Shown here: positions 1 through 64,000 of the stretch, in pieces
Numbering within the stretch: position 1 is the first letter of the stretch
Layout: the number at the start of each line of letters is the position of its first letter
Assembly (NCBI RefSeq): GCF_047663525.1
Contig: NC_092600.1
Coordinates: 4,894,001-4,958,000 of the forward strand
Direction of reading: 5' to 3'
Origin: Anas platyrhynchos
Lineage: Eukaryota > Chordata > Aves > Anseriformes > Anatidae
DNA: 64,000 bases
Position numbers and translations under genes: made by a program
The notes under the pieces: model-generated
Databases searched by the model: none
Seen by the model: only the letters and a program-made list of their open reading frames with translations
What the model was told of the DNA's origin: nothing

Positions 1-1
1 A

Positions 2-13
2 CACCACGTGGTG
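2..13. promoter_or_regulatory. 12-bp perfect palindrome centred on a CACGTG E-box
   Basis: CACCACGTGGTG reads the same on both strands and contains the canonical bHLH-type E-box CACGTG. A second CACGTG lies near position 197 in an unrelated context. The sequence supports the palindrome; protein binding is inference. Confidence 0.35.
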
Positions 14-3000
14 ATATCTTAGGGCTTAGCTAGCCTCCCGATCAACTTCTTGTTTGAGCCAAACGGGATCCAAAGGATCTAAATCACCTCTAGCATCTGG
101 ATAATGACCTGCAGCGTCTCTGCCTTTACAACATTTTTATTGGGGATGGTTTAAAACAATACACAACAAACAGCTGAAGTGCTGTTTAACAGAGGCACGT
201 GCTGTGAGCAAAAGCACAGATCCCATCCCTGACGTGCAGAATTGGTGTGAGGTTCATGCTGGCAACCTCCACATGGACTGAAAGGATCAGAAACCTCTCC
301 TCCAGGCCTTGGCACAGCAAACCATGCCCCAGTCCTCCCTTATGGCCTGAACAGAAGGGGCACGTCTCACCTTGCTCTGCTCCAGATCCTACTTCAGCAC
401 GCATCCCGAATTCGCATGAAGTCACTGCTCATCTCACAGAGCCAGATATCCCTATCTGACAGCTCACGTAGGACCAGAGAGCCAACTACTCTAAAGGACA
501 GTAAGAAAAAAAAACTCGTCCCTAAACAGCTAGCAGCCCTGTCCTTCATTTGCAAATGCCCACGCTCAGATACTGTCCCTGACTTCTGAAGAACAGGCCA
601 CATGTCCCAAATTATTCAGCTTATTTCAAAGCATCTGCAAGGTTACAGGCTTAGCATACTTACCAATCTGTCCTAACAATATATTTTGAAGATGGCAAAA
701 TCAAGAGTGTTCTAAGCTGTGGTCTTCCAGGCTTTGCTTGCTTCCTGACTTGGTTGCATTGGACATGATAGGTGCAGTAGCCATTATTACAATGATTTAA
801 AAACAAACAAACAAAAAAACCCAAAACAACCAAGCCTCCAACCAAAGCAATAAAAACAAAACACTTCAGCACAAAATTATTTTATTCTGTCAAATGAGGT
901 CTTTGTGGCCATATGCCATGACCCAAAAGAATAAGTCAATAAGCAAAATTAACTACTTCATCCGTCTATCACTTTGGTCTTTTTCTCCTAATAGGTATTG
1001 GAGCTTACCCCCAACCCTTCAGAAAAAGGCACAGGATCCTACAGCGTCAGTGATGCTGGTGATATTGGGGTGTCATGTCAGAGATCCCCAAACATCTCCA
1101 GCTCAAACCCAACAGACTTGCAGCAGCTCCAGCTGTTAGATAGGATGGGAAATAGGAAGAAGCCACCCAAGTAAACAACACAATCAATTAGTGGATAGCC
1201 TACACATTTTAAGGCTTCATACTCCAAACCCAAGGGGTTCTCCTGGGTCCATTGTTTGCCACTCCATCTGAAGCCTTGGTGAATTACTTCATACTGTGTC
1301 ACCCCAACAGCCACATCACCAGTGACCCGTGTAATTGTAACCTCAAACTCCTTTCTCCACATGCAGATAAAGAAGCTCGGCAGAGCTTCAGTCCCCTGAG
1401 TAAGACAACAGACTTGAATGAAGTGACAGAAGAGATCAGAAGACCTCAACAGTCATCTTTGTTTTTCCCAGACCCACTGGGTACTCACAGCATCCAGCCT
1501 GTGTTCCTGCAGAAGTGCCCTGGCAGCAGTCCAGGGACTGCCACAGAGCCCCGATGCTTTCAGAGGGCACTTTCTCCAGTCCACACGGCAGAGCAAGGGG
1601 TTGCACAGCGATGTCTGCCTGAAGTCTGCTCTTGCGCCCAATTTCTGCATCCCTGCATAATCCTCGTTCCTCTCCTGAGCTCCAGCCCACAGAAAGCATC
1701 TGGCCTTTTCTCTGCACCCATGAAGAAAGTTGCAGCTTCTCGCACTTGTGGCTTTTTCTTCTATCTGCTTTGATTTGCGGACAATAAATTCCCTGGAAGA
1801 CGAGCCCCAAGCCCGGGTGACCAGACCCTGCACGCTGTACGATGTTTATACACACGCATTCACACAGACTATATGTACGTGTTCAAAATCGCTCAGGAAA
1901 TGAGCCACAAAATGTGTAAATGACAGCACATTATTAATCTTTTTTTTATAGCTTAAATTAGAATCTTTGGAATTTCACAGCCAGAGACTTTTAAATAGGT
2001 CAGAAATGTGCTAATCACACTTAATGATCGCGCTCATATGCACTGCATCAGAGCTAGTAGCGAGGGAACCTGAGCAGAATGGATATGAACCACTGGTACA
2101 TTCAGAAAAGCATTTAACAAACCTCAAGTGAGTTTTATGCCAAAGCCAAAACACACAGCCCGGGCGAGAAGTTGTTTTTGGTCCTGCTTGTCAGAAGCGA
2201 GCTGTGAGATTTCATGCTGATCAGAAGCGAAGCGCTGTGCCTCTGCACCTTCCTTTTGGCTGGCACTGCGGATTAGCAAGACTCCAGATTTGACCACTTA
2301 CAACAGGAGAGCACTGAGTGATGAAAAGAAAGCCTTTCCCAATAAACAATATGCTTTATTAGTGCACTTGTCCACACACATTTCACCCCAGGTATGCAGA
2401 GCTGAAGCACATTCCTAGGTATCAGCATTTTGAGATCTCTTAATGAAAGCAACAGGAATACACACAGCAACCCCAACAATCATCTAGGCTCCAAACCAGG
2501 GAACACTTCACAATATTTCCAAGTTCAGACACACACTTATGTTCTCTTTACAACTAGACTTCATGTACAATACACCTGATGGCAAAATTGGGGAAAAAAT
2601 GAGAATTTCAGTGAAATACACCAGAGCTGCTAATTAATCCTCTCCCGTCAAGCTACTGATACGTAACCAAAAACTTAAACCAGGAAAAAAAAAAAAAGTC
2701 AGCTATATTTTATGTCAAGCTGAGGAAACAAAGTCAATGTTTGTCTACTGTGAAAGTACAAAGTCAGCAGGGGAGACTGCTTGGAAGCTTATAAGAAAGC
2801 TACAGAGAAATGTTTTTTGGTTTCTTTTTTTCCTCCAGTCAAAATTGGCTTCTTCTGAAAAACAAAGCAAGGCAAAAGATGAAAGGCCTTCTTTTTTGAA
2901 GCCAAAGATGAAGAGTACAAAGAATATTAATGACTAACAAGTCTGTCCATAAATGCCATGAGCTTAGCTGCAGCAGGGACAAGAAGGAAGAACAGCTCTG

Positions 3001-4197
3001 CTGTTAAGTAATGAAGTTTCTGATCTAACCAGCAGTGCTGAAGGCTGATTGGGTCATTTAGGAAAGGAGCATTAGTTCAGAAGAACACAGATTTGCTGCG
3101 AAGGATGAAAGGTAAGAAGATGCCATTAGACACATGTGAGTGCTCAGGATGGCTGTGGCTCACTCACAACGCATGGAGCAGTAGTAAATTCCCAATTAGG
3201 GCTTGTGTCTCCCTCCTGCCTGTTTGGATGTGCAGGCACACAACATGGCTGTCCTGCAGGAAATTTAGGAATTCTTTCAGATTTGTCACTCACCTCGCAT
3301 GCTATTTCCAAGGCAATTCAGTTTCAGAACGTTGTACTTTAATGAATCGCATTTCCCAAAGGAAAACTTCAAAAACACAAAGAGCTTTGCCTCTGTCATG
3401 GTTATCGAATCCCACAGGGGCCTGCCCAGCCACCGCAGCTTCCCAGGCTCCTGGCACCCCCCATGCCAGGAGGGATTTGTTGACAAAGGGCAGAGCAGCA
3501 GCGGAGGCAGGCGCCCAGCCTCTCACCTTCACGCCGCGACGTACAACAGCGCCGAGCAACATCAGCACAAAGCACATTTCTCCACGTTTGACATTCGCCC
3601 GTTCTCCTTTGAGAAATTCTTTGAACTTGGGGAAATAAAGCAAAACAAAACCACAGAGAAAAATAAAGAGCCAGGAGTGACACTAAGCAAACTTCAGATT
3701 GGGAATCTGATTCATTTGCCAGCTCACAGGCATACACACCTAGCGTGTCTATATTTATACGCGGGGACTTAGGCTCTCTGCTCTGTAGAGGCATTCTGAG
3801 TATTTTTAAATCAGCAAGAAACCAAGAATCACCACGCTTCCAGGAGATATGATGGAAAAATCCCCCCTGGTCTACGCTGTGACCGTTCAGGTTACAGAAG
3901 CCTTGAGACTGCAGCTCTCCTTACAACATCCAGCAAGACGGAGAGCCAGAACAGATAAAAAAAGTATTTGACATTCTTTCCCTTGACAGGCAATTGCTCA
4001 CTCCTGCAGACAGACTGGATTTTGGATTGGAGTCTGATCCAGTAGATGATATGAGAAGTCTTTGTGTTAACTTCAGAGGCCTGTGGGATGGAAATTTGGG
4101 GAGCATTTTTATAATATGAAAGCTGGCAATGTTTAAGCAAGCACTGCCAGAGAGCTGTGCTGCTGCCCCCGTCTTACAGGGCTGGGCATTAAAAGCT
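14..4197. other. Gene-free stretch, nothing recognised
   Basis: All six frames are broken. Overlapping open frames between about 1080 and 1855 run in several frames at once, as expected of moderately GC-rich noncoding DNA. A short direct repeat (TCAGAAGCGA at 2191 and 2221) and small A-runs (about 2686) are the only structures seen. The stretch would be within an intron if the minus-strand gene inferred at 8 kb is real. Confidence 0.6.
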
Positions 4198-4347
4198 GCA
4201 AGTTCAATGCCAGCTTTGTCCCTAACACCCAGCGGTCTCAGCAGATCCCCAAACTCTCAGCATCTCTGTCTGAGAAGTGGGGATAATGAAGTGTCCCAGC
4301 AGAAGCAGGAAGATTCGTTAATGCCTGCAAGCACTTTGTAGATAACG
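4198..4347 (+). repeat. Degenerate MIR-like (CORE-SINE) fragment
   Basis: The order of words matches the 3' half of the MIR consensus as I recall it: a 'ctctgtctgagaagtgggga' stretch like the MIR 'ctgtaaaatgggga', then 'ataatgaagtg', then 'agattcgttaatgcctgcaa' followed by 'gcactttgtagata', like the MIR end 'gttaatacatgtaaagcgctttgaga'. Divergence is high, consistent with an ancient amniote insertion. A profile search would confirm or reject it. Confidence 0.5.
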
Positions 4348-5820
4348 AACATCGAGACAGCAGTTAGCAGAGGGATTTTGGGCGGGCAGACATAAATCTG
4401 AAGTACTCACATTGTCTATGCTTTTAGACAAGTATAGCAGCAGATCAGTTCCCTGTATTTAGTGGTTGTGGGCTCCATCTTCTCAACATACTGAGCAGCC
4501 TGCCTTTGATCCAAAAAATGAGCCCAGGGAGAATATTCACATGTTTAATGTTAATCATATGCTTAAATTCTCTGAATTCATAAAGAGGGTAAAAGAGAAA
4601 AGCGTTCCCCAGCTCCAAAACAAACACAAATTCCCAGAAGTTATATTTAGGACATGAGTAAACATCTGACCACCAGAGAAAAGGCCTCAGCTACACACCT
4701 GCTCAGCTTCTGCAGCCCTGAAGAAACCCAGAGGTGGGATAAGCATCTGAAGTGAGTTTGCTGAGACAAATCATTTCTTAAATAACCAATGGGATGTTAT
4801 TAGAAAGAAGCAAGTCGGAGCATTTAAACTACTAATCCACAGCCAAAAAGGGTCCCTGAGCAAGGAAAGGAGGGGAAAAAAGCAAACAACCAACAAATGA
4901 AGTTTACTAAGGAATTCATCACATAGATTTAAATTATGGTTATAAACCAATTTCCTATTATTGATTCCTTTATTTACTGGACAGGCACTGCCACCAGGAC
5001 CCCACAAGCACCTTAAGCCTTGCAGCAGACATTGGCAGCACTTGAGCATCATCTCCTTAATGCTCTGCATTAGAGAGAACTTAAACACTATGCAAAAGGC
5101 TTTAGGACACCCTCCACTTTTCCCTTTAAAGCCTTATTCATTTTAAGCACAGCTAAGATGAGAGAGATCAGTATATCCAGAACTTCTAACTCATTTTTAC
5201 CTCCTGCTAAACTCCTGGCCTAATCCCTTGGGGCTACGAGTATCCTACACCTGCTGACTGGGGTGTCCAGCAGCCCGTCCTCTTGCATCAGCCCCACCTT
5301 GGCTCCTGCAGGTGCCTCAAGTCACTCAGCAAGGACACAGCACTGCTTTGCTTTTGCAGGGGTGAATCTGGCCAGCAAGAGAAGGTACCCATGGCATCAG
5401 GTGAGCTGAGCTCCACCTGGTTGCATGGATGCACCACCAGAGAGCAAGAAGTGCTTCAGGCCACGTTCACAGCTACAGCACGGACACAGCCCTGACCCGA
5501 TCGGTGTCAGGAGCACGCACAAGGAGCTGGCTTCCAGAGATGATTTTCAAAACTCTGCTCAACAAGCATATATAGCAAGAAAAGCCGCAGGCAATTAAAG
5601 GACCACTATCCAGAGCCTGATTGCTCTAACAGATCCGTAAACATTACCCAGCTTACTCACAGCAACATCACGCTTCGCCAGCGATGTGAAAAGGACAAAT
5701 CACTCTCTCAGTCTAAATCACCCAAGATGCTAAATAAGGTTCTTCATTATTTCAAAGGCCTTTTTTTAAAGAATCCTTTAAGATTATTGTCCCCAAGCTT
5801 GATTAAATAACACTTAAAAT
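4348..5820. other. Gene-free stretch, nothing recognised
   Basis: No coding signal, RNA gene or repeat that I can support. Open frames here are short and overlap in opposite strands. Confidence 0.6.
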
Positions 5821-5823
5821 CCT

Positions 5824-6000
5824 TTCACCTGAACATCATTACCTGAAGTTGACTTGATGCTATAATAGAAACGTTTTCATCTCAACTAATGAATTTTTGT
5901 GAAGCGCGCTGTTTTCTAAGAGACACACCACATTACCTGAACAAACCAGGGTTTGTTAACTACATTAGTCACATTTTACAAAGGGTTAACCAGGTAATTA
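5824..6000. promoter_or_regulatory. Paired CATTACCTGAA boxes with inverted CAGGTAAT partner
   Basis: CATTACCTGAA occurs at 5837-5847 and again, exactly, at 5931-5941; a related CACCTGAAC lies at 5826-5834. The inverse CAGGTAAT lies at 5991-5998. Between them sit an 8-bp inverted repeat AACAAACC / GGTTTGTT with a 2-base spacer (5940-5957) and the palindrome GGTTAACC (5984-5991). ACCTG/CAGGT is the core bound by ZEB-family zinc fingers and some bHLH factors, and GTTTGTT resembles forkhead sites. The pairing and symmetry are seen; enhancer function is inference. Confidence 0.4.
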
Positions 6001-7689
6001 TCTCCCTTGGTTGGCTGAACTAGGACTATACAAAACACTGTGCTTCAGAGGAGACATCAGCTTGTTCCTACCTCCACCTGCCATAAACCAAAAACCACAG
6101 GGGACAGAATTACATCGCTCCGTGGGGCTGCGGGAAGTCCAAGGGAAGTTACCCCAGGAGCAGAAACACTGGGTTTGTTCCTCCTCCTCTGCAAGGCACT
6201 TTGCTGTCCTAAGGTTTGCAGGTTCTACAGAACACCACAAAATGCAGTCATTGCACCTCATCAGCATGAGCTGGCAGACCTCCCCACCAGGGAAACCTTC
6301 TGGAGAGGGCCAAATGCCCCAGGAGACACCACTGGGACTTTCTCAGCATGTTCCCTAAGAAGCCCTGTCTCTCATGATGGGGTAGGTTGCAAGGCATAAC
6401 CACAAACCTGTGTACTCTCAGAGCATCTCTGACAATAAGCTAAGACCAGCAGGATATCACTGAGTGCCTCTGCTTTGTTCTGTGCCTCCAGAATCACCCA
6501 GGAGGACAACTCCAACAGACCTTCACAGCCAGGCACCTCTCCCTGGCTAGAACCTGGACTCATCCTTTCCTCTACCATTTCTTGCAATCCAGAAAGAGCA
6601 TGAGAATAACAAACGAACACATGCCCATCCTCACCCTTTACCCGGTCCTTCCCCATCCTACACAGGCAGTCCTCCACCTCCCAGCCCCACCAAAGTAAGC
6701 AGGACTTGAAGAATCCCGGGAAGCAGAGGCAAGGCACATCGCATCGTTCCCGCATAGCCATGGCCAGGCAGGAGGTGCCACCGGCTGTGGTTATCCTGCA
6801 GCAGGAGCCCGACACGGGGCAGGCTCACTGGAACTGACCTTCCGTGCTGCATGGGCTCAGGAGCAGCAATTAACTTCCAGTCTCATTTCCCTCTGACCTA
6901 AGTCCAGAACGACTGCCATTAAGTAATTACCGACATGTTGTCACTCTGGATTGTTGTCTCAGACAAAGAGCCCGCGGAGCTGCTAAAACAAAAACAATCT
7001 TTTGAAGCATGAAGTACCTGCCCAGGAAATCTCAGCCGTGGAACACAAGTGAAACTGCAGCAAAGGACCACGAGGACCATCCAGCCCAAGGAATGCAATC
7101 CAGACACAAACAGCTCCTCCTCCACGCTCCTCTTTTCCCTCTCCTCGGTGTTTTATGCTGTGCCAGAGCACCGCTGAGGGGCTGGCGTGGGTCCGCACAG
7201 AGGCCACCCAAACCCCCCGAGCTATTTGGTGTCACCCAGGGACACCCCGGGTGTTTTGGCCGGCACGGACAGGGGCTGTGCAGCTGCTCCCATGCCCTGT
7301 TAATGAGGTACTACGGACACGCTCATGCTGCAAGCGCATCTTTGACATAACGTAGCATGACAATTTCTTCAGAGCCCCAGAAATGCAGAGCATACAAATA
7401 AACCTGAGCGCTGAAACCACCTCATTGTTCATAGCAATATGCACACTGCACCTGTTACGGCCAAGGGCACTGCCCGTGCCTCGGAGCTGATTATTTCAGC
7501 CTCCACCAAACCTGTCTGTCTCGGAGGGCTGTTAAATTCCAGGAGCAAACAAAACGCTGCAAAATTATTTCACGAGAAGAGATCACGAGCGGATATACAG
7601 AGAGGCATCTTTAGATCCAAGGGAAAGAAAACAATCCACAAACTGACATTTTCCCCCGAGCTTCTCTTACAGCAGAAGACTCCGTTTAA
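6001..7689. other. Gene-free flank of the CpG island
   Basis: Many short open frames overlap on both strands but none has exon-like boundaries. CpG density rises gradually from about 7150 toward the island. No repeat recognised. Confidence 0.55.
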
Positions 7690-7880
7690 ATTAAATTCGG
7701 CTGCAAGAAAAGAACTCGGAGACCGACACCGGCAAAGTCCGAGCCCGAAGCCGGGATCTGGGAGCCCAGCCAGCCCCGGGCTGGGGGCAGAAGGACCGGG
7801 GGTCGCCCCCGGAGCCCCCAGCCCCAAAACAACCGGGGAGAGGGGGGGAGCAGGGGGCAGAGCCGGGTGGGGTTTTACCT

Positions 7881-7919
7881 GGAGGGGGAAAGGAGGAGGA
7901 AGAGGAGGAGGAGGAGGAG
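7881..7919 (+). repeat. Purine tract (GGA/GAG)n in CpG island
   Basis: An unbroken 39-base run of G and A made mostly of GGA/GAG triplets, followed by a further G-rich stretch. Such mirror-like purine tracts can form triplex (H-DNA) or G-quadruplex structures. It lies just downstream of the proposed donor on the minus strand, so it would be early intron 1. Confidence 0.8.
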
Positions 7920-7956
7920 TGCGGGGAGGGACCCCGGGCTGGGGGCACTCACCCAG

Positions 7957-8043
7957 CTACGCGCTGCCCCCGCTGCCGTCCATGGGGGCGGCGGGGGGAC
8001 GGGAGCCCGCTGCGGGCCGGAGCCGCCCCGCGATCCGCCGCAT
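7957..8043 (-). CDS. Possible upstream open reading frame in the 5' UTR, 28 aa
   Basis: An ATG at 8043-8041 opens a frame of 28 codons ending in TAG at 7959-7957. The peptide is rich in Arg, Pro, Ala and Gly, starting MRRIAGRLRPAAG. A second in-frame ATG at 7983-7981 would give the short product MDGSGGSA, with CCCCC before it and G after it. The stop lies four bases before the putative exon end. It resembles a translational-control upstream frame rather than a functional protein, and it exists only if the minus-strand exon is real. Confidence 0.3.
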   Translation of the reverse strand: MRRIAGRLRPAAGSRPPAAPMDGSGGSA

Positions 8044-8055
8044 CTGCCCGCCGCC

Positions 8056-8114
8056 GAGGAGGAGGAGAAGGAGGAGAAGCAGGAGACGGAGGAGGAGGAG
8101 GAGGAGGAGGAAGA
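8056..8114 (+). repeat. Purine tract (GAG/GGA)n in putative first exon
   Basis: Nearly pure purine, interrupted by C at 8080 and 8087, with eight consecutive GGA units near 8091-8111. The minus strand would carry it as a CCT tract in the 5' UTR. The plus-strand reading gives poly-Glu and the minus-strand reading poly-Ser or poly-Leu, which explains the long but spurious open frames here. Confidence 0.8.
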
Positions 8115-8300
8115 GCGGAGCTCGCCGCGCCGCCCCGGAGCCCCAGAGCGCAGCCCGGCCGCAGAGCGCCGCCTGCCCGCAGCGCCCGGGATGCGCCCGG
8201 CGGAGGGGAGGGGGCTCGGGAGGGGGCAGGTGCAGCCGGGCTGGGGTCCCGCAGAGCCGTCAGAGCAAGGGTGAAGCTGCAGGGAGGTGTTTATCTGCTT

Positions 8301-11300
8301 GTTTCTGAAAGCACGTGTCCCTAGGAAGCAAAACGACCGCGCCACGGGTTGAAAGGGAGGATGCGACATCGCAGTTTTCCAAGGCAGAGGTCACCCTAAA
8401 TGCTGGGGAAGGCTTTTGAAGCGCAGCCCCACCTTAGGATGGCCACAGAGGATGTCCCTGCAGGATGACAGGAGCCTCATTTGCTTCTTGTTCTACCTGT
8501 GCTCTCCGTGGGCCAGGTAAGCTGTTCTGCTTCTTCCCAGCTCCATTTCCCTTTGGAGTGATTGCCAGTGAGGACACGCTAACACAAGCCAGGTGCGCAG
8601 GCGTTTCGTGCTTGGATGTGGGGAGAATGGATCAAGCCCACAAAACCATCGCGCAGATGACGAGCAGCCAACTCAAGGTTACGATTTCCAGTCACTACAG
8701 GCCCCGGAGCGGACTGCTTTTCTGCGATGACTCAAAGCTGGAACATGGCCGGACCGTGCCTGCTGACACTCGGGCACTGTGAGGAGCATAAAGACCTCGG
8801 ATAAGCAGGATTAGGGAACTCTCCTAGCAGGCTGGAAGTGGGCACCCCACATCCAAGAGCCCACGTCCTGCGTGCTCTGCTTGCAGAGCCCAGCATCTTC
8901 CATCAGCCCGGTTTTGTTCGTTTAAGTGAAGGCAATCGACTACAGTCCTTCTGAGCACAGACCCCATTACAGCCCAAGCCCACAATGCTGTCACTTTCCC
9001 ACTTCATGTTTACCAGCACCACCAACGTGACACCTGCGGATTAAGAACAGTTTTGTGCCAATGCACAGGGTAGAAGGGGTAGCTCTGCCCAGAGACTGGG
9101 GCTGCATCAATTTTGTGCCATTAATTCTGACCTCAAGCCCATGCCTGCCCACACGCGGGTTTTCCCTCTGGAACAAATTGCCATCCAGATGGGCAAACTC
9201 AGCTCCAAGGGAGCAGCTCTGCAGGCCCAGCTTAAAGACAGCTAGAGACAAGTCTGAATTGCCCACACAGGCACCAGCCCTCTGCACAAGGACCTCTGCC
9301 TTTTCTTCAGCAGGAACAGCAAAAACAGCTCTTGTTTTTGCAACTCTGCTCTGCAGATGGGGGCTGTTGCACAAGGCATGCGTGGAATGGTTTGCCCTTG
9401 TTTTGCCCTTGACTTGGCACCTTTGGGTTTTTGCTCGCCCTCTAATACCTCCATGGCTGCTCAGAAGTCAGAGAAGCTTACATGATCACAGATATGTAAG
9501 AGATGTTTTGTCTTTCAGCCACTATTTTTCATATTCCTGCTTTCTGTTGAGGATCCCCAGAGAGCAAAGCCACAGGGAAGGCACAACGTCAGAGGCAGCT
9601 ATGCGTATTCCCTGAGCACAGATGTGACTGCAGCGGATAGCTAAGGAGGCAGGGAGGGATGAAGAAGCTCAGCCATGGTAGAATCTTTTCCTTAGAAGGA
9701 TATAAATACAGAAGAGGTGAGGGAAACACAAAATCAACACAACCTGGAACAAGCATGGCTTGAACCAGAAGGGCAGGCAGCCTGGCAGACTGACTCCATG
9801 ATCTTTCACTTAAATTCTTTTCTTTAAACTTTAACTTTTTGATTTTAAAAACCCATTATAACTACAAGCTCTCAGTCAGGCTTCCTAATCTCCATCTAAA
9901 ACCAACACATAAATAGCTTCAAAGTTATTACATGGAAGACATAGTTTAGTCTTTCTTACAGGACAGGCACTGGAAAACATTCACCCTGAACTGGGAATTC
10001 TTCCAGTTTATGCACTCTTGAGTGAGCATACAAGTAGACGAGCATGCTTACCTTATTGACAACATCCTTGTTTTTCTTATGCCTCTTGGACCTTTCAGCA
10101 GGAGCAGGACTGTCTTCTCTTCCTCACAGTTCTGCAGATCAGTAGCTCTCACCTGTCTCTCATTGACTCATTTTCTACTATGTGGTGTTAAGCTGTTAAG
10201 CGTATGACTTCTAAGCTTTGTCAAAAAACAGAAGGAATAGTGAATTTGTTCCACTCTGTTACATCTCCCATCCTCCAGCCATTACTAAAAGTAGGTGGTT
10301 CAGAGCTGGCTTCAACTTGTTCCTTAGATATTCCAGGGTAGTCATCTTCAGGCTTTGCCTGTTTCACTGTACCTTTTGCACCTGTGCCCCTCTGCAATTT
10401 CCATGTTGTTTTCTGAAGCTCTTCTAAAATTAAAAAAACAGGGAAGCTCACTGTAGAAGTCAGCCACTAACAGGTCAGTCACTGATTTGGGTCTTTATTT
10501 CATTCCATTTCAAGAATATATGTTTTCTTAAAAAAACAAGATAACGTAACTGTTTGATCCTGAACAAATAAGAGCAATGCCTTTTTTCCCCTGGTATAAG
10601 GCACCTGTCCAACATTTTATTAACTTTGCTAATTGCATTAAGCATCATGAAGTGCTGAACAGTCCTCAACTGCTAATTCCCAAATCACTATAGTTTAGTT
10701 GACTGTTAAATGAGAAAAATTCATAGTAGGAAAAAAAAAGAAAAGACATTTTAGATCCACAGTGGCCGAGCTGATTGTACAGTTCTGAATTCTGATCGGC
10801 TTCTAGCAGCAATCATACTTTATGGACCACTGGAAGATGATGCTAGGACTCAAATGCTATGACATGCTTCTGAGCTGTATGGGTGCAAGTGAGAATGACT
10901 GACAGATCTTACGTGTTCAGACATTTATACAAACAAGAAACATTCGTTTTCCATATGTGGATGTTTTATGCAGATTTCTGGGCAGATAATTTGTACCTGC
11001 TCTTTCATTTTGTTACCTGTAGTATTACATGTGAACATAATAATAACCTGAATTTACATACACAAATTACTGGAAGGTCTGGATCTGGCACACTGGGGAG
11101 TAGTTTCTGGCTGGAAACATTAGAGACGTGATAACTACTTAGACAACTATATGAAATGAAATAAGCACCTGTCAAGGGAAAATGCGTTGTTATGAAAACT
11201 GGAATTGGTATGTTCTCAAATAAAAATGTAATCTATGAAAAAGAGTTGATCAGAAATTCTCTCCTGCCACTCTCTTGCATTACTGCTTTTCTTGTTTCTT

Positions 11301-12003
11301 TCTCTTTTGCTGGGTGAAAACTTGCCACCCAGAAGCAGAGAGCTGCGGAGGCAGAAGCAGCACCACCACGCTGCAGATGTGGCAAAGCAGTAAATCACCG
11401 CTCGAGGCAGAGGGTTGACACAGGTCCTACAGTCCAGATGCTGGCTCTACCTGCAGGGATCAAGCATGTGTACACCCAAGAAGAACCCCATCCATGATGT
11501 GGGCGCAGCATACATTGGGACCGGCTGTGCGTGCGTGGTAAGTTTGACCTGAGAAATGTTGGACTTCATATTTTTGGTACTGACAGTAGCTGAGACCTGG
11601 CAGGGGTCCAGTCAGTGCTGGCCTGCCCGAGGGCCTAACCCTGCAGTCACTGATGGCTTTCAGCTGGTGAGAGCCCTGGTCCAAGCTCAGGACCTTTTGT
11701 GCTTACCAGCATAATGACATTTACCACTATCAGCACGCCAACAAACTAGCTGCTTCTTCTGTATGTGTTTTAGCTGCTTAATTCATAAAGGAGCTTTGCA
11801 CATCTGCAGCGCTGAGACAAGGGGCTTGTTGAGCCCAGCAGAAGGGCTCTCAAGCCCTTGCTGTGGCTGTGGTGGAGTGCTAGCACAAACACTCCAAAGT
11901 TAGTCGCAAAATTCCCCTCGTGTTTTGCCGCTTCTGGGAAATGCCTTGAAGTGAGGTGAGCCGGCTCCTTCCAGAGAGCTGCGAAGCTGCTGGTTTTGTT
12001 TGT
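8301..12003. other. Gene-free stretch upstream of the CpG island
   Basis: No exon or RNA gene seen. AT-rich from about 9800 to 11200, with homeobox-type words near 10625 (ctaattgcattaa) but no marked clustering. If the minus-strand promoter is real, this is upstream regulatory sequence. Confidence 0.5.
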
Positions 12004-12021
12004 AGCAGGGGGCAGAGGGGC
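12004..12021 (+). promoter_or_regulatory. CTCF-like core motif
   Basis: AGCAGGGGGCAG at 12004-12015 fits the central part of the CTCF consensus (AG[AG]GGGC core with the preceding CA). The upstream half (CC at the first two positions) is not matched, so it is a candidate only. Confidence 0.3.
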
Positions 12022-12095
12022 ACGTTGCAACCATAGGTCAGGGAGGGCATCACTTTTGGGAAATGAGTATTGACACACTGAATCTACTATTACAG

Positions 12096-12113
12096 AAAAA
12101 AAAAAAAAAAAAA
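12096..12113 (+). repeat. Poly(A) homopolymer, 18 bases
   Basis: A simple A-run. No adjacent AATAAA or target-site duplication could be seen, so there is no reason to call it a retrocopy tail. Confidence 0.85.
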
Positions 12114-13015
12114 GAAAAGCTCAAATGCCATAGCACTTAATAGCCCTTTGTTGATGCAGATTATTTTGACAAGACCTTCAGGAAACTTACTTTCACACTG
12201 CAAGCCCGTTTTCAGGCTATTTTTGCCCTTGCTGGATTTCATCTCTTTCTCTAAGATAGATTTTTCTTCTCCACAGATGAGATCCCAGTTTCTTTCCAGA
12301 CTTAGACAATGGTGCAGTTGAAGAGGGTGACAACAACATGCTTCTTCTCAAACCACCGCACAAAAGCCGTCAGTCAGGATATTTACAATAAATACAGGCT
12401 CCGAGTGTGAGGGCTCCCATTTCCTGGCAGTGTTGCTCTACATCGTGTTTTCTCTGGAAGGAATCAATTACATCAGTGGCCTCGGGAATGTATGTTGAGA
12501 TGGTTTAATCAGAGCTGAAAAGCACAGTACAGAAAGGGGCTTCAGTTCTTCTGGCAGGACACAACGTACCCAATTTGGGAGCCGCTAAGGAACTTCATGG
12601 TATCAGCCACGTTAGCTCATCTCCATCCAGTGTGGAACTGGCTGGTGGCAGCACTACGGACCTGATTCAGCAGAGCACTGAAACACACTGAACTTTAATT
12701 TCTTCAATTAGACTTCAACATGTGCTCTGGGCTGAGGATATGCCACAGTGCCCACAGAAATCACAGCACTGTTCAGCAGGTAATTTGTTTTGGCCAGTGA
12801 GCTCCTCTGTAGATAAAAGTTTTGTCATGTTTCCCGTGCTCCCGGCTGCTGCTCGGCTCTCCCTGCTGACTTTATTCTTCCTTTGCTATGCAGTCTTTCA
12901 GGACACAACAATTCTTTTTCGTAACATATTTGTACTACATCGAGTACAAATAGGCTGGAGTTTCTCTAGCTCTCGTAACACCAATTATTACAACAGGAAT
13001 GGATTAAGTGCAGGC
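12114..13015. other. Gene-free stretch with one signal-peptide-like open frame
   Basis: An open frame starting at ATG 12827 and ending at 13084 would encode about 85 residues beginning MFPVLPAAARLSLLTLFFLC, which looks like a signal peptide, but nothing else supports expression and the rest is unrecognised. Chance is the default explanation. Confidence 0.4.
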
Positions 13016-13021
13016 TTTATT
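13016..13021 (-). terminator. AATAAA polyadenylation hexamer, minus strand
   Basis: TTTATT on the plus strand gives AATAAA on the minus strand, about 370 bases after the stop of the open stretch at 13390-13641. The hexamer is common by chance in AT-rich DNA, so it only weakly supports a terminal exon. Confidence 0.2.
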
Positions 13022-13389
13022 GCCCTCCTAAACAGAAGCTTATATTTAGACCCTTATCTTTCTCGTGCTCTCCTTGGTGTGTGAAATGGGGCTTTGCTCA
13101 ACCCAGCTTGCTTTAGATCCCCACGGGGCAAACTGTGGGTGGAATGACATCTATTTGAAAGGAACAGCATTAAGCGAGAAGCAAAGATTAAAAGGTCTGG
13201 AAAACTTCTAAGACTTCAGCTGACATGATGAGCAACACCAAGGTTGTGGCAAGATGACAGAAGCCGCGTTCCTATGTGACTTGAGAAGCTATGGAAATGC
13301 TGGATGTTTCTGCAGCAAGCTAATCTGCTGATAAGAACTTAAAGCAGTGGTTAATTAGAGAGCAGGTTCAAGGGAAAGCTCAGCTGAGC

Positions 13390-13641
13390 CTACAAAGTTG
13401 TTGCTCCATTGATAGGGCAGGAGGTTTCAAAAGGAGCACCGAAAGTAGGCAGGCAACCTCCCAGAGACAGGCCAAAGCCCACTCCTCCACCAGTGTAAAA
13501 TTTATCGTCAGTGGGAGCAGATTTAGGCTGATAATCATCAGAAAGTTTCGGTGAACGCCGGAGTTGGCTGCTTAATTGTGTGAGAGTTGCAAGAAAATGA
13601 TAAAGGTGATCTAACTCATTATCCAGGGGCAAGTTGTAACA
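13390..13641 (-). CDS. Unrecognised protein-like open stretch, possible terminal exon or retrocopy remnant
   Basis: On the minus strand, a CAGTAG acceptor-like site (AG at 13643-13642) is followed in frame by 83 codons and a TAG. There is no internal ATG start; the frame opens after a stop, so it would have to be spliced in. The peptide is unlike nearby chance frames: an acidic/amphipathic start (LDNELDHLYHFLATLTQL), a middle with RRSPKLSDDYQPKS, then a Gly-rich segment (FYTGGGVGFGLSLGG) and the end PINGATTL. The pyrimidine tract before the acceptor is weak. I do not recognise the family. It could be a last exon of an unannotated minus-strand gene, a fossil, or chance. A 12-bp palindrome GCTCAGCTGAGC lies immediately beyond the stop (13378-13389). 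Confidence 0.25.
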   Translation of the reverse strand, partial: CYNLPLDNELDHLYHFLATLTQLSSQLRRSPKLSDDYQPKSAPTDDKFYTGGGVGFGLSLGGCLPTFGAPFETSCPINGATTL

Positions 13642-13644
13642 CTA

Positions 13645-14220
13645 CTGGACAAATATTTTGCTGAAGGGTCTTTCCTAGCTATCGGGTTTTTATCTGAATT
13701 CTATCACCTGCATTCCTACGAGGAGGAAAAAAGCCTCAAAGAGCAAACCCTCGCCAAGAGAAGAAATAGTATGTTTGACTGACAGTCTTGTTTTTTTTTT
13801 TTTTGTTTTAAGTCAGATTTTTTTAAAGGGGGTAGGGCCAAGGACCTTCCCTTACAGACGACCAAGGGTCACATCCACCACTTGTTTCAACCGACTCGGT
13901 TTCATTGACTCCTTTGCTGATTTACAGCAGCCGAATGTCTCCCAAAAATACCGACCAGACACAGAACAAGCAGCACACCCATGCTGGCTCCTGGCTCTCC
14001 CGTCGTGAGGTAAAGCATGATTCATATCCAAGCACGGGAAAAGTGGAATGCAAAAAGCAAACAGAAGACAAGGTGAAAAGTAATTACACTTCCTTAATTG
14101 CAGATTTTTCTTTAAAAAAAAAAAAGTCAGAGGGAGAAAAGCGTAACAGTAAAAATTGTTCATTAGATTCTTTCTCTTTAGAAAGCCATAAAGTGTGAAG
14201 CCAGGCTCTTTACTGAATTA
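13645..14220. other. Gene-free stretch with poly(T)
   Basis: Holds a 14-base T-run at 13791-13804 and no coding evidence. Confidence 0.5.
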
Positions 14221-14470
14221 CCTTTTTTTGGCAGAAAAATAAATATTGTTGTAGGAATTATTGGAACATACATTCAATTAAAATCCTCAAACAGAAACAC
14301 ACCACTAATGTGAGAGCTATTAAGCAGGGCTGAATTATATAGATCATATTTAAACTGAAAGGAGGTAAATAATCCATTGCTCCGATGTGATTGCCATTGG
14401 CAGGAGAGGAAATAAAGCAGAATTATGATCAATGGTGCAGCCAATAATGGAAGCTGTGGCTGGCATCCCT
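14221..14470. promoter_or_regulatory. AT-rich block with repeated CCATTG/CCAAT and TAAT words
   Basis: Between 14370 and 14455 the words CCATTG, CCATTGG, CAATGG and CCAATAATGG recur, together with an interrupted TGCC-ATT-GGCA palindrome, the kind of SOX/NF-Y/NFI-like word density found in conserved noncoding elements. Conservation itself cannot be judged from one sequence. Confidence 0.3.
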
Positions 14471-14498
14471 GAAGGAGGCACCACCCAGAAGTGGTGAG

Positions 14499-14533
14499 TA
14501 AAGAAAGTAGTAAGGTAAATAAAGTAGTGCAGG
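14499..14533 (+). repeat. Imperfect 17-bp tandem duplication
   Basis: TAAAGAAAGTAGTAAGG (14499-14515) is followed directly by TAAATAAAGTAGTGCAGG (14516-14533). A minor local duplication with no other significance seen. Confidence 0.7.
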
Positions 14534-17500
14534 ATCTATGTCATAGACCTCAGGCCTAAAAAAAACACTCTGAATGCAGAGAGTTCAGCCCAGACAAGTG
14601 AAATTACAGGGCCCAGGGCACTGAGGAGCCTCAGCTAACCTGGCGTTATGCTTTGGTGGCATTTAATGCTGCTGTGTGACAGCAGGTGGGTGGACGCAGG
14701 TGTGCTGGCCATGGGCTGTTCTCCATTGCAGCCCAAAGTGGAAGGCGACAGTTTGCTTTAATTAGCTTTAACTGGTTCGAATTATGTAAACATTAATTTC
14801 ACACTTACGGGTTGAGATAATAGATACTGTCAAAAGAAAAATTACAAGAAAAATGGGTGTGCAAGAGTAGAAAGGGCTGCTGCTCAGTGGTACAGAGGAG
14901 AAGAAAACTCCCTGCAGGATGGGCAGAGCAGTCACCTTGAACAGGTCTCCCCCCACAGGGACAAAGTATTTTCTTAGTGAAAACAGACCGCGATTCGGAG
15001 TTTTGTCACAGCAGACATTTAGGCTTGCTATCTGCAGTGTAGTCTGTGCGACTTCAGAACCAGCAGAGCAATGCTGCATGTGTCCAATATCAACAATTTA
15101 TTTGCCTTTTCTATCAGAACACACTGTTCCTACGGGGGCATAATTTTACAGCTCAACTCTTGTGCTGCCTCTGAAAGCTTCTATTAAGACAGAAATCTCC
15201 CAGATAATAGAAAACTGTCTTAGGCCCCATTCTCTCGCATCTCAGCTGCTGGCTGTCTATTGAGGAGTTTATAGCAAGCTCATCTTTGCAATAATAGAGA
15301 GAGGTCTGAAAAGGCCAGCAATTTCTATCAGCATCCCTGTCCCCCTTCCTCCTCCGTTGCCTCTTTTTCCTCCCATGTTTCAGGGAATCCATCATCACTG
15401 CACATCAGCTCTGCTCGAGGGATCTTGCACCGAGTTTGGAGTGTGGGACCACTTAGGGTAACATTTTTTCCTAGAGGGATGTTTCAGAGGTTCAGACAAC
15501 AGTACAGAGGCTAAACTAGGATCCCCCAACCAACCTACTCCTTCGCAGAGGCTGAAATCTGCTGGCAGCAGCTCTCCGTGCCCCCAGAGCTCCCCAGGCA
15601 GGGAACCTGCTCCTGCTTTTCCCACAGGAGGGGATCGCAGACCTTAGGCTCTTTTACAGAAAGATGAACAAATACAGGAGAAAACAGAACTGCAGACAGC
15701 TGCATTTCATTACTTTCTGGTTTGGTCATCCACAGAGCTGCACTTACAAGCGATAGTAAACATTGTTATCGCCGTGTACTGGGTGGGTGTGAAATACTTG
15801 AAGGACACTCAGCGCTGTTACTGGCTTGCTTTACGTTGCAGATTTCTCTAATAGAGCCGAATTAACTTCTCTGTACTGTATCACAGAAGGAGACCGGGTT
15901 TATTTAATATCCAAAGATGCTGTCCCAGACAGGTGGCAAGACAGCCTTCCATCAGCAGATGGAGAGAAGAAAAAAAACCCAGACCATTTCTCTAGTGTAT
16001 TTGTTTTAACATCTTTCATTGCCAGCATTCAATTAGTCAGCAAGGTTAATCTTTAGCTAGAGCTCTTTGCGAGGACTGTGTTTCTTTCCTCCTCTCTGCC
16101 AAAGTTCCCCGTGCATAGAGTCTTTTTGTCCAAAAAGGCAGGAACTGACCTGGGAAAAATGCAAAGCTGTCCCCTTCTCCCCAGATGCTCCCCGAGAGCG
16201 CAGGCTGCACACCAGGCTGCGTTAGCACATCCCCACTGACCCGAGCCTTGTCCAAAACAACAACCCCAGCCAAACCACCACGGATATTTGCTCTTAAATG
16301 TCAGGCCGAGGAATCCAGCCCAGACCTGTCACTTCCTGTGCAGAAATGGCGTTTCAGCAGCCCCACGGCCCCCACCAGCCAGAACCAGCCCTCGCTGCCC
16401 TCCTGAATGGGTTTGCTGCAGCTCAGAGCTGCTGGGAGAGGCCGAGCAGAGACACTTCAGCAAAAACAACAAAACCCAGCACACCAGCAGTTGTACTTCA
16501 CACACGAACTCCTTTTTCTGAAGAAAAAGTTATTTAATATCTGAAGAAAAACTCCAGATTGTGCACTTCAGATCTCCTCCCAGCAGAGCAGCCTTATCTC
16601 GCCCCAGAGCGAAGTGCAGGCGTGAGAGCGCAGGACAGCTGAGATGGGATCACTCCTTCTCCTTTTGTTATGCGGAAGTTATGGGAAACCCAAGCCAGGA
16701 CAGATGATTTCTCTATGTTAGTCAGCCAAAGAGCTCGGACTCTTGCAAAACAAAACCACTACCAACAATAATTCAGGCTCTCCAAGGAACACATGAGAGA
16801 ACGTAAAAGCTGGAGACCAAAAGACGAGCTGGGAGGCGGGGGAACACTTGCCTCCTCTCGGCACGTACAAAAGACTCACACCGGTCATTCCCAGCGCCGT
16901 GCCACGTCGACCCATGGTCGAGCTGGGGGCAAGCCTGTGCTGAGCATCGCAGCACAGCCCCATCCATGCAGGCTGGCACCGGTGCCATCCGAACCACACA
17001 AGCTGCCAGGCTCCTGTCGTGGGGCTTCCTCCGCCAAAATTTGGTGAAATAACACGCTCCATTGCACAGGATAGACTCATGTCATTATAACTGATACGCC
17101 TGGGGATTTATCTTCCTTGACACTTTGGATAAATAAGACATTGTTGGTTACATTCACATGGAAAATATCGAGCAGTGGGAGGTGTTAAACAGCTCTTTAG
17201 AAGAGTTTGTTATAGGTCCTCTAAGCAACAAGGGTAACTGGACTATGAAATAACCAGTCAATATAAAAGGATACAGAGAGGCCAAAATCCTAGCAATAGG
17301 TTGTATCTGTCCAGTCAAACTAGAAAACACTACCAGGGAAAATTAGATTGGAAGTCTCCTTAGTTTTGGTGCTGGATTGTATTTTTAGAGCTGAAGTGTA
17401 TCCAACAGGGAACGAAGTTGTGCAAAATTTCATTAAGCGATAAAGGGGCTAGGGCTGAAGTTGGGCAGAAGCAGCAGAACAAAGCACAGACGAGGAAGAT

Positions 17501-17939
17501 TTTAAAGGCAAAGTGTGCCAAAGGAGGAAAACAAACCACTCTGAATGGTGGGCAGGCAAACTCATTTTCCAAGTACATTATTCTGCGATTAAATGATAAA
17601 TCTGGGCATTACGTTATTTATTCCTGATAACATTCAGCCCTTTTGTCTACGTTATTTAAAAAGTCCACAGCTATTTGGCAAACAGGACAGAAGGAGAAGT
17701 GTCAGCTGGTCGGGGCTCCTGCTCGGAAGATAAATAGACGAGCAGACAAAGAGTCAAGGAAAGGCTCGGGCGTTTCAGCTGCGTGGCCACGAGCCACTTC
17801 GTTGTAGCATATGGCGTACACTAACGGGTTTATTTTCCATGAGGAGGATGTATAAACTGTCTGCAACTGCTCTTCACACTTGTCACTCTAAGTCAGACGA
17901 TTTTTCTGAGGCATCCTGCACAAGCAGCCCCTCGGTTGA
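14534..17939. other. Gene-free stretch
   Basis: Moderately GC-rich between about 16150 and 17050, where overlapping open frames occur on both strands without exon signals. A near-perfect hairpin CTTTTTCT / AGAAAAAG with a 2-base spacer lies at 16512-16529. No repeat or RNA gene recognised. Confidence 0.5.
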
Positions 17940-18740
17940 AGTCGAACAAAGAATTTGTGGACGCCTTGCAGGTGGGCTGCGCTCGGTCCGCAGAGGGAGC
18001 GCGGTGGAGCGCACGTGGAGCGTTATCAGAGGAGCTGACAAAGGCGGACGGACACGATAATGAAATAAGAGCAATTAAACAAGGGGGGGCAGGGCCGGAG
18101 GGAGGCACTGCTGGGAAGTGGAGTTAAATTCGGGTCAGGGAGGAGAAGCAGCACGTGGCAGCACGGCCCCGCAGCTGCCCCGGCCACATGGGCAGCCCTG
18201 GGGCTCTTCCCCCCAAGCCCGGCAGCACCCGCGGGCGCCAGGGCCGGCACCTGCTGCCATCCCGGTGCTGCAGCCTGCCCCGAGGCCCGTTAGACACCGT
18301 GATTAATACGCCGAGACCAAAGTGACTGGCAAAGATAATTACACAGCGAGTCAATTGGCTGGCAAAGTTAATTATGCAGGGAGTCAAATGAGTGGCAAAC
18401 CAAGTGACTGAGGCGGAATAAAGAAACATTTGGCAGTGACAAATGGCAAAACAAGTTACTCCGACAGGGGGTCAAGCGGGCTGGACACGAGACGTGTTTT
18501 CCAGCAGCAGATGCTGGCAGGATGTCAGCGAACGGCGGCCGTCGCTGCCGGCGCTGCTCCCAGGCGAGCAGCAGCAGCGCTGGCGGCACCGCTCAGACCC
18601 CGCTGGGACTCACACCCCGATCGCCCTCGGCCACTCCATCACCCCGTAACCTCGAGCCACTCGACGTCCCGCTGCCTCAGGACTGCTGCAGATGAAGCAT
18701 TTCGTGTTCCCTTCGGCTGTCCGTAAAGCGGCCGTACGGA
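17940..18740. promoter_or_regulatory. Second CpG-rich block
   Basis: CpG is plentiful in 17960-18060 and especially 18520-18680, where about twenty CpGs fall in 150 bases, in contrast to its flanks. No convincing splice donor or start context was found, so it may be an orphan CpG island acting as an enhancer or an alternative promoter. It encloses the 33-bp array at 18321-18452. Confidence 0.55.
18321..18452 (+). repeat. Short 33-bp periodic array with TGGCAAA and TAATTA boxes
   Basis: TGGCAAA starts at 18327, 18360 and 18393, exactly 33 bases apart. TAATTA starts at 18336 and 18369, and AGTCAA at 18349 and 18382, with the same period. A TGGCAGT at 18431 and a further TGGCAAA at 18444 continue the theme out of phase. 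The repeat is diverged (about 75-80 percent between the first two units), so it is old or under selection on the shared boxes. TGGCA is an NFI half-site and TAATTA a homeodomain core. Because 33 is divisible by three, the minus strand also shows an 11-residue peptide periodicity in one frame, probably incidental. Confidence 0.7.
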
Positions 18741-21700
18741 GCTGGGAGGGGAGATAAGAAACAGCCCTGAAGCAGCCGGGGTGCACCTCGTGTGCTGCTC
18801 GGTGCCACCATCGGCAATAAGCCCTGCTGCTTGCTCAGGAGCCGAAAGGAAAGTTACCCTTCTTCTTCTGCCATCAGCAGTCCAAGGGGGAAAAGTGCAT
18901 GGGCGCAGAGGCCAAAATAGTCACAGACCTAAAGGGACCTGCAGGAGGCCAAGGAGAGGCAGTGATGGCAGCTCTTTGCTCTTCACAACATGTGGGCAAA
19001 CTCCAAAGCGCTGAGATCCTCGAGTGGTCGATTCTGTTCCTTGCCTGCTTTTACACTGGACGCCCCACACGAACATCACAACTACGGACCACAAAAACCT
19101 ACGAAATCCCTAGAAATTAAAGAAATTAAATTTGAATGATTGAAAAAAAGAACGTTTAATCCCGCTATCTGCAAGAATTCGGGGGTTGTTATTATTTCCT
19201 TAATTCTACCAGTCAGTTGGCACTGTTGGACAATGCAGGGTTCCCCAAATCTATAGGAAAAGCGCAGGCATCTATAATGCAAATTTGCACACAATTTCTC
19301 TAGTAAAAGAATATAAATTAAATGTAAACTTTTCCAAATTTCTTACAAAGATAGATTTTTTCCAAACTATACCTAGCGTTTGCCACATCGACTCTCTTCT
19401 TTACATGCAACATTCTCATATCTCACTCTTGCATTTCATTTGAAAGCAAACAAAGTTCTTTTGGGGTGATTTACACTACTATGGCCATGAGATAAAATTA
19501 AAGGAGGAAAGCAAAACAAGGAACATCGACCCCAAAACACCAGACAGTTTAAAATAAAGAAAAACAAATAACAATAGCAAAGAAACAAAGTGGTACATGG
19601 AAAATAAATCTTTTCTAGGTCATGCTTAAATTTGCATTAATGGCTTTCTTGTCAAATTATCTCAGGGGAGCTTCAGATTAGCATGCAAAAGCAGCATGAT
19701 ACAAACTGGAGCAGTAATACTTGTTTTATTTACCAGACCATTTTCTCCAAAGGCACTAAATACGAGTATTTTGAGGGATCTGACTTTCATCTTTTGTAAA
19801 GGAAGTGCAGTTGGGAAGAGCTCACCATAATTAGCAGCTAGTCAAATAGTACATAATTCCTCCCTGTATTTACCCAGCAGTGTGTACTTTAATCATGGCA
19901 CACATTAAGCTGACCCCAACCATCTCCTTCTACAGACAGCTCAGGAGCTCATTTGTTCAGTTCCTGGATCAGCTCTTAGGAAAACAAATCTTACCAAGCA
20001 CGCTTAGAAGTAAACACAGGGCATTCCCAAATCTGCATAGGAAAACATGTTTAATAAACAAGATAGTGCAGAAAAATAAATAAATAAATAAAATATTTCA
20101 TCTGCCACTCTGATGTTTAAGCAAAGTGAGGCCACCTAAGGCTTGTTGCTGATGGTTTGCAGGGGCAGGGTGGGGTTTTGGCAGGATTTGGGAATTATCA
20201 GAGACCCCGGCTGAGTCCCAGCGTACGGTGAGCGAGCGACCGGCTACACCGCTGTGCCGGCAGCACGTGGGGTGCTCGCTGCAGTGGGATTTGGATCCAC
20301 GCACTCTATCGGCATGAAACGAGACCTCTGACCCTCAGCTTTTCTTCTTATCACGCAGCAGTGCAGAAAGCAGGTGTTATCTCGAGGGCATTCGACGTCT
20401 CAAGGGGTGCTGGCGGGCAGAACCTGGAGGCTGTGTTTTACACTGCTGCCTCTCTGCTGGCGGGCCGTGGTACAACCCGGCAATTCAGGTTTTATTTAGC
20501 AAATCTGTTAAGGTTTGGTAGATAACCAACCCGCTGCTCACACAAAGGGAGCCAGGAGATAACAAATGTACTTCCGCACCTGAATCTAGGGGCACGTGAG
20601 CACACAGAAAGGCTGCCTAACCGGCAAAGCATTCATGTCCAGGCATCTGTGCTGTTACGGCAGTGACCTGTGCCAGGAAGCCTTTGGTCGGATGCTAAAA
20701 TCTCACCCCTGCCCCAGCAATACACCAAACACAGGAACACCGCCACTGGCATCGTTTCAGGCTGAGAAAATTGCAAAAAAAACTTTGAATTAAGTCATCT
20801 TTAATACTAGCTGAGTGCTGCAAGTTCTTGGACTTCTTGCAAGTCCTCTGAAGTTTAAAGCTGGTCAAGAGTTTTTTGGAGTGGGAGTAGATAACCCAGC
20901 CCAGAGCCTGCTATGGGAAAGAGCCTCGACAGGGCAAGAGAACAGACAGAGCACCACGGCTGGCAGAAGTTATTTACACCCATTTTATGGAGACACCAAT
21001 TGTTACAGAGGGCACGTGGAAAAGTCATGCCCAAAGAAAATTTAGGGCAGCCAGGTCGAGACAGAAGAAAGTGCCTAACCACTTGTTTTTAAAGAATCAG
21101 CACCTCCAGCGAGCACAGGCACCTGTTTTCATCCTGGTATTCAAAAGCTGGTTTTCAGAAAGGTGAGGCCCATATATCGACGCGGTTCGATCAGCAGTTG
21201 TACGCTGCTGTGCCACGGCTGCCTTCATTATCTGCTGCCCATCTGTACTGGTGGTACGCTTGGCTCTTGTACAGTGATGATCATGTCTGATTTAACATGC
21301 CAGGTTACATTAACAGCTCGGAAACCCAAACAGCCACACAAGTCCTGGAAAAACGGTTGGGCTGCTTTGCTGTTGTTACACATCATATTCCCCTCCTCGT
21401 TGTCACTAATTCCAGCCCCAGAAGCACTTTTGGGGGGAACCACCAGCACCCAACACCGCAGCCCGCAGAGCTCTACCAGCCCACCAGCAGCTCCAAAACG
21501 TGCGGAGCTTGTAAGGTTTCTGGGCATCCCTCCTCCTCCCACTTAGTCACACCCGTGACTTCTCTGTACAAGGAATTAGGAACGGGAAAAAAATTAGCTT
21601 TTCCTCTGGCTTCCAATTTAATAAGTGGCTTTAAAGTTCAGCGAATTCAAAGAATGTAACCTTTGGGGTTCTCATGAAGAACAATGGAAATGGTAAGGAA

Positions 21701-21780
21701 CTCCAATGCTTCTTAGGGAAATATATCCTTAAAACTGCTTAAAAAAATTACTTTTTTGGTGAAAACTTAAACCAGAGGCA
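18741..21780. other. Gene-free stretch
   Basis: Holds an (AAAT)n microsatellite (20074-20094), a small tandem GAAATTAAA pair near 19116, and octamer-like ATTTGCAT and ATGCAAA words within about 60 bases around 19631-19690. CpG is moderately raised at about 20215-20290. Nothing coding recognised. Confidence 0.5.
20074..20094 (+). repeat. (AAAT)n microsatellite
   Basis: About five AAAT units ending in AAATATTT. Confidence 0.85.
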
Positions 21781-22130
21781 ACTCAGTGTTGTCAGGCTGC
21801 AATAAGATTAAATAGCCTATTAATCAGAAATCAGATTAACAACACTTTGTTAGAGCTAATTACGTGAGGAAAGCCAGCCTGTTGTTGCGTTGCCAAAATA
21901 TTGGATATGATTTTTTTTTTCTTTATTCATTGCACCATTTTAGACCAAATGTTTTGGCAGCTTAATTAGAGGCAGGTGGTGCCGTTGCCATAATTACATA
22001 GAAGTCCTCATATTTTGTCATCATGCTTAATTAGAGCCGTTGATTCAGCGTGAGAGGGAAGCATCCCAGCCAACTGAATATTCCTGCAGCCTTTATGGGA
22101 AATGCAGCGCACCTCTAGATGGGAGCTGCC
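21781..22130. promoter_or_regulatory. Homeodomain-rich block with a duplicated 12-mer
   Basis: The exact 12-mer GCTTAATTAGAG occurs at 21960-21971 and 22025-22036, 65 bases apart. TAATTA also occurs near 21857 and 21994, giving four cores in about 180 bases, with CAGGTG, TGCCATAATTA and TATTCATTG words nearby. This composition is typical of conserved developmental enhancers. The duplication is seen; function and conservation are inference. Confidence 0.4.
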
Positions 22131-22245
22131 TGGTTTAGATGATGCCAAGAATTTGGGACAATAATTTGGGACAAGGTTTGAGACAATACCGCCTTCTCCA
22201 GTAGAATACAGTTAAATTAAACCGAAGGCACAAATGAAACCCAAG

Positions 22246-22336
22246 CCTGCTGCAGTCAGTGGCAAAATTCCCATTGACTTAATTAGGACCAAAACCTAGC
22301 TTGCTTTCCTGAGCAGGGTAAGACTGATTTATTCAG
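22246..22336 (+). repeat. Fragment resembling an ancient sauropsid/amniote interspersed repeat
   Basis: The order 'gcagtcagtggcaaaa', 'ttcccattgactt', 'ggaccaaaacct', 'cctgagcagggtaagactg' resembles the common reptile and bird motif with 'ggcaaaactcccattgacttcaatggg' split over an ancient CR1/L3-like element and its 'cctgagtaaggactg' continuation. Identification is from memory of recurring sequence, not from a search. Confidence 0.5.
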
Positions 22337-25300
22337 GACAGACATGGGACAACTCCACAAATAGAACCGAGATCAGAACTTGGCTCATTGATCTCACAGG
22401 AGCTGGGTTGGCTGTGTCCAGGGAAAGCAGAGCTGGATGTGGCTTGTGTGCCAGCTCGGGATCACAGCGCTCAGCTGCCTCTGTTTGGGAAGAGGATAAT
22501 GTGTTTTTTTCCCCACAAAGTCCTGCTATGATTTATGCTGAGGTTGTAAGGAGAGTGGTCATCTTCAGTTCAAGGTCACCAGCTGGTATGAATGGGAAAT
22601 TCACATCTCCTGCCAGCTAAATGGCAGATTTTTTTTGGAGTGACAGAGCAAGCGTAGACGACAAAGTTACAGCCCGCACAGCCCAAGCAGTCAGATAACC
22701 TCGCAGCCTCAGAGGGTCCTGCTGGGTGAGGGAAATTGCACCGTGGCACCCAAAGGACAGGCACAACCTGCATCACATCCAACACCCCAGACCCAACTCC
22801 ATTCATAAGTAAGGTACCTGGGCTAACAGGTCTGAACATAGAGCACATGTACAGATACCATATGTACAACACGCGTGATCTAACCGAAACAGATCAAATA
22901 CATACGCATTTTTAACACCTTTGCCCTCGTTCCCATTTCTGCCATCCCATTTTTTTACATCCACGTGAATTATCTTATCTTTGTGCCCCTCAGAGTGGGC
23001 TCTGGGGGCCCTGCATAGCTGCAGTGTGTGGAGCTCCCTCTGATGTGGATACGGTGCTGCTAGCATTACAGAGCTATTAATCAAGATCAGTGCTGCAGAC
23101 TGTAAGTAATAAAGGCCTTTAAGCACCACATTTCCCTTAAGCCTTCTCATTTATCCTGAAGATCTTACACTGCCTGTTCAAAGTTAGTGACAGGACTCAA
23201 TTTCCCATCCATGCTTGCTGATTTCTTGCTGATCCTACAGGTTTTAGGCCATTCAATCCAGAGAGCTGTGCTGCGGGGAGCGGAGCCAAGCTAACAGCTC
23301 AACGAGCAGACCGGGAAAGTCACCTGGGGAGAACACCCAGCTCCCCACAACGCCTCGGTCTTTGGGAAACAGTTTGAAGAAATCAGCGCTGTGCTCTCTG
23401 CTTTTCTTACTCCGGAGCCCACCTCCCCCATACACATAAAGAGATCAGCTACCGACCCAAACAATATTTTCATTTCCCTATCTTGGCCGGTGTCTGGTGC
23501 TGCAAAACTGCTGGGAGCTCAGCTTCTCAGCAAGATCATCAGGGTTCTCCCAGTTCAAATGGGTAGGCTGCCATAAAGAACTGTGAATAAATTCCACCGT
23601 AATCAATAATACATTTTATCACATTTCTAATGCATACAACAATTTCAAAACCTCGTGGCTATTATTATATTTAACATCAATAACCTAGTAATAATCTTAT
23701 TATAGCTGCAGTTTCAATGAAGTACTTAAAATGTCACCAAGTCTTGTAAAGTGCAATCAACCCAACAACCTGAATAAAGATACTGCAGATTATAGGATTT
23801 AGGGGGTTTTCCGTACACGTAGCTAATAAACCCTGAAATGTATCAACAAAGCCCAAAAACAAATAAAGATGATGAGGCTATAAAAGACATTATTTAAGAT
23901 CTTTTCATTGCTAAAATAAAAAACAAAAATAACAGCAAGTATGTTCTGGCCTTTGTGAAAACTATGAAGTCTGAAATAAGAAAGAAGCCCCATAAAACGA
24001 GTTCCTGAGCTTTTAAGTTTACAAGAATAGAACCAGCTTCTCTGATAGCATTTACCTGAAATGACCGCGCAGCCAAAAAGGGAAGCAAGAGTCAGTCAGG
24101 AGACAAAAATTTGCATTTGTTTGTTTGTTTTGTACAGGGAGAATGGATGAGAGGATAGACTCTAGCAGTTGTTAGAATCACGGCTTGTTCTGTATTTCTA
24201 CATTTCCAGGTTGGACGGGCTCCAAGCTCCAAATGAAAATACTCTGCCCTATACTACAAGGGAGCTTTAATCCGCCCCAAATTTAGCAGCAGCAGCCCCC
24301 CTCCAGTCATGGCAGTGTGCGTTTAACAAAAAACTGCTGCAGTCATTTTCCACTTTTCCAAATCCACCGCTACAGAGAATCTCCTTGTTCCATTTTTATG
24401 ATTTTCCAAATGCAATGGCAGGGAACTTTTCCCCAGGGAGAACTCACCGCTCGGTCCTACAAACTGGTGGCTTCGGAAGGCAGCTGAGTAGCGGCACAAG
24501 CACCGTCAGGCCTCCAGCAGGAAGAGCGATGCCCTGGAAGGGCTCAGCCCGAGCTCCCAGACACACTGGCACGGCTCCATTCCAGCTCCTTGCTGGTTCA
24601 GGTGCTCCACGAGTACAGCCCAGGCAGCTGAACTTCCCTCTGTACAACCTGACCGCTGCCAGCAGTGGTGATGGTGAAGCGGTAAAGTGATCTTGGGAAA
24701 CCCCTCGCTGAGCTGCAACAAGACTGTGACTCCTTTAATTTGTTCTGGGAGAAGGGAAACATCAGTATTTAGCACGGTCACAGCTGGATGCCACATCCCC
24801 CACCGCAGCATTTTGCTTTGTTTAATTACACAGAGTTTTTCTCTTTAATTTAAAGGTGTTTCCTGGAAGCGGAAGAACTGCAGACAACACACCAAGCATG
24901 TCTGTAGATTTCAGTATGATATTTATGATGGTCACAGCAACTTGCATTCCCATGGAAGAGTCAGAGACCAAAGTGAATGCTTTGCCCGGCTCCATGAAGC
25001 AGCCAAGTGGACCGGTAAGCTCACTGTTTCTCCATCCATCAAGGTTTGTAACATGGTACTTCAAGAAAAGCCCAGATTCACATACTCGGTACTGATTTGA
25101 AACCCATAAATTACTTGACATGAGACAGGTTCCAATAAAGAAAATAATTTTGGACTAAACCCAACTCTTTCTTTAGTTTGGGTTTTCACGGTTTAACCAA
25201 ACCCATATCCTACAGCAGCCAACGCCAGCCTCGTTGGGATGAGAAGTGAAGACCCTCCATGGGATGGACGCAGGGCAGCACGCCTTCCTGGCACGTCCCT

Positions 25301-26439
25301 GAACCTTTAGTATGAGGGACTTGCTTCTCCCCCAAAAAAGGTTTACTACGTACAACGTGGTAAATACAGGTCAAGGGAAACTCTCACAGGAATCTAGCAG
25401 TGCATTTACACACATCTTGCCTGGCATTCACCAAAGTTGTGCCCACGGACCCAGCTCAGCCCTGCGTCTTCCTTCACTCCCTGCCCAAGCGATGCTGCAG
25501 GAGTACCTGGCCCCAGCTCTCAGCTTCAATTTTAGCAACTCCCCAAATGCTCCATGAAACGTATCCTTTTCTCTAGCCATTATAATACCTGGAGTACGTA
25601 AGGTTGGGTGGAAAGCGTTTTTATCTGAAAACCACTTAAAGCAAAGTGATCCCTGTCAGTTTTATTCACTGCAAGTTTTATAGGAAGAGCGAGTACAAGG
25701 CGCGTGGAGCTTCAGCAGCTCTTGTTTCTGCCTTGCTAGCTCAAAGAAAATTCATTGTTGCTGCCACACAGACACAACATGGGTAGGGCATGGTTGCAAT
25801 ATTTCTACTGGTATGGAAGAGATATTGCGTGACTTAATATATTCTTATCGCTAGTATGCATCATTTGATCACGCTCTATTGGCTTTTGTGCTGGTTGATT
25901 CACACCCCAAATAAATAACAACAGAGGGCTTAGTTCAACACACGCATTCCCTTTACGAAGGCTCTGCAGCAGTGGTGGTGATTTGTTCCTTGTTGCCCCA
26001 GTGGACAGCATGTGGGACATGGCACAGCTTCAGGGCTTTTGGGGTTTGCTGAACAAGGCTGTCACTCAGCCCCCCAGTAGATTTCCAGGCATGGTCTCCT
26101 GTCCCACAGCCACAAGGCTGAGCAAACGTGGAGTCACTTCCAACATGGACTTTAGTCCTGACTGAGAAAAGCTGTTTGTCCCATTACCAGTTCCCCAGTT
26201 CCCCTTCTTTATGCTTTGATGCCTTCAGTTGTACTTCAAAGGCTTTGACCCTGCAATCCTTAATCAAGAAAATCAAAAGGAATTTTGCTAAGTTAAATCA
26301 AAACCAGATTTACAAGATTAAAGACTGCAGAATCAGGAATTCAGGTTGAAAAGGAGAATCTCTGAAGTGTTCAATACACGGGAAAGAAATACAGTTTTCC
26401 TTATGCACCTGGGATGTGAATTTCCAATTTTGTGTCATG
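22337..26439. other. Gene-free stretch
   Basis: Contains a short (TTTG)n run (about 24115-24130) beside an octamer-like ATTTGCAT near 24109, and an inverted repeat AAACCCAA / TTGGGTTT with a 13-base spacer at 25157-25185. No exon, RNA gene or dispersed repeat that I can support. Confidence 0.5.
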
Positions 26440-26520
26440 GAAGGAGGCACCCAGATCCCACTGAAACTCCTGGGAGCCCGACACCTAATTGCATTAGGGC
26501 ACTTTAAAAATCTCAGTCAT
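26440..26520 (+). repeat. CR1/L3-like ancient repeat fragment
   Basis: 'cccactgaaactcctgggag', 'cgacacctaattgcatta' and 'gggcactttaaaaatctcag' follow the order of a common sauropsid repeat ('ccactgaagtcaatgggagttaggcaccta...gggcactttgaaaatc'). The fragment has a near-palindromic CCTAAT-TGC-ATTAGG at 26484-26498, which also fits a TAAT(N3)ATTA paired-type homeodomain site. Confidence 0.5.
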
Positions 26521-29500
26521 GCTTATTAATTGTCTGCGATAAAACTTAAGCGATATATTTGCCCTTCTGTTTTCCAAGGCAATAACCCAATTAATGTGTG
26601 GATAAACTAGGAGGCCAAAGGGAATTGGATTATGTCTGAGGAAAACAGAGGAGCAATTAAAGTATCACTATCACAGGACAGACTGAATTACCATAGTAAT
26701 GAAAACATTCTTCCCTGGTTGGGGAAAGGAGGCTCGGTCTCCAGTTCTGCATCTAGGGCTACGAGCAGCGAGAGCTCCTTGCAATAACCCCTCAGCCGAC
26801 ATCACAGCCATCATTTTATGGCACGAGGTGGCTATAAAGGAAGGAAAAGACAGGGATAAAAAGAATCAGGATTCATGGACCTCTTTTTACCCCAACGCTC
26901 CACTCTCCTGCTAGCCTCAGCTGCCCTCTCACATCCACACCCAGGGGCTGCTGCTCCCCTGCTTCCAGACAGGGCTTTAATTTGGAGACCAAGTGAATGC
27001 TTTAATTAACAGAGAGCAACTTCTACCTAGAGCAAGCTCATTAAACACATGAATCCAACACTGGTCATGATTTGCCCTCAAAATTAAAATGGTGCCTCCA
27101 GGAAAACATAAGATTGTCTTACAAACCCACAGAAAACCATAACCATAAACCAAAATGCCTTGGAGTAACAGAACAGCTTTCTTTCACCCACACTGCCAAA
27201 CCTACGGCAGGCTTGTAATTCCAGTCCATGGGGCTATTTGGCTTCACTGAGTATAAAAGTCAGGAGTGGAAAAAAAAGCATGGTTCCTGACAATGGTTAC
27301 TGCTAGTTTATGGCTTCTCTCCACCTTTTGTCCAAGTGCCAGGGTCTAGCTTATAGCTCCGCCAGTAATATCAGTGTGCACAACGGTGGAAAATGAATTA
27401 TTACTTGGTGTAACAGAAGGGCTTCTGAAATCATGATGATAATGCTTAATCATGTTCTTTGCAGACTTTGCTCCCCAGAGTCATAAGGATGCAAAACAGT
27501 GCTGGAAGCACATTAGCAAGAGAAAGAAGGGCTTCCACCTCTCTTACGACTTTGCTAAAACTCCGCATTTTGCATTGTCTTTTCTGGAGATGTGAGCTGA
27601 GTCCTCGAAATGTTGAACAAACTGATAAGTTAATGAGTTTTGCCAGTGAATAGACTTTCAAATTTAAGGCTAGGGTTGAGTTTGTTTTAATTGAGAATTT
27701 GGATAAAGCTATTTTCAGTTGTGTGCTAAGAAGTACGTGCTCACACTCCACGAGGGATTACTTGCTTTCTCAACCACGACAGTAGCAGCAGAGAATTACT
27801 TCTCCTAACGCCCAGACCAGTGTTCGCAGCACTGTAGCAACCATACAGAGACCAGCTGAGATGATGCACGAACAAGCCAGCAATATATATTTTTTGTTCC
27901 CAAGGTGAAAAATACACGTGATAGTAACAAGAAGCCAACTTTCAAGCCAGGGTACCTATGCACCCTAGTTGGGCAATCTGGCTTCTTAGTGTCCAAACTC
28001 AAGTCAACACGTTTGGCTGAACATGGGACAATTTTAGGGAAGGCATTATTCAAACTTGCCAAAGTGATCTGGAGGCACCGGTGCCACTATGTGCACTTTT
28101 AAAAATAAAAAGGACCATTTGTAGGTGAACAGCCTGTTGGAGATCTGACAGATTGTCCCTCACGTCTTTATTTCAACTCAGCTAGAATGTAAGGAAAGAA
28201 AATTTGAGGATTTTAAATATCCTTGGTGATTTAAGTAGCTTAATTCAGCCCTGAAAATATACAAGTATGATTTCCAAAGCCAACCCCACTAATCCATACC
28301 AGGCTATTGTTTAAATCCCTGGACTTCTGGATACCTGCCTACCAAGGTGCACATCAGCCAAGCAATCAGGGTTTTACAGACTTAAGAGTTTGGGGTACCT
28401 TCATTTGAGGGCTTGGGTTCAAAGCAAAAAGTCTCAGTCCCTCTCCCCTCTGCATCCCCACACTCTGTGCAGGAGCTCAGCAGCATTTGCTCCACCTGTA
28501 CTGCACTTGTGCAAGTAAACTTGGAATACAAACTGGAGTACAACTGAGGTAAATTTCTCACTTACAATCCCTACTAAACCAGAACTGTGTCTGAATAATA
28601 CTAAAAGTCCCAGACAAACACTCCCACTAAGTCCCTTCCACAGAAGACAAGGCATCTGCAAACAGCCTTTCCCATCTGTGTGCTGTTACGAAATGAAACC
28701 CGGGCTCTTCGGGCTCCCAAAATCTCCCAGCTGAATGACTAAGGCTGCGCTTCACAAATATTTTAGACCACTTCAGTGCTGAACTCTTAAACCTATCTTA
28801 ATCCATCCTCACTAAGTGCAAGTGTCTCTAATCACACGAAATCTAATTGAACGCTCTCGATCTCCATGTCTGTCAATGATTACATGAACTAACACAGCAC
28901 TCACACAGGCCTGGTTAAGCAAAAATGAGAGGTATGTTACCACCCTGCCAGAGGCAGGACAGCTCTGCTCCACAGATCGTCCTGCTGGCCCGCAATAAAT
29001 CCACAAAAACTAAGACCCTTCACAGGAAGCAAATCTTCCTTGTTAACCCCGCTTCCTGGGGCAGCCAACAAGTGCTGGGGATGGAGTTACAGCACACAGC
29101 TGGGAGGTCAGCACCAAAGTCCTGCTCTCCGCCTTGCTTCAGCTCTGACATGCATCGCCCCTTGTGCTGTGCTACCTTTTCTTTCCTATTTGCCAGCAGG
29201 GTTGGACCCACAGAGAGCCTGCCCCAGTCTTAAGTGGCAAACAAACCCGCAGACATCCCAACCACGTGCACTTGAATGAGGCCTGGTAGGCAAACATTGC
29301 TACCTGTCTTTTGAGATGTCCAGCAGTGAAAGCTTGTGGTCGATGTTTGTCCCTGTCCCTGCAGTTACTGTGACCACCGCTGCAGGCTTCGTGCTCGTGC
29401 TCTGCTTTACCCCGGGGCTGTGCCCTGCAGAGCACAGCTGCTTGCTCCTAGAGGTGACACAAACTGACCCCTTACCCAAGCCAGCAAGCTCCACAACAAA

Positions 29501-30511
29501 GATATCACCCTTGCTTCAAAACTGGCTGCTGGCTGGCTTTGCCCTTCTTGTTTTAAGTTGATCTGATACCACAGGTTACAGCACGTGAGAAGACTGCAGG
29601 GGACGTGTGGTATTAAAAAGCAGAAGCACCAGGAGAAGCCAGCCCTAAAGATTCCCAACCAGAGCTGAGCAATGGGTAGCGAGCAAGAAATTTGAAACTG
29701 CTGGGTGTTTTTTAGCGTGCATTCAGCATGGAACTGCTGTAAATTTACCACGGGTGGGTTTCTTATCTCGCTCAGGACTCACTTGCTGCAGTGGGTTGCA
29801 ATCAGCCTGGGCACATGCATGTGTGCACCAGGTCCAGGTCCAGTACAAAGACTGATGCTCATTGCAGCAGCCAAACAAATTTTCTAGCTCATTTGATTTT
29901 AAAGCATGGAGCTGGAAGATCTGAAAGCAGACTTCTTTCTCAGTTTGAAATGCTTTTAATCTTCCTCGCAAAGGAAGTTTCTTCCGATTCCTTCCTTGCT
30001 TTCTTCTCTGCCTCCCCTCAAACTGCAGCCTCTCTGCTATCCTAACAAGCTATCAGGCTCTTAACACTTCAGTGCATTCAAACATTTCTTAACAAGAGCC
30101 TAGAGAAGGACCAGGAAGAAGGAAAATGATTATTCTGAATCCATTCCCTACTCAAGCTCTTACATTTTAACTGCACTCGAGCTGAAATTCATTAGCAAAT
30201 TATAGGTAAAGAACTCAGAGAAAGAGTGAAAGTAGCTTTCAGAAAAATTATTCCCTGCAGTCTGGTTATTGAATGGATAAAGGGGGAAAAAATCCACATC
30301 AATATAAACATTTGTCCTTTGAAAAGCACTTTTTTAAAGCCACTCCTCTAAACTGGTGATTTTTTTCCTTTAAATGGTTAATATTAATAATTCACCAGTA
30401 CTGAACTGATTCCAGCATTTTATTTCATTTTTGAGCTGGAGCTTTGCTTTTATCTTCACAGACTTAAGTCAGTCAGCATTTAGCTGAGATCACGTTAACA
30501 TAATGAGACAA
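26521..30511. other. Gene-free stretch, homeodomain words at its left end
   Basis: From 26521 to 26705 there are several TTAAT/ATTAA words and ATTAC-CATA-GTAAT (about 26689-26702). The rest, to 30.5 kb, has no supported feature; open frames are short and overlap on both strands. Confidence 0.45.
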
Positions 30512-30616
30512 AGATCGCTCTGTGGTTAAGGCCCTCCTAACGCTGAGGAGCGCTGAGTTCAGTTCAGCTTCTGCCCCGGAGCATGTGTGGGACCCCAGGG
30601 AAGTCATTTAGTCAGC
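30512..30616 (+). repeat. MIR-like (tRNA-derived SINE) fragment
   Basis: 'gatcgctctgtggttaaggc', 'gctgagttcagttc', 'agcttctgcc', 'tgtgtgggacc' and 'agggaagtcatttagtcag' follow the order of the MIR 5' and central parts (gtggttaag, gagtcag/gttcgaatc, gctctgcc, tgtgtgacct, gggcaagtcacttaacct). Strongly diverged, hence ancient. Confidence 0.6.
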
Positions 30617-33600
30617 TTGCTCTTGAAGGAATATTTCCTCCATCTTTTCTATTAGACAAAAAGGAGAGCTTCATAGGAAATCCGTCTTTGGTTGCAGAAA
30701 AAAAAAAAAATCCAGAAACATTTCTGGACAAAACCTACAGCCTTTTTATGAAATTTAAGCCCCACACCATTTATTCGATTCAAAATGGCATTTTGGAGAG
30801 ATGAGGGCTTCCAAGCAAGCAGGAGATGGTGACCATTCAGACATGCAGAAGCTCCGTCAGGAGCCTGGGAAGTCAGGTCGTTTTCCACAAAACCACTCAG
30901 ATTTGACAAGTGGAAAATTCCTGTTCAAGAAGCTCCCTCCTAGTTTTGCAGACGAGCTCCAACTATAAATTATTCAGGGTAGAGATGAGCTCTGATTACC
31001 CAAACGTATCAATATTAGAAACAGAGGATACCTGCTCTTGGTTGGTACCTCCATGCACTTAATAATAGCGTGTGCCTAACGAGGGGCAGCTTCTTAATGT
31101 GAGTTATTGAATTAGAAGGAAACTTTTGACAACAGCTGCTTTCAAATGTCTCATTTACACTGTAAAAGCTGCTGCTTCCTGTAATAATTGGGAGGGAGAG
31201 GAGGGAAACCACACGTAAGCTGATCCGTGCCCCCAGGAGCTGTGCACGCAGCTCCTGTCAGATCAAAGAGGAGCCTCGCATGGAGTCTGAGGGGAGAACT
31301 TGGCCCCTGGCACTTTACACAGAAATACGCTGGAGCTTGCCTTGTATTTAGGCAGCACCCGGCCCGTATCTTTGATGTGTGATAACAGCGAGGCAGGTAG
31401 AGCATAAGGGGAGGCCTAACAAGTTATAGCACAAGTGGGAAACGCCGTTACAAGTCCAGGATGAACGAAATAACGTTTGTGCTTTCCTGGGAGAGCCCAG
31501 CCATACCTCAGCCATGGAGCGATCCAGACAAAGGGAAAAAAGCTCGAGACCCAGCAATCTGCAGACAGTGAATAAGCTTGGAGGTAAGGTGAGTGGCTGG
31601 AGAACTCAGGAGGTGGTTGAGCTGCAGAAAAAACCCACAGAGCGTGCACACAGGGACGGCCTTCAGAACGGCAGCCCCTGGGTCCCAGCCGGAGGGACAA
31701 CATGCAGACGTGTGTAGCTCCATCACTGAGCAGATTTCGTTGTACATTCAGCATCCCTGCATCACATTACACTGCCTCCCTAATGAAAGGGATGCGGTAA
31801 GCCACTTACATTTTTGAAGGCAATTTCTTTTTGAGATGGGCACAGAAAGCACGCGGGCTGAGCCAAACCATCACCACGGCTGCAGATCACATCTCAGCTT
31901 CACAGGCTGCCAGCCGTCCTGTGCAGCACATCTTCCCTCCTTATTTTCCTACATCTTTGTCCTACTCAGGAATAAGAAGAGAGCACACAATTCCCACTAC
32001 CAACGTTGCAGGATAGCCCTGCAATAATTTCTATTAAGCTTTGAGGAAGGGAACCTTTCTGTCCTGTTGCATGCACTAGAAGCCCAGGGGACCTCCATGT
32101 GCTATGTTTGTACGTTTTCCACTCACAAGCTATGGCCCAGAGATTCTCAGAAACAAAATCACTGCAGAAATGAAGTCGAGGTTCCTGCTCTCCGTTTCGT
32201 ATTTATTGTTCTCTAAGGAAGAAATACCCTGGCTGGGTTTTTAAAGCGAGGCTTAAATCAGCACAGAAAGGTTGCGCAGGGAAGTCGTGTTTGTGCATGC
32301 TGCGCATGATTGAATGGCAAAAATAAGCTACTACGTAGAAAGCCCAATGTCATAAGACACCTAACAGAAAGCCAAGAAAAAAAAAACAACTTGGCCTGAT
32401 TTGACTGGTTTTGCTTCTGCAGGATGCCTTCAGCAACCTTTTGTTCATCTTTGACTTTACAAAGAAACAAATGCAAAAAGACTCCAAGATGTTCCTTTGA
32501 AACTTTTTTTTTTTCTGTAAAGGGAAGGAGAGAATTTAAAATCCCTCAAAAAAATTAGGCTGCTTGTGAAGATTCTTATCTCCTAAATAAATCATTTGCT
32601 GCTACTCTTAAAGATGTGACTGATTCAAGAGTCAGAAGGAACATGATGGCTGAATGCACTTGTTAACAGCAACACATCATCTGTCTTCAGCGAGTGACCA
32701 AATGTTGGTTTAACCTTCTTAATCCTACAAACACCACGAGCCGAGCTGATGATTTTAGTGATCAGTGTCACCCCTAGGAGAGGAGGGAGGCAGAAGACTT
32801 GACAAAGTGAGTGGTAAATAAGGGCACCAGATCGGCTCTGGGCTCTGGCTCAGATACTGAGAACCTCCTGGTACAACTGAAATTGTCACTTTCAGCTGAT
32901 GGCAATATTTTTATATATTTTTTTAATCATGACATTGAGACAAGCTTCAGTTTCAGGCCCAGAGTCCTTCTAGAGACTGCTTCTACAAGACTATCCCACA
33001 TAAGCATAAATTTAATTATATCCTTGGCCAATTAGCTTTTTAAACTTCACTTATAAACCACAGAAGAAACTTGTTTGAAAGGAAAAGAATTCTTTAAAAA
33101 AACAACGTCTGTCAGGCAGTTTTAACAAACTTCACACAAGTGCATGCCAACACTTTTCTGAGCCATATGGGGATTTCTGTTGTCAGTTAAAAATTGCGAA
33201 TACCCCATGCACGAACTACTGAATAAAGCTGTTTTTATTATAGAAGTAAACAGAGAAATTTTGGACGATTCTTTGCATTTCATCATTATTACCAACTTCA
33301 GGCACTTTCACACACATTAAAGTTTGTGCTGCTCAAAAAACCATCAAGCTTTATGAGTAGAAACAGACATCGCATTTAATATGAGCTTTTCAGCTAGAAC
33401 AGCTGTAGCTGTGCGGAGCTGGCGCTCTCCAAGCCAAGAGCCATCTTTTTGTTCTGTGATCACACAGCGCCTCACGCCAGACGTTTATCCTCAAACCAGT
33501 AACTCTTCTGATAGAGGTTTACCCTGTAGGATCGATCTGGCATAGGACTGAACATCCCAGCTTCCACTGAAGTTCTTGTGACTCTTGTTTCTTAGAAAAG

Positions 33601-36116
33601 CTGCGGATACAAGCTTGCTATCACAGAAAAATCCCAAAAGTGAGGAACCCCAGGGCTCGGTCGGCTCCCCGTCCTATTCCCATCATCAGAAAAGCATAAG
33701 AGCAAGGGCCAACACGCTGTGAGCTGAAAGCCCCGATCCAGCTGCTCTGGCCGGTGCAGCTCCTTAATATCTCTGGAATTCCCCAGGCACACTTTGCAGC
33801 GGGATGAGCCCGAGCAGCTTGTTGGTGCGCAGCCGAACGCTCAGCACACAGTGGCCTCAGCACGGACAGAGCCTTTTAATCTGCCATTAAAATCCACCCC
33901 GAGCAGCGAGCTGAAGAAACGCTGTTTTCTTTCCGCGGTTCATCATCCGTGCTTCTCTTTGCTTTCTGAAGGCAGCTCAGCTGATCTCCGGGAGGCCGAG
34001 TGCAGATGGCACCGTCAGCTGCAGAGATGGCACGTCAAGTCAAACTCCTGACAGCACCGCAGACAGCTGGCCCTACACTGACAAACTTTGCAGACACGAG
34101 AGTTTTTGCAGCTAGCGGTGGCTTTGCAGCAGAAAAGACTCCTCTGGGGCTGTGCTACCGCAGGTGTGGGGGCACAGCTCTGCTGGAGCAGACCGGGATG
34201 GAGTTAAGCAGTGCTTAAAAATCTTGGCTTGTGTTCTGCAAAATGAGGGCTCTGGGATTGTTTAGCATCCTGGTCGATCCCTGGCTCTGCCTCCCGTGTT
34301 CTTCCTCTAAGCTGTTCTAGCTGAGCCTGGAGTTGCTGGGTCTCTCCTGTGCCTCCGAGGCTGCTTCTTTTCCTACCTCTGGTCCAAGCTGCAGGACCAC
34401 CCCTGGCTACCTTCCTGGGGTGGCCCTGATGTTCTGAGATGCTACCAGGACACAGAGGTTTTCAAACCAGGCCATTTCCAGGTCTCTCACCTGTATTCAC
34501 TGACAGACAGATCACCACGTGTTTTACACGCCAGGGAAATACCAGGAGTGTTGTAATACGTGGTAGATCCTTCAGTGGAAAGTTAGGAGTCACTGTTTCA
34601 AATTCCTCTTGAACTATTACAATCAGCCTGATTTTTTTGCTTTTTAAAGGAATTGCACTGACAACAATCTCCCTTATTTTAAAAGATTTTTATCAAAACC
34701 TGCTAAAATGCAAATTGCTGAATCTCTGCTATTTTGGAGAATGATAGTTATGAGTTGACAAACAGTCTCCTCGCCATCTGAAAGAGCTTGTCACAACACA
34801 CATACATTAACCCTCCCCCTTCCCACGGAGCACAGTAAGCTAAAATATAAAAAAAAATAAGAATTTCTTTTCTTCTTCTACAGCCCATGGAGAATTATCT
34901 TCTTTGCAGGGCTCCTTGTGATGTATTGCTGCTCAATCATGCATGCACCTTTGAAACAGCATCACAAGTTCTTCCTGACAGCAAGGAATGTGCTCCTACT
35001 CCAAGGTTACCTTTGTTCAAAATATACAATAGAAAGTAGATGCTAATGAGAAAATAAATGCACAGCACTCTTTGGAAATGGCAGTGCTGAAGCTATCACC
35101 TTGCCTGAAGCAATAAATTCCAGGCGAGCACAGATTGTATTTTTAAAATTTATCACCTCCCAGGCTAACAAGCATTGATTACGTGTTTTTCTCTGAGTAA
35201 TTGCCAATATCATTAATATGTTCAAAATTATACTTAAAAAGAGAAATCACATTCTGCGCTCTTCTCCACAGAATATGCATGAAGTACAAAGACTAAAACT
35301 GGCTGCTGGAGGAGAATCCCCGCCAGCCCCCGAGCTCTGTTAGGTGGCACAAGCTCAGCACAGCAGTAGGACTGTCACTGAGGTTCGGTGCTGGGGAGAA
35401 ACCCTCACTTAGCTCTCGAGTCCCCCTCGGTGGTCCCAGCAAGCAGTCCCTGTTTAGGACCTCATGAAGAACAGAGCTCAGAAGCTCTGTAAGTGCTTCC
35501 AGAGCCAAATGCAGTCCGACTCCCCCCACACTTCACCTCCAGGTTGAAGCGAGTTGTGTTTGTCTAGGGCAACCTAATTTCTATCCAGCTAGGTCAACCA
35601 AAATAGTCAGTGGGGATTCCTTTCCCACCATTTGGTACAGAAAAGCCAGAATAAGCCCCTCCTTCAGAATTTTTCCTGCAGTCCTTGACCATGAGCATTT
35701 AGCATCTATGTCAGCACGGCCTTCCACTAAAAGGCACCCAAGGGCAGGGCACAGCAACAGCTCGGCTCCCACTTGCTACCAGAAACACTGCAGAGAATTT
35801 TTTTTTTTTTTTTTGCATTTCTGGGGTGGGAAGCCCCTTATTTTCTCACCGTTTCAGTGACGTTCTCTGGCCTCTACTACACCAAGGCATATCTGTACAG
35901 GGCAACCATGTTCCTCATTCTGGCTGAGAAAGAACTGACTCTTAAAAAAAATAAAGAAGATACTTGTTAAAATACTGGATTGAGAATGTTCCTCACCTCT
36001 GCGAGAATTAATACAATACTACTTCCCAGCAAAAGGGCTTGTCCTACCTTATTTAGGAATTTCTGAAGGTGCCTCTGGGTTACTGAGACAGGCACAAAAG
36101 CAGAGGGGAAGCCTGT
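30617..36116. other. Gene-free stretch
   Basis: Contains A/T runs (13 A at 30698-30710; 17 T at 35798-35814). No exon, RNA gene or reliably identified repeat. A possible short MIR-like piece near 34237-34260 is too weak to call. Confidence 0.5.
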
Positions 36117-36176
36117 GTGGAAGCCCAACTCCATAGCTCTCACGTTCACTCCCTAATCAGGGGTTTCAGAATCAAA

Positions 36177-36341
36177 ATGAGTCCTGGATTAGCGTTTGTG
36201 ACACTTATCTGCGTCGTGCTTCTCACATTGCCACTGCGCATTTCAGCCAAGACGCTGAAATCCTATCTCAAAAAGGCGTCAGGAACAGAAAAACCCTGGA
36301 TAAGGAAGGCTACATTTTTCCCTACACAACACTATAGATAA
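36177..36341 (+). CDS. Candidate small secreted peptide, 54 aa, unrecognised
   Basis: The ATG at 36177 has A at -3 and is followed by a classical signal-peptide pattern: MSPG, a hydrophobic core LAFVTLICVVLLTLPL, then a short polar segment RISA with a possible cleavage after Ala. The remaining 30 residues are basic (KTLKSYLKKASGTEKPWIRK) and lack cysteine. An in-frame upstream ATG at 36117 exists. No splice signal, promoter or polyadenylation context was identified, and short hydrophobic frames arise by chance, so this is speculative. Confidence 0.12.
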   Translation: MSPGLAFVTLICVVLLTLPLRISAKTLKSYLKKASGTEKPWIRKATFFPTQHYR

Positions 36342-36549
36342 GATATAAGCTGCTCATTTATCGGTTGTCACCATTCTAACAACGCTAAAACACTTCATTT
36401 TCTGAATACCATCCTTAAACACGTCTTGAAAAATTAACTAGCCTAAAAAGAACAAAATAACCAGAGCCCAGTGCAGATAAGAGAAATATTGCAGAAGAGG
36501 AGCCTTAAGAAATCCAGTGAACATTAGATATCCATCATGTACATTCGAA

Positions 36550-36780
36550 ATTTCAGATCGAGGGTAATTATTTTAATGTGGAACCTTCAATCACTGCTCA
36601 CCCTACAGAGCTTCCCCACGGATTTGAGTTTGAGTAATGTAGTAATGACAGCATTACCACTTGTAATAGAAAGAATCATTACAGCATCATTACCAAGGAA
36701 TTACTCGTGCAATTAGTAATAATTCCCACATTCGGAGTCAAATAAGTAACTCTTTCCCCATTAATTTAATTTTCCCTGTA
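36550..36780. promoter_or_regulatory. Dense, near-helically spaced ATTAC/GTAAT cluster
   Basis: GTAAT or its complement ATTAC starts at 36634, 36642, 36653, 36663, 36678, 36689, 36700 and 36716, with another at 36564. Most gaps are 8-11 bases and the others 15-16. GTAATG-ACAG-CATTAC (36642-36657) is a 6-bp inverted repeat, and ATCATTAC is directly repeated 11 bases apart (36675 and 36686). The core TAAT is the homeodomain recognition word. The array is seen; its being an enhancer is inference. Confidence 0.5.
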
Positions 36781-39700
36781 AGTGATAAGAATAGTTGCTT
36801 ACCCGAGCCTGTGTTTTAGTGTACCTATCTGCTTCTTTGTCTAAATAATTCCTAATGCTCTGCTTTTGAAGAGCACTGCATCTACTCAGATAATTTCACA
36901 GGAATCAAACTATATGATCTGTCAGGTTACTGGGCAGGTAAAAAAAAAAATAATCTCATGTTTGACCTGGTTCCACAATGTACTCTAAATGGAAATCACA
37001 CCCTTCAGATGCATTTACACCATGGGAAGGATGATAACTGAGGACAGTGAAGAACGTTATCCTGTGTGCATCCAGTTGTCTGAAGTGGCTTCCTAACTAC
37101 TAGCAGTAAGCAGCAGCTCAAACGAGTATTGCTATGCAATTCCTGGTGCTTCAGGGGTAAAAATCCCATTAAAAGGGGTGAACATTCAAGCTATCAGAAA
37201 GAGCAGCCCAAGTTCAGAGTTCAGGACCATGCAGTGCATGGGAAGGGTTTTGTTTGCTTGGTGCTCCTCCAGGGAGGCTCAGGTAGTGATGTCTTCATCC
37301 TTTGTTAGCTCCCATTTCATCAGCCCCTCCATCGCAGCCTCCCTCTATAGATGAGATTTCAAGGAAGAATGTAACTCTGTGGTTTTATATGTACTTGCAT
37401 AAAGTATTTTGCATCAGAGTGAACCGTACATATCGAGACTCCGGAGTATTTTCTTTAAGACAAATCTCACTGCAGTGCAGGTGAAGGTTGAGGGGTTTTC
37501 CTGGTACTTTCAGTGATGTCAATGGCAGAGGTTAACTTCCAGAAACCTTCTGTTGTCCTCTGCTTGCTTATCCTGGGGAAAAATTTGGCAACTCAGATCA
37601 ATCCTCTTGTGCTGAACTGCCCTGCATTGTGCCAGTCCCTGTCCAGCCCTATTAAGAGACTGACAGAACTGATAACACCACACTTCCCATGTACTGTAAC
37701 TACACAAAACGCCTGCAGCCAGCCCCCTCTCCCTGGAGGCATCGGGGAGCTACGAAGAGCACAGCCCTCGTCTGCACTGCGTTCCTCTGGGCTGCCATGC
37801 AGGACAGCTTTTCTTCCTGGCAGACCCAAGGAAGCGCTGAGCACAGTGCTCCCTTCATGCCCCTGGCTCCTTCACACAACGCTTAAGCGGGAGCCAAAAC
37901 CTTACCCTAGGTATGGGCACTGACTTTTTGAAATGCTTTTTCTAAGTCCAAAGCACGCAAAGCGGGAGAACAAAACAGCCAACCCCATGACACGGCCCAT
38001 CGGATGGATGTGCCAATCTCATTTCTAATTCTCTTACATTCCCCTTCATCCCCCAGCTCAGCTCTCTGCAGAAGCCCTCCTCAGCGAGATCTTACAGCTG
38101 CTTTATAGGGAAGCCGATGAATACGTTCATTGTTCCGACACAACTCCAAGGCACACAGTTCCTCAGTACATCAGACATTCAATACACAGAGGAGAACACT
38201 GTAAAGCAGTACAAGATACAGTAAGCAGTACTTGGATTACTATGAATAATTAACTAGAAACCATTGGATAGCAGATCTCCTGATGTTCCTCACGCAGATT
38301 TTTCCCACCTCACTGCTGTTACACACCGTCTCTTCGCTTCAGCTCGCGTTCCCATAGAGCTGCAGAGGATCTCTCGAGCCAGCAAAACTCTGCCATCGTG
38401 CTCCATGTCATGCAACCCTTCAGATACTAATCAGATGCCAATTTAGGGTTACTTCAGGTGCCTCGTCTACATTATACTTATGGCAAGATCTTTCCAAATC
38501 CCCGTAGCTCTCGTACTTGGAGACCTCTTCGTGCCCAAACTAAATTTGTTCTCAGCCAGACTGAAGCGTTTCAGTGCCAAGCATAGAGCTGCCGCAGCTA
38601 CTGTTGTCTAAGAGTATAAGAAAGGCAAAATCTGCAGGGAGATGTAATATCTTTCATTAGATCTCCCTATGCAGTGGGAAAGCACTGGGCAGGCTTACAG
38701 ATATAGAAGCCAGCACAGGTTAACTAAGCTCTTCTTCCTGCTACCTACCCCCTGTTTTTACAGCCAGTGATCACTCCTTAGTTTTCATCTCACGAAGCTG
38801 CACCAGCCAAGCTGCTTCTCCTGTGAGAGCCTCAACCTCCTGTCCTAGGATCAGAGGAAATTTCTTGTTCTCCATAGCGAGACCACAGCACAGCGCTGCT
38901 TGCACGGCAGCCTGCTGCTTGCTCTTTCAAATGCCGCAGTACAAGGGTCTGAGAGGGAGCACCAAAAGAATTCTCTGGAAAAAGCCAAAACTTCAAGCAT
39001 CCTGTGAAATGCATTTTGTTGTTGATGTTGTTCCAGTCTTCTCACAAAGGAAAGACACGACGTGTTTACCTTAATGATTTTAGTACCAGGAACAGAAGCA
39101 CGTTGTCTGAGGCTGGGTGCTGTTTTCCGTTGTTTGATACTTAAAAACAACCCTGGGTGGTTTGCTTCTGCTCTTTGAGAGAATTCGAAACTAGAGATCC
39201 ACTTCTTGCCTCTCTCTTTGTGCAAAACAATTTTTTCCAGCTCTAGTGTCAATGGGCAGTAGTGTTGAAGGGCATATCACAAAAAGCATTAATGTCACAA
39301 GCAGGAATTTTGTCCCCACATCACTTCTAGCGAATATGTAGATTGCTTCAGAGGAAGGGCTCCTTCTTGGATGACGCTAACTCATTGTGCTTTGTAAAGC
39401 CTGAAGCTCCGATAACTTTTTCACTATGAGTGAATGAAAAAAAAAAATTGGCATTCCTCCAAACATAGTAAAATGAAAAACATAGAAACATCACCGAGCA
39501 ATTTGTTCTGGTGGAGCGCTCCAGCTCTGGGGCTTGAGCACAATCCTGCAAAGCAAAGCCCTGCAAACAAAGCCCTGTATTTACTGCACACCACCCCCTC
39601 CCAGCATCGCTGGGACCTCAGATAGTGTCACACAAGGACCTGGCTCAGCCATTAGATGCCCCAATTTTGTGTTTCTGTATGGAGCAGTCACGTTCACGAG

Positions 39701-40791
39701 GACACTGCCCTCAATCCTGGAACCCCGGTGGAAAGAAGATGGAAACCGTGCCGTGGATCAGGCTTCCCTCCTTAAAACCCAGGGATGGGAAGTCCGCACC
39801 CAGGGGAGTATGAAACGGGTGGCCTCCACGGCCTTCAATTTCAGCTCCAGCGCAAGGAATTGAACTTGCCTGACCCTAAGCCCGAGCTAATAAATCCCCC
39901 TACAAAGCAGCGATGCTGTTTGCAATCACAAGCAACCATCACTGCCCTGCTCCGTGATTGCGCTGTGCACACCTAGCAGCGAGGGAGGTGAGGGGGGCCA
40001 GGAAGGGCTGGCAGCCGTGCTCGTATTTGTGCTGCGAGCAGTTTGGTTACAGGGGTGATCACCATGCTCGGCACACCGAGTGCTGCACAAAGATCATACA
40101 AAGAATTTGCCATGAATTAAAAATGAACGATACTTAACTCCCCCCCCCCATTTTCCTATCCTCTCAGCAGCATGCAGCACAGCAAGGTAACTTTTCAAAG
40201 CAAAGCCTCATCAGTTCTGACACTTTATAAAACACACAGCCTGACCTGTTCAGCATTTACATAGCTCACTGATCAATTAGGATGCAGCGCTAAACAGTAG
40301 TGCTCAGGACACATATTTCCCCACCTTGGCCCTCTTTGACCTCCCCACACAGTAATGAATTTTCTTCCTGCTTGCCCTGCAGAATGGATCAACCTTAATT
40401 ATCTCACAAAAGACCAGCGTTGACCTGGATTTATTAGAAAATTGAGGGGCTGTCATACCAAACTAAAAACTTCGATGTCACATCGAAATTAACTCGTAGC
40501 ACTGATACACATCCCTGCAGCCAGGACTGCGTGCGAGTCAACAGCAATATCAGCCTCTGAGTCAACTCCTGCAGACTGAAACGCATGGCAGCCTCTCAGG
40601 GAATCACCTCTTAAACAGCAGTCCTGCACCACCAGTCATCTTCCATTCTGTCTGCTGGGGGGGGGGTCTTAGCATCTTCCAAAGCCAGGTCAGATGTGAG
40701 GCCTCACTAAGGGGAGGGATTTCACAAGGATGGAAATCAGCAGCCACAAAGCCAACCTGGGCAACACGACGCATCTATAACTGGGAGGATG
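36781..40791. other. Gene-free stretch
   Basis: No supported exon or RNA gene. Holds a run of ten C (40140-40149) and ten G (40657-40666), the latter able to join G-quadruplex structures. A direct AAGCAGTAC pair lies near 38205 and 38223. Confidence 0.5.
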
Positions 40792-40925
40792 AGAGGCAGT
40801 GGCCCACAGCGCTGCTTTAGTATCAGAAGACCTGGGCTAAAAAAAGACCTTGCACAAATCATTTGGCTCCTCTGTAACACAAAGGGGAGATCTTCCTCAC
40901 CAACTGCTCTGTTAGCGGATCAAAT
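40792..40925 (+). repeat. MIR-like fragment
   Basis: 'gtatcagaagacctgggct', then 'agaccttgcacaaatcattt', 'ggctcctctgtaacacaaag' and 'gggagatcttcctcac' match in order the MIR body ('gtcagaagacctgggttc', 'gaccttgggcaagtcactta', 'cctctctgtgcctcag...tctgtaaaatgggga'). The clearest of the three MIR-like pieces. Confidence 0.65.
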
Positions 40926-43456
40926 CCTTTATTAATTAAAGCTTGTGGCTACAAATGTATTACCATGCCCAGCTTCTACCAGAAGAAGTTAGGCCTAGAT
41001 GGTAAGGACCTATTAAGTATATAGGTAGGCTCCAGACAAGACGTGTTAATTAAAACCCAATCATAAATCAGCGTAATTAGAAATAGAATAAATGTGAGAT
41101 GTAGCCATAATGAGAGAGCCCTTCACGAATACAGAAGAGACAAATCACGCAATGGGTGTCAGTGCAGAGCGATCACACACAAGCCTATTTCCCAATCTAA
41201 GTTACACTTGAGGTGTTTGCCAGCGTAGAAGCCTCTGCAGCATTTCCTTGTCATTTCGGTGCCACGCCTGTCCTTGTACATGCCCAGAGCAGTGGCAGCT
41301 TATAAATATAATCGCTATGGATTGATGCACGTACAACAGTTCTATTTTAAGTATTACATTTTCCGAGGTACTCACTGGGACTCAGAAATGAGCCAGAGGA
41401 CAGAGGCAGCTGCACGGCAGATCTTTGGTAAAGCATAGCTTTTTGCTGGGAAAATCCACGTTTTGAGAAGTACAAAAATGAGACTATGGCTAGAGTATCA
41501 AAAGTACACAATAAACCCAGCTAATGGATCAAAGGAATTACCATTACTTCAGCACTGTTCTTCCATGCGGGTAGAGATGCCTTAATTGTGCGATGCTTTG
41601 TCTGAGAATTGATGGGAAAACCTGCTGATCTGTGTGTGAAAAGGTCCTTGCATAGGAGGTTATTCAAATCAAAGGTGCCAGTTTTATCCAAATTTCAAAC
41701 TCTCAGTATTTTTCTTCTTTCAAGGAACAAACCTTGCATATTGAACCAAAGGTACTAAAAATGCACTGATGTGCCTGCCTGTGAAGGACATCTTGAACTA
41801 CCCCAGCCCTCTGCTTCTGCTGAATCCAAGACACTCAGACCCCAGGAGGTCACTTTGCAAGTGACATCTGGGGATCCATGAAGGCCACACCACACAACAC
41901 AGTCTCAGACCTGGGGAAAAGCCAGGCCTGCACCCTGCTTTTGTATCTCTGGTCCAGTCTAAGGACTCAAAGTGAACAATAACAAATCAACTCCACTGAA
42001 TACCCAGATCTTACTATGAGCCAGCAGCCCATCCTACCAAGTGATCAACAATAATTTCCATGCCGCAGTGAATTAGCATGCAGCCGTAGGATTCAGTCAC
42101 TCTGCACAATCTCCAAAACAGATTTTAAACAGCAACACTTGGAAGACTTATTTATACTGTGGCAGTATCCAAATTAGAACTGGAGTCCTACAGTAGAAGA
42201 TACCATATAAATACATAAGAAATTGTTCTCTTCTGCACCTTCCTCCCCAAGGACCTGCAATTTGACCAAAGATGAAGCTTGGAAAATAGTGGAAACTATC
42301 CTAATGGGAGCTCATAGACAGGATGCAGCTTTTAAGCAGCTATGGAGTATGTATCAGAAATCCCTGCAGATCTGTGAACTATCTAATCCACCCTTTTAGA
42401 CAAGGAATCAGTCTGAGTCAACCTGTATAAGATTCAAAAGCATTTTTTCAATCTCTAATTCACAGCCTTCGTCAGTGATTATTTTACAGTGGAGTAATGG
42501 AGCAAGAAAATGATGTACTTAATATACCAAGTAGCTAACTTAAAGCAGCTATCTAAATTCATGTACTGCTCAGCTTCAACTCCAATGGAAGTTGCTATTT
42601 TATTTTTGTCAGCTTCTCTGGCATGTATCAATAATAACATCCAGGGAGCGATACCCACTTCCATCAGATAAGGACATATCACGATATTATCTGCCTGCCC
42701 GGAAAAGCTGGCTAAAGTTCTGAATCCCATGGGTCATTCCAGTCTGGAGAAATAATTACTAGTGGAGCCTGACATCTTTGACACAATCCTGTTTGCTTTT
42801 AAATTATGTACAAAGCCTTGTTTCCCTTCACACACCAGGAACGAAACAGCAGGAGAGATCTCCAAGCCCCTTTTTAGCCAGCAAAAAGCTGCATTCAGCA
42901 TTTTCTCAGGACTGCGCTGCCAGTGTTTTTTTCTCTGTGCTTTTTCTGTCTGCTATCTTTCTCAGATGATCTGATGCCATTCTGCCAGAACCACGCAAAC
43001 CTTCACAGCAAAGCATCTCATGAAGCCTCTATACTTCCTCTGACTGGTGACTTCAGCTTATGCTTTTGCTGGATTTTTTAGCACACAAACAAGGAGATCA
43101 GCCATATCCTTTATTTTTCTGAAATGAAGAGACAGCCATTTACACCTTTACACCAACATTTACTGCAACTCAGCAGTTACTTGATTTAATGCAACTCATA
43201 AAATTACGATTTATACTTTTTAGAGTCACAATCCTGGTGGCTCTCTAGTCACTGAAGTGCTTTGGGGTGCAGGCAAGTATCAAGCACATTACTCTAATAC
43301 AAAGACAAGGTCTGTCTCTGTGGCTCCAGATCTGACCCCAGCTACTACTGCAGCTTCTTCCCCTGCCTGGGAATGACCCTGAATCAGGGAGTTTAACTGC
43401 AGCCCTTTTAGCTAACAGGCCAATATTTTAGCACTGTAACTATCTGACTGAGGCTA
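40926..43456. other. Gene-free stretch with a homeodomain-word patch
   Basis: At 41045-41110 the words TTAATTAAAA, CAATCATAAATCA and GTAATTAGAAAT occur close together. Otherwise AT-rich, with no feature I can support. Confidence 0.45.
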
Positions 43457-43510
43457 CATATATATATAATGTGTGTGTGTATTTATACACACACACACAC
43501 ACACACACAT
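43457..43510 (+). repeat. Compound microsatellite (TA)n(TG)n(CA)n forming a hairpin
   Basis: A (TA) run is followed by TG repeats (43470-43480), then ATTTAT, then CA repeats (43487-43509). The TG and CA halves are complementary: GTGTGTGTGTAT (43471-43482) pairs with ATACACACACAC (43485-43496) across a 2-base spacer. Confidence 0.9.
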
Positions 43511-46500
43511 ACAGAAAGACTCAAGACACCCAGCTGCTTGGCACCAATCTAGAAACAACTCAAAAGCAGGGCATGGCATGTGCTACACCTTTGTGTACAG
43601 CTTCCCTCTTCTCTTAAAGTAGAATACTTCAAGATTGCAACCTTGTATTTTATTTATTGTCACCATGTATTTATCACACATCTTAGTTCGATTTAAAGCC
43701 ACATGCTGAGGCAGCATCCCACTGTTTCCCTGCTTGTTCACAGACTGTGGACTGCACCCTGTAAAACATGTGCACAGGCATGCAACAGCACAAAAGTCAG
43801 CCCTGCACTAGTCTGCGCTGCCCCCTTGCAAGTTTGCTCAGGACCATATATTCCCCACCATCGCCTATTGTGCTATTTGCAAATGGAAGACATTTGCATT
43901 CAGACAAGTATTTAAAAGGGCTTTGGATTTGTTACAGAAGTCATCATTGGAAAGGTGGTGTAAATCAATGTGCTAAGGGTGAGAAATATTGATTTCCCTG
44001 CAAGGTTTATTTGCAGTATGGCTGAAAGACCTAATACTAAGAGACAACAAATTGAGCCATCTCAAAGCTCAGGGGCAGTTTGAACAGGGTTACAGGGTGC
44101 ACAGGGAGCACAACCAAGCAGGAACCGTGCCAACCCCATGGCCAGGGACCAGCAATGAGGGAAGCACCCCCAAAATACAGGCAGTACCAGGAATAGTGGA
44201 GGGTCAGACCCCACAATAAAAGCACCTTTTCACAGCAACACAGTGCCTACCTGCCATGTGAGAGGCTCTTCCACACACCAAAGCTGTCTATGGATGATTT
44301 TCCACCACCTTGAGCTCCAGGTGTTCTCCAGGGGCCGTTTGGTGGTCACTTGTCTCCCATAACCCTGCACGGGGCTGCTGTAGGGAGCTGGGATCAACCC
44401 CAGGGGTCAGGGCCTGGGCACAGGAGAATGTGCAGAGCCTCAATGCCAAGGAGAAACAATTCTGTTGTCACTGTTGTTTGTTAAATATATATAAAAATAA
44501 AATCTTTGTTCTTTTGTTTAGTTATATGAGATTCCAGCCACTCTGTCACTGCTGGCCCAGCCCTTCTGTGCCCATTGCGCGCCCTCATGCAGGGAGCAGT
44601 AAAGAGGACAGGGGCAGTCTGGCCAGCCCTGCTCACTGTTCAAATCTTGGTGGCAAGAAGGTGCTGAAAGCATGAGAGAGGGTGAGGGCAGCACATGGCA
44701 TCTTACAGGACTGAAGGAGCCCTTTCATGGAAGGGCACATCTCTAGGCTCCCAGGAGGAGAGGAGGCCATTTGGCAGGGCGCAGGTCATGGCAGCCATTT
44801 TAGAGCCCTCAAGAGGCAATACCACTGCACTGTGCTGGGGAGAGAGGCCTTCCCTGTGCAGGAAAGCACCTTTTTCCTGTTTCTTACCCCATTTTTCTGT
44901 CACAGGAGTGCAGCTGGTATCCTTCTCCTGAAAGCTACTCCAACAGTAGATAAGGCTGACCAGAAGTTACTTCAGGCAAAGTGGGTGCAGAGATCACCTC
45001 CCTTCTGGGCAAGCTGTTCCTCCCTCAGAATTTCACCCAGTGTCCTTAGAATGCAAGAGAGATTCTCAGAGCTAAGTGCTGCTTCACAAGCATGGTGAAG
45101 CATGTACACATGTGCAGGGGGAAGACACCTGCTAGTAGGGCAGAGACATGCCAGAACCTCCAGCAAGGGCCTGGTAGCATGACTGGGAGCAACACCATCT
45201 CCTAGCCCTGTTCATGGGGCAGTCCTGTTTCTTGTGCAACCCTGCTTTTTAAAGGGGAGATGGGATCACAACGTTGTTCGCTCACTCCTGAAGGAAGGTC
45301 TCACAGAGAACATCTCAGTCAGAACAAGATGGATGTGCCATACCCTTTCAGTGGGCTGCAAAAGCAAAGAGCACCAGCTCCGAGATCAGCACAGGGGAAA
45401 CACTTCAGCTGCTTCAGGCCCACAGGGGAAGCAGAAGCACTGACAGCAGCTGAAATGTGTTAAGTCTTACAAACACAGGTTTTAGTCTGTTACTTCAGGA
45501 AATTAATTTCTACTGAGTTTTGCAGTTTCTTCTCCTTCTCCATGGGCCCTGTGATGGTCATTTGTCACTGCTGCTCAGAAAAAAAGGCAATTTTCAGGAA
45601 GGCAATGAGGCATTCGACAAGGTTTCCAGTAAGTGTGGAAACATCACACATTGTCATATAATCACACTGTAAGCAGCGACGCCTCTCAGACAAGTTGTAT
45701 GGTTACATCTCTAGGTAGTGATGAAAGCTTTTGTTAGGTTTAAGAAGCTCAGCAAGGATATGCTCCAGAGCAGGGAAAAATATGAATAAGCAGGAGATGA
45801 TTAGATGCTCAGTCTCACAGACATCATGCAAATAAATTGGTGTGGAAATCAGAAACCCCTTAGCGTGAGTCAAGTTCTGCGGTCCTCATTCAGCCCAGCC
45901 TCCCTGCAATGGTTCACCCTTAAGCCACTTTCTGGTAACGTTACTACTTTACCAGTTTGATAAGTCTCCTCCACACACACACTGATTTACATGAGTGTAT
46001 AGACAGACCTTGCCACTGACATTTGCTAGAAACTTTCCCAAGGCCTATACTGAATTAGCTTTTCTCCCCAGGCAATTCAGGCCCTGGTGTTGAAATCCTG
46101 CAGCATTTCCTCACAGAGCAACTAAGTCCTGCCCAGTGTAACCTGCAGGTGTTTATTTAGTGCAGAAATCAGGCTATAATGGAACCAGAACCCTTTTGAC
46201 CTTGTCAATGAAGGGGTTACAAAGTTTTAAGTACTCCCTTTGTCAGGGGTCATTAATTTACTGGTGACCAGTCTCCTTGACAGTTAAAAAGAATAGGACT
46301 CAGAGAAAAGAAGCTTGGGAACATGCCTTCCTTGTCCTGCCAGCCTCCCTGCCTTCTGAAGTCTACAGCTTCCCATTTTGCTGGGAAAAATCTCATCTTC
46401 CATCACAAACAATGAGTAATTCATAGTCTGGATACCAGGCAGAGGTCAGTGGGAAGGTACAAAATGGTATAAGTAACAGTAGGAATGAATACATTTAACT

Positions 46501-47205
46501 TTTGGCTCCTGTGGAGAATTAAGCCTAAAAGGAGGTGTAGCCTACTTCAGTCAATACTTCTATATCACTGCTTGTCTTTCTAAAGATATCCTGCTCTTCA
46601 CACAGAAAATACTCCAGCTCAGGTGGAGTGAGCCATTTCTGTGGTTATGCGTGAGTAATTGTAATACTTGTAGGTGCCAACCAAAGGGCAATAAAACTGG
46701 TTTAACTAGCATACCAAGGGGCCCGTGCAAGCGATGCCAGTTTTGGTTTAGTTCTGAATTTGCGATTGTCATCTCCATCACTACTTACTAAGAGATATGT
46801 ATGCTTTTAATCTAGTTAGCTATCAATTTCCAATTCAGGTTCAGAATAGGTAAAATATAGGGCTTATTTCCGTATTACCTTGTGCAGTTCAAGACCCCAT
46901 TTTGGAAAGACCACAAATTACAGCCATTTTTTCCTTTCACATTTACCTGTGCCTTCACATCTGCATTGCACTGTTAAAAGGTTAAGGTCTAAGGCAAAGA
47001 TTGAAGTTTGTCTGTGATAAACAGTGAGGAGCTGACCTCATATATTGGAATCGCTTTCTCCAGGAGCTAAAGAGCATCTTCCCTATCCCAGCTGCATATT
47101 TCCTCAGGTTTTTGCTGTTTCAGCTAACAGTTATTTCCAGAACAGATCTGGTCCATTTTGATTCCAGTGCCCTCTGAACAAATTGGTTGAAAGATGGAAA
47201 GAAAG
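43511..47205. other. Gene-free stretch
   Basis: From about 43700 to 45500 the sequence is GC-moderate but CpG-poor, giving overlapping open frames on both strands; no exon boundaries. Octamer-like ATTTGCAAAT and ATTTGCAT occur near 43876 and 43891. No repeat family recognised. Confidence 0.45.
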
Positions 47206-47224
47206 AAAAAAAAAAAAAAAAAAA
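47206..47224 (+). repeat. Poly(A) homopolymer, 19 bases
   Basis: Preceded by GAAAGAAAG; no retrocopy features seen nearby. Confidence 0.85.
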
Positions 47225-47289
47225 GGGAGAGATCTATCCACAACAGAAGTAGCTGCCTCAAAGAACAAAATAGGTACACCTCCAGATTT

Positions 47290-47325
47290 GAGACTAGAGA
47301 TCTTAAAGAGACTAGAGGCCTTAAA
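47290..47325 (+). repeat. 18-bp tandem duplication
   Basis: GAGACTAGAGATCTTAAA is followed immediately by GAGACTAGAGGCCTTAAA; the two copies differ only in the central AT versus GC, and both keep a 6-base palindrome (AGATCT, AGGCCT). Confidence 0.85.
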
Positions 47326-48050
47326 TGAATCCAGAAGAGAACATATCAGAAGCATCTGAGGGAGAGGGAGAATGTATGTCTAACTCTAGTTAACTGGGTC
47401 TAGTTCGGTCCCCAAACATCCACTTACTCAAAAACAGCCCTGCATTCAGAGGTTCAGTTTTCATTTTGGATCCTTACAGCAAGTGAGAAACTGAAACAAT
47501 GAAAGACATGAGTAGAACATGTTAGATTTGCTTCTGTTCTTCTTTATAGCAATTTTGGTCTAGCTTCATTAACTTCAGCAAAAGCTGGATAATGTTCAGA
47601 AACCCCAGTTCAGACTGGGGCAATACTTAACCATGTACTTTACCTCACAGGAGCTGATACAGCTGAAGCAGACTTCCAACTGAATACATCCTTAGCTGCA
47701 ATTGCAAGGTGATAGCTTTATAGAAATCAATGGGAAGGTAATTCATCCCTCATCTCAGACATCTGTAGAAGTGGCACCTTTTTTGCCCAGGGCAATATTA
47801 TGGCTTCTCTCAATTTTATCTATCCATGCGCGGTCTGAGTTAGGTTTGTCACATTTCTAGCTGTTTAGAACGTCACTTCTCACACTTAAATAGCCACAAA
47901 GCAAGACAATGTTTGTAATAATATAGAACAGTCACTTACCCCTGAGCAAGTAATTTATCTTGGACCAGAGCGCCAAAGTAATAACTGGGATTAAAGATAA
48001 AGCAGTCAAGACAAAAAAAAGGTAAATCAATCACTACATTAGGATATTGG
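47326..48050. other. Gene-free stretch, nothing recognised
   Basis: No coding, RNA or repeat signal that I can support. Confidence 0.5.
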
Positions 48051-48655
48051 AAGAATCATTTGCATGTACTCAGAAAGTATGATACTTTCTATTAAGCCCA
48101 GCTGTAGCAGAATCCCAAATTCATAAATATTCATCAAATAACCTTTTAGCAAAACTCAGTGACTACGATGGTGGCCAGCTACAGAATTCAATCTAATTGA
48201 AAACCTGAGAAGTAATGAAATGATTGCATGTCTGTCTCTTCATTAAATCAGTGTGCAAATTTGCATAGATTAATTTGTGTCAAATTAATAGCTCCACTCT
48301 TGGCTTTGAGCCAAGAGAACTTATGATCAATCTATAGTTTTAATTCCATTCTGCACTACCAAAGTGTCGGGTGGTTTTTGCTTTTTTAGAGACAAAAAAA
48401 TTAGAGCTGAATATGATTTTCACCACTTCTGTCATTTCCCCCTATTTCTTATGTTATGATGATTAATTATAATAAAATGTGCACATGACTAAAAAGCAAA
48501 AATGAAACACACTCTCAGCCACGGAGAAACAAGATCTGGTTTGATTCTCTGCAAGTAAAGACGCATTGGAATGCCTGAATCCTCAGCTACATTAAATTCA
48601 ACAGAGGGTGGTGTATGTCTGGGGCTGAACAGGCAACTTACTTGCCTGTTTTCTG
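48051..48655. promoter_or_regulatory. Cluster of perfect short-spacer inverted repeats with octamer and NFI sites
   Basis: Four perfect 9-bp inverted repeats with spacers of 1-5 bases: AGAAAGTAT/ATACTTTCT (48072-48090), ATTAATTTG/CAAATTAAT (48269-48289), CTCTTGGCT/AGCCAAGAG (48297-48317) and AACAGGCAA/TTGCCTGTT (48628-48650). GCAAATTTGC at 48255-48264 is a further palindrome. The third contains TTGGC(N5)GCCAA (48300-48314), the full nuclear factor I palindrome. POU octamers ATTTGCAT lie at 48058-48065 and 48259-48266. The symmetry is certain; enhancer identity is inferred from known factor sites. Confidence 0.5.
48300..48314. promoter_or_regulatory. Full NFI palindromic site
   Basis: TTGGC, five bases, GCCAA: an exact match to the dimeric nuclear factor I consensus. 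It lies about 34 bases right of a perfect octamer, a pairing also known from some developmental enhancers. Confidence 0.5.
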
Positions 48656-50909
48656 AGCAGTTCCCAAGACTGGGTATTTTAGTAGAATTTTGCCTGTCAT
48701 TCGCTGAGTCCCCGGCCCACCATGCTCTACCTTTCCATAGGATGCAGAATTTGCAGTACCTACATGTATGTGGCTGTTTGATCCACATGATGTGCAAAAT
48801 ATATTTAAACATTTAATGTTTGTTATGTTGAGATCTGTCTGGAAAATAATTATTTCAGCCTTCAATTATTTGAAGTTAGTGACAGGGACAGACAGTGCAC
48901 TCATTTACATTTTCAGCTTGCCTTTTTTTTGTTGTTGTTTTTTTAATACAATCAGGCTTTAATTCAGGACATTTGATTAATCAAACTCAGACCATCTGCT
49001 GCAGTCCTGTCTCCTGCTGATCTGCATTGCCTGCAGTGACATGCTTCAGGGCTGCAGTCTCACACTGTCTCTTCCTCTGTCAGCTGTTTTATTGCTATTC
49101 TGCTCCTTTCACCCAACATACAGTGACTGAGCTTTGTTTACTATGATGACCACTTACGATAGTCAGTGCTAGACAATTACTATCAAAATACAGGACATGT
49201 GCAAAAGCCAGTTACACAACAAACATACCAGAATGAAAACAGTATGAACCCAAGATTCCCTGTTAACCAGAAGAAACTCTTCACTAAGACAATTCAAATA
49301 CTTCCAGTAGCAACAAGCAATTTTAGCTTCCTCATAGTTAAAACTTCCTAGCATTAATATGGATTCTGCATTCGTGTGATTTTTTCCTTTCCTGGTCAGA
49401 GATAGAAATTCAGAGTGAGGAATCAGACAGCATGAATTTACACAGCTTAGAGATTTAAAGGCACAAGAGGCAAGCAAGGTACATAATTTCCAAATGGGAT
49501 TTCAGTTTAAATGGAAGGGGAAAATATTGCAGGCTTCAAATCAGAAGTCTCAAAAAAATACATCCAGAGAGCTTCTACCCCACCAGCCATCAGTCACTGC
49601 CGTGGATAGGGCACAGCTCTGCACATCCCTGGGTTTGGGCCAGCTCTTGCTGGTTCCTGTGGAGCTCCATAAGGGGCTGAACACACTGTGGTCTCTGCAG
49701 AAATAGGACAATAGCGATCTGAATGCCTTCGATAACAAGCATCCTCTAGCTACCAAGGCTAATGCAATAAAGAGAATTTCATTTTGGCATAAGAATGACA
49801 TGATGCATTGGCAAGATTTCAATTATATGAGGCCAAAGAGGCAGCTTAAAAGAGTTAGGCCTTTATTAATCAGGTAACAGTGATGCTGCATTTCAGAACA
49901 GGCTTAACACCTGCTAATTTCATTTCAGGGCTGCAGAAGCTGAGTTAGCTAACTGAGCCTGTTGCAGAACAGGCACATTCAGAGCAGCAAAGGTATTTCT
50001 TGTCTTCATGAAATGTTCTTCTCTCTTCAATACGGACACTAAGCAGGGAGTAAGGAAAAAGGATGGTACCCTTCCTCCTTGAAGCCTGCCAATTCCCTGT
50101 GCAGCTAGAGCTGTGGGGGAAGGACAATAAGAAGCATCACAGATGCTTGCAGAATGCATTGTTGCAGTAGCTAATGTTTATTAAAAGCTAAGGTTTCAGT
50201 AACTTCAGAGGACTTGAGGCAGATTCTACAACAAAAATACTGGTGTAGGCCAAATTATCTTCTTGCTTTCATTCTGTTTGGAGACAATTTTCACCCCAAG
50301 GCTAACAATGAGAAACTTGAGTCAGATTTTTATAATGGAAGTCATTTTGCATCCTCAACTACAACGTTTGCTATCATCAGAAACTATAACGCTAAAACTG
50401 TGTGATGGTTTAATAGTTGATAATACAGCATACACCTCATTTTCCATGACAAAAAGGTATAGTAATAACAAGGAGCACTGCAAATCAACCATAATATACT
50501 GAAACAGGACTTATTTCACCAGGACTGGCTCTTACTACAAACGCTTATATGGTTCATTTATACGGTACAAAAGACAATTGTGAAATGACTGGAAACGTAA
50601 TATGGAGGAATGTAATTGGTCTTGCTGGAGATTGATAGATGGTCATTTATGAAAAGTAGCCATCAAAGGTTGGATTGTCTTCTCAGTTTCACCAGAGTAA
50701 AGCAGCACAGTTATGAGATCAAGGAAAACCCCAGATTTTTACTGTCCAAAGGACTCAGGCTGATCTGAAGCAAGTACTTCAACAGAGAACTTTTTTTTTT
50801 TTTGAAACTGCCACAGTCCTTGCTGGCCAGATGGAATTTAAACATTGTCGTATCTAACTTAAGTCCAAAATGTTCCCAAAGTAATAGACTGATGAAATGT
50901 CTGTGTTAT
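48656..50909. other. Gene-free stretch; possible 3' UTR at its right end
   Basis: If the terminal exon at 50910-51000 is real, its minus-strand 3' UTR would occupy the right part of this stretch; AATAAA on the minus strand lies near 50176-50181 and another near 49862. A 13-base T-run lies at 50791-50803. Otherwise nothing recognised. Confidence 0.4.
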
Positions 50910-51000
50910 TCAGTCAGTACTATTGTTCAACACATTGCTTTGTTCTTCAGAAAGTTCTGCTGTAGAGGAATCAACTGAACTTCTCATATCAGACTCATTT
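50910..51000 (-). CDS. Candidate short terminal coding exon, unrecognised product
   Basis: On the minus strand a long pyrimidine-rich tract (51040-51003) ends in CTAG, a good 3' splice site, with the AG at 51002-51001. The following 91 bases keep one frame open, using one base to finish a split codon, then 29 codons and TGA at 50912-50910. The encoded tail is Ser/Glu/Asp/Asn-rich (NESDMRSSVDSSTAELSEEQ, then SNVLNNSTD), which resembles a cytoplasmic C-terminal tail more than chance noncoding translation. No preceding exon could be found with confidence on the minus strand to the right, so the gene is unidentified. Chance remains plausible for so short a frame. Confidence 0.25.
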
Positions 51001-51002
51001 CT

Positions 51003-53299
51003 AGAATCAGAATAGGAAATGAAGAATATAAGCGAAGATCTCTCCCCCCCAACCACCATTTCATTAAGATGAGTTAAGTGACAATCCTTCATCCTTGCAA
51101 GAACCCCCAGTTAACACCTCAGTAAGACTCGGAGCCCAGGGCAGTCTGCCTGGCTGCTGCACACCTGGAGTGTGCAGATGAGACATAGGGAAGAAAGGCA
51201 TTTTGATGCAGTGAGAAACTGAGCCCTTTGTTTTGTGCCTTGCAGATGCTCTACTATTAGCCAGAGGTCCTCAGCTAGGAAAGGATAATTACAGCAAGTA
51301 TTCGGACACCTGAAGAACACCAGCTACTGCAGACCAGACAATGCTTCCATGCCAGGTCCCCCTCACCCACCTCCAAAAACAAAAAATTCTTATGCAATCG
51401 AAACAATTCTGGGGAAAGGTTTATTTCTTCTTTCCAGTCTTTTCAGCTCTTCAAAGCCTTGATCCTATAAGTTATCCTGTTGTTATACCAGTATAAGCCA
51501 CCACAAACTCCTATGGACTGTACCAAGAGAAAGTTATCATAAGTAAAAGGAAGACCTGAATGGCTTAGAAGTCCAGATTATTGAGAAAGCAGCGACAAGA
51601 CTCCCCTTTCTAATTTCAAGCATAAAACAAGTCCTTCGTAAATGTATCATGTGCCCCACTGCAGTGAGACAGCCCACAGTGGCAGGAGGATGCAGCAGAT
51701 ACAAGAGGTCAAGCACTTTCTGTTCCTCGGGATCAAGCATCTTTCATCCCCTGTTCAACATTTTTTATTTTCAGAGCTCTCAGTACAATAGGTGTTGAAC
51801 TCTTCTGAAAATCAGTAGACACCTGTCTACCAAGAACTGCTGAGTAGCTTTATTGATTGCTCTCGAAGCGGGCAGACTTATATTTCATAAACAGCGTATC
51901 AAAGTTCAAGTATAATGACTGAGGACAAAATGCCAGTAGAAGCATGATAAAAAGTTTCCAGTAATAATTGAATTAGCTTGGCCATATATCACTGGACTTT
52001 TTTTGCATGCCCAAACAACCCACAAACAGTAATTATGGTTAGCTGTAAAGAGGACGATAAGCAATCATAACAACAAAAATATCACCCGGGTCTCATATAT
52101 GTAGCAATCCACAAAGTATAGGATAACCCCAGTCCAGCTTTTCCTTTTGCAGGACACAGTTCTCCCTTCCCAGCAGACTGTCCCAGGGCACTTGCAAGGA
52201 CCTTGGAGCAAACTGAAAAAACAACCTACATGATCCCCACTTCAAAAGCCATAGAAGTGAAACACTACAAATGGAAACATTCAGCATCAAATTAGCCAGG
52301 GGACTGCTGCTTACCCAGGACTTAAAAACATTCAGGTCGCAAGACAGCTTCATAAAAACGTGTTCTACAGTAATAAGGGGAGAAATCCCCCCCCAACACA
52401 CACCATTATAGCTACAGCCCCTTAATTAATAGATCATTAGAGCATGGCTGAACATCCGGGGAGGTGTGAGTTGCAGGATGGAGACCAGGGAGGGGGCAGC
52501 AGGCAGCTGGCAGCGATTCATGGCTTTTCATCAGCCAAAAGGATGCTCCCCCTCCACCACCAGCTGCTGCTGGGGGAGATGGAGTGGCCCAGGTGAGAGG
52601 CTGCTTGCACCTGGAATAATTTACCAAGTTAATAGCTCTAAGAAGCAAAACATAGCCCCTCTTTAGATCTAGCAGCACAGAGAGAGGGTCTTGCTCCAAA
52701 GGCAAACCTTCTGGGGTCATTGTGTGTGTCTGGCTGTGCTGTGGAGTAATTAGAACAGCTAAAAATGAGACACGGCAGCTGACCTGCTTTCCAAAACCAT
52801 CATGATCTTTGGTATTTTATTAACAGTAGTGTGCTACCCTGAGCTGCAGGACAGCACAAGCAAGGTGCAGAAATAAAACACAAAGAGCCACATACATCCC
52901 TTTAGCCTCCATAAGAACAGATGAGATGCAAACATGCACGAGTCTCCCTTCAATACTGAAGGTCTGCCTGCGAGCAGAGAATTCCTGGAAAATGAAAGCT
53001 GATCTCTCTAGGGGCAGATTTCTTTCTTTCCTTTTTCTTTCTCCAAGTGACATTTAAAGACAATGAGACCCCTTTGTATTTCAGGTACAATAGCTAAGCA
53101 ATAATATTAAAGCTTTGAATTTGCACAGCACTTGCCACCAGCAGCCCTAGCACGCTTGACAAATATTTAAAGTGGGCTTTTCCAGAGCATCTGTAGGAAT
53201 TAGAAGTGTAAATCACAGAATCTGTAATCTTTAGAAGAAATCACACTCTTAATGTTAACTTCCTCCTTGTGGTGTGTCTGTGCCTTTGGTGTTATCAGG
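51003..53299. other. Gene-free stretch
   Basis: Open frames at 51537-51740 and 52093-52401 (minus) lack exon boundaries or recognisable composition. A short MIR-like match ('gatgcagtgagaaactgag' near 51205) is too weak to call. A CTCF-like GGGAGGGGGCAGCAG lies near 52490. Confidence 0.45.
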
Positions 53300-53378
53300 G
53301 CCAGTGTTCTCAGTGCTGGTAAAAACACATGCCTAAAATTAGGAACCAGACTTGGGCACCTAAATAAATATCTAACTC
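53300..53378 (+). repeat. Possible CR1/L3-like ancient repeat fragment
   Basis: 'gcctaaaattaggaaccaga' and 'cttgggcacctaaataaata' resemble the tail of ancient sauropsid CR1/L3-type elements ('ttaggcacctaaata'). Short and diverged, so uncertain. Confidence 0.35.
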
Positions 53379-54274
53379 AATAGAAGCGACATGATTGTGT
53401 TTTGTGGGCTTGTTTGTTTATTTCATGCTATTGTTGTGTCTCAACAGAAAATTCCTTTCCTTACATGATGATTTAAATGCTACATCTTTTCAAGCCTGAG
53501 GGGAAGCTTTATCCATCAGCCGTAAGAAGAAACATCCCTGAATAAAGTTGCCTTTTGGTTTTCAGAGCTACTCGAGGACATTTCATGCCTCTACCAGCCC
53601 GTTTGCACTAACCATCACAGCTCTCAAATTAAAATCGCTTCATCTTGCACCAGGTTTTCTCCCATACCTGACCCACTCCTTTACAAGAGAGTGCTGGTAG
53701 GGCTGTACAAGATGTGCTGTTTGGTGCCATTTCCTAAAAAAAAGTGCTGTCCTTCCCTGCTGTTCCCCGAGGGGTGACTCTGCTCCCTCTCTCCCCACCA
53801 AAATAACAGCTAAGGCCACCCTGGGGATTCCTCAGCCGCCGCTGCAGCAGCCAGGCACAGGGGAATGCTAATTTATCACTGACATCAGAGGCAGTGAGCT
53901 GCTGGTTCCCTGCAGCCCTCATTGCGATGGCCACAGGTACAATCTTTGTTAGAAAAATGATGATTCACCACGTTTCGGAGGCAGTGGCTTCAGCTGCTCG
54001 TCTGGATCAGGCCTCCACGCTGAGCTGGGAGCTCTGCTGAGAGTCAGACCTTTGCCAGGCTAATTTATATATTTTGTCAGCATGCTGGAAAGGAGCCTTT
54101 GGATATATTTTCAGCTTGTGTCAAAACACCACACGTTATTCTGATCCCAGCACTTAAATGCTAAAATGCTTTAAATCTGCTCTCATCTTTGATATTTTTA
54201 AATAAGAAGTGTTTACATATGCATTACTATGGTGACAGGAAAATAAAAATAAAGGGAAAAATTCCACCAGCGTA
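53379..54274. other. Gene-free stretch, nothing recognised
   Basis: No feature that I can support. Confidence 0.45.
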
Positions 54275-54466
54275 TCAAACTCCATTTCGAGTACAAACAC
54301 CATTAACATATCTAAACGAATCAATAGAGTCTGGATGTCTCGTGATACCATTTTGATCAATAACAGAATAGGTATGAAGATAAATTCCCATTACAAAATC
54401 CTTATAGATTTTCAGGTCTCTGCCCAGTTCATCAGCATCCACCAAATAATTAACCCCTACGAACAT
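54275..54466 (-). CDS. Protein-like open stretch, 63 aa, unrecognised
   Basis: The minus-strand frame starts with ATG at 54466 and ends with TGA at 54277-54275. The peptide has balanced composition with many Asp, Gly, Ile, Tyr and Val (NYLVDADELGRDLKIYKDFV, then MGIYLHTYSVIDQNGITRHP), unlike the Ser/Leu/Cys-heavy chance frames around it. A CGTAG acceptor-like site precedes GGGTTAATT at about 54459, but the pyrimidine tract is poor. No family recognised; possibly a fossil exon, a transposon remnant or chance. Confidence 0.15.
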   Translation of the reverse strand: MFVGVNYLVDADELGRDLKIYKDFVMGIYLHTYSVIDQNGITRHPDSIDSFRYVNGVCTRNGV

Positions 54467-54939
54467 GAATCAATCTCCTTCTCCAGCATCTCCCCCCCAC
54501 CATGGTCAGCCCCCAACCCTCTGGCCACTGGAAACTAGATTTTTTCACCAAAAATCACCCAAACCAGAGGTGATGGTGCTTTCTCAGCACTTGGTGCTGA
54601 GCCCATTGAGGCACCCCGACCTGCAGGCTGCCCCCACGGTGCTGGCTGCTCCCGCTGATCCTTCCTGAGGTCTTTCAGAGCTTGGATGGGAGGAGGCTCT
54701 GGCCCAGAGAAACCATTCCAGCAACCCTCATCCTCTTTCCTGAAGGACTGCTGACCTCTCTTTCACCTGAGCGCAGCTCTCAGTGCTCTGGTAGCATAAA
54801 TACAAGTGCATTCATTTTATAACAGGAAACTTCTCAAAACATAAATAAATAACCTTAAGAGTTTCCCAGGCATCACAGCAAATCTTACTTTCAGGAGAGT
54901 TCTATTTTAACAGATGAGAAACCTGGAAAAAATGTAAAA
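54467..54939. other. Gene-free stretch
   Basis: No supported feature. A short 'acagatgagaaacctgg' near 54911 resembles a MIR fragment in reverse but is too short to call. Confidence 0.45.
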
Positions 54940-54985
54940 AACAACAACAACAACAAAACACCACTACCACCACCACCAAAAACCA
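54940..54985 (+). repeat. (CAA)n/(CAC)n compound microsatellite
   Basis: Five CAA units pass into imperfect ACC/CAC units. Confidence 0.85.
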
Positions 54986-56440
54986 CTGCTCCACAATGAC
55001 AATTTTTATTGAGGATTGAAAGCAAATTGTCAACACTCACAGGCAATACTTATTAAAGTCTGGTAACAGGAACGAGAACATATCACTCGTCTCCCTCACA
55101 CTGCCATTTATTACAGGGTTGCAGACTACACTTCTACTACTTGGATCCCAGCTATTGAAGTAACATCCCCCGAGGGCCATAAAAAAGTTGCCACTGTCAC
55201 ATATAAATCAGTTTTCATCATAAAAAATGACATGGCTTGACACGGAGGGATAATATAATAAGGTAACTACTGCGGAGGCTTCATGCTTCGATATGTTCAG
55301 AAGGATGTTTCTCTTTATCCCTGACCACAAATACTTGTTGATGGTTTCTTGTCAGATGCTTGAAAGCCTTAAAGAGCTGCTATCTGTGCCGGGGTCTGCT
55401 CCTTGGACAAACTTTTCATTAACCTTTGATCATCCTCCAGAGTTTTTTTTTACCATCTGAAGAATTTCAAGTGTGACAACATGTTCATATGTGCGTGGGG
55501 GAGAAGAGGAGGTGCAGATTTTTATAGACACACACATACATCTCGTACAAATATACACCCGAGTCCTTAACACCGAACAGGGCTGGAGAAAACACAAGTG
55601 GGCTCTTCTATTTTTAAGGCTTACAAAATCAGCTGTGAGAGGAAAAAGGATTTATTCCCCCCAGCTTACTTACCTCTCTTCCAGCCTCTTTGCTCCAGGA
55701 ATAAGAACAGGAACGGTCTCTGCTGAGCTGATAACCACCAGCAAGGCTCTGCCTCTGCATGAAACCTCCATTTGCAAAAAGCTGAGGTTTCACATGCACC
55801 TGAATGGCAAACGTCTGCCCTGAATGGGCAGTTTGGAAACTCGGGGTGAGATCCCTGCTTCCCAAACAGGACAGGGACACCAGCATGCCCTGTGGTGGCA
55901 GCTGCTTGCCAAGGCCAGCCCCAACCTTGCCAGCGATGCTGTCTGAAGGCAACAACCCCAAACCCCTCCAGGAGGTTCTGCACACATGTTCACAGGGCTG
56001 CAGCTTTTTTGGCACTGCAACACCAAACACAGCTTCGTTCATTAGCTGCAATAGCTCATTAGGGCACTGCGGCTGTGGATACCCACAGTGATACATTTTA
56101 CCTTCTGTTCTGCTCCTTTGCTAATGCAATTTCAAGGATTTTCTCCAAAGCAAGCACCTGTTCACAGAGGTGGCTCTATGCATTTGGGTTTCTTCCTGTG
56201 GTATTGCAGTACTCACCAACCTCTCTGTGTCATTTTTAGCAACCCTTTTCCTCCCAACAACCACCACGGCAAACACATTTTCACTGGCTGATGTGCAGGG
56301 TAAACTTGTGAGCTGGCAGCTGCACCAAAGTATCGAGGATATGGAGCAGCTGTGGCCATAACCTGCTCCTGTTTTGGCCAGGCTGGTTAATTACCTCTTT
56401 GTGTAAGAAATCACCCTGCTGCCGAAATGTCCTTTATTTG
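54986..56440. other. Gene-free stretch
   Basis: Three overlapping minus-strand frames at 55629-56096 (up to 155 aa) reflect a GC-moderate patch, not a gene: none has a recognisable domain or exon edges. Confidence 0.5.
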
Positions 56441-56441
56441 G

Positions 56442-56461
56442 TGCATGCTGGGAGCTGTAGT
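56442..56461 (-). promoter_or_regulatory. ZNF143/STAF-type promoter motif
   Basis: The minus strand reads ACTACAGCTCCCAGCATGCA, which fits the ZNF143/THAP11-associated consensus ACTACAattCCCAGcATGC and the conserved promoter word ACTAYRNNNCCCR without mismatch. These sites are normally found in promoters, often bidirectional, and at some chromatin-loop anchors. Here the surroundings are not a CpG island and no exon is recognised, so it may mark a cryptic promoter, a noncoding transcript or a loop anchor. Confidence 0.6.
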
Positions 56462-58320
56462 CTTTTGGGAGATTGAGATATTCACGTTTGGGAGGAGGAC
56501 CCGAGACTGCAGTGCAGCATTTATGGCTCGCCCTGATTTGTATTTTAGGTGCTTCTGTTTTGTTTCCCTAAACGTGTTTCTCTGTACCAAGCATATAAAT
56601 CTGTGTATGTACCTATGAGCACAGGAGTATAATGAATTTGAAGTGTCTGAAAATAAACATGGCTCTTCTGCTCACCGCAGCTCTGATGTTTCCAAGAGGA
56701 TTAAATAAATAACAGCATATTGCTTAATCAAAGTAAGACACAGAATTGGTTTAGGGATGTAAGGGTGTTAATTTTGTTTGGGAAAATGCCCAAAGAGAGT
56801 GCCATTACAGATAAATAACCGGTCCTTGTCTCTCTAGCCGGCTGTTTGAGAAATGTTAAAAGGTTTCAGGTCAGGTTTTTTTCCCTGCCTGCAGTCTGTG
56901 TGCTGGGCAGTGCCCGCCAGCAGCAGCGATGCTATCAGAGCATCTCCAGCCCCCCGGAGATGTGGTTACGCAGACGCCCGTTTCAGTCCTAGGGGTCGAT
57001 GCCCCTCTCTGCTGTGCTGAAGCCCACGTTTTCAGAGCACCAGGTTTAATCCGTGTGGATCAAGGCCATGGGGCAGCCCCATAGGTGTTGGGAGGGCACA
57101 GATGCTGCATGAGCGAGCAGACCCAAGGGGTCAGCACGGTGGGGATGTCTCTGGCTGGCTTTGCTGCTGGAGAAAACGCTTGAGTCGCCGCACCCAGAGT
57201 TTAGTTCTGATGGGAAAAAGGATCTGTTTTAATGATGTATTTGATATGAAAGGGCACAGTGCTCCAGTGCGTAGCTTGCAATAAGCGGAAAGCAGATATG
57301 ACAGCTGAGATTTCACAGTGTTAGAAATGGGCCTTTCAGACTCTAAGAAAAGAAAAACAAACACTGAAGGACAAATTTATGGCTGGAATAATAGACTGGT
57401 GGGTTTGGGGGGACATGCTTCAAACAAGCTTCCCTTGACAGCTTCTATATTTGTCTCAGGCTGCCTGCTTTCCATGCAGCATCCCCACCCCCACAAGCCC
57501 CTCAGCTCTAGGTAGAGCTGGAGGTTTAACTAATTCCTCAAAGCACAACCAAAGTGCCTTGGGAATTATCACCATGAGCGTGTGTACACCGTGCTGCAGA
57601 GCAGGAGACAACCCAGTGCAGCTGGGGCTGGCGGAGGTGTGAGGGAGGCTTGCTGCAGGCTCGGGGTGCTCTCCGTTTGGGAACAGAACTAAAACATGCA
57701 GGAAAGCAGCCACAAAGTCTTTTTTGGTCACTGACAAAAAAATAAAAAGACAGCTTGTATGTGGGGAGGGATCATGGAAATGGGAAACCATTTTCAGAAT
57801 CCAAGCTGGGTGTATCAGAACACTGTTATCTATATTTATACGTAGGGGGGAGAGGAAGACACAGAATATATGGCTGGCACTCTTCTCTGAAGCTCTCCAC
57901 TGCCACTGTTCCCCCCAGATAGCACTGGCATATGCTGCGGTGCCCTGCTTTAACATTAACCCCAGAAATTAACTGATGACAGCACTTTCCAGAGCACTCA
58001 ATAGTCTTTATTCCTTGGTTATGCTTCTTTCTTCACTTTATCCCATTGAGGCCTGGGGACACTGGTAGTGCTGAAAGTCACTTGACCTTCTCTGTCTTAA
58101 AAGTGATCTGTCTACATCTGGACACTCTCTTTTTTACACATTGGCCACTTTTACTTGTATAACTGATTTCATAAATACACCAGAATTTGTACAAATACGG
58201 GTTTCTTTCTCTAAGCTTTGGGTTTCTTCTCAATTGATTTTCTCTCCTGGGAATTGTAAATCTGCTTTAACTGGCCAACCCCCCACTTTCAGGTTCCTGG
58301 CTTTGCAGACACATCTCTTG
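56462..58320. other. Gene-free stretch
   Basis: The largest open frame (57456-57956, minus, 166 aa) has no recognisable feature and overlaps plus-strand frames of similar quality. CpG slightly raised near 56900-57000. No exon called. Confidence 0.5.
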
Positions 58321-58344
58321 ATGAACTAAGCTATGAACTAAGCT
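58321..58344 (+). repeat. Perfect 12-bp tandem duplication
   Basis: ATGAACTAAGCT is present twice, back to back and identical, implying a recent slippage or duplication. Confidence 0.9.
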
Positions 58345-58441
58345 ATTTCTAAATTTTGTTAAATGTGCTAAAATTGAATAAAATGTCATTCCACTTCTTA
58401 AACACCAGCAAATTCTGTGAACGTTGTGGCCTTTTTAAGAA

Positions 58442-58461
58442 ATGGAAAGTGTACTTTCCAT
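58442..58461. other. Perfect inverted repeat, 9-bp arms
   Basis: ATGGAAAGT and ACTTTCCAT flank GT. GGAAA on both arms resembles paired NFAT/Rel half-sites. No further context. Confidence 0.6.
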
Positions 58462-59171
58462 ATAACCATGCAAAGAAACTGTCATTTTCTACAGTTTCAC
58501 AGAGTTGAAGGGGTAGAAAAACTACCAGGATGACTGCTGAATAAATGACTGTACAAATACAGCAGCTCAAGCATGCAACACACTCAACTTTCATTTTCTC
58601 CTGATATGTGATAGGTAGATTTCCATTTATATTCCTTTACTACCTGAACCGCCCATAAAATTTTCAAAGAATTACCCATGTTCAGTTTGTGCTTATTTCT
58701 ATAAAACAGGGGCACAAGATTTTCTGAGAATATTACCATATTTCTTCCCCTGCAAGACTTGGGCATTTATTTCACTCCCATACTGCAAGATCTCCAATGG
58801 GTTCTCATTTGGAGGACTGGGGCCCAGGTATTTCAAACTATTTCTTTTGGCTAACAGATAAATCCAACAGCAACAACAAAAGAACTCTAAAAATTAAAAA
58901 AAAAAAAAAACTCCACAGTAGATGGCATCACAGAAGGTTTGCTTTCCATTCCTAGACATCTTGGGGACCCAGAACATTTCCCAAAGCCAGTGGATGCATC
59001 GTGGTTCTTCCTGTTTTCACCCTGACCACCGTAACTGTTTTTCAGTAATGCAGATGCACCATTTCTAGCAAAAGGACTTACTGCAGTACTGGCTATTTAC
59101 AGCCAGGAGAATAGAGAATATATTTGGCATCTTTCTACCCTCTCTGGTTTCCACTCCAAGGAGTCTGTCTT

Positions 59172-59177
<6 letters not shown>
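58462..59177. other. Gene-free stretch, nothing recognised
   Basis: AT-rich, with a 14-base A-run near 58898. No exon or repeat called. Confidence 0.45.

Positions 59178-59206
<29 letters not shown>
59178..59206 (+). repeat. Poly(A) homopolymer, 29 bases
   Basis: The longest homopolymer in the window. No AATAAA, coding remnant or target-site duplication was found on its left, so a retrocopy tail is possible but not supported. Confidence 0.9.
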
Positions 59207-59209
<3 letters not shown>

Positions 59210-60075
59210 TCTTTTTTTCATAACTCCCTCTCCAAAAATATACTTGAGGCTTTCAGTAACATAACCAAAAGCTAATAGAAAGCGAGTGCATCAGCTAATC
59301 TGCAGTTGTGTTAGGTAAGTTTATGTATTGGCTTGCTAAATAATAAAGTAAAATAAATTAGTTCCTATCAAATGTTTCCTGAATGCATTCCAGCAGGAGC
59401 TTATTGTTATTTATTCATCTGTTGGATTGCATCTGTAAAAGCCAAAGCTCTTTCAGGAGTGTATGTGACTGGAATAGTCTAAATGGAGGAGCCAGGACTC
59501 GGGAATGAAGCCAGCAGGTCGTTAATTAAGTGGCTGTACAGCCTGCAGTCAGCATGGTGTATCATGAACACCGCCTAAAATCAGTTACTGCCTCCTTGCA
59601 GCTGCAGAGGTGTCAGCGCCGTGCTTGGGGCAGGAACCTGCAGTGGTGCACGAGGAGAGGCAGATGCACACCCATCGCTCTGGAGCTGCAGCACAAGGTG
59701 TCAGCTTTCTGCTTCTCCCTCGGCATGGCTTTATTCTCCTGGGAGGTGTACGATGTTCTTTGCATCCGATACGGTGCCAAGTCTGCATTTCCAGCCATAT
59801 CTATCTGCCTCTGTTTGAACAGCCCCCATTGCAGGAATAGTTGAGATGGAGCTGTGGCAGAGGATAACAGAGCAGCTGTGCTTTAAAAGAGAAACCATTT
59901 CAGATCCTCCAGGTCTTATTTCACGATGTTCAAAAAGCCTCACGTAATGTAGTCAAGAGAAATGTGCCTGGCTAGCACAACGGGCTTTTTCTGTGTCGCT
60001 GCTCTTGTAACCCTTCTGATTGCACTTTTAAAGTGTGGCTCATAACATTTCATAACAATGGCAATAGAAGCGTGT
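59207..60075. other. Gene-free stretch
   Basis: Overlapping short frames at 59530-59844 on both strands in a GC-moderate patch; no gene evidence. Confidence 0.5.
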
Positions 60076-60100
60076 ATTTAAATTACACTTTAATTTAAAT
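60076..60100. other. Perfect AT-rich inverted repeat, 10-bp arms
   Basis: ATTTAAATTA and TAATTTAAAT flank CACTT. All-AT arms make chance more likely than for mixed-sequence palindromes. Confidence 0.6.
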
Positions 60101-63100
60101 TAGAAATATGTACAGTTACTTAGCCAATTTCTGTTTGAAAATGATGGAGTAGAAAATTCACAGGAGATCAGCAGCTGCTCAAACAAATGAAAAGGATTTT
60201 CTTCTTTTATTTACCCTGGAACAATAAGCATGGATGCAGCATCTGGTCCTCCACGAAGTCTTTGCTTCTTACACAACTTCCAGCTGGAATGACCAAGAGT
60301 CAACGCGATTGACTGACCTTCCTCAAGGTCTCCGGTGATGCCACCCAAAACAGAACAGAGCATCCTAGCTGGATGCCTTTCATGCTAATCCCTGAATCAA
60401 TACATTTCCAAGATCATTTCTGGGCTTTCATGTGCTGCCAAAAGATCATGCTCCAGCGGTCCTCTCCTCCTCTGCGTTGTTTATCCTTTGGAGTACTCTA
60501 GATCGTAAACCATTTTAACCACCATTGCATATTGTGCTCCCCTTGTCTAATAACCAAGAATGTGGGAAAACTTCTTCATATCTTCCTCAATAGGGAATAC
60601 CAAGCTGTAAAGTAGAAAAAGACAGAAGCTAAAATCATTTTGAGCCCTCCACGTGGAGGCAGCCTGCTTGGAGGATGCTGCCCCGGCCTTGCCTCCTGCG
60701 GCATTCCTGTCAGGAGCAACGAGGCCGCTCTCGTTGCCTAACTCACAGGCACCCGGATGACAACTTCCCATAGCTGAAATATTTATTTTTTTAAAGAAAA
60801 CAGCAATGTGCTAAGACTTCAATGTCTTCACAGGAAAGGAGCGTGACGCAAACCTCCATCCGTTCCCAGAATGGGCAAAGAAGGCCCAAACCTGCCCCGT
60901 CCCGTCCAGGTGCTGGCTCTCGGCAAAAGCCCGTGGGAGGTAAAATCCCATCGTCTCCCGAGACATGGTGGAAAACAAGCTGCCTGTTATTGTGAGCGAG
61001 AACAAAGCGCGGGAGAGCAGCAGGCACCTTTGTCTTCTCATTAACACCGATGGCTAAAGCTCTTTGGGGAAGGGACTTTCCCACTGTGTGTTTGCACAGA
61101 GGGAGCTGATCCGATGAGGGCAGCTGAATGCTGTGGTATAAATAATGAATTACACAATAAACGCTACAAGACTGGTTCAGTTGAGGAAGAAAAATAAACA
61201 CAGCAAACAAAGAAATTCCTCATATTAGTTAGAAATCCCACGGCAAGAGATTCTTGCCAACTTCCTCCAAGAGCCCAGACTGCAAACATTATTCCATAAG
61301 TATAAAAAGCACTTCTACTCACCAAACTTTGCTGTGTCTCACATCCACCCAAAGGGCAGAACGAGCGTACATTTCCTTTTCTATCTGTATTCTCAGTTTC
61401 TAATATAAGCGTGACCTTTTAAAGAACCATTTTTGCATATTCTTTCCCAGTGGCAGAGTTACTACTTGATCTCTCCCCTAGCAAGAAAAAAAATTAACAA
61501 AATATTTATTTCAGCAGTGTTGTATCTTAGCCAGCCAGGGAACCTTGCGATGTGCAGGGAAAACATTTATGTAATAAACCATGATAAGGGCCGTGAATAC
61601 CGGTGCTGCAGAGCTCTGGGCTCAGAGCCACTCTTGTGGCTGCGTTCAGATGTTGCTATTGATCTAATCTGCAGCGAGATGATCACAGGAGACACTCCTT
61701 ACATTATTTATCTTGGATTTGGGGTTGGACGGGGATTTTTTTGTTGTTTGTTTTCTCCTTTATTCATTTCTGTTATTATTAATATTACACGCTGTTAACA
61801 AATTCCGCAGACAAACGACTCTCACCTCTCGTGACACATTATTAATCACAAGCGATGAAGGATTCTGCATTCCTCACCGCTTGAGCTGTGTGACCAACCC
61901 CAGCTTGTGACCTACCCGCAGCCTAACGCAGGGCTTGGCAACCACAGCATGCAGGTGAGGAGGGCACACAACGTGCGGGGTGGGCAGAGACACAGGCTGG
62001 GCATCCCAATGCCCACACAGCTCTGAGGGGAGCAGGAGCCAGCGGACCCACCTTCTGCAGGTACATAGCACAGCCAGAGCCAAGGAAGAGAAGAGAGATG
62101 CCAGCTCTCCAAAAGATTGATATCTGACAGGGAAAACCCAACGCGCAGCTAAAACCGATCTGACATCCTGATGCTCTGCTTTGCACAGAGATGTCAGTCT
62201 GCGCCTGGGTTCACTTCGCTCCCAAATTCCTCTTGCTGGACCTGTTACTTGGGTCTGGCATTCCTGCTCCCCCTGCCCCCCACTCTGATTTACACAGTTC
62301 AAGGCCCTAATAAGCAAGATTTTTTTAGACCTGTACAGCATTGAGCTTAAAGTGATGCAGGACGTAATGGTCAGCCAGCAACACAAGCTGTATGGATGGT
62401 ACATGGGGTTCTCTGCCTTTGGTGCTTTCTTTTTTCATTCTGATTTCCTCCTTTTTCCAACCCCAGGGTTGCTCAGCACAAAATACCTGTTTGCTCTTCA
62501 TCTGTGGAAGGCTCTAACACATACCTGCATGCCATATGACCTCCCTTGCACACACGTACATCAAAAACGTCAAACTCATCTCCAAGGGTTGTCAGAAATA
62601 GTTATCATTGCAGCCTGAGCTCTTGAGATTGCGAATGGCAATGCTGAACCATGCAAACAGGAGATGTCATCCTGTCACCATGAATGACAGATGATTATGG
62701 CTCTTTCTAGATGCCTGTAATTAACATGGCTTTCTAGCTTTGACATGAGCATCCAGAAGCCCAGTAGATGGGGAAATCATTTGGAAGCTTCGGCTTTCCT
62801 TTCCTCTCCTGCTTCTTCACCCTACAGGTCTTCAAATAAACTGAAGAAATCACCAGTGGGTCACTAAAATCACTACAAAGCTTCTTAGAAGGGCAGCTGC
62901 AATTCAGAGCACCAAATAACTGCGTGGATAAATATCACAGCTGAGGCTGAACCCAGGCATTGGACATGCACAGTTCTTCCCCTTTGGTGTTCAAACATGA
63001 ATAATGCGGGGAGCGGTGCCTGGGAGTCACACTGTTATCTTGAAAATCAGGATTGACTGCTACCAATCTCTTTCTTTGGCCTATGCCTCCTAATATCCTC

Positions 63101-64000
63101 TGCCATTTCTGTCCTCTATCACCCTTTTGCATCTATCTGTTAACATTTTTGCTCCTGACCTATGACAGCAGGCTTTGTCAGGGCAATACAATTTAATATG
63201 TGGTGGATGCACGATGTCGGCAGCGGGCTTAGGTATCTGAAGAGCCTGGTGAAGAATAATAACTCCCTGCTACGTATCCTGGATTGCTGTTTAACTACAT
63301 GACGCTGAACATCAATCAAAGAAGGATTAGATGCTCCTGGTAATAGATAAACAGCAAAATGAACAAGATCATCTAAGCTCTTCAAACAAAATCATGTATT
63401 TTTAGCCTATGGAAATCCAAACCAGGGCTCAGCCAGAGAACAGGAAAAAGCAAAACAAAGATTATTGAAAGCTTATGTTTAAACAGTTTCAGCCCAAATA
63501 TTTACTGATGGCACGGAAAAAAAAAAAAAAAAGAAATGATCGTATGTTTTGCAAGGAAGAGCTGGACCCTTTAATTGCATAGGAAGCCAGGCTCGGAGAA
63601 TGAAAAGAATAAATAAACAAACCCCCTGCAGAATTCACTGCAAAGCCTGTACGTTTGTTTACATTCCCATTTCTCTTTAACCTACATTCCCCCTGACAAA
63701 GGCGTTGTTTTGGGTAATAATCCTTTTCATATGGGCCATATCTACAAGAAACTATTTGCAATTCATTTAAAATATGGATTTTGGAATCTACTGTAAATCC
63801 CTTTTGCTAAGATAAAAAAGCACGGAGAAGAAATAACATGCTGTTTAATCTTTGGGCTCATCAAGTCCTGGAAGATTATTTTGACAGTTAATTTGATGTA
63901 TTTAACTGAGCTTCCAGTCTGTGCTGCTCGAAGAAAGCCATCATTTATGACTTGCTGTTGTGTAGGAACATCCCAGATAGCTGCAGTGTCTTTTGAAGAA
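60101..64000. other. Gene-free stretch to window end
   Basis: Holds a 6-bp inverted repeat AGTCAA/TTGACT (60298-60314) and a 16-base A-run (63517-63532). Minus-strand open frames at 60791-61210 and 61874-62404 overlap others and show no family features. No exon, RNA gene or dispersed repeat that I can support. Confidence 0.5.

Follow-up and report, generated by a model that had tools for sequence, protein, structure and literature searches.

A 605-base block (positions 48051-48655) of the 64-kb stretch of DNA analyzed here (the window) holds four of the eight perfect 9-bp inverted repeats with short spacers that a full count finds in the window, and it combines them with two POU octamers, an exact dimeric NFI site, and a palindrome built of two overlapping octamer-like sites. 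This anatomy and the statistical oddity of the repeat cluster constitute the demonstrated part of our analysis.

We tentatively interpret the block as an AT-rich distal cis-regulatory element, an enhancer or a silencer, that would be served by dimeric factors and would lie in apparently noncoding, vertebrate-like DNA. In kind, it would most likely be an ordinary gene-control element. In the mechanism we propose, POU/homeodomain proteins and an NFI dimer would bind the element, chiefly at 48050-48320, and the repeats at 48254, 48269, and 48297 would be symmetric because dimers bind them; the two outer repeats (48072 and 48628) probably arose by coincidence or may be sites for other factors. From the letters of the DNA, we infer the regulatory function, the identities of the proteins, and the existence of a target gene. 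A chance origin of the block is nearly as likely.

Sequence anatomy of the block

The initial annotation had described four perfect 9-bp inverted repeats with spacers of 1, 3, 3, and 5 bases, an exact dimeric NFI site inside one of them, and two POU octamers in the same block. We recovered every one of these features in its place, with the repeats spanning 48072-48650 (Table 1). A 10-bp palindrome had also been reported; one is indeed present, whereas the palindrome that covers seven of the eight bases of the second octamer extends over 12 bp. The most packed part of the block is 48254-48317, where the double-octamer palindrome, the shortened PORE-like repeat ATTTG-N3-CAAAT, and the NFI dimer site are brought together within 64 bases.

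Table 1. Features of the block at 48051-48655, in window coordinates.
Feature	Position	Strand	Sequence or remark
POU octamer	48058-48065	+	ATTTGCAT
Perfect 9-bp inverted repeat, spacer 1	48072-48090		AGAAAGTAT-G-ATACTTTCT
Variant-MORE near-match	48123-48134	+	ATAAATATTCAT, one mismatch from ATGAATATTCAT
6-bp inverted repeat, spacer 3	48187-48201		TTCAATCTAATTGAA
12-bp palindrome	48254-48265		TGCAAATTTGCA, two overlapping octamer-like sites
POU octamer	48259-48266	+	ATTTGCAT
Perfect 9-bp inverted repeat, spacer 3	48269-48289		ATTAATTTG-TGT-CAAATTAAT, includes ATTTG-N3-CAAAT at 48273-48285
Perfect 9-bp inverted repeat, spacer 3	48297-48317		CTCTTGGCT-TTG-AGCCAAGAG, includes the NFI dimer site
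NFI dimer site TTGGCN5GCCAA, exact	48300-48314		TTGGCTTTGAGCCAA
6-bp inverted repeat, spacer 6	48382-48399		poly-T/poly-A arms
10-bp palindrome	48477-48486		ATGTGCACAT, ordinary frequency class
Perfect 9-bp inverted repeat, spacer 5	48628-48650		AACAGGCAA-CTTAC-TTGCCTGTT

In composition, the block is at the AT-rich end: a GC content as low as its own is found in 2.05% of 605-base stretches, and its ATTA/TAAT density is equalled in 2.4% of them. The ATTA content is also equalled in 2.3% of shuffles of the block, and AT-richness therefore accounts for part of the pattern.

Statistical assessment of the repeat cluster

We counted 9-bp repeats with perfect arms and spacers of 0 to 5 bases. Dinucleotide shuffles of the window, done in 1-kb pieces, gave a mean of 2.0 such repeats per 64 kb, in agreement with the one or two that the initial annotation had expected, and placed more than two within 600 bases in none of 400 runs. 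When the block itself was shuffled in the same dinucleotide manner, at least three repeats at arm 9 were reached in 0/20,000 shuffles, the maximum being two. Under Markov models of 47001-50000, the probability of four repeats in the block was 1.4e-8 (order 2) or 2.8e-8 (order 3), and third-order simulations of the whole window (n = 60) yielded a mean of 2.25 repeats and a maximum of two per 600 bases. These values, which apply to features selected after the fact, argue against chance as seen from the window. Measured against its own window, the cluster is a genuine outlier, yet the whole genome could yield one by chance.

Chance assembly in AT-rich neutral DNA, singled out by a wide scan for oddities, is the alternative that survives best. 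In a simulated scan of 64 kb that assumed uniform placing, the cluster arose in 0/400,000 runs at a rate of two repeats per window, with a frequency of 4.75e-5 at four per window, which is the repeat rate outside the block, and with a frequency of 4.9e-4 at eight. Scaled to 16,400 windows, on a genome size that we take to be 1.05 Gb, these rates correspond to 0, 0.8, and 8 clusters expected genome-wide. Because about one cluster per bird-sized genome is expected at the rate of four, a genome-wide chance origin is possible.

The excess also hinges on the 9-bp threshold. Arm cut-offs of 7, 8, and 9 all return the same four repeats in the block at spacers of 0 to 5, so that arms of 7 to 8 bp are not enriched there, and four repeats with arms of at least 7 were reached in 16/20,000 shuffles of the block. 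The 10-bp palindromes stand at their expected level, with 57 in the window versus 62 expected at equal base frequencies. When spacers of up to 20 bases were allowed, another location in the window was denser (nine versus four 9-bp repeats per 600 bases); the block is thus exceptional for short spacers only. Among inverted repeats with short spacers, the longest in the window lies at 43470-43497 and consists of 13-bp TG/CA-repeat arms around an AT-rich centre.

A second, independent criterion, given in passages of PMC8036336 for cruciform-formable inverted repeats (CFIR), requires an arm of at least 6, a spacer of at most 6, and a length of at least 15. By this measure, the block contains six CFIR in 605 bases, the highest number among the 605-base stretches of the window taken in 50-base steps. 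At lengths of 400, 605, 720, and 1000 bases, the stretch reported as the maximum of the window begins inside the block (ties are possible, and the 720- and 1000-base maxima extend beyond the block), which speaks against chance. In favor of chance, at least six CFIR per 605 bases were reached in 21 of 300 windows shuffled locally by dinucleotides; six were reached in 3/5,000 shuffles of the block. The whole window holds 102 CFIR versus a shuffle mean of 76 (sd 9), and 102 was reached in 0/300 shuffles, so that shuffles underrate the natural background. The CFIR criterion is loose, and the cluster is borderline under it.

POU and NFI dimer sites

The dimeric consensus of NFI is TTGGC(N5)GCCAA. 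The exact sequence match to it in the block sits within a repeat whose symmetry reaches 3 bp past either end of the consensus and 1 bp inward. This symmetry beyond the consensus counts against a regulatory element, as do the two repeats of the four for which no matching dimer site is known to us. The dimer-based element suggested in the initial annotation is plausible for the other two, namely the NFI repeat and the ATTTG-N3-CAAAT repeat by the double octamer; we know of no familiar dimer site to which the repeats at 48072 and 48628 correspond.

Taken over the whole window, octamers are not unusually numerous, and near-matches to the NFI dimer and to ATTTG-N3-CAAAT show no excess. Eight octamers are present, two of them in the block, and this total was reached in 9 of 100 shuffles. 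With at most one mismatch, the NFI dimer occurs twice (3.9 expected) and ATTTG-N3-CAAAT once (5.2 expected), and with at most two mismatches, the variant MORE occurs five times (shuffle mean 3.15), the match at 48123 being the best. The block contains five motif types (two octamers, NFI dimer, ATTTG-N3-CAAAT, near-variant-MORE, and double-octamer palindrome), none of which turned up in as many as 1% of 5,000 shuffles of the block, and at least two of them occurred together in 0/5,000, a figure that is descriptive and not a test because the motifs were picked after seeing the block. The other regulatory motifs that we scanned for were not enriched in the block, with counts of zero for AACAAT, zero for TGTTTA, three for CANNTG (mean 3.2), one for TAATTA, and two for TTGGC.

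Coding, repeat-family, and relative searches

None of the 40 best coding scores from a codon-usage scan in six frames falls on a segment in the block, and a 107-aa minus-strand ORF at 48489-48812, which overlaps its 3′ part, gave no Pfam match. Two GC-rich stretches (7.7-8.3 and 18.1-18.7 kb) account for all 13 of the best codon-usage segments, which may reflect composition, not exons; exons outside these two stretches could be missed by the scan. Across 20 stop-free stretches submitted to Pfam (15 of the 40 coding-score segments and 5 of the 81 ORFs), no match rose above the curated cut-off, and we put two sub-threshold matches, TP2 (E 0.043) and DUF3078 (E 0.03), down to chance.

About 40 kb from the block, a CpG-rich island extends over 7001-9000 (67% GC, CpG observed/expected 0.75 at 8001-8500). 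This island is likely a promoter. By eye, a donor-like GTGAGT was noted on the minus strand at 7947-7952, where it would suit a 5′ noncoding exon. A second CpG-rich stretch covers 17501-19500 and includes, at 18318-18399, a 33-bp unit present 2.5 times with AT-rich homeodomain-like motifs.

The segment 19277-19292 is an exact inverted match over 16 bases, ATGCAAATTTGCACAC, to 48251-48266, and inside it lies a second exact copy of the 12-bp double-octamer palindrome (19278-19289). The shared match may be chance, and the window holds 19 repeated 15-mers of non-simple sequence, falling into about 10 groups, which makes a 16-base self-match unremarkable. A repeat family was rejected as an origin of the block: self-comparison returned this match and two weak ones, at 57945-57971 and 30679-30706 (E 0.16-0.46). 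No tandem array was found in the block and no tRNA under bacterial settings. Three CR1-tail strings and one Alu-like string were likewise without a match.

Four exact patterns from the block had no match in a viral contig collection, nor did one in a genome contig collection, and a blastn search with 48000-48700 as the query returned nothing from phages or plasmids; vertebrate DNA is not expected in these collections, so the negatives are uninformative on conservation. Our literature search found no paper carrying any of six strings from the block, none matching every term for palindromes in conserved noncoding elements, and none matching every term for a chicken NFI/octamer element.

Other origins of the symmetry

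Short template-switch events in replication could have made or perfected the inverted repeats while leaving them functionless. Passages of PMC8794818 describe how a single event can yield a perfect stem, and such a process would be consistent both with the surplus of short inverted repeats across the window, a number that none of the 300 shuffles reached, and with symmetry in excess of what NFI requires. It leaves four independent events within 580 bases, as well as the motif matches, unaccounted for, and we regard it as unlikely.

Cruciform-prone DNA, the alternative offered in the initial annotation, is possible in principle. The usual minimum cruciform stem is 6 bp according to part of a review (PMC9180970), and a portion of PMC12562434 cites yeast hairpins from arms down to 7 nt; in an excerpt of PMC13155455, arms below 10 bp were left out of a genome survey on the grounds that they form the structure less readily. 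As single-stranded DNA, the four 9-bp repeats fold into hairpins of -4.5 to -8.4 kcal/mol, values that are uninformative on extrusion from the duplex. Extrusion is thermodynamically unfavorable in the account found in sections of another review (PMC7999016).

A functional cluster of cruciform-forming repeats in an enhancer, by analogy with mouse Pou5f1, would nonetheless have a precedent in repeat number, the six CFIR in 605 bases of the block standing beside six in about 400 bases of the Pou5f1 distal enhancer (PMC8036336, in part). Against it stand the looseness of a criterion that admits 102 CFIR in 64 kb, the unfavorable energetics of extrusion, and the mildness of the Pou5f1 phenotype: in the portion of PMC8036336 concerned, homozygous cells whose CFIR had been converted into mirror repeats still had about 75% of the transcript. 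By our own reasoning, repeat edits also alter protein sites inside the repeats. We consider a cluster of this kind in the block quite unlikely. Equally conditional is a broader proposal in which the symmetry itself would be functional, the packed dyads either offering dimers a composite platform or forming a supercoil-sensitive cruciform cluster, an arrangement that would amount to a Pou5f1-like enhancer at another gene; we judge it improbable.

A transcribed RNA with adjacent hairpins at 48254-48317 would be in line with the folding of 48240-48340 (z -2.89 on the plus and -2.54 on the minus strand versus shuffles) and of 48610-48670 (z -2.57). It is nevertheless scarcely credible, given that DNA palindromes fold on both strands by construction, that 48051-48110 shows no folding advantage over shuffles (z 0.24), and that Rfam gave no match for the whole window at gathering scores or for 47900-48800 at E up to 1.

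Comparison with known systems

The regulatory reading that we tentatively prefer invites comparison, beyond the NFI dimer site, with the POU dimer elements and the Pou5f1 repeat cluster. Passages of PMC4576985 give the PORE as ATTTGAAATGCAAAT, the MORE as ATGCATATGCAT, and the variant MORE as ATGAATATTCAT. The PORE is absent from the block with up to three mismatches allowed, the canonical MORE is absent with up to two, and no exact variant MORE is present. The repeat at 48269 nevertheless has the same inverted ATTTG...CAAAT half-sites as the PORE in that description, with a spacing of 3 rather than 5, and the block resembles the MORE through its one near-match to the variant form, at one mismatch. 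In the same passages, shortening the PORE spacer weakens Oct4 dimerization, genome-wide data from ES cells lend scant support to recruitment of Oct4 by PORE or MORE, and MOREs are used by class III POU factors in neural stem cells.

The Pou5f1 repeat cluster raised the question of whether inverted-repeat symmetry in enhancers acts through dimeric factors or through DNA structure. If the palindromes of the block are conserved, the block would offer a compact natural test of the two; if they are not, it would be a statistical curiosity.

The block and the Pou5f1 cluster, as the latter is presented in portions of PMC8036336, are alike in holding six repeats under one criterion within a few hundred bases. 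They differ in that the Pou5f1 cluster belongs to an established enhancer, has its repeats some 2 kb away from the start site, and has been edited in ES cells, whereas the block is a candidate element, and in that four of the six repeats of the block have 9-bp arms. With the edited Pou5f1 enhancer as a precedent, even the bolder reading of the block as a cruciform enhancer would not be categorically new.
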